Assembly: GCA_012838505.1 (NCBI GenBank)
Contig: DUPD01000048.1
Span: forward strand, 1 to 64,000
Length of the DNA: 64,000 nucleotides
Direction: 5' to 3'
DNA from: Bacilli bacterium
Lineage (GTDB): Bacteria > Bacillota > Bacilli > Bacillales > Amphibacillaceae
Made by a program: the position numbers and the translations under genes. Each line of letters begins with the position of its first letter. Position 1 is the stretch's first letter. A model generated the notes under the pieces. That model searched no databases and was not told the origin of the DNA. It worked only from the letters and a program-made list of their open reading frames with translations. This document shows, in pieces, positions 1-64,000 of the stretch.

Positions 1-115
1 GAAATCTTAGGGCTAGGGATGATTCCTTCATCTCTTCTTCTAACTTTTTTAGAACCCTCCGAAAAACCGAAGACCTTATAACGGCCATATTTAGCCATTC
101 CAAAGTCTAGACCAC

Positions 116-1660
116 CTACTCCCACTCAATCGTCGAAGGTGGCTTACTTGTCACATCATACACCACTCGATTAACCTGATCGACTTCACTTGTCATCCGT
201 CGAGAAATTTTCTCTAACACGTCCCACGGAATGCGTGCCCAGTCAGATGTCATGCCGTCAACTGAGTGAACCGCGCGAATACCAACTGTGTGGTCGTATG
301 TGCGCTCTCCGTCTTTGACACCGACACTTTGAATGCCTGGTAGGACGGCAAAGTATTGCCAGATGTCGCGGTCGAGGCCGGCTGCAGCAATTTCTTCTCG
401 TAAAATTGCATCCGCTTCACGAACAATTTCAAGCTTTTCTTTGGTCACTTCACCAAGCACGCGAATACCTAAGCCTGGTCCTGGGAATGGCTGGCGCCAG
501 ACGATTTCTTCTGGGATACCTAATTCAATTCCCACTGCGCGTACTTCGTCTTTGAATAATGATTTTAATGGCTCAAGCAATTCAAACTGCATGTCTTCTG
601 GTAGTCCACCAACATTATGATGTGATTTAACCATTTTGCCACCGTCTGCTCCTGACTCGATCACATCCGAGTAAATTGTTCCTTGTGCAAGGAAATCCAT
701 ATCTTTCAAACGATCCGCTTCATCGTCAAAAACGTAAATAAATTCATTGCCAATAATTTTACGTTTTTCTTCTGGGTCTGAGACGCCGGCTAACTTACTA
801 AGGAAGCGTTCTTCAGCATCAATCCGAATAATGTTCATATTAAAGTCATCTTTAAATGTTTTCATCACCGTGTCACCTTCGTTTTTACGAAGCAGGCCAT
901 GGTCAACAAAAATACACGTGAGTTGATCACCAATTGCTTTATGAACAAGCGCAGCTACAACAGATGAGTCGACACCACCACTTAGTGCGCATAAAACTTT
1001 ACGGTTGCCTACAGTTTGGCGGATTTTCTCTACTTCATGCTTGACATAATAGGCAGCTGTCCAGCTCCCTTGACAATCGCACACTTCGTAAAGGAAATTT
1101 TTCAAAATAGCTTGTCCATTCGTTGTCTGTGCCATTTCCGGGTGAAATTGTAGCCCAAAAATTGCTTTGTCTTGATGCTGGATTGCGACAATTTGTGAGT
1201 CTTTTGTAGCTGTGACAACAAATTGATCGGCAACAGTTTCAATTTGATCCGTTTTGCTAAGCCAAACTGTTTGCATCGCCTCTGTGCTGGCGAATAATGG
1301 CGTCTTCGCTGCGGCTTGGATTTCCGCTTCAAGGTAGCCTGTTTCATCTGATTCTGTCACGACACCACCAAACAGCTGATTCATTTCTAGCGCACTATAC
1401 CCGAGTGCTAAAACAGGAATGTCTAGATCAAAAATCGCTTCATTAATCAATGGCTTTTCTTGATCAAAAACACTTCGTTGACCGCCAGATAAAACGATCC
1501 CTTTCGGATTAATTTTTTTAATCTCATCAATTGTTAATCGATGGGGATGAAGCTCGCTATAAACACCGAGATCACGAATCCCTCTTGTCAGTACTTGACT
1601 ATATTGGCTACCATAATCAAGCACTAAAATTAAGTCAGTTTTTATTTTCACTCTTGCCAA
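116..1660 (-). CDS. guaA: GMP synthase (glutamine-hydrolysing)
   Basis: 514 aa ORF; glutamine amidotransferase N-terminus, ATP-PPase motif [17 protein letters not shown]-terminus [16 protein letters not shown]. Confidence 0.98.
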
Positions 1661-1727
1661 CTCCTCAATCTTGCAAAATTTTTAAGAAAACTTGTCTTAC
1701 TCAAATAGAAAGCCTCTGTTTAGAAAA

Positions 1728-1757
1728 CTTGGCATTCGCCAAGCCTTTAGGCGAATG
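1728..1757 (-). promoter_or_regulatory. Mutually exclusive hairpins in guaA leader (possible second attenuator)
   Basis: Minus strand CATTCGCC-TAAAGGCTT-GGCGAATG overlaps CTTGGC-GAAT-GCCAAG, which is followed by TTTTC. Confidence 0.4.
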
Positions 1758-1809
1758 TTTTAATTGCACTTATGTAGTAAGAAAGTTGTTATACTTTCTT
1801 ATCTACCAA

Positions 1810-1848
1810 AAAAGACAGAGGCAGAATAATAAATATTATTCCGCCCCT
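1810..1848 (-). terminator. Riboswitch expression-platform terminator
   Basis: Minus strand GGGGCGGAATAATATTTATTATTCTGCCTC then TGTCTTTTTT; 5' arm overlaps the aptamer P1 3' strand. Confidence 0.8.
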
Positions 1849-1915
1849 ATAGTCAGGAATTTTACGGATTCCCGGTAGAAACTTTCACCCCATATTGGCG
1901 AGGATATACAGAAGT
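1843..1915 (-). ncRNA. Purine riboswitch aptamer, guanine/hypoxanthine type, upstream of guaA
   Basis: Minus strand TGTATATCCTCGCCAATATGGGGTGAAAGTTTCTACCGGGAATCCGTAAAATTCCTGACTATAGGGG; conserved ATATGG, GTTTCTACC and GACTAT with C at the specificity position. Confidence 0.92.
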
Positions 1916-1961
1916 AATCGCTTATTTAATGTTATTATTTTATCAATCACGCCTGCAACGG

Positions 1962-4196
1962 TCAAGTTAAGATTCGTTTGATTAATGCGTGATAATCATC
2001 GTAAAGATCCGATTTATTTTCTAGCTGAAAATCCTTCCGGTAAATCAGCTGTGTATACGTATTCGTTAACCGTGTCATTAACTCAGTTTGTAGCGTTTCA
2101 TCGACTTCTCGAGCAAAACTGTCTAACGTTTGATCTGGTCGGCGTTTAAGCTTATGCAGTTGCAACAATTTAACCAGACCAAGGTATGCTGTTTCAAACT
2201 CCCGATTCGATTCGAAGTTTGACCAATACGATAAGATTATTTTTGTTAAAAATTGCTTCCACTTAATTGCAATCAAACCAACGATCAGTACGCTAACGAT
2301 GACTCCAGTAAGCCAGAACCAAATTGAGAAATTCCCTAGTGAACGTGTTGTCGTTCGATCATTGTCGATTGGCTCTTGATCGAGTGCTTGCTCCTCCTGT
2401 AACATGTCGTGATCTTCTTCAGTTCTTGGTTGTTCTTGTTTGTCTACATACTGATCGTCGACTTGCTTATTTTCACTATAGAGCATATCACTGCCACTGA
2501 ACCCGATTGTCGGTTCGAATGGAATCCAGCCAATCTGCGGGAAGTAGACTTCAACCCATGAGTGAGCATTGCTATTTTTAATTTCGTAACGATACAATGC
2601 TTGATCAACCGTCGACAGGTCTTCAATTTGTTCACCACTTGAAAAACCTTTTACCCAGCGCGCTGGAATTCCAACCGCTCTGAGTAGGACAACCATCGAG
2701 GTTGAGAAGTTATCGCAATAGCCATACTGTGTTTCAAACAGAAATTGATCAACATAGTCTTGTCCTTCTGCTGGATATGGTACATCATCAATTTGATATC
2801 TGAAATTTCCTCGGGAAAAATAACGTTCAATTGCGACTGTTTGATCGTACTGTGTCTCTTTACCGTCAATAATATCCGCTGCTAATTGAAAAACGCGATC
2901 AGGTAACGTGTCTGGGAGTTGCAAATAGTTTGAAGCAATCTCATGCGGAATCGCTCCTCCTGCATCCTTTAGCTGTTGGTATGAGACACTTGGATAGTAA
3001 TACGTCATTTCAAATGGATGATTATAGAGTAACTCAAAAGCACTGAATACATGTTCAGAGAAAGTCGGATTGATTTCACCTGTTGCTGCATCATAGTCAA
3101 AGAAGTCAACTTCTTCATGATTCACTTCCCACAATCCATAGGGATAAACAAGATTTAGAAAATTAACCCGCTCTGTGTACTCCACAGTTGCACGCGTTAA
3201 ATCATTGCCCAACCACGGTTCGATCAATTGTAAATCACCTTCGTGATAACGTTGGGTGTTCAAACCAGTATCTCGTTGCCAGCCCCTACCTGTATAATGA
3301 TCTTTTGATTCAATTCGCCAATAATGTTCAATCGCTGTTTCAGCATAAAAAACGGGTGTGTCATCCATCATAAGCGAGCCACCAAGTTGGCTGTCATCAG
3401 GACTATATGCAGATCGTCCTAGTTCACTAGTTCTCCCACTACCAGTGATCCGTTCACCCACCTGCGTAACAAACGGCACCGGATCTGGCCAAATTGGTTC
3501 GGCTTTTGGCGCAAAATAACTGATGCTCCCGATCGTAAGCATGATGAAAATTAACGGGATAATGGTTCGAACAAGCCAGTTGGAAAAATGAATCGGTAAT
3601 TGCTTATCAATCGTTTTTCTTAAATAGTGATTAATGACAAGAATAAAAACACTAATCCCCACAATCCAAATAATCGCCCGATTCGCCCGGTATGCGGTAA
3701 ATGTATCCATAACTGTGACATAGATCAATGTTAAACAAATATAAACGAACACACGCCTCATCGTTACAAACCAAAAGTACAGCAAATAACTGACTAAGGC
3801 GATAATCACTAAGAAAATAATCGTTTGAAAAATCTCCGTAAACTGAAACCAGTTGCGAGCAAGCATCGCAGTTGTGTTTTTTTGGAATTCAAATTGAATC
3901 AGACTCCACCAGTGATCACTAAATACTGGTCGTGGTAAAAAGCTGAAATGAACAATCAACAAAATCACAGTTGTTTTGATTGATAACGCTGCCCAGCTTG
4001 GCAAATTAAACAACATCACCCCAAATGAAAAGATTGCAAATAAAATAAATAAATTTAAGTGATTAAAGCCAACAATTTGATCGAGTGGGCGAATCCATTC
4101 AAAAAATAGTAACAAGCTTAACACATAGGAAACCCTACTTAAGACTTTAATTTGAATCATTCGTTGATTGTCGAACATTAAATTGTCACCACCCAT
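1962..4196 (-). CDS. Transglutaminase-like membrane protein (TgpA/DUF3488-type)
   Basis: 744 aa; multiple N-terminal TM segments; transglutaminase core YGYCDNFSTSMVVLLRAVGIPARWVKGF and NSNAHSWVEVYFPQIGWIPFEPT. Confidence 0.9.
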   Translation of the reverse strand: MGGDNLMFDNQRMIQIKVLSRVSYVLSLLLFFEWIRPLDQIVGFNHLNLFILFAIFSFGVMLFNLPSWAALSIKTTVILLIVHFSFLPRPVFSDHWWSLIQFEFQKNTTAMLARNWFQFTEIFQTIIFLVIIALVSYLLYFWFVTMRRVFVYICLTLIYVTVMDTFTAYRANRAIIWIVGISVFILVINHYLRKTIDKQLPIHFSNWLVRTIIPLIFIMLTIGSISYFAPKAEPIWPDPVPFVTQVGERITGSGRTSELGRSAYSPDDSQLGGSLMMDDTPVFYAETAIEHYWRIESKDHYTGRGWQRDTGLNTQRYHEGDLQLIEPWLGNDLTRATVEYTERVNFLNLVYPYGLWEVNHEEVDFFDYDAATGEINPTFSEHVFSAFELLYNHPFEMTYYYPSVSYQQLKDAGGAIPHEIASNYLQLPDTLPDRVFQLAADIIDGKETQYDQTVAIERYFSRGNFRYQIDDVPYPAEGQDYVDQFLFETQYGYCDNFSTSMVVLLRAVGIPARWVKGFSSGEQIEDLSTVDQALYRYEIKNSNAHSWVEVYFPQIGWIPFEPTIGFSGSDMLYSENKQVDDQYVDKQEQPRTEEDHDMLQEEQALDQEPIDNDRTTTRSLGNFSIWFWLTGVIVSVLIVGLIAIKWKQFLTKIILSYWSNFESNREFETAYLGLVKLLQLHKLKRRPDQTLDSFAREVDETLQTELMTRLTNTYTQLIYRKDFQLENKSDLYDDYHALIKRILT

Positions 4197-5425
4197 CGTG
4201 GTTGATTAATTTTTTCTTCATCGATCGTAACGACATGGATTCGATTCTGTTCTAGTTCAGCTTCTAACGCTCTCGTTCCAATCGTTTGATCAGATTTGGC
4301 TTGGGTTACATAGACTGTGATTCGTTGGTGCTTGTCTGATAAAGCAATTAGACGTGCAACCATTTTTTCTGTTAATTGATCGGTAACAATCAGCAGGAAG
4401 TTGCCTCGATCAAATGACTGCTGATATTGATCAAAACTTGCTTCCACCATCATTTCAGTTGCCCCAGGCTTTAGCGCAGTGAAGCTATCTGCTAAATTGG
4501 CCCAGCTACTTTTTGTTGAATAAGCAATTTGATCAGTCCCAATATAGTTAAACTCAACTTGTAAATTATCCGCTTTTAATCGTGGTAAAAGGGCATAGCA
4601 CATTGCGACGTTCCACTCATAAGCGATCGTATTATTAATCCCAAATAAGATCACCGCCCCATCCCGATTATACTCTTGATCGAATTCCTTTGTCATCAAC
4701 GTATCCGTCTTTGCCGTTGCCTTCCAATGGATCGCCGACAATCGATCACCAGGTGTATACTGACGCGCACCAGTTATGTTGCTTGAGCGATCAGCATGCA
4801 ATGTCGAACTGACTTGATCGCCGAGTAACTTATTTTTATTGATTAAATTCAACCTGAGCTCAAGTGAAGCTGGCGAAACACTAAATGTCGATTGAACCGG
4901 AAGCTCAACCGTCTTTGTAATAAACCCAAATAAATCACTGATCGTTAACCTTACGGATTCAAGCGTATGAATCCCTCTAGGCAATTCCGTTAAATGATAA
5001 TGATAAGTCAACTGACGACGAAAGTTCGGGTGGAAAACAGCTCGTTCAGTTAAATCGCGCTGGCTCAGTTTGCGTTTTGCTAATAACTTTGACCAGCCGT
5101 TTCGGGTAAAAATTCCCCCCATTGATCTTGGCAATGCATCCTCAATGATTAAATACGACACTGGGAATGGCAGATATCTATTCAGATTTAACTCAACTTG
5201 AATGTCTTGTCCCGCTTCAACTTGATTTTTTTCAAGCACACGCTCGATTTTCCAGTCTTTAATCGGATAAAAAATAAATACGAGATAATAACAGAAAATC
5301 GGTAAGGTCAAATAAAATAAAAACCAGCTAACAAAACCTCCTTGAAACATCGCATAGCTAAATAAAATTAAAAACAAGCTAAACAAAACGACCGTTTTCA
5401 TCAGTAAATAAATGATTTGTCTCAT
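4178..5425 (-). CDS. DUF58 domain protein
   Basis: 415 aa; motif GARQYTPGDRLSAIHWKATAKTDTLMTKEFDQE; operon with MoxR ATPase. Confidence 0.9.
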   Translation of the reverse strand: MRQIIYLLMKTVVLFSLFLILFSYAMFQGGFVSWFLFYLTLPIFCYYLVFIFYPIKDWKIERVLEKNQVEAGQDIQVELNLNRYLPFPVSYLIIEDALPRSMGGIFTRNGWSKLLAKRKLSQRDLTERAVFHPNFRRQLTYHYHLTELPRGIHTLESVRLTISDLFGFITKTVELPVQSTFSVSPASLELRLNLINKNKLLGDQVSSTLHADRSSNITGARQYTPGDRLSAIHWKATAKTDTLMTKEFDQEYNRDGAVILFGINNTIAYEWNVAMCYALLPRLKADNLQVEFNYIGTDQIAYSTKSSWANLADSFTALKPGATEMMVEASFDQYQQSFDRGNFLLIVTDQLTEKMVARLIALSDKHQRITVYVTQAKSDQTIGTRALEAELEQNRIHVVTIDEEKINQPRWVVTI

Positions 5426-6381
5426 TAGTTTGAGCCCTTCCGTGTCGGAACCTCAACTTGCGCTAGAATCGATTCAATGATCTGATCGACTGATCGTTTC
5501 TCATATTTTGCAGCTTGCGTTAAAATCATCCGGTGATTGAGAACAAATGGCGCTAAGTAAATCACATCATCCGGAATACAGTAATCGCGCCCTTGAATAT
5601 AAGCGTATGCTTTAGCTGAACGCATTAAACCGATCGCTCCACGCGGGCTAGCACCTAACAGAATCGCTGGATGCTCTCGTGTCATCCGCACAATTTTTAC
5701 AATATATTCTTGAACCATTGGGTCAATGTAAACCCCATTCACTTCCTCTTGCATCGTGACGACATCTTGGCGCTCAATCACAGCGGTTAGCGTTTCAATT
5801 GGGTGAACACCACCTGTCCTGTCCAACATATCAATTTCTTCTGCTTCAGTTGGATACCCCATTGTTAACTTGAGTAAAAAGCGGTCAATTTGCGCTTCTG
5901 GTAATGGATAGGTACCTTCGTATTCGATTGGGTTTTGGGTTGCCATCACAAAAAATGGATCGTCGATCATAATTGTTTGGCCATCGACAGTCACACTGTT
6001 TTCTTCCATAGCTTCAAGTAGTGCTGATTGCGTCTTTGGTGAGGTGCGGTTGATTTCATCGGCTAAAATAATATCGCCTACGATTGGTCCTTGCTTATAT
6101 TCAAACTTGTGTTTTTGTGGATGATAAATTGAAACGCCAGTGACATCTGATGGTAATAGGTCTGGTGTAAATTGAATTCGGCTAAATGAGCAGTTTAGCG
6201 ATTTGGCCAGTGCGCGGACGAGCATCGTCTTTCCGACACCTGGGATGTCTTCGAGGAGGACGTGTCCTCGTGCTAAAAGAGCCGTCAAGCTTAACGTAAT
6301 CGTTTCGTTTTTTCCAATAATCACTTTGTTGATATTTGTTAGTAATTTATGTAAGAGTTGCTGATTATGATTCATTTTCAA
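5425..6381 (-). CDS. MoxR family AAA+ ATPase
   Basis: 318 aa; Walker A EDIPGVGKTML, DEINRTSPKTQSALLEAMEE, ATQNPIEYEGTYPLPEAQIDRF. Confidence 0.95.
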   Translation of the reverse strand: MKMNHNQQLLHKLLTNINKVIIGKNETITLSLTALLARGHVLLEDIPGVGKTMLVRALAKSLNCSFSRIQFTPDLLPSDVTGVSIYHPQKHKFEYKQGPIVGDIILADEINRTSPKTQSALLEAMEENSVTVDGQTIMIDDPFFVMATQNPIEYEGTYPLPEAQIDRFLLKLTMGYPTEAEEIDMLDRTGGVHPIETLTAVIERQDVVTMQEEVNGVYIDPMVQEYIVKIVRMTREHPAILLGASPRGAIGLMRSAKAYAYIQGRDYCIPDDVIYLAPFVLNHRMILTQAAKYEKRSVDQIIESILAQVEVPTRKGSN

Positions 6382-6485
6382 GAAAAACCTCCTTTTATGT
6401 CAAAAATTCCTGTTATCTCTATACTATAGTTTTTTGTCTTAAAAATAAACTATTGATTGAGGAACATAGACCGCAGATGAAATAT

Positions 6486-6546
6486 ACTCGCTTTCCGCAG
6501 GCACCGCCCGAGGAAAGCGTCCACCCAGAGTGGAAATCACGGGCCT
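6486..6546. repeat. Possible short Bacillaceae interspersed repeat
   Basis: Locally GC-rich segment with inverted CGCTTTCC (6490-6497) / GGAAAGCG (6513-6520) and GTCCACCCAGAGTGGAAATCA; resembles intergenic repeats seen in Bacillaceae. Confidence 0.45.
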
Positions 6547-6687
6547 AGCACTAACAAAATTATTCGTGTTTTGTCCTCCAAGTAAGTAATTGAGTCAAGT
6601 ACTATACCGAAAAGCAATACCGCCCTTAATCAATCTAAGAGCAACATAAAAATATAACTGCGAAAGTTGAGTTATTAATTAAACCTT

Positions 6688-8052
6688 TCAACCAATCAGC
6701 ATTCGTGCTTCTGGGTAGCGGTAGAGGTCTTTTGTTGGTGGACTACTAATTAGGAATAGGAAAGAGAAAATCCCGATTCGTCCGATAAACATCATCACCA
6801 TGATCACAATTCGCCCAACAACAGACAACTCACCCGTAATTCCCAAGCTCAGCCCCGTTGTTCCAAAGGCTGAAAACACTTCAAATATGAGCTCAAGAAT
6901 CGAAAACGATTCCGTGATCGATAAAACAAAAATCGCGATCAGAGTAAGAGAAATTGCTGTGGTCAACACAACAAATGAACGAATTGTATCCCGATGACTG
7001 ATTTCTCTTTGAAATACTTTAATTGATTGACGCCCCTTGGCATAATTGTAAACGGACAACAGCACTACCGCAAAAGTCGTCGTTCGAATCCCACCACCTA
7101 CACTACTTGGAGATGCCCCAATAAACATTAAAAAAGCAAGTACAATTAATGTCGGTGTTGAGAATTCAGCGATGTTGCTTGTGATTTGACCACCACTTCG
7201 AGTTGAAACAGAGTTAAATAAGCTCGATAGCAATGACTGATACCAGGTCTGATCAGCAAATGCAAGATTATGCTCAATGAGAAAAATAACAACCATTCCT
7301 AAAATGAGCAGTAAGAAATAAGTCGTCGTTGTTAGCTTCATAAATGTCGTAAACCGAAAACCCTTTTTACGATTTTTTCGATCAATCAGCCACTGTTGAA
7401 TTTCAATTAATACTGGGAAGCCAATTGCACCAAGAACCATTAAAATGATATGGACAAATTGAACAAAATAATCATCAGCAAATGGAACGAGTGAAGCACC
7501 ATTAATATGAAAGCCAGCATTTGTTGTTGCACTCACTGATGCAAAATAACCTTGGAGCCAAGCTTCCTGCCACGTATCAAAGTAATTTAGGTAATGGATA
7601 CTGAGCACGACCATGCCAACCAATTCAATCGCAAGAATCATTTGGAGAATTTTTTTCGTTAACCGAACAAGTCCAGAAAAAGTTGCTTGATTATGGTCAA
7701 TTGAGATCAGCTGGCGCTCACGGATACCGATTTTTTTGCCAAGCATAATGTAGATCGCTGTTCCCATTGTCATAATCCCAATTCCACCGAGTTGAAAAAT
7801 AAATGACAAGGCAAAATAGCCTGCGGTGTTAAAGACTTGATCAATCGGTATGACGGACAAGCCAGTCACACTAATCGCGCTAATTGCAGTAAATAAGCTG
7901 TCGAAGAGCGATAGCGTTTGTCCTTCTTGCCAAAATAATGGCATACTCAAGATTGATGTTGAAATTAAAATCGCCAAAAAATAAAATAAAACGATTAATT
8001 TAACGGGTGATAAATTTTGGTTTTTGATTAAGCGATTAATGAAACTCATCAA
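6688..8052 (-). CDS. Ktr/Trk-type potassium transporter membrane subunit
   Basis: 454 aa; TrkH/KtrB P-loop-like motifs SAISVTGLSV, SATTNAGFH, VSTRSGGQ, SAFGTTGLSLG. Confidence 0.92.
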   Translation of the reverse strand: MMSFINRLIKNQNLSPVKLIVLFYFLAILISTSILSMPLFWQEGQTLSLFDSLFTAISAISVTGLSVIPIDQVFNTAGYFALSFIFQLGGIGIMTMGTAIYIMLGKKIGIRERQLISIDHNQATFSGLVRLTKKILQMILAIELVGMVVLSIHYLNYFDTWQEAWLQGYFASVSATTNAGFHINGASLVPFADDYFVQFVHIILMVLGAIGFPVLIEIQQWLIDRKNRKKGFRFTTFMKLTTTTYFLLLILGMVVIFLIEHNLAFADQTWYQSLLSSLFNSVSTRSGGQITSNIAEFSTPTLIVLAFLMFIGASPSSVGGGIRTTTFAVVLLSVYNYAKGRQSIKVFQREISHRDTIRSFVVLTTAISLTLIAIFVLSITESFSILELIFEVFSAFGTTGLSLGITGELSVVGRIVIMVMMFIGRIGIFSFLFLISSPPTKDLYRYPEARMLIG

Positions 8053-8154
8053 GTTTCCCCCTTACTATTTGGCTGAAAGTTGATTTATTACTAATTCTAT
8101 GATTGATTTACAAAATCAAACATGGCATAATTTTTAAAAGGAGTGATTCATATC

Positions 8155-8916
8155 ATGATCAAGCAACTAGAAGATTCATTTTTTAGAGAAGCACTTAACC
8201 ATACAAATGTTGGTCTTATTATAACAGATCCGAATCAACCTGATCACCCTATTATTTTTGTAAATAAAGGTTTTGTCAATTTAACTGGATATGAAGCAGA
8301 TGAGGTGACCGGAAAGAATAGTCGGATCCTTCAAGGTCATTCAACTGATCCTGAAGTAACTGAGGCGATTAAACAAGCGATAACTAATGAACAATCAATT
8401 ACCGTCGAAATTTTTAATTATAAAAAAAATGGTGAGCCTTTTTGGAATAAGCTGACGATCGATCCGATGTGGGTTGATGGTAAATTATACTTCGTTGGGG
8501 TACAAAAAGATATTACCGAATCCAAAAGAAAAGAAGCACTTTTACAAGAGGCTTTAACTGAGCTTGAACAACTTTCGACACCGATCGTTCCTATTAATAA
8601 AAATATTGTAGCCTTGCCTCTAATTGGTAAAGTAAACTATGAACGACTCGATCAATTAACAGGGAAAATATCAACTTATTTATCAAAAAATAAAAATGAT
8701 TATTTAATTTTAGATTTATCTGGTCTATATAATATTGAACCAACAGCTGTTGATTCATTTTTAAAGCTCCGTGATCTCACGCAGCTGATTGGCACACTTC
8801 TTGTCGTTACAGGAGTACGACCTGACCTTGCCTTGAAAGCACGGGATTTCACTGATCAATTAAAGGATCTCCGTACATACTTAACAATTCAAGATGCGAT
8901 TAAAGCACTAACATAA
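8155..8916 (+). CDS. YtvA-like LOV (PAS)-STAS protein, Cys-less LOV
   Basis: ORF track starts at GTG 8143, but RBS AAAAGGAG (8135-8142) fits ATG 8155. LOV core GKNSRILQGHSTDPEV, NYKKNGEPFWNKLTIDPM, GVQKDIT; C-terminal STAS. Confidence 0.9.
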   Translation: MIKQLEDSFFREALNHTNVGLIITDPNQPDHPIIFVNKGFVNLTGYEADEVTGKNSRILQGHSTDPEVTEAIKQAITNEQSITVEIFNYKKNGEPFWNKLTIDPMWVDGKLYFVGVQKDITESKRKEALLQEALTELEQLSTPIVPINKNIVALPLIGKVNYERLDQLTGKISTYLSKNKNDYLILDLSGLYNIEPTAVDSFLKLRDLTQLIGTLLVVTGVRPDLALKARDFTDQLKDLRTYLTIQDAIKALT

Positions 8917-9021
8917 AAAGTGCATAGCCACTTGAATTTATGGGGTTTCCTTGAAAAAAGAGGACGACTTTCTGCATGTGGCACTAACGCATCATTCTTT
9001 GTTTATGGGAATCAGATGAAC

Positions 9022-9068
9022 CAAAACTCCACTCTTATAGCAGTTTTTTACTACAAGAGTGGGGTTTT
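9022..9068 (+). terminator. Rho-independent terminator downstream of LOV-STAS gene
   Basis: AAAACTCCACTCTT...AAGAGTGGGGTTTTT. Confidence 0.7.
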
Positions 9069-9191
9069 TGGTCTTCCCTACAGCCATTAGTTGACGATGT
9101 GATGCTTATATGTGAACAATATAGGCAATCTAGCTGTACTAATAAACTGGTTATTATCAAAAATCATTTAGACTGTTTTAGTGAAGAGGTT

Positions 9192-9468
9192 CTAATATTC
9201 AACAACCACCATACTCCAATACTCTAATGATGGCAGTTCAAAGATAATTTCACCATTTTCTTGAGTAAATGCTAATTCGATGGCTGATCCTTCTTCCTGA
9301 TCAGGTGACGCAAACCATACTTTTTCAGCCTTTTGATCTGAAGCAATCTTAATTTGAAGATCTTCTCTTAAATTAGGTGCTGTTTGTGTACCCATGTCGT
9401 CTTTCCAATCAAGCGAGATTGCATCAGTGAAATTAATAAGTCGAATTGCCGAATTAGAAAAACTTGAG
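9192..9468 (-). pseudogene. C-terminal remnant of GH66-like (dextranase/CITase) glycosidase
   Basis: Reads AIRLINFTDAISLDWKDDMGTQTAPNLREDLQIKIASDQKAEKVWFASPD...FELPSLEYWSMVVVEY upstream of the ORF-track start until an in-frame stop; no catalytic domain. Confidence 0.6.
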
Positions 9469-9747
9469 GATCAATTAAATAAACAATCTGAAGACGATGC
9501 CAATGAGAATAATCAGTATGAATCTAAAAATGAGAATGATGATAATCATGAAGGAACTAAGGATGATGAGAGTAAGACTCCTACAGAGGAGCAAAGTACG
9601 GATCCCGTAAATGAAGTAAAAGCTAATGATACAGCCACCGAATTACCAAGAACTGCAACATCAATTTATCGTTATCTATTACTCGGCATACTCATTCTAG
9701 TCGTTGAGGGTAGTTTAGCTCTATACAACCACAGACGAACAAACTGA
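9440..9747 (+). pseudogene. C-terminal remnant of LPxTA-anchored surface protein
   Basis: Acidic linker, LPRTAT, hydrophobic helix and YNHRRTN tail; no signal peptide or N-terminal domain. Confidence 0.6.
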
Positions 9748-9845
9748 ATAGCACTACACATGCTCCATAGCAGTTCAAATTGGCTATGGAGCATTATCCT
9801 ATCAAAAAAAGATAGCCCAACAATAGGACTATCTTTTAAATGAAG

Positions 9846-11486
<1,641 letters not shown>

Positions 11487-11555
11487 TTATTTATTGAGTC
11501 AATTTGATCATTTAAAAGTGTGAAGAAAACAAAGGCTTTATCTATGGTTATTTAG

Positions 11556-12524
11556 CTACGCCCACCACATGTCGGCGGCTTCTTCTGAGATGTTAATGCT
11601 TTTTAGATTTTGAACGGCTTTCATAAAGCCCTCTTCTACTGACATGATTGGATCTTCGTGCTCGATACTAATCACGTAGTCGTAGCCGTATGTTCTAAGT
11701 GCGCTAATGATGTCACTCCAAACTTGGATGCTGTGACCGTAGCCGACTGAGCGGAATGTCCATGCGCGTGTTTGCACGTGGTCGTATGGTTGCATGTCCG
11801 TTAAGCCGTACATGTTGACATTATCCTGATCGATGTACGTATCCTTCGCATGGAAATGATGAATCGCACCTGCTTTTCCTAAGATTTTAATTGCAGCTAC
11901 TGGGTCAATTCCTTGCCACCATAAATGACTTGGATCGAGATTTGCTCCAATCGCTGGTCCAGTTGCTTCGCGTAATTTTAACATCGTGTAAGGTGTATGG
12001 ACAAGAAAGCCTGCGTGTAACTCAATTCCGATCTTCACATTGTTTTCTTCAGCAAGATCGTTAATTTCTTTCCAATAAGGAATTAACTTATGCTCCCACT
12101 GCCATTTTAAAATGTCACTATATTCGTTTGGCCATGGTGTGACAGGCCAGTTTGGTTGCTTAGCATCTTCACTATCTCCTGCTGTTCCTGAGAATGTGTT
12201 CACGACTGGGACACCCATTAAACCAGCTAATTTAATCGTTTTTCGTAAAACTTCGTCCGATCGACGTGCATAGTCTTTATCCGGTGAAATCGGGTTGTCA
12301 TGACAGCTAAATGCACTAATTGTCAAACCGCGTTCCTTCACTTTAGCTAAATATGCCTCTCGTTCTGATTCGCTTGCTAGTAATTGATCAAGTTTAGCGT
12401 GTGCATCACCTGGGTTACCACCCGTTCCGATTTCAACTGCATCAAGTCCTGCATCACTCACATAATCAAGCATTTCTTCAAATGATTTTTCACCAAATAG
12501 TACGGTAAATACGCCTAGTTTCAT
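11556..12524 (-). CDS. Sugar phosphate isomerase/epimerase family (TIM barrel)
   Basis: 322 aa; MKLGVFTVLFGEKSFEEMLDYVSDAGLDAVEIG, GANLDPSHLWWQGIDP, HAKDT. Confidence 0.92.
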   Translation of the reverse strand: MKLGVFTVLFGEKSFEEMLDYVSDAGLDAVEIGTGGNPGDAHAKLDQLLASESEREAYLAKVKERGLTISAFSCHDNPISPDKDYARRSDEVLRKTIKLAGLMGVPVVNTFSGTAGDSEDAKQPNWPVTPWPNEYSDILKWQWEHKLIPYWKEINDLAEENNVKIGIELHAGFLVHTPYTMLKLREATGPAIGANLDPSHLWWQGIDPVAAIKILGKAGAIHHFHAKDTYIDQDNVNMYGLTDMQPYDHVQTRAWTFRSVGYGHSIQVWSDIISALRTYGYDYVISIEHEDPIMSVEEGFMKAVQNLKSINISEEAADMWWA

Positions 12525-12548
12525 TAATGATTCCTCCTAAAAAATTGA

Positions 12549-13577
12549 TTAATTAATTTTTACTCGCTTGCCTGTTTCACTCGATTCCAGAGCTGCGAGA
12601 ATAATGTTTAATGATTTTAGTCCTTCTTCGCCAGTAATGAGTGGGGCACGATCGTTTTGAATTGCATCAACAAAATGGTCAACAACATGTGAGCTTGTTT
12701 GGCCACCTGCATCGTTTGATTGAATTTGTCCGAGTTCATAATTGACTTTTCGTCCATCGGTATAATTGGCAATCAAGCTGTATGTTGGATCATCTTCAAG
12801 TCTTAATGTTCCCTTTTCACCATATATAACGGTTGAATTATCTTCATTTGTGTTATAAGCCCAGCTTGCTGTTAGCGTTCCGATGATACCTGATTCACTT
12901 TTTAATAAGCAAACTGCATTGTCATCCACTGTTGAATCGTCTTTCGCATTCGTTTCGACCATGGCCGCTACTTCAGTAAATTCTTCACCTAAAATATAGC
13001 GGATCACATCTGATTTATGGACGCCTAAGTCACCCATTGCACCGATAAATGCTTCTTCTTTTTTGAAAAACCAACTTTCTTTTCCGTCAATACTCCAGCC
13101 TTCTGGACCACCGTGGCCAAATGCTGTTCTAAAACTATAAATTTTCCCTAATTCTTCTGCTTCAATTAGCTCTTTTGCTTTTTGATGTGAGGCAACGAAA
13201 CGTTGGTTATGAGCGATCATCAGTTGACGATCATTCGCTTTTGCTGCTTCAATCATTGCTAAGCCTTCTTCGTATGATGTTGCCATCGGTTTTTCACAGA
13301 GAACGTGTGCTCCTGCTTCTAACGCTGCGATTGAGACCGGTGCATGAAGATAGTTTGGTAAACAAACACTGACGATATCTGGTTTAATCTGCTCAAGTAA
13401 GACTTGATAATCTGTAAAAGCTTCTGCACCATATTGTTCAGCAGTTTCTTTCACTCGTTCTGGCACGATGTCACAAACAGCAACAATTTCAACATTTGGA
13501 TTTGCCTGATATTCTGGTAAGTGACGCATCCGTGCAATGCTTCCACATCCAATTACGGCTACACGATATTTTTTCAT
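12549..13577 (-). CDS. Gfo/Idh/MocA family oxidoreductase
   Basis: 342 aa; VAVIGCGSIARMRHLPEY, HVLCEKPMATSYEEGLAMIEA. Confidence 0.95.
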   Translation of the reverse strand: MKKYRVAVIGCGSIARMRHLPEYQANPNVEIVAVCDIVPERVKETAEQYGAEAFTDYQVLLEQIKPDIVSVCLPNYLHAPVSIAALEAGAHVLCEKPMATSYEEGLAMIEAAKANDRQLMIAHNQRFVASHQKAKELIEAEELGKIYSFRTAFGHGGPEGWSIDGKESWFFKKEEAFIGAMGDLGVHKSDVIRYILGEEFTEVAAMVETNAKDDSTVDDNAVCLLKSESGIIGTLTASWAYNTNEDNSTVIYGEKGTLRLEDDPTYSLIANYTDGRKVNYELGQIQSNDAGGQTSSHVVDHFVDAIQNDRAPLITGEEGLKSLNIILAALESSETGKRVKIN

Positions 13578-14336
13578 TTAAACGATTCCTCTTTTCTCTA
13601 AATAGTGATAACTGATTTGAATACTCTCTAATGGATCAATTCGACTCTCATCTTGCTCAACAATCCACCACTCAGGTTTACCCTTTGTTAAGATTGACTC
13701 TAAATCTAAACCGCCAGTCCCTAACTCAGCAAAAAATTGTTCATCATCTGTCGTCATATCTTTCAAATGAATCAGTGCTGTCCGATCTTGATAGCGTTTG
13801 ATCCATTCAAGCGGATCTTCACCAGCTTTTTGAAGCCAATAAAGGTCAAGTTCTGCTTTCAAATACTCCGCTGGCACTTGATCATAAAGATAAGCTAAAA
13901 CAGTTTGTCCATTTGGCATCTGCTCTAATTCAAAATCATGATTGTGATAGCAAAGCTCTAATCCAGCTGCCTTCAGCTGTTTACCAACCTGAATTAAAAG
14001 TTGAGCCAGTTCTTGATAAAAATCCGGGTGACGATCTTCAGGTAAAACAAATGGACAGACGACGAATTGATTTCCTAAGATTTTTTGATCAGCAATCACT
14101 TGATCAAGATTATTCTTTAACTCTTCGATTGAGACGTGATTACCAGCCACCTTCAGATCTAGTCGATCAAGGGTTGCTTTTAATTCGCGTACAGTGAGAT
14201 CGCCGTAACCAGCAAGCTCAACACCGTGATAACCAATTTTGGCGACACGTTCTAATGTACCGACAAAATCATTTGCTAACGCATCTCTTAATGTAAACAA
14301 CTGAACTGCTACAGGTCTTCGTGTCATCTCATTCAC
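13578..14336 (-). CDS. Sugar phosphate isomerase/epimerase family (TIM barrel)
   Basis: 252 aa; [50 protein letters not shown]. Confidence 0.92.
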
Positions 14337-15055
14337 CCCTTCCTCGATATCGATTCGATCGGTTCAACATGACCATATTGATGCTCTGGAGCACCTGGCG
14401 AGGCTGCCCATAAGACTGCATTTCGAATCACTTTTTGGATATTTTCATTATGATAGGTCGGATATGTTTCATGACCAGGACGGAAATAAAAGATCTTGCC
14501 TTTTCCTCGTCGATAAGTGGCACCACTTCTGAAAACTTCGCCACCTTCAAACCAGCTAATAAAAACTAACTCCTCTGGTGTTGGCACATCAAAGTGCTCA
14601 CCATACATTTCCTCTTGCTCAAGCTCAAAATATGAATCAAGCCCCACAACAATTGGGTGACTCGGATCAACAACCCATAATCGTTCACGCTCACCGACTT
14701 CACGCCACTTTAAATCACAGCCTGTTCCCATTAATTGTTTGAAAATTTTCGAAAAATGACCTGAGTGGAGCACGATCAAACCCATTCCAGCTAAAACACG
14801 TTGATGAACTTTATCAACAATTGCTTGCTCAACTTCATCATGCGCTAAGTGTCCCCACCACAGCAGCACATCAGCCTCTGCTAAGACTTGATCCGTTAGA
14901 CCATGTTCCGGTTCATCTAAAGTAGCTGTTGTCACATCATGCCCAGCTTCACGCAAAAATTCAGCAATCGCACCATGAATCCCTTTTGGATAGATTTCAG
15001 CCACTCGTGGATTCAATTTTTCATGACGATTCTCGTTCCAAATAACGATATTCAT
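14333..15055 (-). CDS. ThuA-like protein
   Basis: 240 aa; [61 protein letters not shown]. Confidence 0.92.
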
Positions 15056-15068
15056 TTATGTCACCCCT

Positions 15069-16100
15069 TTAGTTAAAATTTACGCGACGTTTTTCATGAC
15101 CTGATTGATAAATCGCATTGATCATTTCTTGTGTCTTCAGTGCTTCTTCTGCAGGTATATCTAATTCAGCTTTGCCTTGTAGCGTATCGTAAAAATTATT
15201 GATTTGCTTAACATGACTAACGCCCCAATAGCCTTTCACACCATCTTCATAAGCAAATGTTTCTAGAGGGTTATTGTCAGCAATAAAAACTTGACCATTA
15301 TTTAAAGTAACTGTCGCCTGATCAGCGACCATTTTAGCAATTCCTTTTTCACAATGGAGTTCAATCTCAACAGGTGCGTCATACGTATAGTAATTAATCG
15401 CATGAAAGGCTGTCACAACACCATTTTGGTAAGCAATCACACCTTCAGCTGCATCCTCTACTTCAATAATCTCATGTGCGCGGTTACTAATTGTCGCATC
15501 GACGTACTTTAAATCACTGTTGACAAACCAACGCATCAAGTCCATCGTATGAATCGCTTGGTCAATCACGACCCCGCCACCTTCTTTATCCCAAGTTCCT
15601 TTCCAATCGCTCTTTTGGTAGTATTCATCTGAACGATCCCATGTAACTGAAAGTTTTCCTGACTTAATTGCCCCTAAGTCGCCACTTTCAATCATTTTCT
15701 TAATTAATTGCGAACCTGGGTTGTAACGATTTTGAAAAATAACGCCTAAAGTGACGTCTGCTTCATTGGCTGCTTCAATCATATCTACAGCATCCTGATA
15801 ATGAATCGCCATCGGTTTTTCTGTTAAAACATGAAGCCCTTTTTTAGTTGCTTCAATCGTAACTGGCGCATGAAGGTGATGCGGTAATGCAATATGAATC
15901 ACATCTAGATTTTCTTGTTCAAACATTTCCAAATAGTCATAATATGCACGACACTGGTAAAGTTCAGCCTTCTGATCTGCGCGATCTTCTTTCACATCAC
16001 AAACTGCAACTAATTCCGCATCCTCACGCGCAACAACAGAAGCTGCATGCATCGGGAAAACATTCCCACAACCAATAATTCCAACTCTCAATTGAGTCAT
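15069..16100 (-). CDS. Gfo/Idh/MocA family oxidoreductase
   Basis: 343 aa; RVGIIGCGNVFPMHAAS, HVLTEKPMAIHYQDAVDMIEAA. Confidence 0.95.
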   Translation of the reverse strand: MTQLRVGIIGCGNVFPMHAASVVAREDAELVAVCDVKEDRADQKAELYQCRAYYDYLEMFEQENLDVIHIALPHHLHAPVTIEATKKGLHVLTEKPMAIHYQDAVDMIEAANEADVTLGVIFQNRYNPGSQLIKKMIESGDLGAIKSGKLSVTWDRSDEYYQKSDWKGTWDKEGGGVVIDQAIHTMDLMRWFVNSDLKYVDATISNRAHEIIEVEDAAEGVIAYQNGVVTAFHAINYYTYDAPVEIELHCEKGIAKMVADQATVTLNNGQVFIADNNPLETFAYEDGVKGYWGVSHVKQINNFYDTLQGKAELDIPAEEALKTQEMINAIYQSGHEKRRVNFN

Positions 16101-16116
16101 ATTAACCCCTCCTTTA

Positions 16117-16130
16117 TGATAACGCTTTCA
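16117..16130 (-). promoter_or_regulatory. cre (CcpA) site upstream of Gfo/Idh-ThuA operon
   Basis: Minus strand TGAAAGCGTTATCA is an exact match to TGWAANCGNTNWCA. Confidence 0.75.
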
Positions 16131-16246
16131 AGTAGACAATTTAATTGATTACTTTTCTATATACTAATATAATAACGTCAGATCAACAAAATAAATATAG
16201 ATAATTTTATAAAAACATACACTATTTTGCTAAAGGAGTTTTTATC

Positions 16247-17011
16247 TTGTGGATTGGACACTGTAATTATTCGTATCACTTAGAAGGCTACGAAGATATT
16301 CGGCATCAGAGCTACGATTCTTTTCTAATGCGACTCCAAACAGAAGGATTAGCCGAGGCGACAATTGAAGATCAACACTTCGCACTAGAGTACGGTGATA
16401 TTATCCTAGTCCCTTCAGGATGCTATTATCATTTAAAAGTGCATCCTGATACACCGAGTGGTGATTTTCACATTTTTGCTAATGGTGATTGGATTGATCA
16501 ATGGTGGGCTGAATTAAACCAACCTTTTCATGTTAAAGTGAGTGATGCTAGACAAATGACAACGTTGTGGAATTTTCTCTCAACTGAAACAAGACGTCCA
16601 CCAACAGAGCAAAATCATGAATTAATCGGCTACTTTTTCAAAAGTATTTGTTTATTAATTAAACAAGAGACAATAGCTCGTTCAGCAAAAAAACGCCCCT
16701 TTGTTGTGACTGAGATGATGCGCTATATCGAAGAGCATGCGCTTGATACATTTATGATTGAGGAGGTTGCTAGGAGTGTTGACCTGAGTGTGTCTAGATC
16801 GGTTCACCTGTTTAAGGAATATACCGGAAAGACGATGATTGAATACGCGCATGATATTCGATTAACTGCAGCAATTAGTCAAATGAAATATACAAATATG
16901 ACACTTGATCACATTGCTGAAAACTGTGGTTTTGGTAATTATCCATACTTTCATCGCGTTTTCAAAAAAGCATATGGACAAGCGCCTGGTCAATACCGAC
17001 GATCACTGTAA
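16247..17011 (+). CDS. AraC family transcriptional regulator
   Basis: 254 aa; N-terminal cupin-like region, C-terminal HTH IAENCGFGNYPYFHRVFKKAYGQAPGQYRRS; divergent from sugar operon. Confidence 0.92.
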   Translation: MWIGHCNYSYHLEGYEDIRHQSYDSFLMRLQTEGLAEATIEDQHFALEYGDIILVPSGCYYHLKVHPDTPSGDFHIFANGDWIDQWWAELNQPFHVKVSDARQMTTLWNFLSTETRRPPTEQNHELIGYFFKSICLLIKQETIARSAKKRPFVVTEMMRYIEEHALDTFMIEEVARSVDLSVSRSVHLFKEYTGKTMIEYAHDIRLTAAISQMKYTNMTLDHIAENCGFGNYPYFHRVFKKAYGQAPGQYRRSL

Positions 17012-17035
17012 CACATCCATTTCACAATGCGATAA

Positions 17036-17067
17036 AGAAAAAGGCCTTACTTATTTAAAGTGAGGCC
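17036..17067 (-). terminator. Rho-independent terminator of ABC permease operon
   Basis: Minus strand GGCCTCACTTTAAATAAGTAAGGCC then TTTTTCTTT. Confidence 0.7.
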
Positions 17068-17079
17068 CATAACATTCAT

Positions 17080-17901
17080 TTACTTTATCGCGCCTTCAGC
17101 TACACCTTCAATAATATGCTTTTGCGCAAAGAAATAAAGCACAATGACAGGTATAATCGCTAATGTTAAACCGGCTAAGGCTAAATGCCACTGCTTCGTA
17201 TACTGACCGAAAAAGAAGAACATCCGTAACGGAATTGTGGCGGATTTTTGACTGAGTACTAATGAAGGTAACAAATAGTCATTCCAAATCCAAATCACAT
17301 TCAAGATCATCACTGTCACAGTAATCGGCTTCAGCATTGGAAATATAATCGTCCAAAAAATTCTCCATCGTGAAGCTCCGTCAATCATTGCCGCTTCATC
17401 TAAGGATACTGGAATCCCCTTAACAGCACCGTGGTATAGAAAAATCGACAAACTTGAACCAAAACCTAAATACATAAAGATGAGCCCAGACGTATTTAAT
17501 AGATCGATTCGCCCAAAAATTGAGATTAATGGAATCATCACTGATTGGAATGGGATTAACATTGCAGCGACAAACACTAGAAAAAACACGCCACTTAGCT
17601 TACTCTTATTTCTCGCTAGCGCATAAGCTGCCATTGATGAGAAAACAATAATAATTAACACACTTAAAAAAGTGACAATAAATGAGTTAGTCAGTGCATT
17701 CAAGAAATCTAGATCAATAAAAGCTTGGACAAAATTATCAAACTTCCACTCACTCGGTAAACTTAGTACATTTGAAAAGATCTCAAACTTTGATTTAAAT
17801 GCATTAACGATCATTAAATAAAATGGTGACAGCCAAATTAACGCAATGATTGTGCTCGCGATTGTTAAGATGATTTTTGATTGACGTTTTTTACTTATCA
17901 T
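17080..17901 (-). CDS. Carbohydrate ABC transporter permease (MalG-like)
   Basis: 273 aa; EAAMIDGASRWRIFWTIIFPMLKPI. Confidence 0.95.
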   Translation of the reverse strand: MISKKRQSKIILTIASTIIALIWLSPFYLMIVNAFKSKFEIFSNVLSLPSEWKFDNFVQAFIDLDFLNALTNSFIVTFLSVLIIIVFSSMAAYALARNKSKLSGVFFLVFVAAMLIPFQSVMIPLISIFGRIDLLNTSGLIFMYLGFGSSLSIFLYHGAVKGIPVSLDEAAMIDGASRWRIFWTIIFPMLKPITVTVMILNVIWIWNDYLLPSLVLSQKSATIPLRMFFFFGQYTKQWHLALAGLTLAIIPVIVLYFFAQKHIIEGVAEGAIK

Positions 17902-18761
17902 TATAACTCCACCTCACGTTTCTTATTGACGTAAACTTGTGTCAAAGCAACGACGGCAACTAAAATAAAGAATATGACTGCTTTTGATTGAGCATAGGCC
18001 ATATCATATCGACTAAAAGCAGTATTATATATCTCCATCGCTAACATTTCTGTTGAGCCGTAAGGACCACCATTTGTTAAGGCTAAATTTTGATCATACA
18101 ATTTAAAGGCATTCGATAATGTTAGAAATAGACTAACGGTAAATGCCGGTGCAACGAGTGGAAACTTGATCCGCCAAAACCGCTGAAAAGCACTTGCGCC
18201 ATCAATTTCAGCAGCTTCTAGTAATTCTTGTGGTACACCTTGTAAATATGAAATATAAATAATCATAATGTAACCAGCATATTGCCAGACGTTTAAAATA
18301 ACTAAACCCCAAAAACCAGTTTCAGCATTTGACAACCAACCTTGTAAAAAGCTAAGATCAAATAGTTTCCCAACCGCATCAAAGCCACTAATAAAAATAA
18401 ACTGCCAAATGAACCCTAAGATTAAGCCCCCAATTAAATTCGGCATAAAAAAGATTGTTCTTAAGCCATTGCTTATTTTTATTTTTTGTGTCACAAGTAC
18501 AGCTAAACCTAAGCCAAGCACATTAACAATCACAATTGAAGTGATCGCAAATTTTATCGTAAAAACTAATGAATCAATAAAACGTTGATCACTAAAAATC
18601 GCAAAATAATTATCCAAACCTAAAAATGTTGTTGCTCTTAAGCCATTCCAGTCTGTAAATGTATAGTAAAAACCGTACAGAAATGGAAAAAATACAACAA
18701 CGACTAAAGCAAATAAAGCTGGTAGAAGAAAAAGCCAAAATGATAAATTCTTATTATTCAT
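17901..18761 (-). CDS. Carbohydrate ABC transporter permease (MalF-like)
   Basis: 286 aa; EAAEIDGASAFQRFWRIKFPLVAPA. Confidence 0.95.
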   Translation of the reverse strand: MNNKNLSFWLFLLPALFALVVVVFFPFLYGFYYTFTDWNGLRATTFLGLDNYFAIFSDQRFIDSLVFTIKFAITSIVIVNVLGLGLAVLVTQKIKISNGLRTIFFMPNLIGGLILGFIWQFIFISGFDAVGKLFDLSFLQGWLSNAETGFWGLVILNVWQYAGYIMIIYISYLQGVPQELLEAAEIDGASAFQRFWRIKFPLVAPAFTVSLFLTLSNAFKLYDQNLALTNGGPYGSTEMLAMEIYNTAFSRYDMAYAQSKAVIFFILVAVVALTQVYVNKKREVEL

Positions 18762-18844
18762 GCATTAAACCTCCTAAGCCTTTTTTCTGACACAATCACT
18801 TGGTGTATTTGGTAAAAACGAAGGCTATTAATCAAGTAAAAATA

Positions 18845-18882
18845 AAGCGACTAACGAGCAAACTCAATTCTGTTAGTCGCTT
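18845..18882 (-). terminator. Intercistronic hairpin between binding protein and permeases
   Basis: AAGCGACTAAC...GTTAGTCGCTT between binding-protein stop and permease start. Confidence 0.6.
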
Positions 18883-18892
18883 ATTATTTTGA

Positions 18893-20194
18893 TTATTGTC
18901 TAGCACTTTCCCATGATTCTTTTGACGTTTGTAACACTTCTTCCCACGTCGCTTCATCAACTAGGTATTTCTGGAACTCAGATGCTAACACGTCCTCATT
19001 CCAACCGATTGGTGTTGCCATAAATGTCCACCCAATCGTCTTCTCATCTAAAGAATATTGATAAACATCTTGTGATAATGGATCAGCAATCCGATCCGCA
19101 TCATAACCATCATATGCCGGAATGAATTTGAACTCATCTAAGACAAATTCTTTACCTTGATCAGATGTATACATCCAATCTAAGAAATCTTTCGCCGCTT
19201 GAATTTCTTGATCCGATTTATTTTTGTTCACTGCCCAATATTGCGGTACACCTACAGGTAAATGATCCTCAAATTCACCTTCAAATGGCATTGCAATCAT
19301 TCCAATCCCATTTTCAGCAAACTCTTGATCCATTTGCTCAACAGTTGGATAAATCCAGTTCCCTTGCTGAATCACAGCAACTTTTCCAGTTGAAAAGAGT
19401 TGTTCAACTTGCATTGAATAATCTAAGCTAAGCACAGGTTGAACAGAATATTGGCTCTGTAAATCAAGCATTCTCTTCATCTGATCGCCATACTCAAAAT
19501 TAATCGTTTCAGCGCCGAACGTTGTCATAATATCGCTATTAAATTCTGGTGCAATATAGTGATTGGCTAAATGATTCCCCATTACCCATAGTTCCATTGC
19601 TGGAAAAGCTACAACGGCATCTAGCCCTAGCTCTTCTTTATTCGCATCAATTTCTGCAAAGGCAGCTTCTAAGGCATCAAAAGTGGTAAGTGACTTCGGA
19701 TCAATGCCCACCTGATCAAAAACTTCTTTATTATAAATCAGCCCGTATCCTTCTTGAGCAAATGGTAAGCCTAATACTTCACCACCATCTTCAATTCCAT
19801 TTAAAGTTCCTTCCAGGGCAAGTGAGGCCGCTTCCGTATCAGATAAATCTGCTAAATAATCACGATACTCATCTAACTCTGTTGGACCACCAATGTTAAA
19901 AATAACCGGTTCATCACCTGAAGACATCTGAGCTTTTAATGATGCTGCATAGTCGCTTCCGCCACCAACTGTTTGAACCGTTAAATTAACATGATCATTT
20001 TCTTCCATATACAATTCAATCAACTCTTCAAATTGATCTCTAAATTCTACTTTAAACTGAAAAATATCAACATCTACTGCTTCTCCAGAACCTGAAGATT
20101 GTTTGTCACCCGAATCTGACGCGCAACCTGTGAATAAAAGCCCAGTAGCAATTAAAAACATGAAAATAATACTGATTTTTCTCTTCATAATCAA
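18893..20194 (-). CDS. Extracellular sugar-binding lipoprotein (ABC transporter)
   Basis: 433 aa; lipobox LLFTGCAS; substrate-binding-protein architecture. Confidence 0.95.
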   Translation of the reverse strand: MIMKRKISIIFMFLIATGLLFTGCASDSGDKQSSGSGEAVDVDIFQFKVEFRDQFEELIELYMEENDHVNLTVQTVGGGSDYAASLKAQMSSGDEPVIFNIGGPTELDEYRDYLADLSDTEAASLALEGTLNGIEDGGEVLGLPFAQEGYGLIYNKEVFDQVGIDPKSLTTFDALEAAFAEIDANKEELGLDAVVAFPAMELWVMGNHLANHYIAPEFNSDIMTTFGAETINFEYGDQMKRMLDLQSQYSVQPVLSLDYSMQVEQLFSTGKVAVIQQGNWIYPTVEQMDQEFAENGIGMIAMPFEGEFEDHLPVGVPQYWAVNKNKSDQEIQAAKDFLDWMYTSDQGKEFVLDEFKFIPAYDGYDADRIADPLSQDVYQYSLDEKTIGWTFMATPIGWNEDVLASEFQKYLVDEATWEEVLQTSKESWESARQ

Positions 20195-20567
20195 CTCTCC
20201 TTTTATTAAAAAACGATTTACTTACATGCAATATCGTTTGCTGTAAAATAATAACTTTATATTGCAAGCGATCGCACAATAAGTCGCTTTTATAATAACA
20301 ATATTCAACGCCGTTTGCAAGCGTTTTCTTTTTCGTTTTATTATTTTTTAAAAAAAATATGTTATCTCCACCAGTCAAACATCCTTTTCTTTAATTAAAT
20401 ATATTATAAAATTTCAGATATCATAAAGAATCAAGCTTAACTATATATATAACTATGCTAACGATTGCCTCTTTTCCCTGAACACTTAAGTTGATAAAGA
20501 AGTTATTTATTTTAAAATATAACTTTTATTGGTTGACTAGTTTGTTTTTTAGTGTTTAAATAATAGG

Positions 20568-20581
20568 TGAAAGCGTTTGCA
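20568..20581 (+). promoter_or_regulatory. Near-consensus cre site upstream of decayed CGTase-like gene
   Basis: TGAAAGCGTTTGCA, one mismatch to TGWAANCGNTNWCA; candidate -35 TTGACT at 20533. Confidence 0.5.
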
Positions 20582-20595
20582 TGTAGTCAAAAGGA

Positions 20596-21810
20596 GTGAT
20601 GCTTTTAGATGTTAATTATTCACAAGAGGTAATCTATCAAATCGTAACTGACAGATTCAAAGATGGTGATCCATCAAACAATCCATCAGGGGAATTATTT
20701 AGTTCAGACTGTTCAGATTTAACTAAATACTGCGGTGGTGACTGGCAAGGTATTATTGAAGAAATTGAGAGTGGTTATTTACCTGATATGGGAATCACAA
20801 CTCTTTGGATTTCGCCACCTGTTGAAAATGTTTTTGGACTTCATCCAGAAGGTTTCTCTTCATATCATGGCTATTGGGCACGAGATTTTAAAAGACCAAA
20901 TCCATTTATGGGTGATCTTAATGACTTTACTCAATTAATTAATACTGCACATACCCACGATATAAAGATCGTTATTGATTTTGTTCCTAACCATACTTCT
21001 CCAGTCGACATCGAAGATGGTTCACTTTATGATGATGGCGATTTATTAGGAAATTACTCAAATGATCAAAATGATTATTTTTATAAAAAATGGTGGTTCT
21101 GATTTTTCGAGTTACGAAGATGGTATATACCGAAATTTATATGATCTTGCAAGTTTAAACCTACACAATCCAGTAATAGATGCCTATTTAAAAGATGCCA
21201 TTCGAATGTGGCTCGACTTAGGAGTAGACGGAATTAGAGTGGATGCTGTTGCCCATATGCCACTAGGTTGGCAAAAGACCTTTACTGACACCATCTATCA
21301 CCATAATCCTGTTTTTATATTTGGGGAGTGGTTTACAAGCACTGAAGGAAGCGACGAATTCCATCACTTCGCTAATCATAGCAGCATGAGTGTACTTGAT
21401 TTTAGATTTGCTCAGGTTGTTCAACAAGTTCTTAGAAATAATCAAGGTACGATGTATGATCTATCTAACATGCTCATAAGTACGGAGGCTCAATATGACC
21501 ATGCCCATGAACAAGTGACTTTTATCGATAACCATGACATCAAGAGGAGTCCCAACTATATATTATGGAACTGAAGCCTATCTAACTGGTGAAGGTGATC
21601 CGAATAACAGGAAAATGCTTGATACCTTTGACCAAACAACAACTGCATATCAAGTCATTCAAAAACTCGCCCCATTACGAAAATTAAACAACGCTCTCTC
21701 ATTTGGCGATACAACAGAAGGAAATCCAAATAGATTCTCTAGCTGTCCGGATCAACTGGAAATTCTATTGGAAAGAGCTCTTACTACTATTATACGAGGA
21801 GGTTATTACA
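20596..21810 (+). pseudogene. Cyclodextrin glucanotransferase-like GH13, frameshifted and internally deleted
   Basis: Three overlapping frames: [23 protein letters not shown]..., SSYEDGIYRNLYDLASLN...[35 protein letters not shown]; 3' truncated. Confidence 0.88.
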
Positions 21811-23820
21811 ATGAAAAGATCTTTTTTGTTAGCAATTATTTTGCTCATTGGAATGCTACTCTTTGGTTGTTCATCTTCAAAAGATGAGGACGTAGCTCTT
21901 GATGAGAATGTAGCCATTGATGAGGGTACGATCGAAGAAGATACTCCTGATCAGACAGCGATTGCTTTAGCAGATCTAGAACAAAATATAGATTGGGCGC
22001 AAGAATCAATTTTTTATCAAGTTTTTGTAAGAAGTTTTTATGATGGCAATGAAGATGGGATTGGGGATTTTGTTGGTTTAGAAGAAAAACTTCCCTATAT
22101 TAAAGAATTGGGAGCTAATGCAATTTGGTTAATGCCAATCAAAGACTCAGCTTCATATCATGGATACGACGTTATTGATTATTATAATGTCGAATCTGAT
22201 TATGGAACAATGGAAGAATTCGAGAGTTTAATTGAGACTGCTCATAGTTTAGATATGAAGGTCATTATTGATTTCGTTGCTAACCATACTTCTAGTGACC
22301 ACCAGTGGTTTCAAGATGCATTAGAAAATCCTGATAGCCCATATCGAGATTACTATATTTGGGAAGATCATCCTTCTTATCAAGGACAAGAGCCCAATGG
22401 TGAGCATGGCTGGCATGAGGAGAATGGTCAAATATACTCCGGTCATTTTAGTGTAGATATGCCTGACTTAAATTACGATCATCCAGAAGTAAGAGAAGAA
22501 ATTAAAAATATCGCCAGTTTTTGGCTTGATAAAGGGGTTGACGGTTTTAGATTAGATGCAGTAGCTGATATCTATGATGATCGAAACCAAACAATTGAGT
22601 GGTGGCGTGATTTTAACGCTCATGTGAAATCCAAAGACCCTGAAGCATTCGTTGTTGGCGAAACATGGTATCACAGCTGGGATGACATTAGTTTTTACTA
22701 CAGCGCGCTTGAATCAAACTTCAATTTTGTTTTAACCGAAGAAATTATTGGGATGGCAAATGGAATGACACGCGACATAATTACTGAGTTAACAAATGCG
22801 CTACAAATTTATCAAAGAGCCTCCAATGCACGGGGAAATACTCCTGTGATTGATTCGATAATGATCGGTAATCACGACATGGACCGTGTGATCACTAGAC
22901 TGGATAATGACGAACGAAAAGCAAAACTTGCAGCAAATTTATTATTTACATTACCAGGTACTCCATTTATCTATTATGGTGATGAATTAGGCCAAGAAGG
23001 GCAACAACCTGATGATAATCGTCGTGAACCTTTTGATTGGTATGCTGAGGCAGATGGCGAAGGAATGACCCGAATGGACAACAAGTTTTTTAATGATAGC
23101 CACTTTACTCAACCAAATGACGGCATCTCGTTAGAAGAACAAATAGACAACGAAGGCAGTATGTATGAGCATTACAAGATGCTCATTCAAATTCGTCGAG
23201 AACATCCTATGCTCTTCACAGGTCAATATGAGTCATTTGATACGGAATTTGGTACCTATGGTTATACGGTTAATGCCGACAATACAAGTAATCAATTAGC
23301 CATCGTTCATAATCAACGTGATGAGACGCGAACAGTAAATGTAGTCGTTGATGAGGTATCAGAGCTTCTTAGCGGAGAAAAATATAATGAAGGTGATGTA
23401 ATTGAGTTAGGTCCATACCAATCAATCATTCTCCTATCAGATAAAGGAATGATCCCAATTGAAGAAGTAGAACCTGAAATTCCTGATGAAGACTATACAG
23501 TTACGTTCCAGGTTTCTGTTCCTGATAGCACCCCTGATGAAGACATTTATCTGGTTGGCGATTTTAATGGGTGGAATGAAGCAGATGAGACACTCATTTT
23601 AGAACAAGTCGATGATTATTTATATGAAATAGCAATCGATGGGCAAGCTTTTGAAATGATTGAATATAAGTTCACCCGTGGTTCATGGGATCGACGAGAA
23701 CAAAACAGTTTAGGACAAGATTTAATTGGCGAACGTCAAACTCAAAACAGAATCTTTACTTTTGATCAAGATGAGCACACAGAAGAAATAGTGATTGAAA
23801 AATGGGCGGACATCGAATAA
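21811..23820 (+). CDS. Secreted lipoprotein alpha-amylase (GH13) with C-terminal starch-binding-like domain
   Basis: RBS GAGGAGG then ATG 21811 (downstream of ORF-track start 21703); [51 protein letters not shown]-terminal [25 protein letters not shown]. Confidence 0.92.
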
Positions 23821-23831
23821 GGCAACATGAA

Positions 23832-23860
23832 TCAACCACCTCATAATTCGAGGTGGTTGA
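23832..23860 (+). terminator. Rho-independent terminator after amylase
   Basis: TCAACCACCTC-ATAATTC-GAGGTGGTTGA then TGTTTTAATTTTTT. Confidence 0.8.
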
Positions 23861-23880
23861 TGTTTTAATTTTTTATTTAC

Positions 23881-25347
23881 CTATAATATATATTCAACCT
23901 GCTCATTTTTACTGTTAATGTAATCAATTTTTGCCTTACCCGATTTCAGATTGACAAACAATGTACAGATCGATGTATTGTTTTCCCACCTTAAACGAAT
24001 TGATTGCTGATCACTTTCAAGAATAGTAAATGTTCCATCAAAGGCTGGATACTCGTTTCTAAAACGAATCAATTTAAGGAGTCTTTTTACAACATCTTTG
24101 TTCAGTGATTCTTCAACTTGTTCAATTGAGAAATTTTCACGATTAATCTCACGCCCATCTCCTGTTTCTTTCATCTTCTCTGCATTATTAGTACCTGCAA
24201 GCAAACCTACATAATAAACTTGCGGAATCCCTGGTACGAAGAACTGAAGCGCACGTGAAGCGATATAAAGATCATCATCTTCATTCAACACTGAATAGTA
24301 GGTACAACGAATTTGGTGAACATCAAACCCATCTTCATCTTTATGTTCATCAGACATAATCAAGCTTAGGTTCGATCCACGACGAACAGTTTCATCAACA
24401 AGGTTCTGAGCTTCTTTCGTATCAATAAGTCCGTCCAAATCTGGCTTAACAGGAATACCGTCATGACAATCCAACATGGTAAATTGGTTTGCCGGACGCT
24501 CTTTCAAGTAATCAATTAATGCGGTTGATTTTTTATTAATCATCGCTTCTAATATTCGATATGGTAAGATAAAATCATAAATCCAGAATCCATGTTCACT
24601 TAATTTAGATTGAATCGTATGGTGGGCATGAACTTCAGGTAATAAAACAATATCGAGCGAGTCTGCTAACTCCTTAATCCAATCTAAAAACTGATAAATA
24701 TCGGGTTCAACAAAGAAACAACTCGTTCCTAATTTCTTAATTACATAACCGATCGCATCTAAGCGAACAATACTCACATTATTTTTCTTGAAATTCTCGA
24801 AAAACTCCGTAAATAAAGCCTTCACTTTCTCTGAGTGAATATCTAAATCAATTTGCTCAGACGGATTTGTTTTACCAAACGTTGTCCACACACGCTCCGT
24901 CTCGCCTGTTGATTCTACAGTAAATGTTGAATAAGGCACTTCTCTACGCAAAAACATTTTGTCAATGTCTTCTTTTCTAGGTTCACCATCAGGCCAAATT
25001 TTATCTAAGGTTAAGAAATAATCGGCATATTCTGATTGACGACCTTGCTTAATAAAATCCTGAAAATACGGTGACTGTTGAGAAATATGATTCACCATTA
25101 AATCTAGTAAGACTGCTCGATCTGTCCCGATACTCCTAATATCTTCCCAGTCACCAAAGGACGGTTCAATTTCTAAATAATTTATTGGGGCAAACCCTCT
25201 GTCTCCCGATGATGGATACGGAGGGAGTATGTGAACACCACCAGTAAATATATCCTTGAAATATTTGTTTAGTAAATAATCTAGTTGTTTCAAGTCACCA
25301 CCCATTGAATCAGGATAAGTAATGAGTTGTACTTCATTCTTCAACAT
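23881..25347 (-). CDS. gtfA: Sucrose phosphorylase (GH13_18)
   Basis: 488 aa; LITYPDSMGGDLKQL, GGVHILPPYPSSGDRGFAPINY, LDAIGYVIKKLGTSCFFVEP, IPQVYYVGLLAG. Confidence 0.9.
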   Translation of the reverse strand: MLKNEVQLITYPDSMGGDLKQLDYLLNKYFKDIFTGGVHILPPYPSSGDRGFAPINYLEIEPSFGDWEDIRSIGTDRAVLLDLMVNHISQQSPYFQDFIKQGRQSEYADYFLTLDKIWPDGEPRKEDIDKMFLRREVPYSTFTVESTGETERVWTTFGKTNPSEQIDLDIHSEKVKALFTEFFENFKKNNVSIVRLDAIGYVIKKLGTSCFFVEPDIYQFLDWIKELADSLDIVLLPEVHAHHTIQSKLSEHGFWIYDFILPYRILEAMINKKSTALIDYLKERPANQFTMLDCHDGIPVKPDLDGLIDTKEAQNLVDETVRRGSNLSLIMSDEHKDEDGFDVHQIRCTYYSVLNEDDDLYIASRALQFFVPGIPQVYYVGLLAGTNNAEKMKETGDGREINRENFSIEQVEESLNKDVVKRLLKLIRFRNEYPAFDGTFTILESDQQSIRLRWENNTSICTLFVNLKSGKAKIDYINSKNEQVEYIL

Positions 25348-25363
25348 TAAATCTACTCCCTTA

Positions 25364-26320
25364 TCACATATTTATTTCTGATACTAGCAAGTCCCGATAA
25401 TGCGGTAATTCTACAACAGCACCAGTAAACTGTAATTTATATGCACTTGCTAAAAAACCAATTGTTAAAGCTTTCTCTACCGTCTCTCCTAGCGTAATCC
25501 CCGTATAAAATCCAGACCAAAAAGCATCCCCAGCACCAGTCGTATCAATTATTTGCTTTGCCATTGTTTTATAATACGTTTTTTTTCGATTAAGCGAGAC
25601 AATTGCACCATCTTTCCCAAGAGTCATTAAAACAGTCGGACACCCCAGTTGGTGAAATTTCTCAATTTGGTTTTCTGCTGTATCAGGACCAAATAGACGC
25701 TCAGCATCATCTTCCGAGGGCTTGATAACATCCGCCATCCCTATCATTTCTTTCATTACTTCAATACCTTCAACCGGGTTATCCCAAAGCTCGGAATGAT
25801 AATTCGGATCAAAACCAATCAATACATTTTCTTGTTTTGCTAATTTAATTATCTCATAGACAACTTTCCTAGATTCTAATTTTGATAATGGCCACGAAGA
25901 AAAATGGATTATTTTAGTTTGCTTAATCGATTCACTTAATTGATCTGTTAATTTAATTTGATAATCACTGCCACGATAAAAGATCGGAATAGGAGTTTCT
26001 TTACTTTTATTTAAAACAACCATACTTGTAGATCGTGAGCTACGTTGAATTAACTCCGTATTAACTGATTGTTTGTTTAAATGATTTATTAAAAAATCAC
26101 CAAAAACATCATCACCAACAGCAGACACTAGTTTAGATTTTGCACCTAACCGATTAACATTCATACATATATTTGCAGGAGAACCACCAAAATACGCTTG
26201 GAACTTATTATTATCAATTATATTTAGATAGCTGTCTGAAATCATATCAACAAGAAGTTCCCCAATAGACAGCACATCAATCGGTGCATCTTTTAGTTGA
26301 AAAGGTTGATCCAGTTGCAT
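25364..26320 (-). CDS. PfkB family carbohydrate kinase, probable fructokinase
   Basis: 318 aa; YFGGSPANICMNVNRLGAKSKLVSAVGDDVFG and DTTGAGDAFWSGF. Confidence 0.92.
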   Translation of the reverse strand: MQLDQPFQLKDAPIDVLSIGELLVDMISDSYLNIIDNNKFQAYFGGSPANICMNVNRLGAKSKLVSAVGDDVFGDFLINHLNKQSVNTELIQRSSRSTSMVVLNKSKETPIPIFYRGSDYQIKLTDQLSESIKQTKIIHFSSWPLSKLESRKVVYEIIKLAKQENVLIGFDPNYHSELWDNPVEGIEVMKEMIGMADVIKPSEDDAERLFGPDTAENQIEKFHQLGCPTVLMTLGKDGAIVSLNRKKTYYKTMAKQIIDTTGAGDAFWSGFYTGITLGETVEKALTIGFLASAYKLQFTGAVVELPHYRDLLVSEINM

Positions 26321-26327
26321 TATATGA

Positions 26328-28526
26328 TCACCCCCCTAATTTAACCTCAATCAAACGATACATTGTACTTTTAAAATCATGATCAGCATACGGGACGTTT
26401 AAACCTATACTCATTAAACTGTCCCCACTAAAGACCTCACCTGTTTCTATAATCTGATAATCCTTATTTTCATCCAATCCAGCTAACTTGACCGCATGAA
26501 ACGGTCCGTTTGCTTCGGCAAGAACATGAACATAAATAAAAACTGCTTGAGATTTTGCTTGATTTACATGAATAGAGCCATAACGTCCTTCTTCAAACGG
26601 GCTTAACAATCGATAATGATCTCCGTATTGAACAGTTTCGCGAATTGACTTATATAAATCAACTTGCTCCTTAATCCCTTTAATCTCTTGATCAGACAAT
26701 TTCGTCACATCAAGTTCATAACCTAAATTACCATCCATCGCCACGTGCCCTCTTGTTTGAAGAGGCGTTATCCGACCAACTTGATGATTCGGTACCTCTG
26801 ACACGTGAGATCCTATTGAACTGGTTGGATAAACAAGACTCGTTCCATATTGAATGCGTAAACGTGAGACTGCATCGGTGTTATCACTTGTCCATGTTTG
26901 TGGCATATAATGAAGCATACCGGGATCAAAACGTCCCCCGCCACCCGAGCAACTTTCAAAAAGAATCTCAGGAAAACTTGTCGTAATCGTCTCCATCACA
27001 TAATATAGCCCTAGCATATAACGATGAGCTACTTCTTTTTGTTGATCCTCTCCCCAGTAACTCGATCCAATTTCCGTCATGTTTCTATTCATGTCCCATT
27101 TTACATAACTAATTGGAGCAGATTTTAAAATTTTAGAGATACGTTCAATAATTTCATCACAAACATCTGGACGAGAGAAGTCAAGCACTAACTGATTACG
27201 ACTTTCAGATCGCCTTCGATTAGGAACATGTAAACACCAATCAGGATGCTCTTTATATAATTCACTTTCTGGGGAAACCATTTCTGGTTCAAACCAAAGG
27301 CCAAATTGCATTCCTAATTCATTAATTTTTTCTGCGAGATGCTTCAAGCCATTTGGTAATTTAGCTTCATCAACCACCCAATCCCCTAATGAAGTAAAAT
27401 CATCATCTCGCTTTCCAAACCAACCATCATCAAGAACAAATAATTCTATTCCAGCTTCATTTGCCTTGGTAGCAATTTCTAAGATTTTCTCTTCATTAAA
27501 GTCGAAGTAAGTTGCTTCCCAATTATTAATTAAGATCGGTCTAACTTTATCACGATGAATACCACGAACTAATCGCCGACCATACAATTGATGATAAGTT
27601 TTTGACATATCACCTAAACCTTTATCCGTATAAACCATTACAACTTCTGGTGTTTGAAATGTCTCGTCATTTTGTAACAACCATTCAAAATCAAAATCAT
27701 TAATGCCCATAACAACACGTGATTGACTCGTCTGATCTACCTCAACCTCAGCTTTAAAGTTACCACTATACACAAAACTGAATCCGTAAACTTCTCCATT
27801 TCGTTCAGTTGTTTCTTTTCTCACCAATGCGATAAACGGATTTTGGTGGTGACTACTTGAACCACGACGACTTTCTACACTTTGCATACCACGTCGTAAA
27901 GGTAAACGTTCAATATCACGTTCACGTACGTGAGCTCCAGGCAAATTAATCATTTCAAAATCAGTATCCCTAAAGTCCATACTCATGGATGCTACTTTAG
28001 ATAACCTCAACTTTTGTGTACCTTTATTTTCAAAGTGAACAGAACGTGTCATTGCATTTACATTATTAAATACGGTATAGGTAAGCGTGACATGCAAATT
28101 TGTCAGCTCATCACGTAAATAGAGATAAAGCGTATCCGCTTCAGACTCATCCTCAATATACGTCGCAGGAAGGCCTTGAAGCTTTTCCTTACCTTTTTTA
28201 ATTTCGTGATCTAAATAACGTAAATCAGTAATTCGACCGCCATCTTCTGTTTCAATCTGAACTGCCGGAGTACGGAAGTCAGTATTACCATATGCAGGAT
28301 ACTCCTGTGGTAATGTGTCTAATGAGAACGTTCGATCTTCTTTATTAGGATTCCCACTAAATCCACGATCAATATATCTTAACGAACGCGGCATCGAAGT
28401 TGAACGAACCCGCTTCCCCCAGTATAGATGCGCTAAGTAGCCATCATTAACAATTTGAAATATATAACTTGATGATTTTGACTGTAAATGGAACATTTTC
28501 GTTTCATGATCAAAATAGATTGCCAT
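26328..28526 (-). CDS. Alpha-galactosidase (GH36)
   Basis: 732 aa; ELFVLDDGWFGKRDDDFTSLGDW, YVKWDMNR, ESCSGGGGRFDPGML. Confidence 0.95.
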   Translation of the reverse strand: MAIYFDHETKMFHLQSKSSSYIFQIVNDGYLAHLYWGKRVRSTSMPRSLRYIDRGFSGNPNKEDRTFSLDTLPQEYPAYGNTDFRTPAVQIETEDGGRITDLRYLDHEIKKGKEKLQGLPATYIEDESEADTLYLYLRDELTNLHVTLTYTVFNNVNAMTRSVHFENKGTQKLRLSKVASMSMDFRDTDFEMINLPGAHVRERDIERLPLRRGMQSVESRRGSSSHHQNPFIALVRKETTERNGEVYGFSFVYSGNFKAEVEVDQTSQSRVVMGINDFDFEWLLQNDETFQTPEVVMVYTDKGLGDMSKTYHQLYGRRLVRGIHRDKVRPILINNWEATYFDFNEEKILEIATKANEAGIELFVLDDGWFGKRDDDFTSLGDWVVDEAKLPNGLKHLAEKINELGMQFGLWFEPEMVSPESELYKEHPDWCLHVPNRRRSESRNQLVLDFSRPDVCDEIIERISKILKSAPISYVKWDMNRNMTEIGSSYWGEDQQKEVAHRYMLGLYYVMETITTSFPEILFESCSGGGGRFDPGMLHYMPQTWTSDNTDAVSRLRIQYGTSLVYPTSSIGSHVSEVPNHQVGRITPLQTRGHVAMDGNLGYELDVTKLSDQEIKGIKEQVDLYKSIRETVQYGDHYRLLSPFEEGRYGSIHVNQAKSQAVFIYVHVLAEANGPFHAVKLAGLDENKDYQIIETGEVFSGDSLMSIGLNVPYADHDFKSTMYRLIEVKLGG

Positions 28527-28581
28527 ATCATTTCCTCCCTATATCAACTCTAGATACCACCAAAAATAAAATTAACGGAAA

Positions 28582-29403
28582 TTAACCCTTAACAGCTCCA
28601 GCTGCTAAACCTTTAATAAATGATTTTTGTAAAATTAAAAACAGTGTAACCATTGGTGCCATAGCAATTAGAGCTGCGGCTCCTACTAACTGCAAATTAT
28701 TTGTATTTTCTCCAAAAAAGCTTGATAATGCTACCGTCATTGTCTGAACTGATTTATCTTGCAAGAAGAAGATTGCAAATTGAAAATCATTCCAAATATA
28801 TACACAGGATATTATTAAAATCGTTGCGGTAATTGGTTTTAAGAGCGGAAAAATAACTCTGAAGAAAATATTCATTGTACCTGCTCCATCAATCCTTGCC
28901 GCCTCTTCCAATTCTTTAGGTACTGTCGAACGAATAAATCCAGCATATAGAAAAATAGTTAATGGTAAATATGATGCAACATTATTTAAAACGGCAATCG
29001 TTCTTGTATTCATCATTCCAATGTCTACCACTAATTGATATAACGGCACTAAAGCAGCAAGTGGTGGAATGATCATAATTGAGATAAAGAAAAAGTAGAC
29101 CATCTTATTCAATTTAGTCTGACGACGCGCTAACGGGTATGCCGCTAATGAACCAATAAAAATTAACACGAGCGCCGAGAAAAATGTAATTGTTGTTGTA
29201 TTAAATAATGCTGAACCTAAATTTGCTTTTTCCCAAGCTTCAGAAAAATTCGACCAATTAATTTGATCGGGGAAAAACCACTTAGAACTAAAGTCCCCTC
29301 TTTCCTTACTAGCAGTTGTAAGCAAAACATAGAAAGGGATAAAATGAACTATACTGATAACACTTGCTAAAATCGTTAACCATATTTTTGTTGATTTCTT
29401 CAT
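28582..29403 (-). CDS. Carbohydrate ABC transporter permease (MsmG-like)
   Basis: 273 aa; EAARIDGAGTMNIFFRVIFPLLKPI. Confidence 0.93.
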   Translation of the reverse strand: MKKSTKIWLTILASVISIVHFIPFYVLLTTASKERGDFSSKWFFPDQINWSNFSEAWEKANLGSALFNTTTITFFSALVLIFIGSLAAYPLARRQTKLNKMVYFFFISIMIIPPLAALVPLYQLVVDIGMMNTRTIAVLNNVASYLPLTIFLYAGFIRSTVPKELEEAARIDGAGTMNIFFRVIFPLLKPITATILIISCVYIWNDFQFAIFFLQDKSVQTMTVALSSFFGENTNNLQLVGAAALIAMAPMVTLFLILQKSFIKGLAAGAVKG

Positions 29404-30314
29404 TATGCTTCAACCTCCTTGCTCCGGAAATATACTAGGGCACTAAAACTGATAATTAAAATGACTACCATCATTAAGACTCCCTGCGTCGCTGCATATC
29501 CAGCATCTTGTCTTGAAAAGTATAGATTATACATATATGTTGACATTGATTGGGATGCCATACCAGGTCCACCATTCGTTAATGAAATGATTACATCAAA
29601 TAACTTCAATCCACCAATAATATTAATAACCATATTAATCGTAACTGATGGCATTAATAGCGGGAGTGTAATATTTTTAAACTGTTGAAAACGAGATGCA
29701 CCATCAATATTGGCTGCTTCATAATATTCAGTCGAGATACTTTGTAAACCTGCAAGATAAATAATCATTGCAACTCCAACAAATTGGAAAGTATTAACCA
29801 TCACAATGATCCAAATATTCGCATCCGGGTTACCTAATAAATTCATTCGTTCAAACCCTAACCATATAAGAACATCGTTAAAAGCACCGCCTTGATATGC
29901 AAAAAAGAAATACCAAATGTACCCCATAATTAACGGACTAATAATAACAGGCAAATAAATAATTGTTCTAGCAACAGCCTTCATACGAATACTTTGATTT
30001 AATAATAAAGCGTAAAGTAAACCAATAACGTTTTGGAAAATTGTACTACCAACACCATAAAGAAGCGTATTTCTTAATACCAACCATGTATTTGGATCTT
30101 GAAGCATACGTTTATAGTTATCAAGTCCAATAAATTCATATGATTGGGAAAACCCATTCCAGTTAGTCAATGAAATTCTAATACCATCTAAAAAAGGATA
30201 GACAATAAAAAAACTTATTAATAGCAACGCTGGTAAATACATCCACCACAATGATGACTTATCTGAATTGGTTTTCTTCTTGAGTTTATCTAGTTTCCCA
30301 GCCACTTTTATCAC
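29403..30314 (-). CDS. Carbohydrate ABC transporter permease (MsmF-like)
   Basis: 303 aa; [25 protein letters not shown]. Confidence 0.93.
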
Positions 30315-30365
30315 TCCAAATCTTACAACGAGTAAGTAATACCTACTCGTTGTATTTTTTAAAAA

Positions 30366-31619
30366 TTACTCATTTTCAAGCAAGCGTGTATATTCTTTCT
30401 CCATAGTTTCTGATACACCTTCAGGATCTAGTAGACCAGAGATTAATTCCTGAGCAGTTGTACCATAAACATCCCACATCCCACCTGGTAAGAAAACACG
30501 ATCAAAATATGGCTCAACCATAACATCTGCAAACTGATCATAATCTTCTTGGAAGTAAATATCAGGAGTGACTGTCGATAGTCCTGCTGGTAAGTCCATT
30601 CCTTCAGCAAGCTGCTTCGCGATTTCTGGTTGTGCTAAAAAGTCAATAAAGCGTTTTGCTTCATCTACATATTGAGTATCTTTTGAAATAGCAAACGTAT
30701 GACGTTCCCCACCAACCCAACTCATCGGACCACCCTCATGAATTGCCGGCAAAGGCATAACACCGACTTCTATATCTTCATTTAACTCATGAATAGATAT
30801 AGCTGGCATTGTACCAGAAACAAAAGCAATTTTATTTTGTGCAAAGAGTTCAGCTCGTTCGTGAGTTTGTGCAGATAAAATATCAGGATTCAGCAAACCT
30901 TCTTCATGCATCATTAAAAAGTTCTCTGGTAGATAAGTGTAATTATCCCAATTAAACGATCCATCTAATAACTCTGCTGAATAATCATGATCTTCTGCTG
31001 TAATGAGTAACTGCGTCGACATTAAATCAAAGAAATACCCTAAAGCATAACGATCTGAACCCTCAAACCATAAAGGTGTGACCTCTCCGTCAGTAGTATC
31101 ACGAATTTGCTTCAATACATCTATAAACTCATCAAACGTAGTCGGTACATCAATCCCTAAGTCCTCTAGTAATGACTTGTTATAAGTAAGTCCATCCTTC
31201 GCTTGATTGATTGGATAAGCATATACCTTACCATCTTCATCCGTAAAAATAGATTCTAAAGCTGGATCTAAATCCGCCACCCAATCCATATCGCGTAAAT
31301 CCATTGTATATTCACCATAACGATTTACAGCCCATCCATGAGTGTCGAACAAATCAGGCATATCATTTGCAGCCATTTTAACACGTAGCATACTTTCGTA
31401 TTCTGTTGTCGGTAAGTTAACATCAATTTTTATATCTGAATTTTCCTCTTCAAACTGTGCAACCACATCATTTAAAGCAGCTTGTTCAACTTCATTAGTT
31501 ATGGTTGAAAAAAGTGTTAGCTCAACAACCTCTTTACTAGATGTGTTATCGTTTCCACATGCCACCAAAGTTAGAACTGTCAACATTAATACAACAAATT
31601 CTTTTAAATATTTTCTCAT
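30366..31619 (-). CDS. Sugar-binding lipoprotein (MsmE-like)
   Basis: 417 aa; lipobox LTLVACGN; substrate-binding-protein architecture. Confidence 0.93.
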   Translation of the reverse strand: MRKYLKEFVVLMLTVLTLVACGNDNTSSKEVVELTLFSTITNEVEQAALNDVVAQFEEENSDIKIDVNLPTTEYESMLRVKMAANDMPDLFDTHGWAVNRYGEYTMDLRDMDWVADLDPALESIFTDEDGKVYAYPINQAKDGLTYNKSLLEDLGIDVPTTFDEFIDVLKQIRDTTDGEVTPLWFEGSDRYALGYFFDLMSTQLLITAEDHDYSAELLDGSFNWDNYTYLPENFLMMHEEGLLNPDILSAQTHERAELFAQNKIAFVSGTMPAISIHELNEDIEVGVMPLPAIHEGGPMSWVGGERHTFAISKDTQYVDEAKRFIDFLAQPEIAKQLAEGMDLPAGLSTVTPDIYFQEDYDQFADVMVEPYFDRVFLPGGMWDVYGTTAQELISGLLDPEGVSETMEKEYTRLLENE

Positions 31620-31636
31620 TTTTTAGCCTCCTACTT

Positions 31637-31650
31637 TGTAAGCGTTATCA
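31637..31650 (+). promoter_or_regulatory. cre (CcpA) site upstream of msm-like operon
   Basis: TGTAAGCGTTATCA is an exact match to TGWAANCGNTNWCA. Confidence 0.75.
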
Positions 31651-31954
31651 AGTTTTGCATTATAAATTAACAAATTTAAAGAAAACTGCTGTACTCATGC
31701 CCTCCTTTATTTTAATAACTAGCCTATTCAATTACATCATATCACTGCACCAAAAATGTGTCAATCGTTTTCATATATTTATTTTATTGATAAGCAGTAA
31801 AACCCTTTAATTTAGGGTTGATTATAGGATTTTCGGTGGAATTAAAGTAACTCACACAGGTAAAACAAGATGAATTGCTTTTATTTGGGGTAACGTTTGA
31901 CATATGGTATACTAATTATTATTAATATCAATAATTGTAAACGAGGAATGACAT

Positions 31955-32944
31955 ATGGTAGGAATTAAAGATGTTGCTAAAAAAGCCGGTGTGTCTGTCA
32001 CCACCGTTTCACGAGTAATGAATAATCGTGGATATATCGGTGATCAAACCCGCAAAAAGGTTGAAGACGCCATTAAGGAATTAAATTATTCGCCAAATCA
32101 AATCGCTCGGTCATTACAATCTAATCAATCATATATTTTCGGACTCATTGTTCCTGAAATCCGCCACCCGTTCTTTAGCGAAATGGTTCATTGGATCGAG
32201 TATTATGCAAGTTTGATAAATTATAAAATTATTATTTGCAATTCTGTAAATGATAAGGAAAAAGAATCTGGCTACCTGAAAATGCTTAAAGAGCATCGTG
32301 CTGACGGTGTGATTATGTGCAGCCACACTTTAGAAACAGATGCTTACAAAAAATTAACAATACCTATTGTTTCTTTTGATCGCATTATCTCAACTGATAT
32401 TCCTTATGTAGCGAGCGACAACTATCATGGTGGTGAATTGGCCACACATCATCTAATCAAAAAAGGTTGCAAAAGATTACTTCATATAGCCGGCCCTCTT
32501 AATTTTGAAATGTTATCAAATCGGCGTTATGATGCTTTTCAAGTAGTATGTTCTCGTCATCAAGTCGAGTGGGATGTATTAGAAGGTGCAAATATCAATT
32601 TAACATTTGAAGATAATTATCGTTTTGTCGAAGAAAAACTCGGTGATAATTTGATTAATTACGATGGTGTTTTTTGTAGTAACGACCTTATCGCTTATGC
32701 TTTAAGTATGTATGCCGAAAAAAATAAAATTAATGTACCGGATGATTTGAAGATTGTTGGTTATGACTACAATTCTTTCACAAAAACACTACAATCACCC
32801 AGATTGACAACGATTAAACAACCGATTGAAACGTTGGCAAAGCAACTTGTTTATTCGTTACAAAAACAAATGGAAAACAAAGGTAAGAGGGGCGCTGATC
32901 GATCAATCTATGATGTAGAGTTAATTGAAGGTGACACAACTTAA
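31955..32944 (+). CDS. LacI family transcriptional regulator
   Basis: 329 aa; HTH MVGIKDVAKKAGVSVTTVSRVMNNRGYIG; divergent from msm-like operon. Confidence 0.95.
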   Translation: MVGIKDVAKKAGVSVTTVSRVMNNRGYIGDQTRKKVEDAIKELNYSPNQIARSLQSNQSYIFGLIVPEIRHPFFSEMVHWIEYYASLINYKIIICNSVNDKEKESGYLKMLKEHRADGVIMCSHTLETDAYKKLTIPIVSFDRIISTDIPYVASDNYHGGELATHHLIKKGCKRLLHIAGPLNFEMLSNRRYDAFQVVCSRHQVEWDVLEGANINLTFEDNYRFVEEKLGDNLINYDGVFCSNDLIAYALSMYAEKNKINVPDDLKIVGYDYNSFTKTLQSPRLTTIKQPIETLAKQLVYSLQKQMENKGKRGADRSIYDVELIEGDTT

Positions 32945-32953
32945 CATTTTATC

Positions 32954-33000
32954 CAAACAAATAAAGCACAGGTTAATTCACCTTGTGCTTTATTTGTTTG
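32954..33000. terminator. Bidirectional terminator
   Basis: CAAACAAATAAAGCACAGG...CCTTGTGCTTTATTTGTTTG between convergent genes. Confidence 0.85.
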
Positions 33001-33015
33001 CTCTTATTTAAATAA

Positions 33016-33471
33016 TTATATCAAAGTTAACTTTAACGTCTCATTCTCCTGATAATAATAAAACTCACTAAGATCATCTGATTCAAAAACCTTCAACATC
33101 TCTTCAAAATCAGATGCCAGTTGATAATTGGTCAATTCTTCCCTAGCAATCCAAAAGACTTCACCTTCTTCAGAAGAGCTCAATTTCCCCTCAAACTGAT
33201 TTGTTTTATAAAGTAAAACAACATACCGTTCATCTTCATTCGTTTGAAACTGCTTGACCCCACAAAGCATCGGTGCTTTGATCGTTAAGCCGGTTTCCTC
33301 CCAAACTTCTCGAATAACTGACTTTGTAAATGATTCACCCTTATCGATGTGCCCACCTGGAAATGTGAGACCAGGCCAATTTTTACTGACTCGATCTTGG
33401 ACTAAAATTCTACCGCTATCATCAAAAACCATGCACATGTTTGTAAAAATTGCTTGTTCGCTTTTGCTCAT
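33016..33471 (-). CDS. NUDIX hydrolase
   Basis: 151 aa; Nudix box GGHIDKGESFTKSVIREVWEETGL. Confidence 0.95.
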   Translation of the reverse strand: MSKSEQAIFTNMCMVFDDSGRILVQDRVSKNWPGLTFPGGHIDKGESFTKSVIREVWEETGLTIKAPMLCGVKQFQTNEDERYVVLLYKTNQFEGKLSSSEEGEVFWIAREELTNYQLASDFEEMLKVFESDDLSEFYYYQENETLKLTLI

Positions 33472-33656
33472 TTGATCAACTCCGATTAATTAATACTGCT
33501 AGTCTATCACAAATTAGCTAATCAATCACAAGAGACAAAAGCCTATTTTTGTAACTATCTATTTAGGCAAACATAAGATAAACAGAGTAAGCGAACAGAA
33601 TCACAACGGCGTAAACTCGTATTTAAATAAAACTAATAAATGTGTGGTGAAAAATT

Positions 33657-34100
33657 ATGTCCATGCCAAATATTCCTGATATTGACCCGAAAATTACCCT
33701 TGATCATTGCCAAACGGTTGAACTATTGCTTTCCTCAATCGCATTAGAAGAGATTGGCTTATCTCACATCCTAAATGCTGAAGGAGAAAAGCTACAATTA
33801 TTTTTGAAAACAGATCCAAAATGTTTAGGAGACTTCCTCAAGATTAACGATAGTGTCCATAAAACACTGAGAACGATTGTCAAATCGCAAATACTACTCC
33901 ATTTCAAATTGGAAGATGTCATTACTTTAGACAGAGAAGAATGTCATAAGAAGCCAGGTAAATATAAAATGCTTCCGGAAAATTTAAATCCGAAAGCATT
34001 TAGAGTTAATCATGATTTATTTAGTTTTCTATGCATTAACAGCTTGAGGTTTTTCCTCTTCTTGCTTTCCTTTTTCAAACAAGCTCTTAAAGCGGCTTGA
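33657..34100 (+). CDS. Conserved Firmicutes protein, possible spore/cell-surface domain
   Basis: LLSSIALEEIGLSHILNAEGEKLQLFLK resembles domain found alone or fused to collagen-like spore-surface proteins; natural C-terminus uncertain. Confidence 0.5.
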   Translation: MSMPNIPDIDPKITLDHCQTVELLLSSIALEEIGLSHILNAEGEKLQLFLKTDPKCLGDFLKINDSVHKTLRTIVKSQILLHFKLEDVITLDREECHKKPGKYKMLPENLNPKAFRVNHDLFSFLCINSLRFFLFLLSFFKQALKAA

Positions 34101-34541
34101 AATACCTAATAGTTTTTGTTGGAGATCCATTGCTGGCTCTAGATTACGAATACTGATTTGATAAGACCTAATCATCGCAATGGTTATAATGGGATCAATC
34201 AAGGCCCGCTTCAATACAGTTGTCAGAATATACGCACCGATAATCGCAAAAAATCCAAAAACAGTGCCGAGTCCAGGCGTATTTTCTGATAATATTCTAG
34301 AGACAAACATCAATGGAAAGGCAAAGACAAGAAAGGAAACAATGTTAAATACATAGATAAAGACAACAGACCCTGTAGCTGTCTTTAAGATTCCTTTCCA
34401 GCTCTGTGCATACAGGACAACTCCATCACTAGCAGACTTCCAAACAGACTCATCATACCCTTCTGCTTTACGCAAGAAAATATAGCCAACAATTGCTTCA
34501 TCGATATATCCACTACAATCACACCTTTTCCTGTTTTTCAA
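34029..34541 (-). pseudogene. Membrane protein, probably 5'-truncated
   Basis: Several TM segments; starts mid-domain-like (YIDEAIVGYIFLRKAEGYDESVWKSASDGVVLY) from a TTG with no RBS. Confidence 0.45.
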
Positions 34542-34597
34542 TTTTACGCAGCGATAATCATTTTAATGTGAAAAATTAACTCTTTTCTAGATTAAAG

Positions 34598-34634
34598 AAC
34601 CTCCTTAAGAAACCATACGTAACTTAAGGAGGTT
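34598..34634 (-). terminator. Terminator downstream of DUF4870-like gene
   Basis: AACCTCCTTAAG...CTTAAGGAGGTT. Confidence 0.75.
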
Positions 34635-34692
34635 TATTCTAATCTTATCAATCGTTTATTCAGATTAAACTGGTTTGTGTTCATTCCACGAT

Positions 34693-35094
34693 TCACGACT
34701 CTTTATTGATTTGCTCCTCAGCGATTTGACTGATGATCGGTAACTTAAAGTATTTATTTTGATATGCTTGCCACATCACATAAACCACTAAAATCATGGT
34801 GACAGGTGATAAAAGTAACCCTATCAACCAACCGATAAAAGGAATAAAAGATAAAACAGTATAAATTAGAATTAAAGCAACAGATAGACCAATAGATTGA
34901 ATCGCGTGATACCTGACAAATTTATTCTCTTTTTCAATCAAAAGAAAAATAATCCCCGTGACAAATCCAACTAAATAAGACAACATACCCGCTAAATTTT
35001 GTTCCATCCCTGATGACGTTGGTTGTTTTTTTTCTTCCACAGCCTCTTCTTCAAAAATCGTTTGTTTGCCCATATCTTTACTCATTACATTCAC
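34693..35094 (-). CDS. DUF4870-like (Tic20-like fold) membrane protein
   Basis: 133 aa; NLAGMLSYLVGFVTGIIFLLIEKENKFVRYHAIQSI; true start probably 35085 (MSKDMG). Confidence 0.8.
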   Translation of the reverse strand: MNVMSKDMGKQTIFEEEAVEEKKQPTSSGMEQNLAGMLSYLVGFVTGIIFLLIEKENKFVRYHAIQSIGLSVALILIYTVLSFIPFIGWLIGLLLSPVTMILVVYVMWQAYQNKYFKLPIISQIAEEQINKES

Positions 35095-35134
35095 TCCTCC
35101 TAAAAATTAATTATTTTTTATTCATTACATCTAG

Positions 35135-35167
35135 ATTGTAAAAAACTTAAGTTAAAACGGCGTTAAA
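35135..35167 (-). promoter_or_regulatory. Direct-repeat promoter A
   Basis: TTTAAC-GCCGT-TTTAAC-TTAAGTTTTT-TACAAT (minus strand), upstream of DUF4870-like gene. Confidence 0.8.
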
Positions 35168-35249
35168 TATACTATAAAAAGTGTTTTTTATAATGTTTCG
35201 CTGGAAAGTATGCATCACTTCAGTCGCAAAAAAGATAGATCCTCCAAAA

Positions 35250-35282
35250 TTTAACCTAGATTTAACCTTTAGACGCTATAAT
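35250..35282 (+). promoter_or_regulatory. Direct-repeat promoter B
   Basis: TTTAAC-CTAGA-TTTAAC-CTTTAGACGC-TATAAT, upstream of the response regulator. Confidence 0.8.
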
Positions 35283-35446
35283 GAGGTGAGTTTAATGATG
35301 GTAAATGAATTGAATTATTTTCTATTCTTGAAAATTCTGAATTATCATGTACTATATAGGTATATAATTAAATTAAAGACACCCTATCTAGTAAAAAGAT
35401 GATCGAGCCACTCTCTAAAACCACGTGCGAAAAGGAGGTGAATCAA

Positions 35447-36133
35447 ATGGAAAACGCATTGATTATGATCGTCGAGGATGAAGCTGGCATTCGTGAAATG
35501 ACTGAAAAATTTTTAGTGAAAGAAGGGTATCGAGTCGTTTCTTTTAGCAGTGGAGAAGAAGCGTTAGAAAATCTGACAGATACGAATCCACATTTGATCT
35601 TATTGGATATTGAAATGGACGGAATTGACGGCTTTACAGTCTGCCAAGAAATACGTAAAAAATTAACCGTACCTATCATCTTTTTAACGGTACGTCGTGA
35701 CACAATTGATAAAGTAAAATGTTTTGAGTATGGTGGCGACGATTATGTGACAAAGCCATTTGAATTTGAAGAATTACACGCTCGAATCAAAGCAAATATT
35801 AGGCGTTATTACACTTACCCCAAAGAAGATCGAGACATTTTAAAATACGGTAACTTGGAAGTGCATTTGCATAACTATAAGTGTTTTTTAAATGGCAAAT
35901 CTATCAATCTATCAACGAAAGAAATGGCTCTCCTTGTCTTTTTAGCCAAACATCCGAATCGAGTTTGGAGTCAAGAACAACTCTATGATCAAATTTGGCA
36001 AGAAGATGCGATTGGCAATTTTGAAACAGTGAAAGTGCACATCAATTATTTACGACGTAAACTGGAAGAAGATCCATCATCCCCAAAATATATTAAAACA
36101 GTTCGGGGATTCGGCTATTTATTCTCTGCATAG
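35447..36133 (+). CDS. OmpR/PhoB family response regulator
   Basis: RBS AAAAGGAGGTG then ATG 35447; REC IMIVEDEAGIREM...LLDIEMDGIDGF; winged helix VKVHINYLRRKLEEDPSSPKYIKTVRGFGYLF. Confidence 0.95.
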   Translation: MENALIMIVEDEAGIREMTEKFLVKEGYRVVSFSSGEEALENLTDTNPHLILLDIEMDGIDGFTVCQEIRKKLTVPIIFLTVRRDTIDKVKCFEYGGDDYVTKPFEFEELHARIKANIRRYYTYPKEDRDILKYGNLEVHLHNYKCFLNGKSINLSTKEMALLVFLAKHPNRVWSQEQLYDQIWQEDAIGNFETVKVHINYLRRKLEEDPSSPKYIKTVRGFGYLFSA

Positions 36134-36149
36134 TGGGAGGCAACGATCG

Positions 36150-39100
36150 GTGGACAAATTCATTTGTAAGATCACTTTATTTTTTGTCATCATTCTTTTT
36201 ATTGCTCTTTTTATAGGAGATCATGCTAACGCCCAAAATAGTAAACCGATTATCCTAGATAATGAAACAGATTGGATCGATTTATATCAAGGTAGTGATT
36301 TACTTAAGGATCGAAAAAGCAGTTTCTCCATCGATGATGTAACAACAGGCGACTTGGCTGATCAATTTGTTCCAGCCGATCAAATGGAACAAAAAATCGG
36401 CTTCTTTGATACGTCTACATGGATTCGATTTGAAGTAGACAATCAATCAGATCAACAGAGTTGGCTGCTCGAATTTGCCTTCCCTCTTATTTATAATCTG
36501 CAAATTTTCACCGAGGAAGATCACGAACTGGTCTCTCTTTTTCATACAGGGGCAGATTTTCCCTATCATCAGAGAGAAATTGATCATCGCAACTTTGTGT
36601 TTGAGTTGGATATAGAACCCGGGCAATCGAAGACCTATTATGTTGTCGCAGCTGGTGGCGGGGATCTCCATCCGCCAATTAGCATTTGGGATAATGATGC
36701 CTTTATCGGAAAAACGCAAAGAGAATTTACGTTACTCGGTATTTTTTACGGTGCAATCCTTGTGATGATTTTATATAATTTCTTTTTATATTTAAGCTTG
36801 CGATTTAAGAGTTATTTGTACTATGTACTCGTCATCACCTGTACACTCCTTGCAAAAATGTCGATTAACGGGGTTGGCTTTCAATACCTTTGGCCTCATT
36901 CACCTGTGTGGAATCGGACGGCCGCTCCTTTTTGGGTGGCTCTTGCCTGTATTTTCATTGTCTTTTTTACGAAAGTTTTCTTAAATGCTGGACACCACGT
37001 TCCTACCTTCAAAAAATTATTTTACCCATTAATTATTTTAAATAGTTTAGTTATTCTCTCAATGCCATTTTCTCAATATGTTGCTCTTTATTTTATGGTA
37101 TTAGCCTCTTTCACGACTTTCACTACTGTTTTAACCACAGCAGTTATCTGTCTTAGACGCGGTGTTAGGCAAGCGCGCTTCTATATTGTCGGTTGGTTTG
37201 TTTTCTTAACAGGTGTGTTTATTACCATTTTAGAAAGACTAGTGGTTCTGCCTTATTCGATTTATACCGAGTACGCCGGTCAATTTGCCATCACAGTTGA
37301 AGTCATTTTACTCTCTTTCGCCTTAGCAGATAGTTTTAATATCATGCGAAAAGAAAAAGCAATTGCAGAAAGAAAAGCAACAGAAAGTCAACAACTCGCT
37401 TTAGATAATTTAAGAAAAACGGACAAGCTGAAAGATGAATTTCTCGCCATCACTTCCCATGAGCTCAGGACCCCATTGTATGGCATCATCGGGATAGCAG
37501 AATCTCTTTATGATGGAGTAGCAGGCGAATTATCACTCGATTTAAAACAACAATTATCATTGATTGTCTCGAGTGGCCACCGGTTAATGGATTTAGTCAA
37601 TGAGATTTTAGACTTCTCTGAGTTAAAATATAATTCACTCAAACTGCAGCTAAAGCCTGTGTCAATCAATGGGGTGATTGATATTGTGATTGCCCTATCT
37701 AATCCTTTAGTAAAAGAAAAACCGATTCAACTCATCAACAAAATTGATCAACAATTGCCACCAGTCCGCGCTGATGAATACCGTTTACAGCAAGTCTTTT
37801 ATAATTTGATAGACAATGCAATCAAATATACTGATGAAGGTAAAATTACAATTTCGGCAACGCTCGAGAATAAGCAATTAATGATTCATGTGACCGATAC
37901 AGGCCAAGGCATTCCTGAAGATGAGCTAAATGTCATCTTTCAGCCATTTGAACAAGGTGATGCCTCCTTAACAAGAAATGTTGGTGGACTCGGAATTGGT
38001 CTTAATATTACAAAAAATTTAATCGATCTACATGGCGGACATCTAGATGTGCAGTCAACGGTTGGAAAAGGAACCACCTTTTCTATCGCTCTACCGCTAT
38101 TTCAAGATGCTGTTGCACCAGTAGAAAATATCAATGCTTTTAAAGAAGTCAGCTTAATTGAAGAAAATTTATTGGAAAATGGACAGCAGGAATTTGTTCA
38201 AATGGATATGGAATCAAATGATCAGAGACCAACCATTCTTATTGTGGATGATGAAACGGTTAATTTACAAGTCCTCACAAACCAACTTACACTAAATAAC
38301 TATCATGTGTTAGCTGCTCATAAAGGTGAAGATGCACTCGACATCATCGATCAACAAAAGATTGATTTAGTTATTTTAGATATTATGATGCCAGACATGT
38401 CCGGTTATGAAGTGAGCCAAACGATTCGGAAAAATTTTTCATTGATGGAATTACCTATTTTAATGTTGACTGCTAAAAATCAATTAGAGGATAAGTTCTT
38501 ATCATTTGAGGCTGGAGCAAATGATTATTTAGCGAAACCGTGCAATAAACAAGAACTGCTTTCACGAGTTAAAACGCTCATCCATGCGAAAAAACTAAGC
38601 GAGGATTTAATGATGTTGAATCAGGAATTGGGTGAGAGAGTTAAAGCGAGAACAAAAGAATTAGAGATAGTTAACAGCGATTTGAAAGTAATGAATGAGA
38701 AATTAATGAAGATGGCAGAATCAAGGCGTCAATTGCTATCAAATATTGCCCATGAATTAGGGTCACCAACGACAATTATTCACAACTACATGCAATCGAT
38801 TCAAAAAGGATTAGTCGCTCTTGATGATCAACATTATCAAAAACTCGTCTTCGATAAAATAAATGTCCTAAATCGATTGATTAATGACCTTTTTGACTTG
38901 TCAAAACTTGAAGCTGGGAAATCAGATTTAAATATTAAAGAGATTCGATTAGATGAATGGCTAGAACAAGTTTACTATCAAGCGGAATTAACGACAGAAT
39001 TACAAAATAGAATCTTTAGAAAGCCATCTGTTCCCGCTTCATTTAGACATTATATTTGTTATATCGATATCGAACGAATGGATCAACTGTTCTCCAACCT

Positions 39101-39422
39101 CATATCGAATGCGATAAAAAGTACGGATGAAGAAACTGGAGAAATCGCCATTGATGCACACTTAAAAAGTGACACTAGCGTCATCATTTTAGTAAGGGAT
39201 AATGGGATAGGGATCAGAGAAGATATTTTACCGGATATTTTCGACCGATTTTATAAAGGGCCGAATCGAAAATCAAACCGCAGACAAAATGGTGCGGGTT
39301 TAGGATTAGCGATTGTTAAACAAATTATAAAAAGTCATCGCGGTAAGATCAGTGTGGAAAGTGAACTCGGTGTGGGAACTGAATTTACGATTACGCTGCC
39401 TCTCATTAAAAGGCCAATTTAG
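36150..39422 (+). CDS. Hybrid histidine kinase: 7TMR-DISM sensor - HK - REC - HK
   Basis: 1090 aa; DISMED2-like and 7TM regions; SHELRTPLYGI + HATPase; REC ILIVDDETVNLQVL...VILDIMMPDMSGYEV; second kinase AHELGSPTTI + HATPase GAGLGLAIVKQI. Confidence 0.92.
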   Translation: MDKFICKITLFFVIILFIALFIGDHANAQNSKPIILDNETDWIDLYQGSDLLKDRKSSFSIDDVTTGDLADQFVPADQMEQKIGFFDTSTWIRFEVDNQSDQQSWLLEFAFPLIYNLQIFTEEDHELVSLFHTGADFPYHQREIDHRNFVFELDIEPGQSKTYYVVAAGGGDLHPPISIWDNDAFIGKTQREFTLLGIFYGAILVMILYNFFLYLSLRFKSYLYYVLVITCTLLAKMSINGVGFQYLWPHSPVWNRTAAPFWVALACIFIVFFTKVFLNAGHHVPTFKKLFYPLIILNSLVILSMPFSQYVALYFMVLASFTTFTTVLTTAVICLRRGVRQARFYIVGWFVFLTGVFITILERLVVLPYSIYTEYAGQFAITVEVILLSFALADSFNIMRKEKAIAERKATESQQLALDNLRKTDKLKDEFLAITSHELRTPLYGIIGIAESLYDGVAGELSLDLKQQLSLIVSSGHRLMDLVNEILDFSELKYNSLKLQLKPVSINGVIDIVIALSNPLVKEKPIQLINKIDQQLPPVRADEYRLQQVFYNLIDNAIKYTDEGKITISATLENKQLMIHVTDTGQGIPEDELNVIFQPFEQGDASLTRNVGGLGIGLNITKNLIDLHGGHLDVQSTVGKGTTFSIALPLFQDAVAPVENINAFKEVSLIEENLLENGQQEFVQMDMESNDQRPTILIVDDETVNLQVLTNQLTLNNYHVLAAHKGEDALDIIDQQKIDLVILDIMMPDMSGYEVSQTIRKNFSLMELPILMLTAKNQLEDKFLSFEAGANDYLAKPCNKQELLSRVKTLIHAKKLSEDLMMLNQELGERVKARTKELEIVNSDLKVMNEKLMKMAESRRQLLSNIAHELGSPTTIIHNYMQSIQKGLVALDDQHYQKLVFDKINVLNRLINDLFDLSKLEAGKSDLNIKEIRLDEWLEQVYYQAELTTELQNRIFRKPSVPASFRHYICYIDIERMDQLFSNLISNAIKSTDEETGEIAIDAHLKSDTSVIILVRDNGIGIREDILPDIFDRFYKGPNRKSNRRQNGAGLGLAIVKQIIKSHRGKISVESELGVGTEFTITLPLIKRPI

Positions 39423-39444
39423 TAAATGAAATTTTTCAAAAGAA

Positions 39445-39483
39445 AATGTCATTCAGTGAAACTCAAATTCACTGAATGACATT
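39445..39483. terminator. Bidirectional terminator
   Basis: AATGTCATTCAGTGAA...TTCACTGAATGACATT then CTTTTTT. Confidence 0.85.
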
Positions 39484-39488
39484 CTTTT

Positions 39489-40061
39489 TTACTCTTCGGT
39501 TTCCATCGGGACAAATATAATCGTAACTGTCGTATTATATTCTTCCTCTTCAGCTAAAGTGTTTACCGTAACAGTTAAGTTTCCATCATTTCTCTCTGCG
39601 CTAAAGGTTTTATTTAGTAAGCCTTCTCCTGCAAACTCCATTATATTTGGTTCCGAAGTAAATACGGTACTACTGTTAAAATAATTTTCATATAATGACA
39701 TGACGTCATCATTCGATGCGTTTGTTGCATAAACGACTGAAACATTTCCTTGAATCGAACTTGATTGATATACACTTGCATCATCAGTAATAGGTATATC
39801 TCCCGGAAGAGCATCAGGGACACTTAAATTTTGTCCGAAAGACATTCCTTCGTCATCTTCATCCATGCCAAACCCTTCAAAGTGGACCTGACCTTCATCT
39901 TCATCAAGTGTGATACTATGTGTACCGCCTTCCCCATCTGTGAATGTCACACCATCTTTTGAAAGTTTCAGCTTATTCCCATCACCAATCGGAATATTAA
40001 AGCAACCTGTAAGAATAATAAGAGCAGTTCCCAACAATAAAACTTTTTGTATCATTTTCAC
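39489..40061 (-). CDS. Putative lipoprotein
   Basis: 190 aa; lipobox LIILTGCFN. Confidence 0.8.
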   Translation of the reverse strand: MKMIQKVLLLGTALIILTGCFNIPIGDGNKLKLSKDGVTFTDGEGGTHSITLDEDEGQVHFEGFGMDEDDEGMSFGQNLSVPDALPGDIPITDDASVYQSSSIQGNVSVVYATNASNDDVMSLYENYFNSSTVFTSEPNIMEFAGEGLLNKTFSAERNDGNLTVTVNTLAEEEEYNTTVTIIFVPMETEE

Positions 40062-40077
40062 TTTGTAATGCCTCCTT

Positions 40078-41301
40078 TTAATTTAATAATTCATCTGAGA
40101 ATTCTAAATCAACGGTCATACCGACTTGATTTGGATAGGTGCCTTCTCCCTCGGGAGCAATAAAGAACACCGACGTTCCATGCCAACTCCCTGTTCCATA
40201 ATCATCATTAAAGGAAAATTCAAGCTCAGCCAACACATTTGGCTTTATAATTCCTTCTATTGCAACATAGTGAATATCAGCTTGATAATCTTCTAGAAAA
40301 TCAAGATGTTTAATAATCGCTTCATTGATGGATGTATCTGTTAAAAACGTCCCAGACCAACTTGAATAAGTCGGCATATCCAATTCATTTACCAAGTACC
40401 ACTCATACGGAAAAATCCGTGGGAATCCGTGTCTGACATGCAGTAGATCGATTTCTCCACTTCGAATCTTATCAATACTCGATATCACTTGACTCTGATC
40501 AAATAAATCATCATTGTCTCTCACTCGGCTCAATGTCTGGTCGTAATCACTCGGCAGTGAACGTGTTCGATTTTGTGCAACTTGGGTGGTACCCTGCATT
40601 TCAGCTAACTCTTCTTCTGAGACCATCGTGTCAGGATCTTCACCGTAAGTTTCACCATCAGAACTGGGCAAAATTATTGTACTGACTCTGATCACACCAT
40701 CATCATCTGTATAATATTCAAAAGACCCGTCCCACTGTTCATAACCATAATCTTGGCTAAACTCTGTGAGATGCACGAGATCATTTCCTTCACCATAATG
40801 TTCATGGGTGACATTCTCGAACTGCGTCCCAACATAATGGGCTACCGTCTCAACATCTAGTGGAAGCCTAAAGTAAAACTGTGCTTCGTACTGATTCGCA
40901 TTATGATCAGCTGCATTATCCTCGACTAAGACCCAATGATAAGGAACATCTAGATAGATCCCATTCGGCAACTCTATCCTCTCAAACCCTTTTGCTGTCA
41001 ACCATTCATCAAAAGGAAGATGCCCAGTTTGCTCGCTGGAACTTTCGCTAGCCTCATCTGCACTTTCATTTTGATCATCGCTCGGAGCTTCCTCGTCGTC
41101 TTCTACCAAATTCTCTTGATCTAGATTCTCACTCTCCTCTTCTAGATTTTGATCGTCGCCTTCAATTTCGGCTGTCTCTTTATCCAGTTGCTGATCCAGT
41201 AGTTGACCAGCTTTATCTAACAAGTCCCCTACTTCATCACAACCAGATAGTAATAACATTAAAAAACTACTGAAAATAATCATTATCCATTTTTTCTTCA
41301 T
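40078..41301 (-). CDS. Putative lipoprotein
   Basis: 407 aa; lipobox LLLSGCDE; long acidic linker. Confidence 0.8.
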   Translation of the reverse strand: MKKKWIMIIFSSFLMLLLSGCDEVGDLLDKAGQLLDQQLDKETAEIEGDDQNLEEESENLDQENLVEDDEEAPSDDQNESADEASESSSEQTGHLPFDEWLTAKGFERIELPNGIYLDVPYHWVLVEDNAADHNANQYEAQFYFRLPLDVETVAHYVGTQFENVTHEHYGEGNDLVHLTEFSQDYGYEQWDGSFEYYTDDDGVIRVSTIILPSSDGETYGEDPDTMVSEEELAEMQGTTQVAQNRTRSLPSDYDQTLSRVRDNDDLFDQSQVISSIDKIRSGEIDLLHVRHGFPRIFPYEWYLVNELDMPTYSSWSGTFLTDTSINEAIIKHLDFLEDYQADIHYVAIEGIIKPNVLAELEFSFNDDYGTGSWHGTSVFFIAPEGEGTYPNQVGMTVDLEFSDELLN

Positions 41302-41356
41302 AAAACCGCCCTCCTTTTATGCCATTTAATTCAAGACATAATCATTGATCATCTTC

Positions 41357-41389
41357 ACTATAAAATATGTAAGTTAAAACGGCGTTAAG
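41357..41389 (-). promoter_or_regulatory. Direct-repeat promoter C
   Basis: CTTAAC-GCCGT-TTTAAC-TTACATATTT-TATAGT (minus strand), upstream of lipoprotein operon. Confidence 0.8.
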
Positions 41390-41404
41390 AATTGAGGATT
41401 TTAT

Positions 41405-41509
41405 AAAGAAATTGCATTTGAGGTCGGTATTGGTGATGCCCCATATTTTAATCGGTTGTTTAAGAAGAAAACAGACATGACACCTTTAGATTATCGAAAA
41501 AACGGCTAG
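41405..41509 (+). pseudogene. C-terminal remnant of AraC-family regulator
   Basis: KEIAFEVGIGDAPYFNRLFKKKTDMTPLDYRKNG*. Confidence 0.75.
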
Positions 41510-41742
41510 AATGTTTTTGTAAGATTGATATTGCTTGACGGAGTAATTTGAGTTAAGTAAGCTTGTTAAGAGTAGTCATAATTGGTTATTCACTAGGAAG
41601 TTTTTGATTATTAGAGCATCTATTACATGGACTGTATCTTTTTTTAAAAAAACTACTCTAGTTCATATTCAGTTAATATTTGCATGTTACGCTATTTTTG
41701 TTATTTTTGTTGATGAAATTTTTTTAAAGGGAGATACACGAT

Positions 41743-44472
41743 ATGCTACAGATTAAAAACATTACGAAAACTTACGATACAGGTGCTTTACAACAAAAAG
41801 CACTCGATGATGTCAGCTTTAATCTTCGAGATAATGAATTTGTGTCAGTGCTTGGCCACAGTGGCTCAGGAAAAACAACACTTTTAAATATTATTGGCGG
41901 ATTAGACAACTATGATAGTGGTGACATTATCATTAATGATATATCTACAAAGAAATATACAGATCGCGATTGGGATTCTTACCGCAACCATTCTGTTGGT
42001 TTTGTTTTTCAAAGTTACAACCTTATTCCACACCAGACGGTATTATCAAACGTTGAATTAGCTTTAACGCTATCAGGTATTTCCTCAAGTGAGCGAAAAG
42101 AAAGAGCTGCTAAAGCTTTGGAGGAAGTTGGCTTAAAAGACCATCTTCATAAACTTCCAAATCAATTATCAGGTGGTCAGATGCAAAGAGTGGCAATCGC
42201 TCGTGCATTGGTCAATGAACCAGATGTTTTACTTGCGGATGAGCCAACAGGTGCCCTGGATACCGAAACAAGTATTCAAATTATGGAACTACTGAGGGAA
42301 GTAGCTAAAGATCGTTTGGTGGTAATGGTCACACATAACCCTGACCTCGCTCATGATTATTCAAATCGGATTATCAAATTACAGGATGGGAAAATCATTT
42401 CAGATTCACACCCCTTAAATATTGAAGATGAGGATGCAACCCAATCAATCCATAAAAATATGGGTAAATCATCAATGTCGTTTTTAACAGCTCTATCTTT
42501 GAGCTTTAATAATTTGAAATCAAAAAAAGGAAGAACTTTCTTAACGGCATTTGCTGGTTCAATTGGGATTATTGGAATCGCGTTGATTCTTTCCCTTTCA
42601 ACAGGTGTAAATGATTATATTGATGATATTCAACAAGATACAATGACCGCTTATCCGATAACGATTGAAGAACAATCAATTGATCTAGATAGTTTAATGG
42701 AGATTCAAGATGAAGCGATTAGCGATATGGCGACGGCAGAAGAAGAAAGCGCTGATCGTGACTTAGATGGCGTGTACTCGAATGCGATGACTCTCGAACT
42801 CATTAGTAGTACAACTTCAACCTTTGAAGAGAATAATTTAACGTCTTTCAAAGAATATCTAGACGACCCATCAAATGTGATCGAACCTTATGTTGGTGCG
42901 AATGGAATCGTGTATTCTTATGACGTGAAGTTTGATTTTTTCACGTACGATGAAGAAGACACACTGATCAATACTGATGGAAGCACCTTTAGAGAAGATG
43001 AGTCACAAGGGATGCCTTCTATGGAAATGCCTGAGAGTCCTTTCATGCCTTCTAGAAGCAATGTAAGTGAACTTATTCCCGGAATCGAAGGTAACCTCAT
43101 TAGCCAAGTCATTATAGATAATTATGACGTTTTAGCTGGTGATTGGCCTGAAGCCTATGATGAAGTCGTTTTGAACGTCGATCAAAATCATGAAATCGAA
43201 ACATCTAAACTTTATGAATTAGGCATCTTACCTGCCAGTGAGTATGAAGAGATTTTAGATCAAATTGATCAGGGAGAGAAAGTTGAACTTGAATCTCAAA
43301 AATTAAGTTATGAAGAAATAATGGATCATTCCTTCTATTTAATCCCGGCAAGTGATTATTTTGTAGAAGACGACAATGGGTACTTCCAAGATATATCAGA
43401 AGATGATGTAGCTGTTGAAAACTTGATCGAAGAAAGTGCAATTGAAATCAAAATCGTCGGCATTGTCAAACCTGTTGAAGATGCAACAACTGCAGATATT
43501 TCAACACCAATTGCCTATACAAATGCGTTAACACAACATTTAATTGACTATGCAAATGAAAGTGACGTTATTCAGGCACAAGAAGCTTCACCAGAGATCA
43601 ATATTTTAAATGGTTTACGTTTTGAAACAGTTAATGATGAGCAAAAAATTGAAGATACGCTAGAATATCTTGATAGCTTCACGATTAGTGAAAAAGCCGA
43701 ATTTGCCCGTTCCATGCAAGATAGAAGTGGCGAATCTGAGCAAATGCCTGGTGAAATGCCAGCAATGAGTGAAGAGCAACTAGCAGCTGGTTTTGATGGT
43801 TTAGTTGAAAGCTTCGATTCAGAAACATTATTATCTATTTATGATAACTCAATTTCGCCGGGTAATTATGATGATAACATGGCAAATTTCGGAGCAATTA
43901 GCTTAGATGCACCATCTTCAATTCGTATTTATGCAGATAATTTTGAAGATAAGGAAGCTATTTCTGCTGGCATTGATACTTATAACGCTTCTGTAGATGA
44001 GGAAGAAAAAATCACTTACGCAGACTTTGCAGGTCTGATCATGTCTTCGGTAACTGAAATTATCGACGTGATTACGTATGTATTAATCGCATTCGTTAGT
44101 GTGTCATTAATTGTGTCATCGATTATGATTGGGATCATCACTTATATCTCAGTCCTAGAGCGAACAAAAGAAATCGGGATCCTACGAGCCATCGGTGCTT
44201 CCAAAGGAAATATCTCGACAGTCTTCAATGCTGAAACATTTATTATTGGTTTATTCTCAGGATTGCTAGGTATCGGAGTGACCTATTTATCTCATATTCC
44301 TATAAATATGATTCTTGAGGCCTTGCTCGGAGAAGGCGTTCAAGCAAGCTTATCAATGACAAGTTCAGTTGTATTGGTTATTCTAAGTGTGATTTTATCC
44401 TTTATTGCTGGATTAATCCCTTCAAGACAAGCGTCTGAAAAGGACCCTGTTGATGCCTTAAGATCTGAATAA
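41743..44472 (+). CDS. ABC transporter ATPase-permease fusion (MacB-like)
   Basis: 909 aa; LGHSGSGKTTLLNIIGGLD, LSGGQMQRVAIARAL, C-terminal FtsX-like permease ERTKEIGILRAIGASKGNI. Confidence 0.93.
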   Translation: MLQIKNITKTYDTGALQQKALDDVSFNLRDNEFVSVLGHSGSGKTTLLNIIGGLDNYDSGDIIINDISTKKYTDRDWDSYRNHSVGFVFQSYNLIPHQTVLSNVELALTLSGISSSERKERAAKALEEVGLKDHLHKLPNQLSGGQMQRVAIARALVNEPDVLLADEPTGALDTETSIQIMELLREVAKDRLVVMVTHNPDLAHDYSNRIIKLQDGKIISDSHPLNIEDEDATQSIHKNMGKSSMSFLTALSLSFNNLKSKKGRTFLTAFAGSIGIIGIALILSLSTGVNDYIDDIQQDTMTAYPITIEEQSIDLDSLMEIQDEAISDMATAEEESADRDLDGVYSNAMTLELISSTTSTFEENNLTSFKEYLDDPSNVIEPYVGANGIVYSYDVKFDFFTYDEEDTLINTDGSTFREDESQGMPSMEMPESPFMPSRSNVSELIPGIEGNLISQVIIDNYDVLAGDWPEAYDEVVLNVDQNHEIETSKLYELGILPASEYEEILDQIDQGEKVELESQKLSYEEIMDHSFYLIPASDYFVEDDNGYFQDISEDDVAVENLIEESAIEIKIVGIVKPVEDATTADISTPIAYTNALTQHLIDYANESDVIQAQEASPEINILNGLRFETVNDEQKIEDTLEYLDSFTISEKAEFARSMQDRSGESEQMPGEMPAMSEEQLAAGFDGLVESFDSETLLSIYDNSISPGNYDDNMANFGAISLDAPSSIRIYADNFEDKEAISAGIDTYNASVDEEEKITYADFAGLIMSSVTEIIDVITYVLIAFVSVSLIVSSIMIGIITYISVLERTKEIGILRAIGASKGNISTVFNAETFIIGLFSGLLGIGVTYLSHIPINMILEALLGEGVQASLSMTSSVVLVILSVILSFIAGLIPSRQASEKDPVDALRSE

Positions 44473-44544
44473 TTTTCAAAATCTATCAAGAGTCAGTGAT
44501 AAATTTAGAATAAACCCCATTAAGATGAAATGAAACATAATTAA

Positions 44545-44587
44545 AAACTGGAATGTCTCATCTTTGATCGATGATTCATTCCAGTTT
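44545..44587. terminator. Bidirectional terminator
   Basis: AAACTGGAATG...CATTCCAGTTT. Confidence 0.75.
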
Positions 44588-44594
44588 ACTATTT

Positions 44595-47500
44595 CTATTT
44601 ATACTTTCTCTTAATCTTCGGCACAATCTCCGGAAGTGCCTTCATGAGTTTCATATTATGTTCTAATAGATTGCTCGTTTCAGGATTATCAATCGAATCA
44701 TAATCAACGTTACGAGTCAGCTCATCGATATAAGGTATATCTCTTGGGTTTGATGCAGAATAAGTTTCGATTGCTTTTTCGAAAATGACCTCATTCAGTC
44801 CCCACTTTTGCGACACTTGATAAATTTCAGCTTTTAATTTACTTTCCTTCCACGCCTCATAGGCATCATCAAAATGCATGTTGCTCGGAACGTTCTGAGG
44901 CTCTAATTCCTCTTTAACGAATTGCTTCAATAGTTCAGCTTGTTCATATTCACCCAAGTTACTTAGCTCATTTATCTGTTGATAGATGAGTCGTAAGGTT
45001 TCCGCATCGACTGTTTGTTTACCATCTCTTGATGTCGCTTTTTCGCCCATCAGTTGCACAATATAATGAGCATCAATCTTTTGGGTGCCAGCCAGTTTTG
45101 CTTCTCCTAAAGGTAATACTGGATGGTGCTCTTCTTCAGTATCCTGGTCATCTCGTGTCAAGTTACGATACGCACCGACATAACGCATCCAGTCATGTTC
45201 TGTCACGCCAAATCCTTCATCTACCCACTCGAATTCATAATATTGCTGAATCGTATTGAGCTGACCATTTGCCTCTTTAAAAGCTTGTACAAAAGCTTCT
45301 TTTGCCTCTGCATCTTTTTCTAAGGATTGCCATGCCGTTGGGTCTTGTAAAATTTCTCTCACTTGTTGGGATTGTTTAACGAACTGATCAACGGCAACAG
45401 GGTAAGGTTCGACAATGGCCTTACTACTCTTGCCACCACTTCCATATAAAATTAACGCGTCATTCACCGTTTCTTCTGTGATTCTTGGGTATTGGAAATT
45501 AACAATCGTCCCAAATTCCTTTTCTTTGCCGTAAATTCGATTCGTCCTTGAATAAGCTTGAATCAAACCTTGAAGTGCAAGAGAACGATCAACATATAGC
45601 GTATTAATAAATTTCGAATCATAACCTGTTAGGAGTTGATCCGCCACAATCACGAGATCGATGTTTTTCGGATTTCTCCCACTTCCTCCACGCGTTGCTC
45701 GTTCGACGACATCCTCATAGTACGCGTCTTCTCCTCGGCGTCGATCGCCGTATGCATACTCAATTCCTGTAAAACTCGCATAATCTTTAAACATCGTTTG
45801 AATCAATTTTGGATCAGTCGGCTCTGTATCGGCATCTGTGCCAAAACTAAACGTCATCGCCACGTTAATCGAGATATCATCACGTTCAGCTAATTGCTTT
45901 TGGAACTCTTTATAGTAAGCAATGACACGCTTTTTGTAGGCAACCGTTAAGATCGCATTGAAAAACTTCTGTTGTGATTGTTCTTCCCAATGATTTAAGA
46001 TTTCCTCAACCACTCTTGGGATGTGTGTCTCATCATGATAAAAAAGTAACTTTCTTCTTTTGGCTTCTTTTTCAATCTCTAATTCTGACAGCTCATGCAC
46101 TTGTCTTTCGAGCTGTCTTCTTGAAACAGTGGGTTGTTCTTCGACTAAACAATCGACAATTTGTTCCCTTAACGCTTCATAGCTTTCAAATTCACCCGTA
46201 TTAATGTAGTCCACATGAAAACCTAACACGTTTCTATCGGCAATCGCCTCATCAATTGTATAGCTATGCAACTCAGGTCCGAAAAGTTTTTCTGTTGTAT
46301 CAATGAGCTCACTTTTCTCATTGATCATGCCCCTGCTTTTATTTTCATCAAACAATGGTGTCCCTGTAAAACCGTAGAAAAGCCCGTTTTTTCTAAAGTA
46401 GTTTTTAATCGTCACCATCATATCGCCCATGGTTGTCCGGTGGGCTTCATCAATGATAAAAACGATTTTCTTATCTGCTAAACTCTCATCTTTCGCTTCA
46501 ACTAAATCTTTGACTAGATTATTTAATTTAAAAGTCGTCGTAACAACAATCCCTGTGCTAGCTGATAATAACAGCTTACGTAATTGATAGGTATGGGCTG
46601 TATCGTCAACCGTCACCGATTCATATTCGGCATAGGCTTTGAAATTCTCACTCGTTCGACTATCGAGTTCTCTCCTGTCGACTAAGAAGACAACATTATC
46701 AAATCCTGCTTTTGTTGATAAAAATAAAGCTGTTTTAAAACTCGTAATCGTCTTCCCTGAGCCCGTCGTATGCCACACATAGCCACCATGAGGAATCTGG
46801 TCATCATTATCCCATCCTATCGCAGCCCGTTCGACCGCTTGTAAAGCATGGACCTGATAGGACCGTAACAACATATGCTTGCGATCTTCTTCTTGATTCG
46901 CTTCATCGATCACTAAATAATCACCGACCATTTGGTGTGCCATCGGAATCATTAAAAAGTGGCCGATCACATCTTCCCAATGATTGATTGGTTGATTATG
47001 TTTATCCGCCCAATGAAAAACAAAACTTGGGTTAAAAGCGTTAATTGACTTTGGTGTCGCAAAATAACGTGTCGCCACTTCAGAAGTGATCACCATCATT
47101 TGCGAAAAAGCCATAAAATTATTGACATACTCACCATCAGCATAATAGCGCTTGAACTGATTAAAGGCCTCTTCTAACGACTTATCCGTCCGCTTTTGTT
47201 CAATATTAATCAGCGGTAGGCCATTAATGAGTAAAATCAGATCAAAACGATTTCCGTTTGGCGTCTCAACTTCTCTTGCGATATTATAGCTTGAAATCCC
47301 ACCACGTACTTGTGCCTTTTTAAAAATCGTTAGCGTAATGTGTTCACGTGTGACATCAGGATGGTTGTCCCGATAAATGCCATCGATTTTTCCAGTCGAT
47401 TGTTCCATTGCCAAAATTTTTGCGGCTTCATAGCTATTATCAATTTGCGATACTTTAGCCATCACTTGTGAAAACTCATTATCTGTTAATGGAACGCCTT

Positions 47501-47681
47501 CTAAAACATCTGCATTCATGCGATTCAGTTCCTTACGCCAATGGTTGACGAGCGTGGCGACAGTCACTTTTTGTTTCGTTCCATCTAGAAAATCTGGTGC
47601 TTTCCACTTGAATTGTTGTAGTTTTGCAACAAACTGATCTTGAAAAGCTCTCTCCGCTGCATTCTTACGTCCATTACTCAA
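44595..47681 (-). CDS. hsdR: Type I restriction enzyme R subunit
   Basis: 1028 aa; WHTTGSGKTITSFKTALFL, VFLVDRRELDSRT, FIIDEAHRTT, FTGTPLF. Confidence 0.97.
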   Translation of the reverse strand: MSNGRKNAAERAFQDQFVAKLQQFKWKAPDFLDGTKQKVTVATLVNHWRKELNRMNADVLEGVPLTDNEFSQVMAKVSQIDNSYEAAKILAMEQSTGKIDGIYRDNHPDVTREHITLTIFKKAQVRGGISSYNIAREVETPNGNRFDLILLINGLPLINIEQKRTDKSLEEAFNQFKRYYADGEYVNNFMAFSQMMVITSEVATRYFATPKSINAFNPSFVFHWADKHNQPINHWEDVIGHFLMIPMAHQMVGDYLVIDEANQEEDRKHMLLRSYQVHALQAVERAAIGWDNDDQIPHGGYVWHTTGSGKTITSFKTALFLSTKAGFDNVVFLVDRRELDSRTSENFKAYAEYESVTVDDTAHTYQLRKLLLSASTGIVVTTTFKLNNLVKDLVEAKDESLADKKIVFIIDEAHRTTMGDMMVTIKNYFRKNGLFYGFTGTPLFDENKSRGMINEKSELIDTTEKLFGPELHSYTIDEAIADRNVLGFHVDYINTGEFESYEALREQIVDCLVEEQPTVSRRQLERQVHELSELEIEKEAKRRKLLFYHDETHIPRVVEEILNHWEEQSQQKFFNAILTVAYKKRVIAYYKEFQKQLAERDDISINVAMTFSFGTDADTEPTDPKLIQTMFKDYASFTGIEYAYGDRRRGEDAYYEDVVERATRGGSGRNPKNIDLVIVADQLLTGYDSKFINTLYVDRSLALQGLIQAYSRTNRIYGKEKEFGTIVNFQYPRITEETVNDALILYGSGGKSSKAIVEPYPVAVDQFVKQSQQVREILQDPTAWQSLEKDAEAKEAFVQAFKEANGQLNTIQQYYEFEWVDEGFGVTEHDWMRYVGAYRNLTRDDQDTEEEHHPVLPLGEAKLAGTQKIDAHYIVQLMGEKATSRDGKQTVDAETLRLIYQQINELSNLGEYEQAELLKQFVKEELEPQNVPSNMHFDDAYEAWKESKLKAEIYQVSQKWGLNEVIFEKAIETYSASNPRDIPYIDELTRNVDYDSIDNPETSNLLEHNMKLMKALPEIVPKIKRKYK

Positions 47682-47696
47682 TCGTGCGCCTCCTCT

Positions 47697-48863
47697 CTAC
47701 ACAAACATTTCTTCTAAATAAGCCTCTTTCATTTTCTTTAGCTTCTCTAACTTTTTTTCTTCGGTTGCAATTTGGTCATCTAAGTTTTTGAAAAATTGAC
47801 CGATTTTATGTTGTTCATTAATATTGCTTGGGATATAGCAGTATTGATTTTGTAGAATAGTAAAATGACGCTTATATCCTTCTGATTTAGGCAGATATTT
47901 TTTTAGCAAAACGAACAAAAATTCCCCAGGGACTTTTTCAATTTCTAATATTTTTATGCCATCAGTGGCTATTAAAAATGGCCTGTTAGGTTTAAATAGC
48001 GATAGTGTATGATCACCAAATAAAACTACATTACTATATTCTTTAAAAGGAGACTTATTAGAGTAGCCAACGATTGGAGTGTCTCCCTGCTGAATAACTT
48101 CATATTTCCCATCTGATTTTGGTTTTGCTAAATATGATTTAAATGAGTGTGTTTTCATTATATTTGAAAACAGATGACGCTCCCAATCTTCATCAAATCC
48201 TTTAAACCTTCTATTTGGTACAGTTTCGCCTTCTTGTGGGAACATTTCGGTTAAATAAGCAGTTTTTAATGCTTTTACTTTAGCAATCTTTCGCTCTTGA
48301 TTTGCAATTCTATCATCTAAAACCTTAAAAAACTCACCGATTTTTTGTTGTTCCTGTAATACCGGTATCATAAGTTTGTATCTCGAATACTCTTGAGCAT
48401 TAATACCCGGCTGTCCTGATCGTTGCGATGTTACACTGACAAAATGATTGTATTGTTTTGTCAAAGTATTTTGGAAAATAAATTCAGAGTCATATTCATT
48501 TTTAATTCTTGCTTTAATCAAAAAGCCAGCAAAGTAAACTTTTCCATCTGATGTTTCATATTTATATGTCTTTCCAACACTCGCACCAGTTCTAGCAAAC
48601 AATATATCTCCTTCAGATAAAATATAGTCGTCAGATACTGTATAATCGATACTAGGTGAAGTTAAATTGCTTTTTACAAATAACCTTGTATCATCATCGA
48701 TATCAGTAATTCTAATGTACTTATTTTTACCATCAAATTTTTTAGATTCTGCGTTTAATCCATATTGAAAAGAATCACTCAGATCCCCTAAACTTATTTC
48801 TATCCATTCTTCTATAAAGTTCTGAAACCTTTTCTTCGGGACTAGCCTCTTCTCTCCCATCAT
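47697..48863 (-). CDS. hsdS: Type I restriction specificity subunit
   Basis: 388 aa; two TRD halves with conserved coiled regions KIGEFFKVLDDRIANQERKIAKVKALK and KIGQFFKNLDDQIATEEKKLEKLKKMK. Confidence 0.95.
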   Translation of the reverse strand: MMGEKRLVPKKRFQNFIEEWIEISLGDLSDSFQYGLNAESKKFDGKNKYIRITDIDDDTRLFVKSNLTSPSIDYTVSDDYILSEGDILFARTGASVGKTYKYETSDGKVYFAGFLIKARIKNEYDSEFIFQNTLTKQYNHFVSVTSQRSGQPGINAQEYSRYKLMIPVLQEQQKIGEFFKVLDDRIANQERKIAKVKALKTAYLTEMFPQEGETVPNRRFKGFDEDWERHLFSNIMKTHSFKSYLAKPKSDGKYEVIQQGDTPIVGYSNKSPFKEYSNVVLFGDHTLSLFKPNRPFLIATDGIKILEIEKVPGEFLFVLLKKYLPKSEGYKRHFTILQNQYCYIPSNINEQHKIGQFFKNLDDQIATEEKKLEKLKKMKEAYLEEMFV

Positions 48864-51421
48864 TCTGTCACCACCAGTTCTTGCATCATTTCTTCAAATT
48901 GTGCTTCTAGTGCTTTGCTTTCTTCTTCAATCGTCTCCAACGTATCTGCATATCTTTCCTTTAATTCTTTCAATGTATCTAGTTCATTTTTAAGTGGTGC
49001 TTCTACTAGTTTGGTAAGGTCAGCTATTAAGTTTCCAAACCATTTTTTATACATCAACTGATCAATTTCATCATTTGTTAAGTTTTCAATTCTTTCTTCC
49101 ACTTGTTCCGCTAATTCCTTATCTTTCTCTCTGATTGCTCTGTTTAATGATGACTTTTCATCCAATAGCTTTCTTACCTTTTCTAATAGAGTATGTTCTT
49201 CCGTTCCTTCTTCAACTTTTTTCAGCTCTGCTCTGACAGCTGTTATCGTGAAGTCATCTTCTCTCGCATTTAATGCATCACTCAACGCCGCTTCTTCATC
49301 ACTTTCCTCAACTTTCGCTGCTTCTACAAGTTCAGTGATTTCTTCATTATGAGCTGCTAAGGCATCTTTTTTCGATTCCAGATCATTTAATTCTTCTGTA
49401 TAAAGCTCTTTAAGGATCAATTCATTTGGCACGATGGCTCCTACCCAGCCATCTTGTTCTGTTCGTTTCTTGTTCCCAGAGCCTTTCGTGACCAGATTCG
49501 GCTCACGTGTTTTTCCAACCGTATAAAAATCACTAATCGCAATCTTTTCGGTGTCTTCTGCAAGGGAGTTTTCCCATAGCTCTGCAATAATTTGATAGCC
49601 ATCATACGTACTCACATGATTGAATTGCCTTAAAAGCTGTTTGATTTCAGTTAACATTTCTTCTTTTAATGGATCAATATCATCGACGTCCGAGATTGTT
49701 TTTAACTTTTCCCAATACGTGTCCATGTAGGACTTGGTCACTTCTGACAGTTGATTGATTTGTTGGTTTACATTTTCATCTGTTAAAATTTCCTCTGTCA
49801 AGTCGTCAATCGATTTTGTTAATTCGACATAACCAGGACGTACTTCTTTCAAATTTTCATATAAAACGTCTTTTGTCAGATCATGCAAGACCGTTAATTT
49901 TTCAATTTGCCTTAATGGAATACCACCGTATAAATGGGCATCGACATCGTGAGAAATCTCTTCATCGATTGGTTCAATATAACGCGGGATATTTAGGTTG
50001 TACTCATTTTCTTTGATTTCTTTTTGTGTCGCTTCATGGCTATAGCCCGCTTCTGTCGTGCGCTCAATATAGGTGTCAACAATTTTTGCGATATCTTTTT
50101 CTTGAAGGACATTTTGCTTCCCTTCCTTCACAAAAGATTTTGACGCATCAATCATAAGCACAGGTTGATTTAACGCGCGATTTTTCTTTAAAATCATGAC
50201 GGTTACTGGGATGCCAGTGTTGGTGAATAACTTATCTGGTAAGCCGATCACCGCATCGATATAGTTTTTGTCCAATAAACGCTTACGAATTTCTCCCTCA
50301 GTACCGCCACGAAATAGAACGCCATGTGGTAAGACGATAGCCATCGTACCCTCTTGGTCTAAGTGGAATAATCCGTGTAATAAAAATGCATAGTCCCCTT
50401 TAGAATTTGGTGGGAGTACACCCGCTATTTCAAAACGTGGATCCGTAACCTTTAAATCTTCACCATTCCAATTTTTAACGGAGTATGGTGGGTTCATCAC
50501 GACGGCATCAAATTGAACGCCTTCATTTGGACGTTCAGGATCTTCAGGCCAGTCCTGACCTAATGTATCCCCATTTTTGACCGTCATTCTCTCTGGTCTG
50601 ACCCCATGTAATAGCAAGTTCATTCGAGTTAAGTTATATGTAGCGGTATTTTTTTCTTGACCATAATAATGCAGATTTTTTCGGTTATCTTTGGTGAGGT
50701 GACGGCTGACCGTTAACAGCAAAGATCCCGATCCCACGGTTGGATCGTAGATGGAGTTCACTTCTGTTGTTTTCGCGACAATCTGTGCCATGACTTCACT
50801 GACCTGGCGGGGTGTATAGAACTCTCCCGCTTTCTTTCCAGATTCCATCGCAAATTGGCCGATTAAGTATTCGTAAGCATCGCCTAAGACATCGCCTTTT
50901 TGTAGAGAAACCATATTTAAATCGGCAAATAATTCGATTAATTTGCGAATGTTTTTACTGCGGGCATTTAGATTACTGCCTAAAGCCGTATCGGTTAAAT
51001 CAATCGTCGAACTAGCGAAAAGGCCTTTAAAGTCATCACTACCTCCAGTTGTTGCAACGGTTCGTTCAAAGCTTTGAAGACTTTCCGTCACTTTTTCTAA
51101 TTCAAATGTACCTTCTCGGATATCTTTTAGCCATGTCTGGTATAAGTATTGTGGTTGTACGTGGTAACCCAGGACTTTTTGGATCATATCAATCAAGTTT
51201 TCACCATAGCTGTCATAAGCCTCATGATAAGCGTGAACCAATTCCTCTTCAGTTCCTTTAATGCCACTTGTCGTTGCAAATGTTTCTAGCGTTTTATCGC
51301 TAAGGAATTTGTAGAACATTAAACCGAGCATATAGTCTTTGTAGCGGCTCGCATCCATTGAACCACGCAGGTCATTGGCACCGTTCCATAATCTTCTTTT
51401 GATATCGTCTGACGTAATCAT
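48860..51421 (-). CDS. hsdM: Type I restriction-modification methyltransferase subunit
   Basis: 853 aa; GEFYTPRQVSEVMAQI, DPTVGSGSLLL, NPPYSVKNW; long C-terminal coiled extension. Confidence 0.96.
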   Translation of the reverse strand: MITSDDIKRRLWNGANDLRGSMDASRYKDYMLGLMFYKFLSDKTLETFATTSGIKGTEEELVHAYHEAYDSYGENLIDMIQKVLGYHVQPQYLYQTWLKDIREGTFELEKVTESLQSFERTVATTGGSDDFKGLFASSTIDLTDTALGSNLNARSKNIRKLIELFADLNMVSLQKGDVLGDAYEYLIGQFAMESGKKAGEFYTPRQVSEVMAQIVAKTTEVNSIYDPTVGSGSLLLTVSRHLTKDNRKNLHYYGQEKNTATYNLTRMNLLLHGVRPERMTVKNGDTLGQDWPEDPERPNEGVQFDAVVMNPPYSVKNWNGEDLKVTDPRFEIAGVLPPNSKGDYAFLLHGLFHLDQEGTMAIVLPHGVLFRGGTEGEIRKRLLDKNYIDAVIGLPDKLFTNTGIPVTVMILKKNRALNQPVLMIDASKSFVKEGKQNVLQEKDIAKIVDTYIERTTEAGYSHEATQKEIKENEYNLNIPRYIEPIDEEISHDVDAHLYGGIPLRQIEKLTVLHDLTKDVLYENLKEVRPGYVELTKSIDDLTEEILTDENVNQQINQLSEVTKSYMDTYWEKLKTISDVDDIDPLKEEMLTEIKQLLRQFNHVSTYDGYQIIAELWENSLAEDTEKIAISDFYTVGKTREPNLVTKGSGNKKRTEQDGWVGAIVPNELILKELYTEELNDLESKKDALAAHNEEITELVEAAKVEESDEEAALSDALNAREDDFTITAVRAELKKVEEGTEEHTLLEKVRKLLDEKSSLNRAIREKDKELAEQVEERIENLTNDEIDQLMYKKWFGNLIADLTKLVEAPLKNELDTLKELKERYADTLETIEEESKALEAQFEEMMQELVVTE

Positions 51422-51700
51422 CGTTACTCTCCTTTAAACTTTTTAGTTTTCTATGTAAGTTGAATTTTTCTATGAACAGGTCTAAACGAATAGTCCTATA
51501 CCTTAATATTACAACATTTCTATATCTTCGCACAAGCTATGAGGAATTTAGAGCTCTTTAAGTTTTTAGTGTAGTTTGTTAAAAAAGAAAACAAGTGAGG
51601 GAAGTAGTTTTGCAAGAAAAAAGGCTCCATTAAATAATAAAATTTAATTAGAGACCTCATTTACTCATTATGCTTTTATATCAAAATAACCCCTGGAAAT

Positions 51701-52210
51701 TTATCGGTTCATCCATTGATGTTTTTTAGCGATATTAACGGCTTCAATGCGTGATTGAGCACCTGTTTTACTCAATATAGAAGAGATATAATTGCGTACA
51801 GTTCCCTGAGAAAGGAAGACTGCCTCTGCAATTGCACTGGTTCTTTTCCCCTCAGCTATTGCCTGCAAAACATCGATTTCTCTCTCAGTTAGTGGGTTGT
51901 TTTCCGTTCTTAGAACATGACGAACTAATTCAGGATCATAGACTGTTGCGCCTTTAACTACCGCATTAATCGTTTCTGTTAATCGGTCCGTCGGGCTATC
52001 TTTAAGTAAATAACCCTGAACTCCGATACGAACCGCTGTCTCAAAGTAGTTTTGCCTAGCAAAAGTCGTTAAAATAATGACCTTCGTATTTAATGATTGG
52101 ATCTCCTCAGCCACCTCTAACCCTGTTCGTTTTGGCATCTCTATATCTAAAATCGCTACATCTGGCTTTAATCTTAGGATATCCTGAAGGGCTGATTCAC
52201 CATAATGCAA
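51701..52210 (-). pseudogene. NarL/LuxR-type response regulator missing the receiver N-terminus
   Basis: DVAILDIEMPKRTGLEVAEEI and HTH LTEREIDVLQAIAEGKRTSAIAEAVFLSQGTVRNYISSIL; conserved acidic N-terminal strand absent. Confidence 0.75.
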
Positions 52211-52215
52211 TCACT

Positions 52216-52309
52216 TCCCCCTCGTAAATACTAAAATCAATTCTTTTAAAACTTCTTGTTTCTTGAATGATTTCTTTATTTTATTTGCTTGAATAATTGG
52301 CTTTCCCAT
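52216..52309 (-). pseudogene. N-terminal remnant of ABC transporter ATPase
   Basis: RBS GGAGAGAGG then ATG: MGKPIIQANKIKKSFKKQEVLKELILVF. Confidence 0.6.
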
Positions 52310-52505
52310 GACCTCTCTCCTCCTCAGCGCTTTAAAAAAATAAGCTCAATTAAACTTTACTGTAAAAAGAGAAATCGGCATAGTAGCAGACGTCATAAAT
52401 CAATATGACATTTGTCATAATGAATTAAAGTATAAAAAAACTCCTTACTATTCGTTAGAATAATAAGAAGTAAAATAGTTCTTTCTATAATAATGATAGA
52501 TAACA

Positions 52506-52625
52506 TTACTTGTTTTCAACCTTGACAGTGACTGTTTTAATTTTATTTCCTTCAAATTTGTTCACTTTGAAAACTAAGTTTTTATACGTATACGTGGAAT
52601 CATCTTCAAAATTAACGTGTCCCAT
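52506..52625 (-). pseudogene. Short C-terminal remnant, possibly CorC/HlyC-type
   Basis: MGHVNFEDDSTYTYKNLVFKVNKFEGNKIKTVTVKVENK*. Confidence 0.35.
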
Positions 52626-52873
52626 TTTTATAATGAAATGCAAAAGAGAATACGAACAACTAATTGAATATTCGCAATTCAAGTATACCGCGTTGGCAGA
52701 AAGTTCGCATATAGTATGCCTTTTTCTCTCTTATTTATTTTCAAATATAGGTTTCGAAGCAACTCAAGATCTACTTTTCTTGAAAAGTTGCGCGGTGACG
52801 AACTTCGGACAATTTTTCACATAAGCAATCAAGAATAGTCCGATGCTGGGCAACACTAATAGAATTCCCTTTT

Positions 52874-52906
52874 CTTAACTTAGATTTAACTATTTATCAG
52901 TATAAT
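52874..52906 (+). promoter_or_regulatory. Direct-repeat promoter D
   Basis: CTTAAC-TTAGA-TTTAAC-TATTTATCAG-TATAAT, upstream of lipoprotein 52948. Confidence 0.8.
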
Positions 52907-52947
52907 GAAAAAAAAGATCATTTATTATACAAAGGAGAAGATTATTT

Positions 52948-53484
52948 ATGCGCCGTTTAAATGTGTTCTTATTGTTATTCATTCTTTCAGTAAGTTTGTT
53001 AGTCGCTTGTGAGCCTAGCGAGGGAGAGCCTGTTGAGGAAAGTTCAGTTGAAACAAATGATAATGCTGATTCGGTGACTGTAGATGACACCGAAGTAGAG
53101 GATACTAACGAGACCGAAGAACCACAAGAAGATACTGGCTTAGAAATACCTGAAGAGTTCCCTAGTGATTACCCTCTTTTAGATGGTTATATAGTTACCG
53201 AGGCACTTTCTAATGGACCTGACTCAATAACTGGGGAACTTGTTCAAGTCACACTTAGATATTACGATACGGATAAATTTTTAGAAGCGATTGATCTGTA
53301 TAAAGATTTTTATGAAAAAAATGGGTATGAAATCGAGTATTTAGTTGAACATGGGGAGATCGATCACGGTGAAGGCGCTTTTGACTTAAAGGCTACTACT
53401 GAGGAAAAAGCGCATTTCTGCAATCTTGCTAAATTACCTAATGATGACTTTTTCACTCTTGCATTTAGTATAAGAAACAAATAA
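52948..53484 (+). CDS. Putative lipoprotein
   Basis: 178 aa; RBS AAAGGAGAAG; lipobox SLLVACEP. Confidence 0.85.
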   Translation: MRRLNVFLLLFILSVSLLVACEPSEGEPVEESSVETNDNADSVTVDDTEVEDTNETEEPQEDTGLEIPEEFPSDYPLLDGYIVTEALSNGPDSITGELVQVTLRYYDTDKFLEAIDLYKDFYEKNGYEIEYLVEHGEIDHGEGAFDLKATTEEKAHFCNLAKLPNDDFFTLAFSIRNK

Positions 53485-53496
53485 ATGCTAGCTTTA

Positions 53497-53527
53497 GTGT
53501 TGGTGAGTTTTAATGACTCACCAACAC
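53497..53527 (+). terminator. Terminator downstream of lipoprotein
   Basis: GTGTTGGTGAG...CTCACCAACAC. Confidence 0.65.
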
Positions 53528-53653
53528 CGTAAATTATAAGTTCAAAACATTTATAATGCGTAAAAATAAAATAAGGAGTATGTCTGAAAACTTTATTACT
53601 TTATCTAATAAAATTTAAAGCCCTATCCTAGAAGCTGGTACCTTAAGAGTTGG

Positions 53654-54120
53654 TTATTGAGTGCAACTAATAAAAAAACCTATCGGCTCTCCCACTGTAT
53701 CCCTGACGCCATCTTTATGGACCATGGAAACCCCAACTATTTGATCTCCTAGATTATGAATCTGAATATCATATTCACCTGAAAAAGCTATATACTCATT
53801 CGAGGTTTTTTTATCAGTAACTGTCATCCCTTCATCAGGATAATGAATGGCCTGAATATCATCTCCATCTTGTTCAAATTCTGCTTCAAAGACAATTTCA
53901 TCACTGATAGCTTTATAAATATATTTTCCACCTTTGAGACTCCCACAGCTAAAGCAATGGGATTCTTGAGTGACTAAGCGTTCGCAGTCCATTTAACTTC
54001 TACTTCACCTTGATTATCTCCCGCATTCGAATTTTCTTGTTCACCCCCAACCCCATTTCCACAAGCAGCAAAAACGAAAATCATACTTAACGTGAATAAC
54101 AATACCAAAGATTTTTTCAC
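53654..54120 (-). pseudogene. Frameshifted lipoprotein gene
   Basis: GTG 54120 with RBS: MKKSLVLLFTLSMIFVFAACGNGVGGEQENSNAGDNQGEVEVKWTANA*; continuation in another frame (LVTQESHCFSCGSLKGGKYIYKAISDE...). Confidence 0.7.
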
Positions 54121-54231
54121 TTATATTCTTTCCTTTCCCCTTTTATTATTTATTTTTGAAAAGTGTTCTACTGTAGAAACCTTCATCTTAAAAAATTAGA
54201 CCTGCAAATAAACATCGTTTCTTTACATTTC

Positions 54232-54264
54232 ATCATAGCAACTAAATGTTAATTCTACGTAAAA
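54232..54264 (-). promoter_or_regulatory. Direct-repeat promoter E (degenerate)
   Basis: TTTTAC-GTAGA-ATTAAC-ATTTAGTTGC-TATGAT (minus strand), upstream of frameshifted lipoprotein. Confidence 0.6.
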
Positions 54265-54342
54265 ACAAGCCAATATTATGATTATTGATAAGTTATTTAA
54301 TTTTATAAAGGTAAAATGAACGAATGAATCAATAATCAACAT

Positions 54343-54375
54343 AAGAAATCCCCATACATCATATGGGGATTTCTT
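54343..54375 (-). terminator. Terminator of surface-protein gene
   Basis: AAGAAATCCCCATA-CATC-ATATGGGGATTTCTT. Confidence 0.8.
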
Positions 54376-54389
54376 ATCTTATTCGTTCC

Positions 54390-57300
54390 TTAATTATAAA
54401 GTTTTCTACGTATGACGATGAAGGCAATTCCACCAAGCACTAATAGTACCAAACCAATCACAATCATATTAAAAGTATTTGTTGCGGTTTTGGGTAACGT
54501 ACTACCTGATTCACTAGAATCTATTATTACATCGTCGTCGTTAACAGCTTGATCTTCTATTTGTGGATCTTCACTTTCTATTTCACCTGGATCAGATGAT
54601 GTTTCTCTTTCAGCAAATACACCATACATTGAGAAATGATCTACCACTACTGTAACTGTTCCCTCGTCCTCATTTACTGTTCCATCTTGTTTGATCCAAA
54701 TATCTTGATCTTCATCATAGTAATAAATCGCCACCTCATTGGCATTGAAACTGTCTATGTCATATCCCATCGTCAAAACAAATGGACCATAAACTTTTTC
54801 ATTGTTCGGGCCAAAGATCGTTACGTCAAATACATCTCCTGCGATTATTAAGTTGCCAGCCGATGTTGCATTTGATCGATTCCTAGCATCCTCAACAATT
54901 GCCTTTGTTCCTTCTGGAAGATAATCTGGCATTTCGATTGTTGTGTTCGTATCGTCTACTTGGATAATGATCGTATCATTTGCATGTACATCATATGTTT
55001 TTCCAAGAACAATATCTATATGTTTTGGTTCGAGAACGGTTGAGTCTGTTGGATCTTCCCCTTCCTCTGGTTCTTCTGTATCGGTCGGATCAGTAGGGTC
55101 TTCGTTTTCCTCTTCTAATCCATCAATGGCAGCTAATAGATTATCAAAAGCCGCATCTACTTCTTCTTGCGTGGCATTTCGTCTATTACTTAAAATTGCT
55201 TCAGCCTTTACTAATGCCTGGGTTAGTGCTGCCCAACTTTCATCCGTATAATTATCTTGACTTGATTCTACAAAATCAGCATACAAACCTTCTAATGAAG
55301 CAAAGTCAACCTCAGTCGGCTCTGGATCGGTTGGATCAGTAGGGTCTTCGTTTTCCTCTTCTAATCCATCAATGGCAGCTAATAGATTATCAAAAGCCGT
55401 ATCTACTTCTTCTTGCGTGGCATTTTCTCTTGCTTCATATAAAAGGACCTCAGCATCAGCTAACGCTCGTGTTAATGCTGCCCAACTTTCATCCGTATAG
55501 TTACCTTGACTTGCTCCTAAAAAGTCAGCGTATAAACCTTCTAATGAAGAGAAATCAGTTTCTATTGGTTTAGGATCGCCTGGATCAACAGGCACTTCTT
55601 GATCATCATCACTTACAGAAATTAATATATTCGTTCCTTTATCTTGATAAAATAGGGTAACTTCTGAACTACCTTCTGTCTTTCCTTTAAAGTTATTGTC
55701 TACTATTCCAACGATCGTCTCGTCTTCGATGATAAATTCAAGGTCAGAAAGTTTTAATCCAACAGTAACCGTGTCATCTTCACCAACAATATTTACATAT
55801 TGGGCTGTTACATTTGAATCGAAAGGATCTAGAGAAAATAATTCATCTACTTCTAGCCGAATGTGCCCATAGGAAAAATCAATCATTGAGATTCCTTGTA
55901 GAACAGGTGGGCTTTTGACCTCAATATCCACTTCAGCGGTTTTATCTTCATAATGAACGGTAAGAACTGTTTTTCCCGCACTTTTAGCAACAATTTTATC
56001 GTTGTTTACTTGTGCGATCAACTCATCATCTATTGTATATATTGGATTACCCTTAATATTAATTTCTTCATTATTTACATCGAATGCTCTCACTTGAATT
56101 TCATTTAAATCAAGTTCATCCATAACCTCAAACGGAATTTCATCTGCATCGACTTGAATCGTAATGTCATTCGGTTCAACTGTAATATGATCTATTGTCG
56201 GCAATTCTTTCGGTTCTTTGTCATTTTCATAAGCACCAAGATCTACCGTGTCATTTAAAATCCGATCAGTTCCAATTAAATCAGTCGTTACACCGTCTAA
56301 AATATAGTCATTGTTTCCGGCATCAATGGCAGGGGATCCTTCTTGTAACGTGTAATCTCCATTGCCAACAAATAATGGGTCTTCATCTAAATTGTTCCCA
56401 CCATCATCACCAAGGGACTCATTCCAATTGTCACTTCCGCCAGAACCACCGATAAGACTATTACTAATAAGCAGATTAGCGTTATCATTATTAACTACAT
56501 TTTCCGTTTCATTACCCCAAAGGATTGAGTTGTGTATTGTCACTTCAGGAATATTACTTTTTCCATTGTAGGAAGTAACAAACAATCCAGAACCTTCATT
56601 CGCTGTAACTGTTAAATTTTTAAAATCATAAACCCCTTTACCAGCTAACATTATTGCACCATGGGAATTAGCTGAATGGTTTTTAGTAAGCTCTACATTT
56701 TGAAACGTTGCTGCAGTATTTTCTGAATATCCAGGATAACTTGTAAAAGCACCACCGTAATTTCCATTATTATTTTGAAAAACAACATTTATTAATGTCG
56801 GATGGGCACCATTTTCATTGTAAAACCCGCCACCATAGAGCGCCTTGTTCCCCGTAAAAACAACATCAGTTAATACTGGTTTAGCATTTGGAGAGGAGTT
56901 ATAAAACCCGCCACCACTACTACTCGCTTCATTGTCAATAAACTTAGTATTCGTTATAGTCGGGCTACTATTTAAGTTATGAATACCCGCACCCCAATAA
57001 GCTGTATTACTCTCAAATGTAACATTCTCAAGCGATGGCGAACTACCAGTATTATACATTGCACCACCATTCATGTTAGCGTGATTATCTGTAAACACAA
57101 CATTTCTTAGCGTCGGTGAGGCTTGCTCATTATACATCCCCCCACCATGATTACGTCCTTCTGATAACCCTGTTGCGCTTCCACCTGTAATCGTTACTCC
57201 GTCAAGTACCGCTGTGTCATCAATTCCAGAATTTGCTTTATGATAAAATACATGATGAACATTGTCTGATTTTGACGGTTCTGATCCATCATCATTCCTG

Positions 57301-59066
57301 TATATATCTCCACTTAAAATTGTTTCATATGCAGTTGGATCCCTGTCTGTAAAGTCTGGATTTCCTGATGCAGGAAAGCCCCCGTATATTGCTACATCAT
57401 TTACCATATGAAAATGTCTAAATTCATTCCTTGTAAGTGTGTTTCCATTTGCGGCTATGGATTTTCTCATCGGGACATATGTGCCTTCAGCGATCCATAT
57501 TTCTTTTATATTTTCATCTCTTTCAGCCATAAGCAAAGCAATTTCCAAATTACCCAATGGTGAATCCCAACTGTGCCCTTTGCCTAATGCTCCTTCCTTC
57601 ACATATACGACATCGCCTTGCTGGCTAAAATCTGGCACGTGGGAGGTAAAATCAAAGGTTGGGTATGGATAATCCGAATTCGGGTCGATACGCCACACAT
57701 TGTTAAAATCCCATCCTTCAAATGTATCTTGATTTTTCATCGCTGCATCTGATGTCGGAATCCCTTTTCCTTCATCATCATTTTGACCGGAAGTTTCTGT
57801 ATTGTAGTAACTCCCCGAAACAGTCGGACTATTTCCAACACTTCCGACTAAGCCATCTGGGGTTCTCCCTTCATCACTTATTACACGCCCAATTGCATAA
57901 CTATTTTTTAAATGTCCATAATCATGCATTCCTATCAAACCACCAACAGTATTTCCTGTCCCGGTTACATTTCCAGTAGCAAATGTATTTTCAATCATAG
58001 CCCTTGAAAGATGATAAGTATTCCCTATCAAGCCACCAACAGACGAGGTTCCTCTTACATCTCCCGTCGCAAAACTTTTAGTGATTATTAATGGATCTGA
58101 TGTATTCGGATCAAACCTACCTACTAATCCACCAACCCAATTTTCCTTTGCTTCAACATAACTTGTTGAATAACTTTCACTAATTATTCCACTACTCATA
58201 TACCCAGTTATCCCACCGATGGTAGATGTCCCAAAAACGGATCCTTCCGATGAACTTCCTATTACGGTTGACCCTGATCCTAATCTACCTACTAATCTAC
58301 CAATATAATACATGTATCCATCCACATCTCCGGAAAATGAACTATTTTTAATGGATGTTTGTCGTGGAGCATAACCAATGAGTCCCCCAATCCGATAGGA
58401 TCCCCTAACATAACCTGTCGCCTTAGCATTGGTTATGTCCACATTTATTGCCTTTCCGATTAAAAGTCCCGTTCCATTGGTTCCGCCATTACTCGCCAAA
58501 CCTTGATGCACTTGTCCATTCACAATGATGTCACTTACTATTGTTGGATTTGGATGTACCCTATCTCCTTCATCATTTTCGTACATTCGGGTATCTATGA
58601 AACCAACTAATCCGCCAATGTTTTCTCCAGTACTAAGAATGACGTTTTCTAAATGAACGTTTTTAATGACTGGTGTAACTTCCCTTGTACTTAACACATA
58701 GCCAAATAGACCGATATGATCTTCCTGTGTGCTACCAATTTTTAAATTTTTTATGGCATGTCCGTCACCATCAAACGTTCCCTGAAACGCAGCCCCTCTT
58801 TTCCCTATCGGTTCCCAATTTTCATAACCGGATAAATCAATATCTGCAATCAGTTTATAATGTGCAGTTAAATTTTCCCTCACATCATTTAATTGTTCCG
58901 CATTTTCAATGAGGAACGGTGATTCTACCTTTCCATTTCCACCTGCAAAAGTATTATCTTCAGCATGGGTGAACTGTTTTGTTATAAACAATGATAAAAG
59001 CAGTGACAAAAAAAACAAAGTAGTAGCAAAAGTTATCAAGCGTTGTTTTTTTCTAACATACATCAT
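54390..59066 (-). CDS. Giant LPxTA-anchored surface protein (GLUG repeats, beta-helix, Ig-like, two FIVAR-like repeats)
   Basis: ORF track starts at 59117; RBS AGGAGG at 59077-59082 favours start at 59066/59069. Repeated GGLIG/GGLVG motifs, GGGMYNE / GGAMYNTG beta-helix repeats, C-terminal LPKTAT-TM-RRKLYN. Confidence 0.92.
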   Translation of the reverse strand: MMYVRKKQRLITFATTLFFLSLLLSLFITKQFTHAEDNTFAGGNGKVESPFLIENAEQLNDVRENLTAHYKLIADIDLSGYENWEPIGKRGAAFQGTFDGDGHAIKNLKIGSTQEDHIGLFGYVLSTREVTPVIKNVHLENVILSTGENIGGLVGFIDTRMYENDEGDRVHPNPTIVSDIIVNGQVHQGLASNGGTNGTGLLIGKAINVDITNAKATGYVRGSYRIGGLIGYAPRQTSIKNSSFSGDVDGYMYYIGRLVGRLGSGSTVIGSSSEGSVFGTSTIGGITGYMSSGIISESYSTSYVEAKENWVGGLVGRFDPNTSDPLIITKSFATGDVRGTSSVGGLIGNTYHLSRAMIENTFATGNVTGTGNTVGGLIGMHDYGHLKNSYAIGRVISDEGRTPDGLVGSVGNSPTVSGSYYNTETSGQNDDEGKGIPTSDAAMKNQDTFEGWDFNNVWRIDPNSDYPYPTFDFTSHVPDFSQQGDVVYVKEGALGKGHSWDSPLGNLEIALLMAERDENIKEIWIAEGTYVPMRKSIAANGNTLTRNEFRHFHMVNDVAIYGGFPASGNPDFTDRDPTAYETILSGDIYRNDDGSEPSKSDNVHHVFYHKANSGIDDTAVLDGVTITGGSATGLSEGRNHGGGMYNEQASPTLRNVVFTDNHANMNGGAMYNTGSSPSLENVTFESNTAYWGAGIHNLNSSPTITNTKFIDNEASSSGGGFYNSSPNAKPVLTDVVFTGNKALYGGGFYNENGAHPTLINVVFQNNNGNYGGAFTSYPGYSENTAATFQNVELTKNHSANSHGAIMLAGKGVYDFKNLTVTANEGSGLFVTSYNGKSNIPEVTIHNSILWGNETENVVNNDNANLLISNSLIGGSGGSDNWNESLGDDGGNNLDEDPLFVGNGDYTLQEGSPAIDAGNNDYILDGVTTDLIGTDRILNDTVDLGAYENDKEPKELPTIDHITVEPNDITIQVDADEIPFEVMDELDLNEIQVRAFDVNNEEINIKGNPIYTIDDELIAQVNNDKIVAKSAGKTVLTVHYEDKTAEVDIEVKSPPVLQGISMIDFSYGHIRLEVDELFSLDPFDSNVTAQYVNIVGEDDTVTVGLKLSDLEFIIEDETIVGIVDNNFKGKTEGSSEVTLFYQDKGTNILISVSDDDQEVPVDPGDPKPIETDFSSLEGLYADFLGASQGNYTDESWAALTRALADAEVLLYEARENATQEEVDTAFDNLLAAIDGLEEENEDPTDPTDPEPTEVDFASLEGLYADFVESSQDNYTDESWAALTQALVKAEAILSNRRNATQEEVDAAFDNLLAAIDGLEEENEDPTDPTDTEEPEEGEDPTDSTVLEPKHIDIVLGKTYDVHANDTIIIQVDDTNTTIEMPDYLPEGTKAIVEDARNRSNATSAGNLIIAGDVFDVTIFGPNNEKVYGPFVLTMGYDIDSFNANEVAIYYYDEDQDIWIKQDGTVNEDEGTVTVVVDHFSMYGVFAERETSSDPGEIESEDPQIEDQAVNDDDVIIDSSESGSTLPKTATNTFNMIVIGLVLLVLGGIAFIVIRRKLYN
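55082..55560 (-). repeat. Two tandem FIVAR-like coding repeats, period about 246 bp
   Basis: GGATCAGTAGGGTCTTCGTTTTCCTCTTCTAATCCATCAATGGCAGCTAATAGATTATCAAAAGCCG near-identical at about 55087 and 55333. Confidence 0.85.
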
Positions 59067-59719
59067 CACAATTATACCTCCTGTAAAGTTTATAGACCTT
59101 TCATATTGCGAGTTCATCGGTTATCTTTATTCACATGGCTGTATGAATGAACATCTCAAATTTCTTCAAAACCGCCTTAACCGTCTTAATCGTCCGTATT
59201 TATCCCTCCTTATGTACCATCTTTTTGTATCTAAATCCCTGTAAAATCTGATACCAAACAGTATAAGTGGTGTCCAAATATGCCTTAACCTGAGATATGC
59301 CATACTCCTCCCCCATTTTATATGTTAAATATTCTATTACTTTGTTTATATCAAAGTGTACTAGAATTTCCCGTTTTCCTTTTTATGTTTATTGACTTTT
59401 TACTACTTCACTTATCAATCTGTATCTTATACGTTGTTCATCTAGATATAAAAGTATTTTCAGTTTGATAATTTTGTATACTTTACTGTTCATTAGTTAT
59501 TAATAAAAAGGAAAGTTTAAGGAATAATAGAAGTTAAGTGCACAGTTCTGAGATCTCCATAATCAAATATCTTTATTAAAAATAATCCTATAACTCAAAC
59601 TATTAATGATGTTGTTGTAGGAAAAGTATTCTTCTTTCGATACATATATCTATCGAATAACTTTTAAAATTGCTATTTGAAAGGCAATTCCTTAATTTAA
59701 GGTATAGTCTTTACCCGAC

Positions 59720-59752
59720 ATTATAAAGTACAGATGTTAAATCTGCGTTAAA
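59720..59752 (-). promoter_or_regulatory. Direct-repeat promoter F
   Basis: TTTAAC-GCAGA-TTTAAC-ATCTGTACTT-TATAAT (minus strand), about 650 bp upstream of surface-protein start. Confidence 0.75.
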
Positions 59753-59823
59753 ACTAAGAAAATTGTAAAAATAATCTTCTTAAGTCATTTTATAAACCCA
59801 TTTGTCAAAATTAATTGTCCGTT

Positions 59824-60030
59824 GAAAACCATCTTCCTACATTAAAAAACTCATTTCCCACAAATTTTGAAAATAATGTTTGGGAAATGAGCAGTCAAGT
59901 TGATCAGACATTTGTTTCTGCAGTAGCTGACAGGAGAAATCAAATACCAAGAAAATCTTTAGATTATCAAACACCCTTGGAAGTATTTTTGAGTCACATA
60001 AATGAATCAGATTTGTCTAGCTTATATTGA
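59824..60030 (+). pseudogene. Transposase C-terminal remnant, probably IS30 family
   Basis: RRNQIPRKSLDYQTPLEVFLSHINESDLSSLY*. Confidence 0.6.
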
Positions 60031-60064
60031 CAAATGAAAAAATAAAATCCATTTAAGTAATGGA

Positions 60065-60379
60065 GATAATTATTTTAATGAAGATTTTATCTTTGTGAAC
60101 ACAGAACGTTATCCTGGTTATCCAATATATATTAAACTGATTCCAAATAGAATGGAAAGACTTTTAAGATTAGCAAATTTAGATCATGAGCTTACACCTC
60201 ATACCCTAAGACACACGCATACCTCACTTTTAGCGCAAGCTGATGTGAATCTAGCTTTAATTATGGAAAGACTCGGTCACGAAGACGAAGAAACAACAAG
60301 AAGAGTTTATTTACATGTCACAAAAGAGATGAAAAAAGAGGCCTCCATTAAATTTTCAAAGTTAATGAAAGACCTCTAA
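60065..60379 (+). pseudogene. Tyrosine recombinase/integrase C-terminal remnant
   Basis: ELTPHTLRHTHTSLLAQADVNLALIMERLGHEDEETTRRVYLHVTKEMKKEASIKFSKLMKDL*; N-terminal core-binding half missing. Confidence 0.85.
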
Positions 60380-60460
60380 ATTGAAAAATGTTACCCCAAT
60401 GTTACCCCAAGCCATCTATCCTCGGTATAAACATTGATTTTATAGGCTTTAAGAGCCTGA

Positions 60461-62107
<1,647 letters not shown>

Positions 62108-62134
62108 CTAAGTATTTATTTAATCTTGTTTTAA

Positions 62135-62419
62135 TTAACCGATTACGGCTAAAATATCATCTTCACGTAGAACTAAGTAGTCTTTTCCTTGATACTTTAA
62201 TTCTGTGCCTGCAAATTTTGCAAAAATAACGAGATTTCCTTCTTCTACTTCTGGAGTAATTTTGGAACCGTTATCCGCGACACGACCTGTACCAACAGAA
62301 ACAACACGACCTTGTTGTGGTTTCTCCTTTGCTGAATCTGGTAGGACGATACCACTTGCTGTTTTTTCTTCTTCTTCTACGAGTTCAATAATGACACGAT
62401 CTCCTAATGGTTTTAACAT
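62135..62419 (-). CDS. groES: Co-chaperonin GroES
   Basis: [48 protein letters not shown] supports start 62419 rather than ORF-track 62464. Confidence 0.98.
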
Positions 62420-62457
62420 GTTTAAAAACCTCCTCCATTTATTTGACTGTTTAATTT

Positions 62458-62484
62458 TTAGCACTCATCACCTTTGAGTGCTAA
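62458..62484 (-). promoter_or_regulatory. CIRCE element (HrcA operator)
   Basis: TTAGCACTC-N9-GAGTGCTAA, perfect match. Confidence 0.97.
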
Positions 62485-62625
62485 CACAATTATTATAATA
62501 ATAAATATACCTTCAATATGCAAGTAAAGTGATCATTTTTTAAAAAAATTTAACTTCAACTTTGTATTTATTCATTTTATGTTAGAATACGTATATTGAT
62601 GTTTTGATTGGGAGGGTTTATATTT

Positions 62626-63333
62626 ATGATTAAACGATATATTGGTGTTATTTTTGTGTATCTTTTTGCACAGTTGTCTCCACTGCTTGTCTCTAAGATC
62701 TTAATCTCAAATGGACTTGATCTAACAAGCCATAACAATATCGTGATGAACTGGCAAGTGTTGAGTTTTTTAGTTGCTTTATTTGTTTCGATTATTTTAT
62801 TGCATAAAACAGAGGAGCCATTCAACGATCGAAACTTTGCTAGTCCAGTGATGACCTTTGTTTGGATTGTGATCGGGTTCTTTATGGCAATCTTTGGTCA
62901 AGCGCTAGCAAATATCATTTATGCTGCAATTACAGGTGGGCTTGAACAATCACAAAATACAGTTGAAATTATGCAGATCGCTCGTGCATATCCAATCTTT
63001 ATTATTATCGTCGCAATCATTGGGCCGATTCTAGAAGAGATTATTTTCAGAAAAATTATCTTTGGTGAAATCTTCAAGCGTTCAAATTTTTGGGTGGCTG
63101 GGGTTATTTCTGGTTTGATTTTTGCCGTCGTGCATAACGATTTCACTCACTTGCACATCTATTTCATCATGGCATTTGTGTTTGCGTTTATTTATGTGAA
63201 ATCTAATCGAATTATTGTGCCTATTATGGCACATGTATTAATGAACTCATTTGTTGTGATCGCTCAATTAACCTTACCTGAAGATTTCTTCGAGACAGCA
63301 AATTTCATCCAGTTGATCTTATTAGGAGGGTAA
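62626..63333 (+). CDS. CPBP family intramembrane metalloprotease (YdiL-like)
   Basis: IGPILEEIIFRKIIFGEIFKR, FAVVHNDFTHLHIYFIMAFVFAFIY; RBS GGGAGGG. Confidence 0.9.
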   Translation: MIKRYIGVIFVYLFAQLSPLLVSKILISNGLDLTSHNNIVMNWQVLSFLVALFVSIILLHKTEEPFNDRNFASPVMTFVWIVIGFFMAIFGQALANIIYAAITGGLEQSQNTVEIMQIARAYPIFIIIVAIIGPILEEIIFRKIIFGEIFKRSNFWVAGVISGLIFAVVHNDFTHLHIYFIMAFVFAFIYVKSNRIIVPIMAHVLMNSFVVIAQLTLPEDFFETANFIQLILLGG

Positions 63334-63340
63334 TTTTTTT

Positions 63341-63556
63341 ATGAAGACAGTATCACCATTAAGAAGTGCGATTTTCTATTTTATCATGGGAGCAGTTTTT
63401 ATTTATTTTGCTTTTGGCACCATTGAGGAAACAGTGTTTGAGCCTTTAACAATGTTATTAATTGTGTTGGCAACATTAGAGTTTGGAGTAGCAATTCGGT
63501 TTCTCCAATTTCATATAAAGCTTAAGCGACATCAAAAAAATAAGCAGCAAGCATAA
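63341..63556 (+). CDS. YdiK-like small membrane protein
   Basis: 71 aa, two TM; adjacent to CPBP gene as in Bacillus ydiK-ydiL-groESL. Confidence 0.7.
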   Translation: MKTVSPLRSAIFYFIMGAVFIYFAFGTIEETVFEPLTMLLIVLATLEFGVAIRFLQFHIKLKRHQKNKQQA

Positions 63557-63569
63557 CAGCTTGTTGCTT
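63542..63569. terminator. Bidirectional terminator
   Basis: AAGCAGCAAGC-ATAACA-GCTTGTTGCTT. Confidence 0.75.
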
Positions 63570-64000
63570 ATTTCTTATCCAACGGGTAATGCTCAACAAA
63601 ATAAATTAATGATTGCAGTTCCACAGTTAAATCAATATGGTGCACACGAATTTCTGCTGGAACGGTAATTCTGGCAGGTGTGAAGTTCAAGATACCTTTA
63701 ACGCCTGCTTTCAATAATTTATCAGTTACAGGTTGAGCAGCTTGTCCTGGGACTGTTAAAATCGCTACATCAATGTCATCCAAAGTCTCTTCTAGTTGAG
63801 CAATATCTTCAATCTTTACATGACCAACTTCCGTACCAATGACATCAGGATTTGCATCATATGCTTTGGTGATTTTTATGTCATTGCTTTTAGAGAAGTT
63901 ATAGTGTAAAAAAGCAGTACCTAGATTTCCAACTCCAATCAAAGCGACATTTGAGGCTGTATCTTGATTCAGTGTTTTATGGAAGAACTCTAATAAATAT
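63568..64000 (-). CDS. rex: Redox-sensing repressor Rex (truncated by window edge)
   Basis: Rossmann [51 protein letters not shown]; frame open to window end. Confidence 0.93.

Follow-up and report, generated by a model that had tools for sequence, protein, structure and literature searches.

What is left of a blue-light receptor of the YtvA type when the cysteine that forms its photoadduct is missing? This question is raised by a gene in a 64,000-nucleotide stretch of DNA (the window; contig DUPD01000048.1 of the Amphibacillaceae assembly GCA_012838505.1), which encodes a LOV-STAS protein with serine at the adduct site. The gene and its features are arranged as follows.

6688 to 8052, minus strand: TrkH-type potassium transporter, divergent neighbour and orthology marker, its adjacency to the LOV-STAS gene conserved in the clade
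8103 to 8131, plus strand: possible sigma-A promoter, TTGATT-17-CATAAT, TG preceding the second hexamer (consensus match only; such matches are no more numerous than the shuffled expectation)
8138 to 8144, plus strand: Shine-Dalgarno AAGGAGT, with ATG 8155 10 bases downstream (sequence)
8155 to 8916, plus strand: Cys-less LOV-STAS gene (YtvA orthologue), 253 amino acids (open reading frame, translation, NCBIfam YtvA_fam)
8191 to 8520, plus strand: LOV (PAS) domain, residues about 13-122 (PF13426, 4e-20; 2PR5 alignment; model fold against 2PR5)
8311 to 8334, plus strand: LOV active-site motif GKNSRILQ, canonically GKNCRFLQ (sequence, translation)
8320 to 8322, plus strand: AGT, Ser56, replacing the adduct Cys (YtvA C62; Cys in 47 other aligned proteins)
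8449 to 8451, plus strand: Lys99, replacing the near-invariant acidic E105 of YtvA (alignment)
8515 to 8571, plus strand: J-alpha helix linker from LOV to STAS (model helix 121-139)
8581 to 8898, plus strand: STAS domain, with Pro at the RsbRA T205 / YtvA E202 site (PF01740, 2e-9)

A YtvA orthologue without the adduct cysteine

The reading frame opens at ATG 8155 and ends with the stop codon at 8914-8916. ATG 8155 is the likely start, since the longer GTG start at 8143 falls within the Shine-Dalgarno GGAGTG. The encoded protein matches NCBIfam YtvA_fam over positions 1-243 of 243 (325 bits, cut-off 250) and full-length YtvA (2MWG) with an E value of 9e-76, and its LOV model aligns to 2PR5 with a TM score of 0.90 (by target length). 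The LOV/STAS layout, though not the geometry of the pocket, is confirmed by the AlphaFold model (11 sequences; mean pLDDT 75). The adduct-forming Cys of GxNCRFLQ is absent, and its codon, AGT, lies a single base away from TGT. Without the thiol, a light-driven 390-nm adduct is impossible. Re-reading the sequence returned the coordinates, the strand, the GKNSRILQ motif and the AGT codon just as the sequence-only reading had given them. Structures of LOV domains with a C-to-S exchange are known (6PH2, C69S).

The orthologue of Amphibacillus xylanus bears out the claim of a natural YtvA orthologue lacking the photoactive cysteine, and supplies the comparison within the genus that had been proposed as a check. 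It occupies the same locus beside the same TrkH transporter on a single complete chromosome of 2,569,486 bp (genome G003), with the motif GKNGRLLQ and a Gly codon, GGT. We named G003 A. xylanus from its AhpC, identical over 187 residues to PDB 1WE0, which we take to be the A. xylanus protein. Since this orthologue carries Gly at the adduct site and 47 other proteins carry Cys, the Ser is not a lone read error or a product of chance. In our search, the source genome (2.33 Mb in 111 contigs, completeness 86%) yielded no other LOV protein; the one further match was to the STAS region of RsbR. G002, the third genome of the genus, is 96% complete and has neither a LOV-STAS match nor the neighbouring TrkH gene, and a single-protein scan of genome contigs returned no relatives.

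Downstream of the LOV-STAS gene, the window encodes a 117-amino-acid open reading frame (9394-9747, plus strand), rich in D, E, N and K, which closes with LPRTA followed by a hydrophobic helix and a basic tail; it resembles the sortase-anchor terminus of a surface protein and is perhaps a remnant. Together with an alpha-glucosidase-like gene (9846-11468, minus strand), it separates the LOV-STAS gene from a conserved sugar-catabolism cluster. Neither of the two lies between the corresponding genes of A. xylanus (L032).

Family tree, co-lost acidic residue and selective constraint

Among 163 genomes of the family, 43 encode a full-length LOV-STAS protein. In an alignment of 50 such proteins, 47 with Cys62 and three without, the window and A. 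xylanus proteins form one clade (support 100/100), nested among Cys-bearing proteins of other Amphibacillus species, Streptohalobacillus and Halolactibacillus. Because the pair is nested inside Cys-bearing relatives, its loss of Cys is derived. Adjacency to TrkH is kept across the LOV-STAS orthologues of this clade, including the Cys-bearing ones, and in Paraliobacillus. The third Cys-less protein (L181, G016:C156:28370-29150), with Ala in the motif GLNARFLQG and Phe at 105, is distant on the tree; its genome has no photolyase match. As this protein stands far off and monophyly of all three is rejected (p-AU 6e-5, with long branches), Cys was lost at least twice in the family.

A pattern search of 400 genomes of the order recovered the Cys-bearing motif at more than 130 places in 116 genomes. 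A loose pattern gave 58 non-Cys matches, in a search that overlooks residues with T-initial codons. Of these, 42 were read (30 loci and 12 further places), and only two proved LOV-like: the window protein and a Pro-bearing PAS-GGDEF protein. The latter (L186, G202:C1:93500-98000) has the layout PAS(LOV-like)-PAS-GGDEF and the motif GQNPRFLQG, with Pro replacing the adduct Cys, a residue also found there in haloarchaeal BAT, and Ile aligned to the Q123 position. In another genus of the family, a LOV-STAS fragment (L183, G146:C1:822545-823078) contains one TAG and four TAA codons and is likely a photoreceptor pseudogene.

The flavin pocket has remained largely unchanged. At 12 pocket positions near-invariant in a first alignment of 33 Cys-bearing proteins, residue 62 is the only one altered in both Amphibacillus proteins, the A. 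xylanus pocket having the additional change F119Y. The sequence-only reading had noted that the flavin contacts appear kept. This stands for T30, N61, R63, Q66, N94, N104 and Q123, all present in the window protein, but three sites depart from the canonical sequence: Ile replaces F64 (Leu in A. xylanus), Lys stands in for the FMN-phosphate residue Arg79, and FWNEL has Lys instead of E105.

The last of these sites sets the Cys-less proteins apart. The 47 Cys-bearing proteins share 50 near-invariant positions, of which just two, 62 and 105, are altered in all three Cys-less ones; residue 105 is acidic in 47 of 47 and replaced in three of three. E105/N124 has been proposed as an inter-subunit contact stabilising the light-state dimer of YtvA/YF1, corresponding to E96-K117 in PpSB1-LOV (PMC4589677). 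At 105/124, Cys-bearing relatives mostly carry E/K, the two Amphibacillus proteins K/K and the G016 protein F/N. The co-loss of E105 rests on two events, with a column-overlap probability of about 0.42, or 0.003 when weighted by branch length. In the STAS domain, both Amphibacillus proteins have Pro at the T205-equivalent site, where 27 of the 47 Cys-bearing ones have Thr, and the T171-equivalent site is Tyr in the window protein and Gln in A. xylanus, so that both proteins lack a phosphorylatable Thr at either site. B. subtilis YtvA likewise has no Thr there (E168, E202).

Between the window and A. xylanus proteins, dN is 0.15 and dN/dS 0.078 (LOV 0.09, STAS 0.085), a rough ratio with dS near saturation; for the nearby guaA, the same comparison gives a dN of 0.14 and a dN/dS of 0.086. 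Because the pocket is kept, dN/dS is about 0.08 as in guaA, and a complete rsbRSTUVW-sigB-rsbX operon is present, the window protein is constrained and does not look like one in decay. Had Cys been lost twice within the genus, separately and recently, some of this constraint would be a legacy of the Cys-bearing state; E105K and R79K, common to both proteins, speak for one early change. The genus stem shows accelerated evolution (0.43-0.49), which was considered as a sign of a functional shift and dropped: RsbR and RsbT have the long stem too, with stem-to-tip ratios similar to that of the LOV-STAS protein, so no relaxation particular to LOV-STAS is seen.

Possible functions of the cysteine-less protein

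We consider it probable that the window protein is a light-blind, flavin-binding stressosome subunit descended from YtvA, a reading in which flavin binding, incorporation into the stressosome and the lack of a light response are all inferred. In this Amphibacillus lineage, an ancestor would have lost the adduct Cys along with the acidic residue proposed to stabilise the light-state dimer, while purifying selection has maintained the LOV fold, the STAS domain and the flavin pocket. Most likely the protein retains its FMN or FAD and belongs to the RsbR-RsbS stressosome; there, as an RsbR-type subunit, it would modulate the release of RsbT, and sigma-B, with no thioadduct chemistry involved. Its mode may be constitutive, with the flavin as a structural ligand, or it may respond to a non-light input. 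An RsbR-type role is plausible because contig 26 of the source genome carries rsbR, rsbS, rsbT, rsbU, rsbV, rsbW, sigB and rsbX in that order, and the matching genes are also grouped in A. xylanus.

Blindness does not follow from the loss of Cys alone: YF1 with C62A in its YtvA LOV domain still responds to light, signalling via the neutral semiquinone (PMC4682037). The sequence-only reading had invoked published signalling through the flavin radical. Two further losses point to light sensing having been abandoned and not re-engineered: that of E105, in all three Cys-less proteins, and that of photolyase, missing throughout the genus. No photolyase (PF03441) was found in the three genomes of the genus or in G004, which itself lacks LOV-STAS, and six of six Cys-bearing neighbours tested have one. 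Across the 163 family genomes, photolyase occurs in 17 of 40 with a Cys-bearing LOV-STAS protein, in 6 of 120 without LOV-STAS and in none of the three Cys-less ones; these genomes are related, p values are overstated, and the Cys state of G130 and G131 was taken from the motif search. The co-occurrence of LOV-STAS and photolyase lies far above expectation, phylogeny uncorrected. Since 23 of the 40 Cys-bearing genomes also lack photolyase, its correlation with Cys loss is local.

A more specific proposal, which we put forward tentatively and rate as unlikely, is that a blue-light receptor became a flavin-redox (oxygen or reduced-flavin) stressosome sensor in bacteria that lack a respiratory chain, losing Cys and the light-state contact and keeping the flavin. 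At falling oxygen or rising free reduced flavin, cellular donors would reduce the bound flavin, and N5 protonation would then act along the old LOV path to alter stressosome output. The proposal is attractive because N5 protonation is the common trigger, LOV midpoints are reported (about -250 to -300 mV; PMC11151830), and the oxygen metabolism of A. xylanus runs via free flavins (PMC5986008). N5 protonation suffices for signalling, and a natural Cys-less LOV protein, BAT, answers chemical reduction (Yee et al. 2015, PMC4682037); the pocket, including Q123, is kept. A. xylanus has no respiratory chain, about 8 uM free FAD and flavin reductases (PMC5986008), its flavin genes react when oxygen is suddenly lost (PMC13398963), and an O2-sensing stressosome has been reported from a Gram-negative bacterium (PMC4976288). 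However, with E105 lost the old dimer signal path may differ, and we found no precedent in the literature for redox sensing by a LOV-STAS protein. Cytochrome bd, the absence of which served to mark a non-respiring way of life, is also missing from Cys-bearing Amphibacillus relatives, and its absence does not track Cys loss. Cytochrome bd loss as the driver of Cys loss was itself rejected, the oxidase being missing in most Cys-bearing neighbours too.

That the protein is still a blue-light sensor, in which photoreduction to the neutral semiquinone replaces the adduct, seems to us improbable. YF1 C62A and Cys-less Vivid signal in this manner (PMC4682037), and Q123, N94 and N104 are kept; but Lys at 105 facing Lys 124 should break the proposed light-state contact, the three genomes of the genus have no photolyase, and A. 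xylanus was described from compost and biogas plants, which are mostly dark. Of the earlier suggestion of a stressosome sensor with alternative photochemistry, the stressosome part is strengthened by the complete stressosome/sigma-B system in the genome, and the photochemical part is weakened by the missing photolyase and by the loss of E105 alongside Cys. Least probable of all is a decaying photoreceptor whose role is gone and which is heading for loss: the third genome of the genus has no LOV-STAS match, a fragment with stops occurs in G146 and several usually invariant sites are altered, but the frame is intact in two species 21% apart with low dN/dS, nearly all pocket residues and the synteny are conserved, and stem and tip lengths match those of the stressosome partners.

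Relation to known LOV systems

The LOV-STAS layout is common to the window protein and the blue-light stressosome receptors YtvA of Bacillus subtilis and RsbL (Lmo0799) of Listeria. As in the YtvA system, a sigma-B operon is present, and within its clade the window protein is the positional orthologue. In contrast to YtvA and RsbL, the Amphibacillus proteins lack the adduct Cys (Ser or Gly), carry Ile or Leu for F64 and Lys for both R79 and E105, and have Pro at the T205-equivalent site. NCBIfam NF052652 (the YtvA_fam equivalog, cut-off 250) gives 325 bits to each of two Cys-less proteins, the window protein and L003, and labels them blue-light photoreceptors, which is probably an over-annotation.

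Natural Cys-less LOV* domains, such as haloarchaeal BAT with Pro, have the adduct Cys replaced and other LOV residues kept (Yee et al. 2015), as observed here. The window protein keeps eight of the nine conserved residues named for LOV*, F64 being the miss (the class rule is at least 9 of 10, with the tenth unnamed). It differs from LOV* in that its output is a STAS domain and its loss is derived, within a family of photoreceptors in which sister genera carry Cys. About 70 natural Cys-less LOV domains were known by 2015 (Yee et al. 2015, PMC4682037), possibly already including the A. xylanus or window protein; the main text of that paper mentions neither STAS nor Amphibacillus. Among the papers listed by our literature search, none joins Amphibacillus to YtvA or LOV. 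As far as we can tell, the derived loss within the YtvA family is new, as are its recurrence, its pairing with the loss of E105 and its local link to missing photolyase.

The flavin redox PAS sensors NifL and Aer, in which a PAS fold reads the redox state of a flavin, offer a possible working analogy. Membership in that group was rejected (NifL model 67 bits, cut-off 242), the best family being YtvA_fam. Relative to the engineered YF1 C62A and YtvA C62 mutants, the window protein is a natural counterpart changed at the same residue, whereas the natural proteins are additionally changed at E105 and at the T205-equivalent site.

For annotation, these proteins carry a warning: automatic YtvA_fam naming would call Cys-less members blue-light photoreceptors. 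For the organism, our reading of the absence of photolyase from the genus and from the Cys-less genomes is that the Amphibacillus lineage stopped using light cues. The Amphibacillus pair provides a naturally maintained version of the laboratory YtvA C62 mutants, accompanied by Cys-bearing sister species and a second independent loss. It thus makes two ideas testable, namely adduct-free, flavin-dependent LOV function and the conversion of a LOV receptor into a redox sensor; the latter change, if true, would retrace, in nature and in reverse, the route by which LOV receptors are proposed to have arisen.
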